A DNA stretch of 20,444 bases, from IMG/VR virus record IMGVR_UViG_3300032736_000517, positions 1-20,444 of that record; one strand, given 5' to 3'. Position numbers and translations under genes: made by a program. Positions 1 to 20,444 of this stretch are shown in pieces; within the stretch, counting starts at the first letter, position 1, and each line of letters starts with the position of its first letter. The stretch comes from a virus. Under the pieces are notes generated by a model. That model ran no database searches. It was not told the DNA's origin and saw only the letters and a list, made by a program, of their open reading frames with translations.

Positions 1-339
1 CAGGGCGGAGGCGATGGCGCGCCCGGCGCTGACGGCCCGCCCGGTGCCGACGACCCTGACGACGACGACGGGGCTGACGACGACGAGGGCGCGGCCCTGG
101 CGTCGCGACTGCTGAACGCCAAGCCGGGCAAGGCGGCACGCAAGCCCAAGGGCAAGGCCCCATCCGGCCGCCAGCCGTCCGGCGACGCCGACGACGCCCA
201 GAAGTCCGTCGACGCGCTCCACGACCGATTCGACCGGCTGGAGGGGCTCGTGAAGTCCCTCGCCGACAGCAAGCCCGCGGGCCCGGAACGCCCGCACGAA
301 CCCGCCCGGCAGGTCCGGGCTTTCAACCTGGACCTGTGA
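1..339 (+). CDS. C-terminal part of an acidic phage protein (5'-truncated)
   Basis: The window opens inside a frame that reads without interruption to a TGA at 337-339, giving 112 residues of a C-terminus. The first third is Gly/Pro/Asp-rich and very acidic, with an Asp run near residues 18-28. A Lys/Ala/Pro basic stretch follows (about 40-58), then a predicted amphipathic helix (about 68-90, containing DRFDRLEGLVKSLAD) and a tail ending in FNLDL. I do not recognise a family. Its place directly before small head proteins and upstream of a head morphogenesis gene would suit the end of a portal or another head protein, but that is inference from gene order only. The low-complexity composition is typical of a flexible tail. 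Confidence 0.7.
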   Translation, partial: QGGGDGAPGADGPPGADDPDDDDGADDDEGAALASRLLNAKPGKAARKPKGKAPSGRQPSGDADDAQKSVDALHDRFDRLEGLVKSLADSKPAGPERPHEPARQVRAFNLDL

Positions 340-358
340 CGTCCATCAGGAGAGACCG

Positions 359-793
359 ATGAGCCAGTCCCTGCTTCACCAGCGCCCGAGCGACGCGGCC
401 GCCAACGACCTGCTCGCGGACGCCCGCGTCCGCGAGCTGACGTTCAGCCTCGGCACGATCGCGACCGGGCTCATGGCGGCCCGGCACTACATGCCGGTGT
501 CCGGCCGCATCCTGTCGATCAAGGGCATCCGCCGCGTGGCCGGCGACGACAACGCCACGACCGTCGACATCAAGCTGAACGGCACCTCGGTGCTCGACGC
601 GGTGATGAGCTTCGCCCAGGCGAGCGGCGCGAACGTGGTCGTGGACGGCGTGCTCGACGCCGACCACGCGAGCTACGAGGCGGTCGAGGGGTCGGTGGCG
701 TTCAACACCGCCGACTACCTCGAGTGCAACGTGGCCGCCAAGGAGGGCGGGGCGCCCGCCGGCCTGTCGATCACGGTCCGCTACGCCGTCTGA
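359..793 (+). CDS. Small beta-type virion protein, possible capsid decoration protein
   Basis: The product has 144 residues. The ATG is preceded by a good ribosome binding site (AGGAGAGA at 348-355). The N-terminal 25 residues are helical and polar. The rest alternates short hydrophobic strands with turns, including VDIKLNGTSVLD and a C-terminal AGLSITVRYAV. Phage virion beta-sandwich proteins often contain a strand with an 'NGTSV'-like turn and end with 'GLTVTV'-like strands, and this protein resembles that pattern. It sits 19 bases after the preceding gene and is followed by a very stable hairpin, which fits an abundantly made structural protein. The call as a decoration or head-surface protein is inference. 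A short neck or fibre protein is the alternative. Confidence 0.75.
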   Translation: MSQSLLHQRPSDAAANDLLADARVRELTFSLGTIATGLMAARHYMPVSGRILSIKGIRRVAGDDNATTVDIKLNGTSVLDAVMSFAQASGANVVVDGVLDADHASYEAVEGSVAFNTADYLECNVAAKEGGAPAGLSITVRYAV

Positions 794-806
794 CGGCGGC
801 TGCAGC

Positions 807-832
807 GCCGCCCCGGGCCATCCCGGGGCGGC
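807..832 (+). terminator. Strong GC hairpin after the first beta-protein gene, without U-tract
   Basis: An 11-bp perfect inverted repeat (GCCGCCCCGGG at 807-817 and its complement at 822-832) encloses a 4-base CCAT loop. It lies 14 bases after the stop of the upstream gene and 51 bases before the next start. The following bases are a C-run and then TT, not a T-run, so it does not look like a standard rho-independent terminator. It could pause polymerase or protect the 3' end of the upstream message from exonucleases. Confidence 0.55.
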
Positions 833-883
833 CCCCCCTTCTGACCGGCGCGGGGCACCTGCGCCGCTGCGCGCGAGGCTCCG

Positions 884-1261
884 ATGGCGCTCTACACCAA
901 GCTGACCGGGTCCGTCGTCGTCGCGACCGATGAGGCGCGCATCCAGGCGCTCGCCTCGCGGAGTTGGGACTTCGTCAACTCGACGCTCGAGCGGGCAGTG
1001 ACCCAGCACGTCGAGGTGGGCGCCTCGGGGACCCTCGCGGTCAACCTCGGGAGCATCAGCACGCCCAAGCTGCTGATCGTGCTGGCCGAGGGCGACCTGA
1101 ACGTCCGCACGGACGCCGCCGACGGGTCCCCGCAGCGGGTGCGCAGCCTCGTCGCGGGCCAGCCGGGCATCCTCATGCTCACCGGCCTGTTCACGGGCGT
1201 CTGGCTCGAGGCGCCCGGCGACGCCGTCGCGGCGACCATCATCGCGGCGGGACTCGAGTGA
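884..1261 (+). CDS. Small beta-type virion protein
   Basis: The product has 125 residues. The ATG at 884 follows a GAGG at 875-878. The N-terminus begins MALYTKLTGSVVVATD, followed by a helix (about 20-38), and the remainder is strand-rich (GTLAVNLGSI, KLLIVLAEGDLNVRT, GILMLTGLFTGVWLEA, VAATIIAAGLE). There are no membrane segments, no cysteines and no obvious catalytic motif. The length and strand pattern resemble small capsid-surface or tail-fibre-associated phage proteins, but I cannot name a family. Its stop codon overlaps the GTG start of the next small gene by four bases (GTGA), which suggests translational coupling. Confidence 0.7.
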   Translation: MALYTKLTGSVVVATDEARIQALASRSWDFVNSTLERAVTQHVEVGASGTLAVNLGSISTPKLLIVLAEGDLNVRTDAADGSPQRVRSLVAGQPGILMLTGLFTGVWLEAPGDAVAATIIAAGLE

Positions 1262-1428
1262 TTCCCGCCGCCCTGGGGCTCGCGCTGGCGGCTGCCATCC
1301 TGCAGGTGTACGCCGCGGCGACGGGCGAGGTGGTTCAACCCGAGCCGCTGGCGCCCCTCATCGTCACGATGGCCGTCCTGGCGCTCGCCGTGGATGCGAT
1401 GCGCCAGCCGCCAGACGGGATGGCCTGA
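1258..1428 (+). CDS. 56-residue protein with two hydrophobic segments (holin-like topology)
   Basis: This short gene starts with GTG at 1258 inside the stop codon of the preceding gene (GTGA overlap) and ends with TGA at 1426-1428. It encodes 56 residues with two hydrophobic stretches, about 3-21 (PAALGLALAAAILQVYAAA) and about 33-49 (LAPLIVTMAVLALAVDA). They are separated by a short polar, acidic loop and followed by a charged tail. A two-helix small membrane protein is one of the layouts known for phage holins, but many unrelated small phage proteins share it. Its setting among head genes, without an endolysin nearby, argues against a firm lysis call. The overlap and intact frame support translation. 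The function is unknown. Confidence 0.5.
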   Translation: MIPAALGLALAAAILQVYAAATGEVVQPEPLAPLIVTMAVLALAVDAMRQPPDGMA

Positions 1429-1431
1429 GCC

Positions 1432-1776
1432 ATGCGCGTGAGCGTCGAGGCCACCCCGGGCGAGGTGCGCGAGAAGCTGCCCCAGCTCGCCCGCGATCTG
1501 CTGCGCAACGACGACTGCGACGAGGACGCGGTCGACCGCGTCTTCGCGGCGCTGGTGAAGGCGCTGGGCTGGCCCGACGACGACTGCGACGCGGGCGGCG
1601 ACGACCTGGTGAAGGCCCAACGCGCGCCCGCAGCCGAGGGTGAAGGCGACGCGGCCGCAGAGATGCCGCACCCCGAGATGCGGCGCCTGTACCGCGGGGC
1701 GCAGGCTGCGGGCCGGGCGCGCCTGGCCCGGGCGCGCCGGCGCGTGGTCGAGGCGCTCGCGAAGATGGACGGCTGA
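1432..1776 (+). CDS. Acidic/basic two-part helical protein of unknown function
   Basis: The product has 114 residues, with the ATG three bases after the previous stop. The first two thirds are acidic and mostly helical (EVREKLPQLARDLLRND, then DAVDRVFAALVKALGWPDDD). The last third is strongly basic and helical (MRRLYRGAQAAGRARLARARR). I recognise no family. The position immediately before the head morphogenesis protein and the split charge are compatible with an assembly or minor head protein that touches both protein partners and nucleic acid. That is inference only. Confidence 0.65.
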   Translation: MRVSVEATPGEVREKLPQLARDLLRNDDCDEDAVDRVFAALVKALGWPDDDCDAGGDDLVKAQRAPAAEGEGDAAAEMPHPEMRRLYRGAQAAGRARLARARRRVVEALAKMDG

Positions 1777-1791
1777 GGCGGCCCGCGCACG

Positions 1792-3144
1792 ATGCCCGCG
1801 CTCACCTATCGCAACCTGACCCCCGCGCAGCGTGCCTTCCTGGCCGACATCGTGCGGCAGGAGTACGACGCGCTGGCGGTCGAGCTGTTCGGCGCGCAGG
1901 TGCTGACGCCGGAGCGCCTCGCCTTCCTCGTGCGGATCGGAGTCATCGACCCGCTCAAGCTGCGCGACCACCTGCCGCTGTTCGACGGCGCATACGGGCT
2001 GGGGCAGATGCTGGCGGCCGCGGCCGGGCACAACACGGGCCGGGTGCGCTTCGCGAGCCGGCCGACGGCGCCGACCGAGAGGCGGCCGGCCCCCACCATC
2101 GCCCGCCCGGCGCCGGGCCTGCCGGCCGAGGTGCATCCCTGGCCGGAGTGGGACGACGCGGGGCGCGTGCCTGAGCCTGTCGAGGCACCCGCACCGGGGC
2201 GGCCGCCCGTGCCTCACCCGGGGCGCGTCGAGGCGCCTGCCCCGAGGCATGAGCACCCGGCACCCGGCCCCGCGCCCGCGCCCCGGACGCCACCGGCCGA
2301 GGCGCCCCACGTGGAGCATGGCCCCACACCGGCGCCGCCGGGGTCGAGCGATGCACCCCCGCGCGGGCCGCTCGAGCCGGACGGCCCGCCGCCCCCGATG
2401 GACCCGCCCCCGCCAGGTGGGGGCAGCGGGGGCGGTTCCGGGGGCGATGGAGGCGGCGATCCTCCTGGCGGTGGCGGTGGCGAGCCACCCGACGACGGTG
2501 ACGACCCAGTCCTGGGCCAGCGCAAGCGCCAGATTGACGCGGCGCGTCAGCGTGGCGGCCGGATGATCGTCGGGCTCGGGAACAAGCTGGGCGACAACCT
2601 CGAGACGGTCCTCATCAGCAGCGACAGCGAGGAAGCGCAGGAGCGCCGCCGGCGCGTCCGCGAGGCCGTCGCCGAGGGCATGCGGCTCGGCGAGAGCCTG
2701 AGCCAGATCCGAGGCCGCGTGGCCGAGATGGCCCTCGACGACGACCATGCCCGGGACGTCGACCGGATCGTCGCCACCGAGGTGCACGCGGCCGTCAACG
2801 AGGGCTTCATCGAGACGGCGCGAGCCCTCGGCGACGGCGACGACACGCAGATCGCGATCCTGCTGTCCAGGGCACCGTGCAAGCGGTGTCAGGTGCTCTA
2901 CGCCCCCGGGGGCAAGCCGCGCGTCTTCAAGGTCGGGGACCTGCCGAAGTGGGGCGCGAACTTCCGGCGCAAGGTCGAGGACTGGGTCGCCACGGCGCCG
3001 CCGCTTCACCCCAACTGCGCGTGCAGCGCGATCTACGTCCCGCCGGGCTGGGGGGTCGAGCCGGATGGCACCCTCGTGCCGCCCGCGAAGAAGGCGACGG
3101 AGACCGCCGAGGACACCGGCGCAGGGCCGCCGGGTGACTCGTGA
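1792..3144 (+). CDS. Phage head morphogenesis / minor head protein (Mu F / SPP1 gp7 type)
   Basis: The product has 450 residues in three parts. Residues 1-85 are a helical N-terminal domain. Residues of about 88-240 are an extraordinarily Pro/Gly-rich, disordered linker with runs of Pro and Gly near 200-230. Residues of about 243-420 are the conserved domain. That domain has the helical region with IRGRVAEMALDDDHARD and ATEVHAAVNEGF, then the Cys pair C363-x2-C366 and the HPNCAC motif at 406-411. These are hallmarks of the Mu F-like / SPP1 gp7 family of minor head proteins, which associate with the portal and are needed for proper head assembly and DNA delivery. Four cysteines and a histidine could bind metal. 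The stop overlaps the GTG of the next gene by four bases. The linker is much longer than I would expect for this family. Confidence 0.85.
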   Translation: MPALTYRNLTPAQRAFLADIVRQEYDALAVELFGAQVLTPERLAFLVRIGVIDPLKLRDHLPLFDGAYGLGQMLAAAAGHNTGRVRFASRPTAPTERRPAPTIARPAPGLPAEVHPWPEWDDAGRVPEPVEAPAPGRPPVPHPGRVEAPAPRHEHPAPGPAPAPRTPPAEAPHVEHGPTPAPPGSSDAPPRGPLEPDGPPPPMDPPPPGGGSGGGSGGDGGGDPPGGGGGEPPDDGDDPVLGQRKRQIDAARQRGGRMIVGLGNKLGDNLETVLISSDSEEAQERRRRVREAVAEGMRLGESLSQIRGRVAEMALDDDHARDVDRIVATEVHAAVNEGFIETARALGDGDDTQIAILLSRAPCKRCQVLYAPGGKPRVFKVGDLPKWGANFRRKVEDWVATAPPLHPNCACSAIYVPPGWGVEPDGTLVPPAKKATETAEDTGAGPPGDS

Positions 3145-3374
3145 GCGGCCCCGCAGTGGTTCACTGCCCCCGATGCCGCGGCGCGCTCACGCGGGTGCGC
3201 TCCGGCCGCGTGAAGCTCCCAGCGCCGATGCTGGTACTGCGTGCCGACGGGAGCGTCGAGACGACCTGCCCTCACTGTCGGGTCGACATCGTCATCCCTG
3301 GCATGCGTTGGGGCGTGGCCGAGGTCGTCCAGCCTGCAACGCTCCCACGCCGAACGCTCGCGGCGGTCTCTTGA
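3141..3374 (+). CDS. Small zinc-ribbon protein (Com-like)
   Basis: The product has 77 residues, with a GTG start overlapping the upstream stop (GTGA). Two Cys-x2-Cys knuckles, C9/C12 (HCPRCRG) and C43/C46 (TCPHCRV), are separated by about 30 residues, the classical spacing of a zinc ribbon. Mu-like phages encode a small zinc-finger protein, Com, that activates translation of the DNA-modification gene mom. This protein is of similar size and knuckle layout, but there is no mom-like gene in the window, so the regulatory role is only a possibility. Structural zinc-ribbon roles are equally possible. The TGA stop lies within the -35 element of the predicted promoter that follows. Confidence 0.65.
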   Translation: MSGPAVVHCPRCRGALTRVRSGRVKLPAPMLVLRADGSVETTCPHCRVDIVIPGMRWGVAEVVQPATLPRRTLAAVS

Positions 3375-3399
3375 CCGGACCGCTGAACGTCTGTACCGT
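3371..3399 (+). promoter_or_regulatory. Predicted sigma70-type promoter ahead of the capsid genes
   Basis: TTGACC at 3371-3376 (five of six consensus -35 bases) is followed by a 17-base spacer and TACCGT at 3394-3399. The latter keeps the T, A and final T of the -10 consensus. Local GC content falls compared with the flanking genes. The predicted start would be near 3405-3407. It would drive the protease-scaffold-capsid block, or a short RNA ending at the terminator at 3461-3493. Confidence 0.45.
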
Positions 3400-3400
3400 T

Positions 3401-3421
3401 GTTCGCGGATAGCCTGCGAAC
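3401..3421. promoter_or_regulatory. Inverted repeat at the predicted transcription start (possible operator)
   Basis: GTTCGC at 3401-3406 and GCGAAC at 3416-3421 form a 6-base perfect dyad, extendable to 8 pairs with a G-T pair and a 5-base loop. It is centred about 12 bases after the predicted -10 element. It partly overlaps a second, mutually exclusive stem (GCCTGC at 3412-3417 with GCAGGC at 3424-3429). It could be a DNA operator or half of an RNA switch. Confidence 0.4.
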
Positions 3422-3493
3422 CAGCAGGCATTGTGGCCTTGCCGGCAAGACCGGCAGCGAAGGCGCCCGGGAGTCATCCCGTGGCGCCTTTTT
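3412..3493 (+). ncRNA. Structured leader or short RNA between promoter and terminator
   Basis: Between the predicted start site and the terminator lie a perfect 6-bp stem (3412-3417/3424-3429, loop GAACCA), a 12-base palindrome CTTGCCGGCAAG (3438-3449), and a 6-bp stem TGCCGG/CCGGCA (3440-3445/3451-3456, loop CAAGA). Extending the last stem with CCTT (3437-3440) and AAGG (3460-3463) would use bases of the terminator's 5' arm, as an antiterminator would. The segment codes for nothing recognisable. It may be an attenuating leader for the capsid genes or an independent RNA of about 85-90 bases. Confidence 0.35.
3461..3493 (+). terminator. Intrinsic (rho-independent) terminator upstream of the prohead protease gene
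   Basis: The arm AGGCGCC (3461-3467) pairs with GGCGCCT (3483-3489), and CGGGA (3468-3472) pairs with TCCCG (3477-3481). The loop is GTCA and T3482 is a single bulge. The stem runs directly into a five-T tract (3489-3493). This is the only hairpin with a proper T-tract that I found in the window. It would end transcripts from the head-morphogenesis genes or from the promoter at 3371-3399, unless read through. Confidence 0.75.
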
Positions 3494-3528
3494 CCGTTTT
3501 GGGGGGTCGGTTGCGCAACGCGCGCGAC

Positions 3529-4428
3529 ATGAAGGGCTGGCGGGACGGCGCGGCGGATGCGGCGGCCAGCAACCTGCGCCTGTGGGCCCCCTTCGAGGTC
3601 ATCGAGAAGGCTGACGCCCCGCCGGGGCAGCGCCTCGCCATCCGTGGCGTGTTCTCGACCGAGCACCCCGACCTGTCCGACGAGATCGTCGTGCAGGACG
3701 GGATGGACCTGGCGCCGGTCAAGGCGCGTGGGTGGCTCAACGACAACCACGACAAGAAGACCGGCAGCGAGCTGGGCATCCCGACGCGCTTCTACCGGAC
3801 GACCGTGCCCGACCCGGAGACGGGCGCGCAGGTTGCGGCGACGGCGTTCGAGGGCTTCCTCATCGACGACGCCGACGGGCGGCGCATCTACGAGAAGGCC
3901 AAGGCCCTGCGCGGGACGGGCCGTGGCTACGGCTTCAGCGTCGAGGGCAAGACCCTCGAGCGCGACCCGCGCGACCGGCGCCGGATCACGAAGTCGGTCA
4001 TCCGCCAGATCGCGGTGACGCGCTGCCCGGTGAACCCGCACACGGCACTGGACGTGCTCGAGAAGTCGCTGAGCGCCGTGGCGGCCGCGGCCGACGCCCA
4101 GGCGCCCGCGCCGCGCCGCCGCGCCGGCCACGTCATGAAGGCCGGCGACCTGGATGCCCGCGTTTGGGGCGCCGTCGACGCGAACATGGACCGCCTCTGC
4201 AAGGCGATGGACGGCGGCTCGCTGCCTGTCGCTGGGCAGGCCGTCGCGGGCGACTCGGCCCCCGTGGTCCCGCAGGACCTCGAGGGCGCCGGCCGCCCCG
4301 CCATGGCCCGCCGCACGTCCCCCAAGCTGCTGAACGCCGCGCAGGCCGAGGCGCTCATCCGGGGCCGCCTCCCCAACGCCACCGACGACGACGTCGCCCG
4401 CCTGCTGCGCGGCGCATCGAGGAGCTGA
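3529..4428 (+). CDS. Prohead (capsid maturation) protease
   Basis: The product has 299 residues from the ATG at 3529. The N-terminal domain (about 15-190) matches the herpesvirus-assemblin-like phage prohead protease fold: FSTEHPDLSDEIV, then GWLNDNHDKKTG with probable catalytic His74. Next comes GRGYGFSVEGK with probable nucleophile Ser137, then VTRCPVNPHTALD. The enzyme would cleave scaffold and the capsid N-terminus inside the prohead. Residues of about 205-299 form a C-terminal extension. Within it, K225-E252 is closely similar to the N-terminus of the major capsid protein encoded downstream. The start is uncertain. TTG at 3511 and GTG at 3481 are in frame, but GTG 3481 lies inside the terminator stem. 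A GAGGAG at 4419-4424 near its end serves the next gene. Confidence 0.85.
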   Translation: MKGWRDGAADAAASNLRLWAPFEVIEKADAPPGQRLAIRGVFSTEHPDLSDEIVVQDGMDLAPVKARGWLNDNHDKKTGSELGIPTRFYRTTVPDPETGAQVAATAFEGFLIDDADGRRIYEKAKALRGTGRGYGFSVEGKTLERDPRDRRRITKSVIRQIAVTRCPVNPHTALDVLEKSLSAVAAAADAQAPAPRRRAGHVMKAGDLDARVWGAVDANMDRLCKAMDGGSLPVAGQAVAGDSAPVVPQDLEGAGRPAMARRTSPKLLNAAQAEALIRGRLPNATDDDVARLLRGASRS

Positions 4429-4430
4429 CG

Positions 4431-5318
4431 ATGTACGACCAGAACCACCCCGCGGGCTTCCTGATGGCGCAGGCCGCCAGCGCGCGCAAGGCCGGCGACG
4501 CGGACAAGGCCGCCCGGTTCGAGGCTTCCGCCAAGCGCCTCATGGACACCCTCGCGGACGATCCCGACGACGCCGCCGACCCGGCCCAGATGGGCTTCGA
4601 CGGGCTCGGCAAGAGCGAGGACGGCGCCGGTGCCGACGGCGACGCGGACCTGTTCGACGCCGAGGCCCTCGAGAAGGCCATCGCCGAGGCCACCGACATC
4701 GGCGGCATGTTCGAGGGCGCCGGCCTGGGCATCGGCGAGGGCGAGGACGTCCCGAGCGCCATCGGCTTCATGGACGACGAGCCGGCCCTGGCCCTCGCCA
4801 AGAGCATGGACGCCACCGACATGGTGGGCGGCCTGGTCTCGGCGACCGTGGCGAGCATCGACCGCGTGGCCGACCGGCTGGCCCCGCAGGCGGCCGCCGT
4901 CGAGCGCCTCGCCAAGAGCCTCGAGGCGGTCGGTCACGGGACCGTCGCCCTCGCGCAGCACGCCGACTCGAGCGAGGCCCTGGTCAAGAGCCTGGCCGAG
5001 ACCGTCGGCGCCGTCGCGGACAGCCTCGCCGAGATCCGCGCGGCCCTGAAGATGCCGGCCCAGCGCAAGGGCGTGCAGGCGGGGCAGCGCATGCCGCGCC
5101 CGCTCGTGAAGGGTGGCGAGGCCGGGGGCGGCGGTGAGCCGCTGGGGCTCGCGCAGAGCTACAACCCCACGCTGCTCAAGGGCGAGTTGCTCGGACTGTT
5201 CGATCGCGCCAGCGACGCCGAGAAGCCGCGCATCGGCGCGGCCATCAACGCCGTGTCCGGCGGCAACCCGAAGCCTGGTCTGGACCTGCTGCAGAAGGCG
5301 CGCACCGCGCGGACCTGA
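4431..5318 (+). CDS. Probable capsid scaffold protein
   Basis: The product has 295 residues, with the ATG two bases after the protease stop and a strong ribosome binding site (GAGGAG, 4419-4424). It has no cysteines or catalytic motif and is predicted to be mostly helical and acidic. Residues 1-40 form a helix, and 45-115 are an Asp/Glu/Gly/Ala-rich acidic stretch. Residues of about 130-205 form a long coiled-coil-like region (SIDRVADRL, VERLAKSLEAV, SEALVKSLAETVGAV, SLAEIRAALK). Then come a Gly-rich linker and a compact C-terminal helical segment (about 250-292, LLKGELLGLFDRAS). Scaffold proteins are usually helical, acidic, encoded between protease and capsid, and carry a small C-terminal capsid-binding helix pair. 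All of that fits. The assignment rests on gene order and composition rather than a conserved motif. Confidence 0.7.
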   Translation: MYDQNHPAGFLMAQAASARKAGDADKAARFEASAKRLMDTLADDPDDAADPAQMGFDGLGKSEDGAGADGDADLFDAEALEKAIAEATDIGGMFEGAGLGIGEGEDVPSAIGFMDDEPALALAKSMDATDMVGGLVSATVASIDRVADRLAPQAAAVERLAKSLEAVGHGTVALAQHADSSEALVKSLAETVGAVADSLAEIRAALKMPAQRKGVQAGQRMPRPLVKGGEAGGGGEPLGLAQSYNPTLLKGELLGLFDRASDAEKPRIGAAINAVSGGNPKPGLDLLQKARTART

Positions 5319-5380
5319 ACCGACACGACCGTCCGCGCGAGCGGCGCATTGCGGGCGCGTCCCGCCCTGGGAGACGAGAG

Positions 5381-6799
5381 ATGGACGACGAGCTCTATTC
5401 CGGCGAGGACGCGGCCTTCGGTGGCAACGCCCGTGAGGCCGCCGACCTGATGAAGGCCATGACCGGCGGCGAGTTGCCGACCGCGGGCGCGCAGATCGCC
5501 GGCGATTCCGGCCCCATCACCCCGCAGGACCTCGAGGCCGATCTGAAGGTGCAGACCTTCCAGTCCAAGCACCTCAAGCTGTTCCCCCGCCTGAACGCGC
5601 GCAAGGCGACGGCCGCAGCCCTGGTGCACGAGTTCAGCCGCCTGCACGAGTACGGGTCGGCCGCGGACTTCATCACGCACGAGATGGGCGGGCTGCCGGT
5701 CGAGGACGACAGCACCTACAGCCGCGAGCTCTTGCGCATGAAGTACATGGGCAACACCCGCCGCATGCCGCTGGCGGTCGCGATTCAGAAGAGCCTGGCC
5801 GGGCCGCACATCGTGCGGGAAAACAACAACGGGATGCTGACGATGCTCCAGGGCATCGAGCGCCTCTGCTACGAGGGTGACAGCTCGGTCAACCCGCGTC
5901 ACTTCGACGGCATCCGCAAGATCATGATCGACGGCGGCGCGAGCATCATCGACGCGGCCGGCGCGCTGATCACCGAGGACATGCTGCTCGAGGCCTCGGC
6001 CCAGGCGACCGACCAGCCGAACTACGGCATGCCCGACCTGCTGCACGCGCCCGTCGCGGGCGTGAAGGACATCAGCCGCGTCTTCCTGCAGCGCATGCGC
6101 AAGGACTTCGGCTCGGACATCCAGCCGAACACCGCGATCCGCAAGTGGGGCTTCCAGCACGGCGACGTGGCGATCGAGCAGAGCACCTTCCTGCGCGCCC
6201 GCGACGTGCCCCCCAACGACGGCAACGGCTACGGGCCGATCGCGAGCAAGCGCCCGCTGGCGCCCGTGGTGGTCACGCAGCCGGCCGACGCGGGGTCCGG
6301 CTACACCAAGTGGACCGCGGCCTGGGCCGGCGGGGCCAACTACATCTACAAGGTCGCGCTGGTGAACCCCTATGGCGAGGGGCCCTGCGTCACGACCAAC
6401 GCGGTCGCGCACGCCACGGGCACGCGCGTCGACATCGTGGTCAAGGACGTCGGCGTCGGCGACCAGCGGGCCACCGGCATCAAGGTCTACCGCAGCACCA
6501 AGGCCGGCGCGGCCTCGACCTGCAAGGAGGCATTCAAGGTCGGCATCAGCGGCGCCGGCAACCAGACGATCGCGGACCTGAACGAGTGGATCCCAGGGGC
6601 GGCCGAGTTCTACCTGCTCGAGGACAGCGCGGACGCGCTCGAGTGGCGGCAGTTCCTCCCCTTCACGCAGTGGCCCCTCGGCAAGCTGGACACCTCGTAT
6701 CGCTGGGCGTTGCTGAACTACGGCGCGCTCGAGTCGGGCACGCCCCGGCACCACGCCCTCATCAAGAACGTGGCGCTCGGGACCGCGCTGGCGCCCTGA
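5381..6799 (+). CDS. Major capsid protein with Ig-like insertion
   Basis: The product has 472 residues; the ATG follows GGGAGACGAGAG. After a probable removable N-terminus (about 1-50) comes LEADLKVQTFQSKHLKLFP, then HEFSRLHEYGSAADFITHE, DSTYSRELLRMKYMG, and a core with NNNGMLTMLQGIERLCYEGDS. This pattern is characteristic of the HK97-fold capsid proteins of SPO1/Twort-like and related myoviruses. Residues of about 300-405 form an Ig/fibronectin-like insertion (YIYKVALVNPYGEGP, GIKVYRSTKAG) that would project from the capsid surface, an arrangement known in that family. The fold resumes with NEWIPGAAEF and PLGKLDTSYRWALLNYGALE. K25-E52 is nearly identical to part of the protease C-terminus. 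It is followed by a stable hairpin (6822-6847). Confidence 0.85.
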   Translation: MDDELYSGEDAAFGGNAREAADLMKAMTGGELPTAGAQIAGDSGPITPQDLEADLKVQTFQSKHLKLFPRLNARKATAAALVHEFSRLHEYGSAADFITHEMGGLPVEDDSTYSRELLRMKYMGNTRRMPLAVAIQKSLAGPHIVRENNNGMLTMLQGIERLCYEGDSSVNPRHFDGIRKIMIDGGASIIDAAGALITEDMLLEASAQATDQPNYGMPDLLHAPVAGVKDISRVFLQRMRKDFGSDIQPNTAIRKWGFQHGDVAIEQSTFLRARDVPPNDGNGYGPIASKRPLAPVVVTQPADAGSGYTKWTAAWAGGANYIYKVALVNPYGEGPCVTTNAVAHATGTRVDIVVKDVGVGDQRATGIKVYRSTKAGAASTCKEAFKVGISGAGNQTIADLNEWIPGAAEFYLLEDSADALEWRQFLPFTQWPLGKLDTSYRWALLNYGALESGTPRHHALIKNVALGTALAP

Positions 6800-6821
6800 C
6801 GCCGGCTGAGGGCTGGTTCCT

Positions 6822-6847
6822 GCCCGGGCGCACCAGCGCGCCCGGGC
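6822..6847 (+). terminator. GC hairpin after the capsid gene, without U-tract
   Basis: A perfect 10-bp inverted repeat (GCCCGGGCGC at 6822-6831, complement at 6838-6847) has a six-base ACCAGC loop. It sits 22 bases after the capsid stop. No T-run follows, so full termination is doubtful. Its place after the most highly expressed gene suggests message stabilisation or partial termination. Confidence 0.5.
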
Positions 6848-6869
6848 CCACCTGAGCGAGGAGTGACCG

Positions 6870-7136
6870 ATGCGCGTCCGCAACCCCTACGAGAGCGCCC
6901 GTGGCCTCGCCATGAGCGTGGCCGGCGTGACGGTCGAGGTGGGCGCCGACGGGTGGTTCGATCTGCCCGACGACGCGGCGGGCGCCATCGAGGCGGTGCG
7001 CGCCTTCGGATGGGAGACGGGGCCGGCCCTGCCCCCGGCCCCGCTTCCTGGCGAGGACGGCGACGGCGAGGACGGCGAGGACGCCGACGCCGAGGAGTCC
7101 CCCCGTGGCGGCCGTGGTCGCGGGCGGCGCGGGTAA
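6870..7136 (+). CDS. Small protein downstream of capsid, acidic then RG-rich tail
   Basis: The product has 88 residues, with a GAGGAG ribosome binding site nine bases before the ATG. Residues 1-50 look folded (MRVRNPYESARGL, then SVAGVTVEVGADGWFDLP and a helix). Residues of about 60-78 are an Asp/Glu-rich acidic stretch. The last ten are an Arg/Gly tail (RGGRGRGRRG). Small proteins beginning with a similar 'surface strand plus helix' unit are common just after capsid genes and may be head-completion or decoration proteins, but I recognise no named family. The abrupt switch from acidic to RG-rich suggests a flexible C-terminus that could contact nucleic acid. Confidence 0.65.
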   Translation: MRVRNPYESARGLAMSVAGVTVEVGADGWFDLPDDAAGAIEAVRAFGWETGPALPPAPLPGEDGDGEDGEDADAEESPRGGRGRGRRG

Positions 7137-7139
7137 GCG

Positions 7140-7610
7140 ATGCCCACGCCGATCACCGAGCGCACGCGCCTCAAGCGGCAGCCGCACCAGGCGGCCGTCA
7201 TCGAGGCGGGGGAGCGCGAGACGCGATCCCTGGCGACCCTCGTGGTGCGGCCGCTCGCGCTGTACGCCGACGAGGCTGGCACCCCCTACGCGAAGCGGGC
7301 CGCCATCGCGGCCGGTGACGCGGCGCCTACGGCCCTGAGCGATGCCCACGTCGCCGGGGCGGCGTTCGGCGCCGTGTGCCTGCACTGGCGCAACGTCGCG
7401 CTGGCGACGCGCACGAGCATCAACGTCCAGGTGTGGGCGTGGGTCACGGGCAGCGGCTGGGTCAAGGCCACCGACGGGGCCTTCACGACGCTCGGCGAGG
7501 CCACCGAGGCCCGCTGCGTCGGGGTGGCCTACCGGCCGATGTTCGTCCAGGTGACGGCGCTGACCGGCGGCGCCGGCAACGTCGACCTGTACCTCGGCCC
7601 GGAGCCCTGA
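7140..7610 (+). CDS. Beta-rich virion protein of unknown function
   Basis: The product has 156 residues; the ATG is three bases after the previous TAA, with only a weak purine-rich upstream site. An N-terminal polar helix (about 1-28) is followed by a strand-rich region (LATLVVRPLALYAD, INVQVWAWVTGSGWVKA, ARCVGVAYRPMFVQVTAL) that ends NVDLYLGPEP. The pattern is that of a beta-sandwich virion protein, as found in capsid fibres, decoration proteins or tail-fibre adaptors. It forms a compact group with the next two genes, which also look like surface proteins. A specific function cannot be assigned. Confidence 0.65.
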   Translation: MPTPITERTRLKRQPHQAAVIEAGERETRSLATLVVRPLALYADEAGTPYAKRAAIAAGDAAPTALSDAHVAGAAFGAVCLHWRNVALATRTSINVQVWAWVTGSGWVKATDGAFTTLGEATEARCVGVAYRPMFVQVTALTGGAGNVDLYLGPEP

Positions 7611-7612
7611 CC

Positions 7613-7885
7613 GTGGTGGCGCGCCGCAACCCGCCCCCGGTCATTGCCGGTGGCGACGGCGGCGGGTGGCAGTACCAGGCGCTCGCCTGGAACGGATCGC
7701 CCTGGACGCTGGGCGCCACGCCTGGGGCGGACGACTCGGGGGATGCCCTGCTGACGGTCACGCTCAACGGCGTGGCTCAGGCACGGAGCCAGGACTACAC
7801 GCTGACCGGGGCCGCGGTGACGTGGATCGGGTTGGCGCTCGAGGCAACAGACGTGCTCGCAGCGTGGTACGCGCCGAGCGACTGA
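7613..7885 (+). CDS. Small virion surface protein with 'DYTLTG' strand motif
   Basis: The product has 90 residues from GTG at 7613 (GTG 7616 is an equally possible start). The C-terminal half carries ALLTVTLNGVAQARSQ, then DYTLTGAAVTWIG and TDVLAAWYAPSD. This resembles a short beta module recurrent in phage fibres and capsid proteins, in which a 'V-NG--L--G-DYT--G' segment is followed by a 'D-V---Y' strand. It would be a small surface or fibre-associated protein, probably acting with the fibre encoded 59 bases further on. No upstream ATG is available because the preceding stop is two bases away. Confidence 0.6.
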   Translation: MVARRNPPPVIAGGDGGGWQYQALAWNGSPWTLGATPGADDSGDALLTVTLNGVAQARSQDYTLTGAAVTWIGLALEATDVLAAWYAPSD

Positions 7886-7912
7886 AACGGGCCCCGGTGC
7901 GGGCTCCATGAG

Positions 7913-7928
7913 GACCGGACACCCGGTC
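7913..7928 (+). other. Short intergenic hairpin before the fibre gene
   Basis: GACCGG at 7913-7918 pairs with CCGGTC at 7923-7928 around a four-base ACAC loop. It lies 17 bases before the fibre gene start. It is too close to the start and lacks a T-run, so it is unlikely to be a terminator. It may simply be part of a spacing or message-processing element. Confidence 0.3.
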
Positions 7929-7944
7929 GGGAAGGCAGGACATC

Positions 7945-9213
7945 ATGGCGAGCAGACTCCCCTTCAAGCAGATCGTCGTCGCGGACGGCGACATCGCGCT
8001 GGCGAAGCTGGCCGAGGCGGTCATCCAGGCCGACGGCGGGCAGGCGTTCACCGGCGACCAGTCGATGGGCAACAACAAGCTGACCAACCTCGGCGCCCCC
8101 GCGACCAGCAACGACGCGGCCACCAAGAGCTACGTCGACGCGCTGTTCGCGGGCCGGACCGCCTTCAAGGCGCCGGTGCGGGCCCTGGTGCCCCGTGCGG
8201 GCCTCGCGGCCTACACGCAGTCGGGCGACGGTCCCAGCGCGACCCTGACCGCGGACGCCAACGGCGCCATCGGCGCCCAGGACGGCGTGACCCTGATCGC
8301 CGCCGACCGCGTGCTCGTGTGGACCTCGGGCGGCCACGCCGACGACGGCATCTACACCGTCACCGCGGCCGGTGACGGCAGCAACCCGTTCGTGCTGACC
8401 CGCGCGACCGACGCCGACGCCGAGGCCGATGTGCCCGGCGGCGCCTACGTCTTCGTCGACGAGGGCAACACCTACGGCGACACCGGGTTCATCCTGGCCG
8501 CGGCGCCGGACACCGTCGACACCGATCCGCAGTCCTGGGTCATCTTCTCCCGCGTCACGGCCACCGAGGCCGGCGCCGGACTCACCGAGGCCAACGGCGT
8601 CTTCGCCGTCGGCGACGGCGGCAAGGGCGTCCAGGTCAACGCCAACGACCTCGAGATCGACGCCAGCGAGATCATCGGCGACGGCCTCAAGGTCGGGGCG
8701 TCCAGTCACCTGCTGGCGATCGACGCGAGCGCCATCGCGGGCACGGGCCTCGAGGACGACGGCAGCGAGAACCTGCGCATCGCCGCGGCGGCGGCCGGCA
8801 ACGGCCTCACCGGCGGCGGCGGCTCGGCGCTCTCGGTCGCGGCGAACGGCGATTCGGTCGCCGTCGGCGGCTCGGGCGTCTCGGCCGCCGTCCCCGTCAC
8901 CGTCGACAAGGGCAAGGACCCGTCGACGACCTCGGGCGACGACGCCGCGACCGGCCTGACCATCACCAAGACGCCGGGCGGCGACGGCTACGTCCAGGTG
9001 CTGATCAACGGCATCGCGGTGCGCCTCGGCGACGGGTCGAAGACGGGCTGCGACTGCTACTTCACCGGCGACGCGGGGGCCACGGCCCGCGCGATCTCGG
9101 CCATCGCGGCCAACGACGCCTTCAAGTGGAACGGGACGATCGCTGGCTTCGAGCTCGCGAACGGCTCCGACCGGGTGGACTTCCTCTACAACCACACCAC
9201 GCCCGGCGCGTGA
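7945..9213 (+). CDS. Fibre protein (capsid or tail fibre)
   Basis: The product has 422 residues, with AAGGCAGGA upstream of the ATG. Residues of about 38-66 hold NNKLTNLGAPATSNDAATK and SYVDAL, the classical N-terminal attachment and trimer-registration motif of phage fibres. Residues of about 80-205 resemble a domain frequent in fibres (ADRVLVWTSG, DDGIYTVTAAG, LTRATDADAEADVPGG, TGFILA). About 208-320 are shaft-like repeats of the type 'G-GL----L-I'. The C-terminal part (about 345-422) contains YVQVLINGIAVRLGDG, CYFTGDAG and AFKWNGTIAGFELA and probably forms the tip. The tip would recognise a surface receptor or polysaccharide. Its place right after the head genes, far from any baseplate, suggests a head fibre, but this is inference. 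Confidence 0.75.
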   Translation: MASRLPFKQIVVADGDIALAKLAEAVIQADGGQAFTGDQSMGNNKLTNLGAPATSNDAATKSYVDALFAGRTAFKAPVRALVPRAGLAAYTQSGDGPSATLTADANGAIGAQDGVTLIAADRVLVWTSGGHADDGIYTVTAAGDGSNPFVLTRATDADAEADVPGGAYVFVDEGNTYGDTGFILAAAPDTVDTDPQSWVIFSRVTATEAGAGLTEANGVFAVGDGGKGVQVNANDLEIDASEIIGDGLKVGASSHLLAIDASAIAGTGLEDDGSENLRIAAAAAGNGLTGGGGSALSVAANGDSVAVGGSGVSAAVPVTVDKGKDPSTTSGDDAATGLTITKTPGGDGYVQVLINGIAVRLGDGSKTGCDCYFTGDAGATARAISAIAANDAFKWNGTIAGFELANGSDRVDFLYNHTTPGA

Positions 9214-9215
9214 TC

Positions 9216-9236
9216 CGCGGGGGCGTGAGCCCCGCG
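9216..9236 (+). terminator. GC hairpin after the fibre gene, without U-tract
   Basis: CGCGGGG (9216-9222) pairs perfectly with CCCCGCG (9230-9236) around a seven-base loop, two bases after the fibre stop. There is no T-run downstream. Like the hairpins at 807 and 6822, it follows a structural gene and may stabilise or partially terminate the message. Confidence 0.45.
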
Positions 9237-9255
9237 CGCCAAAGGGACTTCCCCG

Positions 9256-10068
9256 ATGGACGGCCCCCTCCCGCGGTCGAGTCCCATGTCAGCGCCGGAC
9301 CCGTTTCGGCCTGGGGGCTCGATGCCCAACGACGCGCAGCTCCCGCCTCGGCGGGCGCGGCGCGTCATCCTCGAGTCGCCGGACCTGTGCCGGCGCCTCC
9401 GGGTGGGCGGGCTGTGGGACCGGGGGCGGGTCCGCGACGACGTGCCCGATGCGGCGCGACGTTACGCTCACATGGACGACGTCGTGGCCGCGCTCCTCGA
9501 GCGGGTCGAGCGCCTCGAGCGGGCCCACCAGGTCGCGGTGACGCTCGCCAAGGCGACCACCCACGGTGCCATCCGGCAGGGCCTGCGGCTGACCACCATC
9601 CGGGGGTCCCGCGCCCTGCAGATGGACGGCGGGAGCGTGCTGCTGTTCCGCCGCGACGCGCAGGGGGAGTACCAGGTTGAGCTGGCGCCGGTCATCGTGC
9701 CGGCGCCGCTGACCTTCCACATCATCGTCAACGGCGCCCTCATCGCGCCGGAGAATGAGCCGGCCAGCGAGGTGCCTGACGGGATCTGTGCGGGCCGCAA
9801 GGAGGGTGAGACCGTGCGGCAGGTGCCCGGGTCCGTCCGGGTCGACCTGCTGTGCATCTACCCCGACGAGGACGGCGTCGAGCTCCTGCTGTTGCTCGGC
9901 GGCCCCACCACCGTGAACCGCCTCGACGACGTCAGCGACGTGCCGTCGCCCGCCATCCCGACCGTGGAGCGCGGATCGGTCCTGCCCCTCTACCGCGTCG
10001 TCACGCGCGCCGGCACCGCCGGCGTCTCGCAGGTCGTCCAGGTCGCCAACCGCGTCAACGGCGTCTGA
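9256..10068 (+). CDS. Virion-associated protein of unknown function
   Basis: The product has 270 residues; the ATG at 9256 follows AAGGGA at 9242-9247. A basic, Pro-rich N-terminus (1-60) precedes a short coiled-coil helix (about 73-100, DDVVAALLERVERLERAHQ). The remaining part is beta-rich (SVLLFRRDAQGEYQVEL, FHIIVNGALIAPEN, VRVDLLCIYPDEDGVELLLLLG) and ends with TAGVSQVVQVANRVNGV. I recognise no family. The helix followed by beta domains, and the position between the fibre and the neck adaptor, would suit a trimeric attachment or assembly protein. ATG at 9286 is an alternative start, but it lacks a ribosome binding site. Confidence 0.6.
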   Translation: MDGPLPRSSPMSAPDPFRPGGSMPNDAQLPPRRARRVILESPDLCRRLRVGGLWDRGRVRDDVPDAARRYAHMDDVVAALLERVERLERAHQVAVTLAKATTHGAIRQGLRLTTIRGSRALQMDGGSVLLFRRDAQGEYQVELAPVIVPAPLTFHIIVNGALIAPENEPASEVPDGICAGRKEGETVRQVPGSVRVDLLCIYPDEDGVELLLLLGGPTTVNRLDDVSDVPSPAIPTVERGSVLPLYRVVTRAGTAGVSQVVQVANRVNGV

Positions 10069-10070
10069 CG

Positions 10071-11537
10071 ATGATCACGGCCGTCAGCAACAAGCCGTGC
10101 ATGGTCGGACCGTTCGCGCTGTTCGATCCGAACAACCCCGCCACGCGCCTCGAGGACGAAGCCGCCAACATCACGGCGCACCTGACCTCGCGGTCTGCGG
10201 CCGGCGCGCTGGTGCTGCACTTCAACTCGACCGGCGCGGGTGACGTCCCCGAGGACGGGGACGCCGACTTCATCGCCGTTACCATCAGCGAGCTCGGCGC
10301 ACTCCCGGGGGAGTACGTCGCGGTCTTCGTTCCGCCCGCGCCCGGCGCCTACACGCTGGTGCTGCGGCACGCGGCATCGCAGGCGGACCTCGCCGAAGAG
10401 ATCCGCGTCGACACGGTCACGCTGACCGACATCGGCGGGTACAGCCTCCTGCCCCTCGAGCGGGACGTGGCTGACGTGGGCGGCGCCATCGACCTGGTCG
10501 TGCGCTTCGTGCTGCCCGACGGCGCGTCCTTCGACCCCTACGAGCTGCGCCAGGTCGACATCCGCAACGCGGCGACCGACGTGCTGCTGTTCCAGGTCGG
10601 CGCCGCGAGCATCGTGCGCCTCTCGCAGGGCACCTACCGCGTCCGCACGCCCGTGGCGATCGGCGAGGGTGTCACCCTGGCCGACCGTTGGTTCTACCGG
10701 GCGTTCAGCGGCAACCCGGAGGCATCGCGAGCGTTCAGCCGCGTGGTCGCGCAGGCGGCGGCCGACGACGGGTTGCTCATCAGCGTGGAGCGCCTCAAGC
10801 GTCACGAGCTGCTGGGGATCAACCTCACCGACGACGCCGGCAACCCGTTCCCCGACGACACCTTCCGCGAGGCCATCCGCGAGGCCACCGACGCCCTCGA
10901 GAGCGAGCTCGACCTGACGCTGTGGCCCACGACCATCGCGGAGGAGGTGCACGACTACCGCGAGGAGATGTACCACCGGACCTTCGGGCACTTTCAGCTC
11001 CGGCGCCGACCGCTGATCGCGGTCGACCACGTGCATGCGTCCTACCCCTCGCTGCAGGACGGGCCGCTGGTGCTGCCCCCCGAGTGGGTCGTGATCACCA
11101 ACCCGAAGTGGGGCAACTTCAACCTGGTGCCGCAGACGGGGACGCTCGCGCAGTTCCTCACGGCGCAGTCGGGCCACGGCAACCAGGCCCTCTTCGGGCC
11201 GCTGTTCCTGACCGGCGCGTCATGGTGGCCGGGCATCTTCAAGATCGCCTACCAGGCCGGCTTCGCCATCGGGCACGTCCCGCCCCGCATCCAGCACGCG
11301 GTCGCGCTGCAGGCCTCGCTGCAGATCCTCGACATCGCGGGCGACCTCATCGCCGGCGCGGGCATCGCGTCAACGTCGCACTCCATCGGCGGCCTGTCGT
11401 CGAGCATCAGCACCACGGCCAGCGCGACGAACCACGGGTACGGGGCGAAGCGCGGCAACTACATCGAGAACCTGAAGGTGCTGAAGGCGCGTATCCGCGC
11501 CGAGTACCACGGCACGCACCTGCTGGGGGCGTGCTGA
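10071..11537 (+). CDS. Head-tail adaptor (neck) protein with N-terminal Ig-like domains
   Basis: The product has 488 residues, with the ATG two bases after the upstream stop. Residues 1-235 are beta-rich and look like two Ig-like domains (ANITAHLTSRSAAGALVLHF, PGAYTLVLRHA; GGAIDLVVRFVLPDG, GTYRVRTP). Residues of about 240-488 match a connector/adaptor family of large myoviruses. The matching motifs are LLGINLTDDAGNPFPDDTF, then HFQLRRRPLIAVDHV, PPEWVVI, IFKIAYQAGFAIGHVPPRI, GDLIAGAGIAS, and SIGGLSSSISTTASATNHGY. Proteins of this type close the portal and join head to tail. The extra N-terminal half is unusual relative to the C-terminal domain's expected length of about 250 residues. It could anchor fibres or whiskers at the neck. 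The stop overlaps the next start by one base. Confidence 0.75.
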   Translation: MITAVSNKPCMVGPFALFDPNNPATRLEDEAANITAHLTSRSAAGALVLHFNSTGAGDVPEDGDADFIAVTISELGALPGEYVAVFVPPAPGAYTLVLRHAASQADLAEEIRVDTVTLTDIGGYSLLPLERDVADVGGAIDLVVRFVLPDGASFDPYELRQVDIRNAATDVLLFQVGAASIVRLSQGTYRVRTPVAIGEGVTLADRWFYRAFSGNPEASRAFSRVVAQAAADDGLLISVERLKRHELLGINLTDDAGNPFPDDTFREAIREATDALESELDLTLWPTTIAEEVHDYREEMYHRTFGHFQLRRRPLIAVDHVHASYPSLQDGPLVLPPEWVVITNPKWGNFNLVPQTGTLAQFLTAQSGHGNQALFGPLFLTGASWWPGIFKIAYQAGFAIGHVPPRIQHAVALQASLQILDIAGDLIAGAGIASTSHSIGGLSSSISTTASATNHGYGAKRGNYIENLKVLKARIRAEYHGTHLLGAC

Positions 11538-12355
11538 TGAACGGGCCGCGCCTCACGCCCGCGCGCGTCGCGCCGGGGCCCGGCAAGATCGGGCCCCGCA
11601 CGCAGATGACGGCGGCCGAGTTCGCCAAGCTGGTCGAGACCCACGGCTACAGCGTGCTGTGGGAGCACGGGTCGCGCTGCGCGTGCTCGAACAACCCCGA
11701 GACCGGCCAGCCGCACATCAACTGCCCCGTCTGCCGGGGGCGCGGGTGGGAGTACCACACCGCCCAGGAAGTGCGCACCATCGTGGACGGGATCTCGCAG
11801 CGGGCCGACGGGTGGATCGCCTGGGGTGACTACGCGCCCGGCAAGGCGCAGTTCACGGTGCGTCCCGAGCACCGGCCGGGACGCTGGCACCGCTACACCC
11901 TGCTGGACTGCACGACGGCGCACTCCGAGGTGCTCGAGCGGGCCGCCATCGGGAGCGTGGATCGGCCGTCGTTCCCGATCGCGTCGCGCCCGATGCGCCT
12001 CCTGATGCCGACGCACGGCGGCGGCACGGTCCTGCGCAACCTCAGCCTGACCGTCACCTACTGCCGCCTGCGCGGCGCCGATGGCCTGCCGGGCCCGGTG
12101 CGCGTCGTGGGCGAGGACTTCGACGTGACGCCGGGCGGCGACATCGACTGGTCGCGTGGGCAGTCCCGCAGCACCGCCCCGGTGGGCGGGCAGGGCTACG
12201 CCATCGAATACGAGACGCACCCCCGCTTCATCGTCCGCGACTTCCCCTACGTGATCCGCGCCGGCCAGGTGCAGTTCAAAGCGCCCGAGGCGGCGCACGA
12301 AGAAATGGCCGTCACGGTCATGGCCGACATCGACTTCCTGCCCCGGGAGGGCTGA
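11537..12355 (+). CDS. Neck-type virion protein with four-cysteine zinc site
   Basis: The product has 272 residues; the ATG overlaps the previous stop by one base (TGATG). An N-terminal helical part (about 24-42) leads to a zinc-binding cluster: C48-x-C50 and C63-x2-C66 (CPVCRGRGW). It is followed by a mainly beta domain (KAQFTVRPEHRPGRWHRYTL, NLSLTVTYCRLRG, QFKAPEAAHEEMAVTVM). Proteins with this 'CxC...CPxCxGxG' arrangement followed by beta domains occur in the neck or tail regions of SPO1-like and other large phages. It probably acts with the adaptor as a neck ring or tail-joining protein. The exact role is inferred from order. Confidence 0.7.
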   Translation: MNGPRLTPARVAPGPGKIGPRTQMTAAEFAKLVETHGYSVLWEHGSRCACSNNPETGQPHINCPVCRGRGWEYHTAQEVRTIVDGISQRADGWIAWGDYAPGKAQFTVRPEHRPGRWHRYTLLDCTTAHSEVLERAAIGSVDRPSFPIASRPMRLLMPTHGGGTVLRNLSLTVTYCRLRGADGLPGPVRVVGEDFDVTPGGDIDWSRGQSRSTAPVGGQGYAIEYETHPRFIVRDFPYVIRAGQVQFKAPEAAHEEMAVTVMADIDFLPREG

Positions 12356-12358
12356 CCC

Positions 12359-14695
12359 ATGCGCTTCTTCCTGCCGATCGACGCACCCGAGGGGGACGAC
12401 TTCTACAAGTCCGAGGACGCGGGCGGACTGCTCGACGTGGTCGAGCTGCCGCCCATGCTCGGGATGCTCCTGTGGATGGCGCAGGGCGGCGCCGACGTCG
12501 TGGCGAAGGGCGCCGGGCACAAGTACCTCAAGCGAATCCCGACCGGGAACCCGAAGCGCCCCTGGAAGTACATCTACCGGGTGGGCCAGGGCGGCGCGCT
12601 CCACGCCGAGGAGCACATGCAGGTGGGCGCGGCCTTCAAGGTCGCGAACGCGGGCAAGGAGGGGCACTTCCACGTGGTCGCCGCCGACGGGGACCACGTC
12701 ACCATCCGCCACGACGAGTCCGGCCACGAGGAGCGCGTCAGCCGGAAGGCCCTCGCGGCCATGATCCACTCCGAGCACGCCGAGGCCATCGGGGCGCACC
12801 GCGAGAAGCTGGGGCGGGACATCGCGACCGCCCGGAAGAAGGGGAGCGCGAAGCAGGCCAGCAGGCTCGAGGCGGAGGCGCGGCGCAACGAGTATCACGA
12901 GCACCTCGCCCACGCCGCCGCGCACGACGAGACCACCGGCTACAAGGAGCCGGATGGCTGGACCATGGGCAAGAAGGCCATCCCACCCCGCCACGTCCTC
13001 GGCGACCACCTCGACGAGGAGACCCGCGACTGGTCCGCCCAGGATCACCATGATGCCGCCGCTGGGCTGCGCAACCGGCACATGATCGCGGAGGTCACGG
13101 GCTCGGGGGTCGACCTCGACACGCTCACCAGCACGGGCGCGCAACACCCGGTCTTCGGCGGCGACGGAGAGGTCATCAGCGCCCCCGATGGGACCAAGTA
13201 CCGGCGCGGCATGAAGGTGTCCTACGGGCAGGACAAGGGGCGCCAGCAGTGGATCGCCGTCGGCGACAACCCGGTCGGGGCGCGTGGTCACACCCGCGCA
13301 GACCTCGAGCGGAAGCACGGCGCCGAGGGGTGGGGCGAGGCGAACGAGTCGAAGGGCGAGGCGCACGACCGCGTCGTGACGAAGATGAAGAACAGTCTGT
13401 GGGGAGCGGGGGCCGAGGACGTCGGCCGCGCCCTTCATCAGCACGTCACGGCCGACGCGCAGGGCAAGGCCTCGGGCCAGATCGCAGACGACAAGCACGG
13501 CCCGATCTCGATGGCCCACGCCGCCGACCTCATGGACGCCCACGAGCGGAACGCCAACCGGACCCGCAGCCGCTTCGACAACAAGCCGGTGGCGTGGGCG
13601 CCGCGGCTGACCGACGACCAGTTGGATCGCATCGTCACGGCCCGTGGCAACCCCGGGCTGTCCGACTCGTTCCACCGTGAGCTCGCCGCGCGGTGGGGCA
13701 AGGGTCTCGCGCACGGCGACCACGGCGACCACGGCGTGACCAAGGTGGGGTCCGACTGGCACGTCACGAAGGGTGAGGGTGAGCGGCGCACGAGCGTCAA
13801 CGCCAAGACCAAGGGCGAGGCGCTCCACGCGGCCGGCATGATGGCGCGAGGGGACAGCGAGGCCGAAGCCAACGCGGCGGTCATCTCGGGGCAGGCGAAG
13901 CGCGCCCTCGAGCTGCACGCGCACGCCAAGGAGATCGCCAAGCTCGGCGAGACGGCCGCGTCGCTCGATGGCATGGCGCAGGTCGCTGCGCCCAAGCCCG
14001 GTGCCTTCGCGGTGAAGCCGAAGGCCCACGCGACGCGCGAGTCCGCCGCCAGGCGGTTGTCGGGCTTCGCGTCCAAGGACCACCTCAACCGCGACAACCT
14101 GGGCCACTACAAGGTCGAGGGCGGCATGGCGACCGCCACGGACGGGTACCGCCTGGCGCGGGTCCCCGTGGCGGGAGACCACCGCGAGGGTGGCACCTAC
14201 CGCGCGTTCAAGCACCCCATGCTCGCCAACAGGGACGCGGGGAGCGAGGGCCGTGTCGACTTCCCGCACTACCAGGCCGTCACCAAGGACACGCAGCACC
14301 AGGACGACATCGACGCCGGGCACATGAAGCGCGTCGTCGGGGCGATTCAGGCGCATGCGGGGCCGGGCGCCAGCCTCACGATTCATCGGCGCGGCGGCAA
14401 GGTCTTCGCGTCGCACATCTCATCCGACCCGAAGTACGCCGATGGCGGCGCCCCGATGATTCCGCTCGGCGCCACGTCGGCACCGGATAGCGACGTCGCA
14501 GTCAACGCTCGCTACCTGGCGGACGCGGTCTCGGGCGCAAAGGGGACGGTGCGGCTGGGCATCGACCAGCCGCGCAAGAATCACTATGAGGTCCCGGTCA
14601 CTGTGCACCGCGAGGACGGCGAGAAGCACTGGGTGATGCCGTTGAACCCCTCGGCTCTCAAGGGCGGGCTGGCAGCCCTCCACCGCCGCGGCTGA
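12359..14695 (+). CDS. Large multidomain virion-region protein with C-terminal DnaN (sliding-clamp)-like domain
   Basis: The product has 778 residues, with the ATG three bases after the upstream stop. The N-terminal 75 residues include HKYLKRIPTGNPKRPWKYIY (54-73), a motif I associate with large phage head proteins. The middle (about 80-500) is helical, His-rich and charged. Around 460-495 (WHVTKGEGERRTS, KGEALHAAG) it resembles a small beta-beta-alpha DUF2188-like unit. Residues of about 565-765 look like a DNA polymerase III beta-clamp domain: GFASKDHL, then TDGYRLAR (594-601), FPHYQAV (635-641), NARYLADAV (716-724), and WVMPL (758-762). All are in DnaN order. I see no leader peptide and no membrane segment. 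A virion-delivered or DNA-bound role is possible. Alternatively the clamp fold may be reused structurally. It has no close spacing problem and appears intact. Confidence 0.7.
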   Translation: MRFFLPIDAPEGDDFYKSEDAGGLLDVVELPPMLGMLLWMAQGGADVVAKGAGHKYLKRIPTGNPKRPWKYIYRVGQGGALHAEEHMQVGAAFKVANAGKEGHFHVVAADGDHVTIRHDESGHEERVSRKALAAMIHSEHAEAIGAHREKLGRDIATARKKGSAKQASRLEAEARRNEYHEHLAHAAAHDETTGYKEPDGWTMGKKAIPPRHVLGDHLDEETRDWSAQDHHDAAAGLRNRHMIAEVTGSGVDLDTLTSTGAQHPVFGGDGEVISAPDGTKYRRGMKVSYGQDKGRQQWIAVGDNPVGARGHTRADLERKHGAEGWGEANESKGEAHDRVVTKMKNSLWGAGAEDVGRALHQHVTADAQGKASGQIADDKHGPISMAHAADLMDAHERNANRTRSRFDNKPVAWAPRLTDDQLDRIVTARGNPGLSDSFHRELAARWGKGLAHGDHGDHGVTKVGSDWHVTKGEGERRTSVNAKTKGEALHAAGMMARGDSEAEANAAVISGQAKRALELHAHAKEIAKLGETAASLDGMAQVAAPKPGAFAVKPKAHATRESAARRLSGFASKDHLNRDNLGHYKVEGGMATATDGYRLARVPVAGDHREGGTYRAFKHPMLANRDAGSEGRVDFPHYQAVTKDTQHQDDIDAGHMKRVVGAIQAHAGPGASLTIHRRGGKVFASHISSDPKYADGGAPMIPLGATSAPDSDVAVNARYLADAVSGAKGTVRLGIDQPRKNHYEVPVTVHREDGEKHWVMPLNPSALKGGLAALHRRG

Positions 14696-14746
14696 CGGCG
14701 TCCACGGTCAACATGGGACCACCAGACCCCGTGACAGAGGTTCAGT

Positions 14747-15751
14747 GTGCTGCTACGCTGGCAGCGCCTGACGCCCGGCTGGGTTGCGCCCGTGCTCGAG
14801 ATCGACAGCAACAACCTGAGCATGCTCCTCGACGTCGCAGGGATGGGCCCCGACGACCTGCGCAAGCGCTTCCAGCGCCTGATCATGGCGGCGCAGAGCG
14901 AGATGAAGCGCCAGGTTCGCAACGGGCTGAACACGACGGCGCGCGACTACATGGCCGCGATCCAGCCGGCGCGACTCGACCTCAACCCAGAGGACGGCAA
15001 GATGGCCGCCGCGATCGATCTGGTGGGCGGCCTGCCCAACATGATCGAGCACGGCGCCCCGCCATGGGATCTCCGCAACACGCTCCTCCGGCCTGGCACC
15101 CGCAAGCTCCGCGTGAGCAAGACGGGGCACTACTACCTGAGCGTCCGGTTTCGGCACTCCGATCCGACGACGGCCGGGCAGGTTGGGACCCCCGCCGGGC
15201 AGCAGCACTCCAAGGATGGACAGGGCCTGCTGAACCGCGGCTTCCGCGGCAGGATGGACGGCGACGACGCCCGGACGATGGGCCGGGCCGCCATCCGCGA
15301 GGCGCAGCAACTCGCCGCGACCCGGTCGGGCCCCGCCGGCACCGAGGACCAACGCCGGAGCCAGGACGCGCTGCGGAAGCTCGCTGCCAACTACGCCGCC
15401 AAGGGCAACAAGCGCTGGGCCGACAAGATGGTCACGGCCGCTTACAACGCCGCGCCGCGGGCGGTGCAGTACGGCGACCGCATCGAGGAAGGCCACGCGC
15501 CCATCCTGCGCGCCCGCCACGCGACCGATCTGTTCGCCGGCATGGTGCGCGAGACCAAGACCTACGAGAAGGCGACGCAGGCGCAGTACGCCACCTTCCG
15601 CACCATCAGCAACAACCCGAAGTCCTACCGCTACGACGACGAGGGCGGTTCGATGGAGCGCAACTGGACCCACCCCGGGTTCACCGCGCGCGGCTTCTTC
15701 TTCTCGACCATGCGCTGGGTCAACGACAACGGCGGGGCCTTCTTCCAGTGA
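14747..15751 (+). CDS. Neck/tail-completion-type virion protein
   Basis: The product has 334 residues from GTG at 14747, with AGAGG at 14736-14740. Residues of about 30-80 are helical (LRKRFQRLIMAAQSEMKRQ). A central segment mentions GHYYLSVRFRHSDP (about 128-141) and a Gly/Asn/Arg-rich basic part follows. The C-terminus holds LFAGMVRETKTY, then YATFRTISNNPKS and ERNWTHPGFTARGFF. This C-terminal pattern (helix, 'TFR-IS', 'W-HPG') is widespread in phage neck and tail-completion proteins just upstream of sheath genes. The role would be joining the tail to the head or capping the tail. The stop overlaps the next gene's GTG by four bases (GTGA). Confidence 0.65.
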   Translation: MLLRWQRLTPGWVAPVLEIDSNNLSMLLDVAGMGPDDLRKRFQRLIMAAQSEMKRQVRNGLNTTARDYMAAIQPARLDLNPEDGKMAAAIDLVGGLPNMIEHGAPPWDLRNTLLRPGTRKLRVSKTGHYYLSVRFRHSDPTTAGQVGTPAGQQHSKDGQGLLNRGFRGRMDGDDARTMGRAAIREAQQLAATRSGPAGTEDQRRSQDALRKLAANYAAKGNKRWADKMVTAAYNAAPRAVQYGDRIEEGHAPILRARHATDLFAGMVRETKTYEKATQAQYATFRTISNNPKSYRYDDEGGSMERNWTHPGFTARGFFFSTMRWVNDNGGAFFQ

Positions 15752-16476
15752 GCCGCGCCATGCACCAGGAAGCGCCGGCGTTCGCCGAGGGCGGCGCGCA
15801 GGCCTTCGGCGCCTTCGGCGCGGCGCGCCGGCTGGTGGTCATCGCCCTGCGCAACGGCGTCGAGCACTTCCAGTCGCACCCGCGGCTGTGGCGCCACCTG
15901 CTCGACGGCGTCCCCTCTGACCAGGTGGACCAGGTCGCGACCTACTTCGCCGCGACCCCCCCGGCCATCATCGCCGGCTACCCGCGCGCGCAGATGCGGA
16001 CCGACCAGATCGCGGTCATCAAGAGCGCCGAGGAGGCGGTCGACGAAGTGCTCGGCGACTTCGTCGGGTTCGGCGTCGACACCCTCGGCGCCTACGACGC
16101 GGGCGACGCGCTCGAGCTGCGCGGTGCGGTGCACCGCAAGCGCCTGCAGGTCATGGTCATCACGCGCCACCCCGACATCGCCGAGGTGCTCGACGCCTTC
16201 GTGGTCGCGACCCTGCGCGCGCACAGCGACTGGCTGGCCGAGCACGGCGTGCGGGACCTGTCCTACATGGGCGGCGGCGAGCTCGCGCCCGATCTGCGCT
16301 TCCTTCCGGCCGAGTGCTACGTCCAGGGCTCCGACTGGTCGTGCCTCGGCGTGGCGGCCCTGCCGCTGCCCACGTTGCGCCCCCCGCGGCGCCTGTGGGC
16401 CTTCCTCGAGACGGCCACCCCCGAGGGCATCACGCCCGGCGTGGAGGCCACCACCATCATCACGGGGGACACCTGA
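15748..16476 (+). CDS. Probable tail terminator or neck protein upstream of the sheath
   Basis: The product has 242 residues from GTG at 15748 (GTGA overlap); ATG at 15760 is an alternative. It shows helix-rich and strand-rich alternation. Notable segments are RLVVIALRNGVEHFQ, then AVIKSAEEAVDEVLGDFVG, DALELRGAVHRKRLQVMVITR, DIAEVLDAFVVATLRAHSDW and LSYMGGGELAPD. The run 'helix-(K/R)LQVMVI-helix' and position directly before a sheath gene match tail terminator or completion proteins. These end tube polymerisation and often contact the neck. No signature motif fixes this. The stop overlaps the sheath ATG by one base (TGATG). Confidence 0.6.
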   Translation: MSRAMHQEAPAFAEGGAQAFGAFGAARRLVVIALRNGVEHFQSHPRLWRHLLDGVPSDQVDQVATYFAATPPAIIAGYPRAQMRTDQIAVIKSAEEAVDEVLGDFVGFGVDTLGAYDAGDALELRGAVHRKRLQVMVITRHPDIAEVLDAFVVATLRAHSDWLAEHGVRDLSYMGGGELAPDLRFLPAECYVQGSDWSCLGVAALPLPTLRPPRRLWAFLETATPEGITPGVEATTIITGDT

Positions 16477-19040
16477 TGCCCGCGACCTCCTTCACCGGCC
16501 CGGCCGGCAGCGTCTCGCGACGCCCCGGCGTCCGCGGGCGCATCGACGCCAGCGCCCTCAACCGGGCCCCCGCCGGCCCTCGGCGCGTGGCCCTCATCGG
16601 CGAGGCCGAGGGCGGGGTCCCGATCACGGTGGTCGAGTCCGGCGCTCCCGCCGTGCGGCTGGCATCGAGCCCCGGCGGCGTGCGGGCCCTGTTCCGCGCC
16701 GGGGCGCTCCGGGTCGCCGGCACCCTGGCGTTCCGCGCCTCGCGTGACCCGCTGGTGCCCAACGCGCCGGCCGAGGTCCTGTTCTGCAAGGTCAACCCCG
16801 GCACCCGCGGCGTCGCCACGCTGCAGGGCCCGGGCGGCGACGCGCTGGTGGTGCGGAGCCGTGACTACGCGGAGTTCGCCAACCGCATGTCGATCGACCT
16901 GGACCCCGGAAGCATCACCGGGTTCAAGGCGATCATCCGCCTCGAGGACACGGTCGAGACGCTCGACGACATCGGCGGCGAGCCGGTGCTGACCCTGCGC
17001 TACCCGACGTCGGGCGACGCCAGCACGATGACGCTGACGAAGAACAGCACCGGCGTCAGCGCCACATTCACCTTCGCCCGCACGATCGGGTCGGTCGACA
17101 TCATCGAGGACGCGCACGTGGCGGGGCAGGTGGCCCGCGCCAAGAGCAACAACGCCTACGACACGCACCAGACCGTGACCGTATACGGCGTCTCGTCGCT
17201 CGACGTGCCCGTGCTCGACCGCATCCGGCTCAACGGCACCACGGTCGTCTCCGGCACCGTCGCCTTCAAGGCCATCACCGGCGTGCGCGTCGACGGCGCC
17301 ACGCGGGGCGAGGTCGCAGTCGACGAGCCGAGCCTGACCAACGTCGCGTTCGCGATCACCGCGACGCTGACCGCCTCGCACACGGCCGGCAACGCGGTGC
17401 GGGTCCTCAGCTCGAGCGCCGCCGACCTGGGCCAGCGGATCACGATCTACGGCGTCGACGCCGCCGGCCAGCGCATCAGCGAGGCCATGACCCTCGCGGG
17501 CGACGCGAACGTCGACGGGGCGAAGTCGTTCCAGAAGATCACCGCCGCGCGGCTCGACGCCGCCTGCGCCGGCAACGTGACCGTCAAGAGCGTGTCGGGC
17601 GACGTCGCATTCATCATCGCGGCCGGCTCACTGTCCGCCGGCACCGCCGTCGCCGGCGGCCTGCGCTTCTTCAACTCGATGCCCGTCGACGGCGCCATCA
17701 CGCTGGTCGCCGCGGGCGCGCCGGCCGGCGCCCCCTTCGCGGTGCTGCGCGGCCTGGACAAGAGCGGCGCCGCCGTCGCCGAGCGGGTCCTCATCACCGA
17801 CGCGCCCGCGACCACCACGACACTCTGGTCGCGGCTCGACCACCTCGAGATGGGGCTGATCGAGGAATCGCTGGCGCTCACCATGAGCGGGACCGCGCTG
17901 AGCGCCCCGGTCGCGAAGATCCCGACCGTCGCGGCCCTCGTGAGCTTCATCAACGGCAAGCCCGGATTCATCGCCGAGGTCGTCGCGCCGGACCCGTCCA
18001 TCCGCCTCGTCGCGGACCTGGACGCCGCCACCAGCCTCAACGTGCGCAGCAACGCCGACGTCGCTCTGCTGGCGGACCTGAAGGCGCTGGTCGACACCAT
18101 CAGCCAGCGGTCGGCCCTGCTGACGGCCGAGGCCGCCGGCGGGGCCGCGGGGCCGCCCTCGCACACGGACCAGGCGGTGTTCCTCGCCGGCGGCAGCGAG
18201 GGCACCACGCGCGCGAGCGACTGGCAGGCGGCCTTCGACGCGCTGCGCTCCTACGCCGACGTGATCATCGTCCCGCTGACCCAGGACGCGGCCGTCCACA
18301 CGCAGCTCGCCCGGCACCTGACCCAGATGGAGTCGGACACGGTCGGGGCCAACGCCCGACAGGGCTACGTCGGCCTGTCCACCATCCTGGACTTCGCCAG
18401 CCTCAAGTCGGCCGTGCGGGCCCTCAACAACCGCAACCTCGCCTCGGTCGCGCAGAGCCCCAAGGTCTACGACGACGCCAACGCCGCCGTCACCCTGGGG
18501 CCGCAGTACCTCGCGGTCATGGCGGCTGCGATGCAGGCCGGCAGCGGCTTCGCCGAGCCGCTGACGTGGAAGTCGCTCGACGTGCTCGCCCTCGAGCAGC
18601 ACGTGTCGTGGTCGCCCCTCGAGAACGTGGAGTCCGCCCTCGAGGCGGGCCTGATGTTCGCGCGCTGGGACGACGGGCGCGGGCAGTACCAGTGGGAGCG
18701 CGGCATCACGACCTACCGCGACACCAACCAGGTGTTCGGCGAGGTCAGCGCCAACGAGAGCGCCAACTTCTCGCGCAACCGCGCCGAGGCGGTCCTGAAC
18801 GCGATGATCGGCCGCCCGGGCTTCCGCGGGACCGCGAGCAGCATCCGGTCGCTGCTCATCGCGGAGCTGCAGCGGCAGGTCGAGGACGGCGTGATCGCCG
18901 CGTTCAGCGAGTCCAGCGTCGAGGTGCAGAACCTCGGCGACGGCTTCAACGCGCAGTACCAGGCCGCGCCGATCCTCCCCGTCAACTTCATCGGGCTCAC
19001 GGCCCGCATGGTCCCGCTCGCCTTCCTGGCGGCGGCGTAA
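16476..19040 (+). CDS. Contractile tail sheath protein with an inserted triple beta-module
   Basis: The product has 854 residues, well above the roughly 400-660 residues usual for sheaths. The N-terminal region (1-200) has RRVALIGEAEGGVP and VRALFRAGALR. The C-terminal part (about 595-854) has the conserved sheath end: ADVIIVPLTQDAAVH, LFARWDD-type strand, ITTYRDTNQ, RSLLIAELQRQ, VNFIGLTARMVPLAFL. In the middle are three related beta units near residues 210-305, 306-395 and 396-500. The first two each carry an 'I-Y-G' strand (V236-Y237-G238 and I324-Y325-G326), and the third has a weaker version at about V423-L424-R425-G426. These units would lie on the outer surface of the tail and could decorate it or bind host surfaces. 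The sheath polymerises around the tube and contracts for DNA injection. Confidence 0.85.
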   Translation: MPATSFTGPAGSVSRRPGVRGRIDASALNRAPAGPRRVALIGEAEGGVPITVVESGAPAVRLASSPGGVRALFRAGALRVAGTLAFRASRDPLVPNAPAEVLFCKVNPGTRGVATLQGPGGDALVVRSRDYAEFANRMSIDLDPGSITGFKAIIRLEDTVETLDDIGGEPVLTLRYPTSGDASTMTLTKNSTGVSATFTFARTIGSVDIIEDAHVAGQVARAKSNNAYDTHQTVTVYGVSSLDVPVLDRIRLNGTTVVSGTVAFKAITGVRVDGATRGEVAVDEPSLTNVAFAITATLTASHTAGNAVRVLSSSAADLGQRITIYGVDAAGQRISEAMTLAGDANVDGAKSFQKITAARLDAACAGNVTVKSVSGDVAFIIAAGSLSAGTAVAGGLRFFNSMPVDGAITLVAAGAPAGAPFAVLRGLDKSGAAVAERVLITDAPATTTTLWSRLDHLEMGLIEESLALTMSGTALSAPVAKIPTVAALVSFINGKPGFIAEVVAPDPSIRLVADLDAATSLNVRSNADVALLADLKALVDTISQRSALLTAEAAGGAAGPPSHTDQAVFLAGGSEGTTRASDWQAAFDALRSYADVIIVPLTQDAAVHTQLARHLTQMESDTVGANARQGYVGLSTILDFASLKSAVRALNNRNLASVAQSPKVYDDANAAVTLGPQYLAVMAAAMQAGSGFAEPLTWKSLDVLALEQHVSWSPLENVESALEAGLMFARWDDGRGQYQWERGITTYRDTNQVFGEVSANESANFSRNRAEAVLNAMIGRPGFRGTASSIRSLLIAELQRQVEDGVIAAFSESSVEVQNLGDGFNAQYQAAPILPVNFIGLTARMVPLAFLAAA

Positions 19041-19052
19041 GGAGTCGTCGGC

Positions 19053-19505
19053 ATGGCCGAGGCGAACGCGAACCAGGGGTACAACCGCCAGGGAATCGTG
19101 ACCGGGGCCAACGGCTTCCTCGAGCTGAACGGCCAGCCGGTCGCCTTCTGCCGCGGGATCAACTTCTCGTACTCGATCCAGTACGAGCCGATGGACGTCC
19201 TCGACAACATCGAGGTCGAGGAGTTCGTGCCCGTCGCCTACCGGGTGGACAGCCTGAGCGCGGAGCTGATCGACGCGATGGGCGAGACGCTCATCGGGCG
19301 CGGCATCCAGCCCCCGCAGGACCAGGTCGCCACCGTGCAGGAGTACACGCTGGTGCTGAAGGACCGCCCGCGCGACGCGGCCTTCGGCACTCTCGAGGGC
19401 GTGCGCTTCCAGAATCGTTCGCTCGGGTTCCGCAAGGGGCAGGTGACGGCCAGCAACATCGGCTTCGTCGCGAAGCGGTTCCGCGACCAGAGCGGGCGGG
19501 TCTGA
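19053..19505 (+). CDS. Tail tube protein
   Basis: The product has 150 residues; the ribosome binding site AAGGAG overlaps the sheath stop and the spacing to ATG is good. It directly follows the sheath gene, as in nearly all contractile-tailed phages. It has strands such as IVTGANGFLELNGQPVAFC, NFSYSIQYEPMDVL, EEFVPVAYRVDSLSAEL and YTLVLKD. That resembles the beta-barrel tail tube proteins of SPO1/Twort-like phages, which stack as hexameric rings inside the sheath. The size is normal. Tail tube and baseplate tube proteins are related, so a tube-like adaptor is the only serious alternative. Confidence 0.8.
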   Translation: MAEANANQGYNRQGIVTGANGFLELNGQPVAFCRGINFSYSIQYEPMDVLDNIEVEEFVPVAYRVDSLSAELIDAMGETLIGRGIQPPQDQVATVQEYTLVLKDRPRDAAFGTLEGVRFQNRSLGFRKGQVTASNIGFVAKRFRDQSGRV

Positions 19506-19507
19506 CG

Positions 19508-19981
19508 ATGGGCAGCCCCACCGCGGCCGACCTTCTGACGCTCGCCGAGGACCGCGCCGCCGCGATCGGCGCCGGGCCGGCGGCGGCCCCGGACATCGTC
19601 TCGCGCGAGCTGGACATCGAGGTCGCCTACCGCACCGGCAGCGGCGAGGTGCTGCGCGGCGTGTTCGGGTTCCGGGTCCCGTCGATCGCGGACCGTCGGC
19701 AGATCGGGCGCATCGCGGCGGCCCTGCGCGGCGGGGTCTCCCCCGAGGCGCTGAGCGAGGACGCCGCGAGCCTCTGCGAGATGGAGGCCTACCTGATGGT
19801 CTGCGTCCGGTCCTGGCCGGACTGGTGCCGCCAGGACCGCCCCGGGCACGAGCCGAGCTACAGCTTCGACGCGATCGAGGACCCGCGGGTGCTGCGCCAG
19901 GTCTACGAGGAGGCGGCGTCGCACCACGCTCGATTTCTCGACGCCGGCTGCGATCTCCGCGCGGGCCAGACGGCGGGCTGA
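19508..19981 (+). CDS. Tail assembly chaperone, upstream frame (G-like)
   Basis: The product has 157 residues; the ATG begins two bases after the tube stop. It is mixed helical with a strand pair near residues 38-58 (LDIEVAYRTGSGEVLRGVFGF). A central helix (RRQIGRIAAALRGG), an acidic helix (EALSEDAASLCEMEAYLMV) and RSWPDW follow. The C-terminal helix is DPRVLRQVYEEAASHHARF. This layout and the position between tube and tape measure match tail assembly chaperones, which bind the tape measure during tail assembly and are not in the virion. Such genes typically give a longer fusion product by ribosomal frameshifting into an overlapping frame, and a suitable frame is open here (see the downstream entry). 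Confidence 0.75.
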   Translation: MGSPTAADLLTLAEDRAAAIGAGPAAAPDIVSRELDIEVAYRTGSGEVLRGVFGFRVPSIADRRQIGRIAAALRGGVSPEALSEDAASLCEMEAYLMVCVRSWPDWCRQDRPGHEPSYSFDAIEDPRVLRQVYEEAASHHARFLDAGCDLRAGQTAG

Positions 19982-20054
19982 AGCCCCGTCCGTCGAGGAT
20001 CTCGCGCGCTGGACGTGGGAGTCCCGATTCGAGCGCCCGAGCCGCGGGTGCTCG

Positions 20055-20249
20055 ATGTTCGAGAGCGAGCCGCCCGAGGTGCACCTCGAGGACTGGGAGG
20101 CGTGGATGCTGCGGGGCCAGGTCGAGCGAGGGGCGCGCATCGGCCGGTCGCACGAGGCCGACGCCGCCGAGGCCGACATGCGGGCCGCCGCTGCGCGCGG
20201 CGAGGACCCCTTCGCCGGGTACGTGCCATCCGAGATCGGTGAGCCCTGA
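20055..20249 (+). CDS. Tail assembly chaperone, downstream frame (T-like), probably expressed by +1 or -2 frameshift
   Basis: An ATG-initiated reading gives 64 residues (MFESEPPEVHLEDWEAWMLR and on to a TGA at 20247-20249). However, the same frame is open from 19797, so about 150 residues could be read. The sequence between the upstream gene's stop and this ATG also looks coding (SVEDLARWTWESRFERPSRG). No ribosome binding site precedes the ATG. This strongly suggests the frame is the C-terminal part of a G-T type fusion, entered from the upstream frame by a +1 or -2 slip. The stop overlaps the ATG of the next gene by one base. Which start is used cannot be settled from sequence alone. Confidence 0.6.
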   Translation: MFESEPPEVHLEDWEAWMLRGQVERGARIGRSHEADAAEADMRAAAARGEDPFAGYVPSEIGEP

Positions 20250-20444
20250 TGGCCGACCAGAGCGCCAAGACCACCCTCTACATCAACGCGGACACGACGG
20301 CGATCGCGGCTGCGCGCGAGGAGTTGCGCCGACTCGGCGACGAGATCGACGCGGTCAAGCGCAAGTCGGGGGAGATGGGGGCACTGCCGGCGCCGGGGGG
20401 CGGTGGGGGAGGGGGTGGGGGAGGGGATGGGGGTGGGGGGGGGG
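20249..20444 (+). CDS. Probable tape measure protein, N-terminal fragment (cut by window end)
   Basis: The ATG overlaps the preceding stop by one base. About 47 ordinary residues are readable: MADQSAKTTLYINADTTAIA, then a helical EELRRLGDEIDAVKRKSG. From about residue 48 the frame becomes a run of glycines with one Asp. Tape measure proteins are the usual next gene after tail chaperones and often begin with a short strand followed by a coiled coil, which fits. The frame is open to the end of the window. The final glycine tract is odd in codon use (GGG, GGA and GGT instead of the GGC preferred elsewhere) and may be a sequence-end artefact. Confidence 0.6.
   Translation, partial: MADQSAKTTLYINADTTAIAAAREELRRLGDEIDAVKRKSGEMGALPAPGGGGGGGGGGDGGGGG
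20390..20444 (+). repeat. G-rich low-complexity end
   Basis: From about 20390 to the end the strand consists almost only of G, broken by a few single T, A or C bases and ending in a ten-base G-run. It can be read as glycine codons. It contains many G-runs of four or more that could form G-quadruplexes. It may also be a low-quality poly-G end of an assembly. Confidence 0.75.

Follow-up and report, generated by a model that had tools for sequence, protein, structure and literature searches.

The usual picture of a sliding clamp is that of a closed ring serving replication, and in rings of the DnaN type, domain I of one subunit joins domain III of the next. Clamp-binding peptides dock in a groove between domains II and III (PMC3335792). 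Phages also encode short stand-alone clamps of about 1.5 to 2 clamp domains, annotated as sliding clamps or as Pol III beta-like; examples are phrog_3007 and others, including proteins of Shigella phage EP23, Kagunavirus, Bacillus phage Sam46 (217 aa) and Aeromonas phage phiA8-29 (222 aa). A stand-alone phage clamp, Adephagia gp35, is reported to be toxic when expressed in M. smegmatis (PMC11373665). For polyvalent proteins whose genes lie next to those of the virion, packaging and injection are assumed, and clamps are unmentioned in the main text of the survey that describes this class (Iyer et al. 2017; PMC5512222). Here we analyze a phage gene in which a clamp domain is fused to a large protein of the virion region. 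We refer to the whole stretch of DNA that was analyzed, 20,444 nucleotides from a record that is a 20-kb fragment, as the window.

A divergent clamp domain in a late gene

The gene at 12359-14695 (Table 1) is one uninterrupted frame of 778 codons, and the frame is coding, as GC3 is 0.91 to 0.96 throughout, up to the end (0.93 to 0.96 in the N-terminal part and 0.91 in the clamp part). Long open reading frames are also present on the reverse strand of this region and are probably by-products of the 72% G+C content. The ATG start codon is preceded by GGGAGGG and lies 3 nt past the stop of the upstream gene (TGACCCATG); the start is near-coupled to the preceding late gene and has a Shine-Dalgarno sequence. 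The roughly 550 residues that precede the clamp module are otherwise unrecognised sequence. A Pfam search of the 778-aa product was without a match, and no domain of the polyvalent families (LPD, MPTase, ART, PBECR, etc.) was found in it. A search for RNA genes found none.

Table 1. Features of the clamp-bearing gene and of its neighbors in the window
Feature	Position	Strand	Basis or correspondence
Major capsid protein	5381..6799	+	phrog_752 1.5e-54; tblastn to Bordetella PHB04, Thermus phiMa
Upstream conserved neck/virion gene	11540..12355	+	phrog_1004 7.8e-21
Whole gene (P0001) of a large protein, an insert flanked by two conserved neck genes	12359..14695	+	778 aa
DUF2188-like stretch (not established), residues ~458-502	13730..13864	+	weak: phrog_3220 E 0.012; PF09954 E 1.4 (below cut-off)
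Truncated DnaN-type clamp domain, residues ~556-765	14024..14653	+	phrog_947, clamp HMMs, AF2 model, Foldseek
TDGYRLAR, residues 594-601	14138..14161	+	E. coli T172-A178, strand lining partner-binding groove
FPHYQAV, residues 635-641	14261..14281	+	E. coli FPDYRRV (groove P242, V247)
NARYLADAV, residues 716-724	14504..14530	+	E. coli NVSYVLDVL (N320, Y323)
WVMPL, residues 758-762	14630..14644	+	E. coli VVMPM (groove M362, P363)
Downstream conserved gene, adjoins phrog_1004 in relatives	14747..15751	+	phrog_16819 1.1e-23
Tail sheath	16476..19040	+	phrog_279 1.9e-46

Several profile comparisons related the end of the product to sliding clamps. PHROG 947, "DNA polymerase processivity factor," matched the whole protein with an E value of 1.2e-7 and the C-terminal part with 3.7e-9, and the match covers profile positions 238-363 of 368 along with a second stretch. 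Further profiles were built from phage clamps gathered by motif pattern and family search, with the window left out. With one such clamp HMM, the window domain (E 1e-4) outranked both 2000 shuffles of its own sequence and all other members of a set of over 8000 phage ORFs, and the next best score was E 2. A broader clamp HMM built without both the window and L123 gave E 1.8e-7 for the domain, and an hhalign comparison of its domain III gave E 4.4e-5. The motif-based clamp collection is slightly circular, whereas the PHROG 947 evidence is not. By its similarity to PHROG 947 and to the broader HMM, the domain belongs to the DnaN beta-clamp superfamily. An earlier note, which had proposed a DnaN-like domain here from the sequence alone, is thus borne out at the profile level, where the clamp family stands well above background, although the Pfam DNA_pol3_beta models themselves were unmatched. 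Single-sequence searches of Pfam, NCBIfam and PDB sequences gave no clamp match, and the domain is therefore very divergent. Scans of the genome collection with L123 and a three-sequence alignment produced no confirmed match (motif patterns were matched in 593 stretches), which speaks against a recent copy of host dnaN. These data confirm that residues ~556-765 of the product are a divergent DnaN-type clamp domain.

AlphaFold2, run on a 77-sequence clamp alignment, returned a model of the domain with a pLDDT of 83.3 and a pTM of 0.82. The top Foldseek matches of this model in the PDB were all bacterial sliding clamps (E 3e-10; TMq 0.58-0.67), and known phage clamps, short ones of 211-222 aa among them, headed the results from the viral library. 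The model has the clamp layout that the earlier note had looked for, and the fold predicted in this way is that of the DnaN beta-clamp superfamily. Because the single-sequence AlphaFold model failed (pLDDT 32, unusable except for the order of helices and strands), the case from structure depends on the alignment of clamps.

Missing and retained parts of the clamp

Aligned with E. coli DnaN, the window domain is identical at 30 of 197 positions (15%). It starts at the helix preceding R152 and includes T172-A178 and the whole of domain III; there is no domain I, and most of residues ~200-240 (E. coli numbering), which form the back half of domain II, is lacking, leaving domain II about 30 residues shorter in that half. 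In the C-terminal 210 residues, a cut-down DnaN module, domain II is represented by its front half and domain III is complete, in agreement with the earlier estimate of about one and a half clamp domains rather than a complete clamp. The DnaN-like motifs quoted in the earlier note are all present at the residues given there and in clamp order (Table 1), and the spacing between the first two of those in Table 1 is 41 residues, as claimed. Without domain I and the second half of domain II, the usual six-domain head-to-tail ring cannot form. The module is not a functional ring-forming beta clamp, which has three domains per subunit and dimerizes head to tail via domains I and III, and the finding is neither a new fold nor a replication ring.

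Within the partner-binding groove, 10 of 14 positions are identical to those of E. coli: R152 and L155; T172, G174, R176 and L177 in TDGYRLAR; P242 and V247 in FPHYQAV; and M362 and P363 in WVMPL. The changes are H175 to Y in the first of these motifs, R246 to A in the second and V360 to W in the last, and in the remaining motif, NARYLADAV, N320, Y323 and D326 are identical. The 14 positions comprise the residues contacted by the inhibitor RU7 and others that we take to belong to the groove. Five of the six RU7-contacted residues (contacts from PMC3335792) are kept in the window domain. When only positions shared by half or more of the clamps are counted, 11 of 14 groove positions are kept, compared with 13 of 52 others; at a conservation of at least 0.85, the proportions are about equal (9 of 10 groove and 5 of 7 non-groove, with N320 and Y323 among the five). 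Since the difference is mostly gone at the higher threshold, groove retention is support, not proof, and it may partly reflect the family core. Judged by residue identity, the domain has the hydrophobic II/III groove residues of a clamp partner-binding module: the groove for QLxLF-type partner peptides appears largely kept, and binding is predicted on that basis.

Genomic setting and a parallel in an unrelated phage

The predicted capsid protein places the window phage among the SPO1/Bordetella PHB04/Thermus-type myoviruses. The module order is protease, capsid, adaptor (phrog_772), phrog_1004, the 12359-14695 gene, phrog_16819 and sheath, and the clamp-bearing gene does sit in the neck region, where it had been placed from the sequence. 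The genes of phrog_1004 and phrog_16819 directly adjoin, with small gaps between them, in nearly all of ~40 related contigs; L030 has a 1.4-kb insert at this place. No homologue of the 12359-14695 gene was found in the ~40 related contigs, save in the near-identical L002. Because its neighbors adjoin in relatives and the gene is absent there, we interpret it as an insertion into a conserved neck operon. Clamp-like genes are present in 4 of 34 related records, all as separate genes (one full-length and three short).

L002 is 99.95% identical to the window over 12.9 kb and is the sole second copy of the gene found. It carries the first 250 aa of the 778-aa product and ends ahead of the clamp domain, and the clamp part was seen in one contig only. 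Viral contigs were scanned with protein patterns of the domain, of the full 778-aa product and of the capsid protein, and only this near-identical contig was returned; tblastn for direct relatives of the protein in phages and plasmids returned none. The L002 copy has 18 more residues at residue ~236 (HHEAAAHHDNATDRAAKGDQDAAAGL compared with HHDAAAGL; window ~13050-13070), an in-frame length change within a low-complexity stretch.

In the window and in Thermus-type phages, the phrog_16819 gene shares the strand of the neck genes; in most relatives, it lies on the opposite strand within the late operon. The tail sheath protein has ~854 aa, compared with ~490 aa for the family profile, and contains a large extra N-terminal/middle region. 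In L010, L019, L031, L042 and L051, 4 to 7.5 kb of inserted genes lie between the capsid and adaptor genes, several of them resembling decoration or fibre proteins, and phages of this group have an insertion hot spot just behind the gene for the capsid protein.

Among 131 clamp-bearing ORFs fetched, some of which are overlapping copies of one place, a clamp domain lies inside a larger protein only in the window and in G033. The G033 protein has 2628 aa and is encoded on the minus strand (L211:7271-15154) of a 44-kb phage contig, IMGVR_UViG_3300043448_000536, in a late operon after terminase, portal, capsid and a run of small proteins. It carries the polyvalent-protein domain LPD1 (E 1.9e-10) and, at residues ~1131-1307, a clamp module (phrog_3007 9.8e-17) that agrees with the groove consensus at 14 of 14 positions and in which the spacing between TDGHRLA and FPDINRV is shortened, similar to the window domain. 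Over its C-terminal 1000 aa, the G033 protein shares 31% identity with a Microcystis phage protein and resembles KPP25 virion structural proteins. Because the clamp is absent from the Microcystis phage homologue, the G033 clamp behaves as an exchangeable cargo module. G033 is an independent parallel in an unrelated phage, a virion-operon protein with a comparable module. The same protein has a zincin-like HEWGH motif. Other long clamp ORFs (470-623 aa) were considered as fusions and rejected, as most appear to be ordinary clamps with an in-frame upstream extension.

Possible roles and comparison with known systems

Taken together, the evidence points away from a replication clamp and suggests instead that the virus particle carries a clamp mimic. 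The reading that we prefer, and to which we would give an even chance, is that the 12359-14695 product acts in the manner of a polyvalent protein: it would be associated with the virion, and its clamp mimic would bind host clamp-binding proteins once inside the cell. The product would be packaged with the virion, as polyvalent or ejection proteins are, and would enter the cell together with the DNA. Host proteins that bind clamps (Pol III alpha, clamp-loader delta, repair polymerases, Hda and MutS) could then dock in the groove of the clamp module, which would either recruit these partners to the incoming genome or withdraw them from the host replisome. If true, this would give phages a new route to the replication and repair machinery of the host, open as soon as infection begins, via the groove-bearing half only. 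A wider proposal, possible but tentative and one that we lean against, is that ring-incompetent clamp mimics in virion proteins form a cargo class not described before, capturing host clamp-binding proteins at DNA entry, and that this class evolved at least twice, in the window phage and in G033.

We think it unlikely that the clamp fold has been reused as a mere neck or capsid scaffold, for example gripping DNA or the portal ring, with no partner binding. Such a role would fit the position between neck genes, the several cases of other large proteins inserted in the head-neck region of relatives and the weak single-sequence similarity to clamps. However, relatives with an otherwise conserved neck lack the gene, which is therefore not a needed neck part, and the groove residues are preferentially kept. 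In addition, E. coli beta Y153/Y154, which contact DNA, are D/N in the window domain.

It is likewise improbable that the product is a replication accessory, that is, a short processivity factor fused in a late gene that acts in phage replication and is not packaged. Stand-alone short clamps can lie in phage replication modules, as in L082, and short clamps are annotated as sliding clamps in known phages, but the window gene is near-coupled to late neck genes and not to replication genes, the loss of domain I makes the usual ring (I to III) impossible, and the other fused case likewise lies in a virion operon. That the clamp part was joined by an assembly error or is decaying is very improbable: although it occurs in one contig only and the 18-aa difference from L002 shows that the gene varies, the frame is uninterrupted with high GC3 to its end, both flanks are genes expected to adjoin, and the motifs are intact.

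The module that we read as a particle-borne clamp mimic shares with bacterial DnaN (PHROG 947; PF00712/PF02767/PF02768; PDB 4tr6, 6izo and 4k3p) the fold of the second half, the motif order and the groove residues. It differs in lacking domain I, in its shorter domain II, in its 15% identity to the E. coli protein and in its fusion to a 550-aa virion-region protein. Short phage clamps have the same motifs and are separate small genes, unlike the window fusion; the one context examined, that of L082, is a replication module, with the clamp beside a primase/helicase-type gene. The earlier note had regarded a clamp fold inside a virion-region protein as unfamiliar, and this stands for the fusion, which is unusual, but not for reduced clamps as such, as short stand-alone phage clamps (~200-250 aa) are already known. 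The truncation in L082, L100 and L132 is the opposite of that in the window: their clamps retain the back half of domain II, and the front of domain III is gone. Across these proteins and the window domain, different halves are dispensable and the groove motifs stay. The window domain was not matched by phrog_3007; phrog_947 alone was reported at E ≤ 10.

PHROG 3007 is labelled "RusA-like Holliday junction resolvase" and behaves as a short sliding-clamp family. Its profile matches 9 of 14 control genomes, presumably at their dnaN, and matches to it were found in L123, L100, L132, L082 and L063. Members of this family match phrog_947 and DNA_pol3_beta_2, and some are annotated as Pol III beta. 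The resolvase label is likely a propagated misannotation.

With polyvalent proteins, the window protein shares its large size and its location among virion genes, and the clamp is the only domain identified in it. Because a characteristic polyvalent domain is absent, we do not file it as a member of that class and propose only that it works like one, whereas G033 combines a clamp module with LPD1. If the proposal is true, the clamp module would extend the list of domains known in polyvalent proteins.
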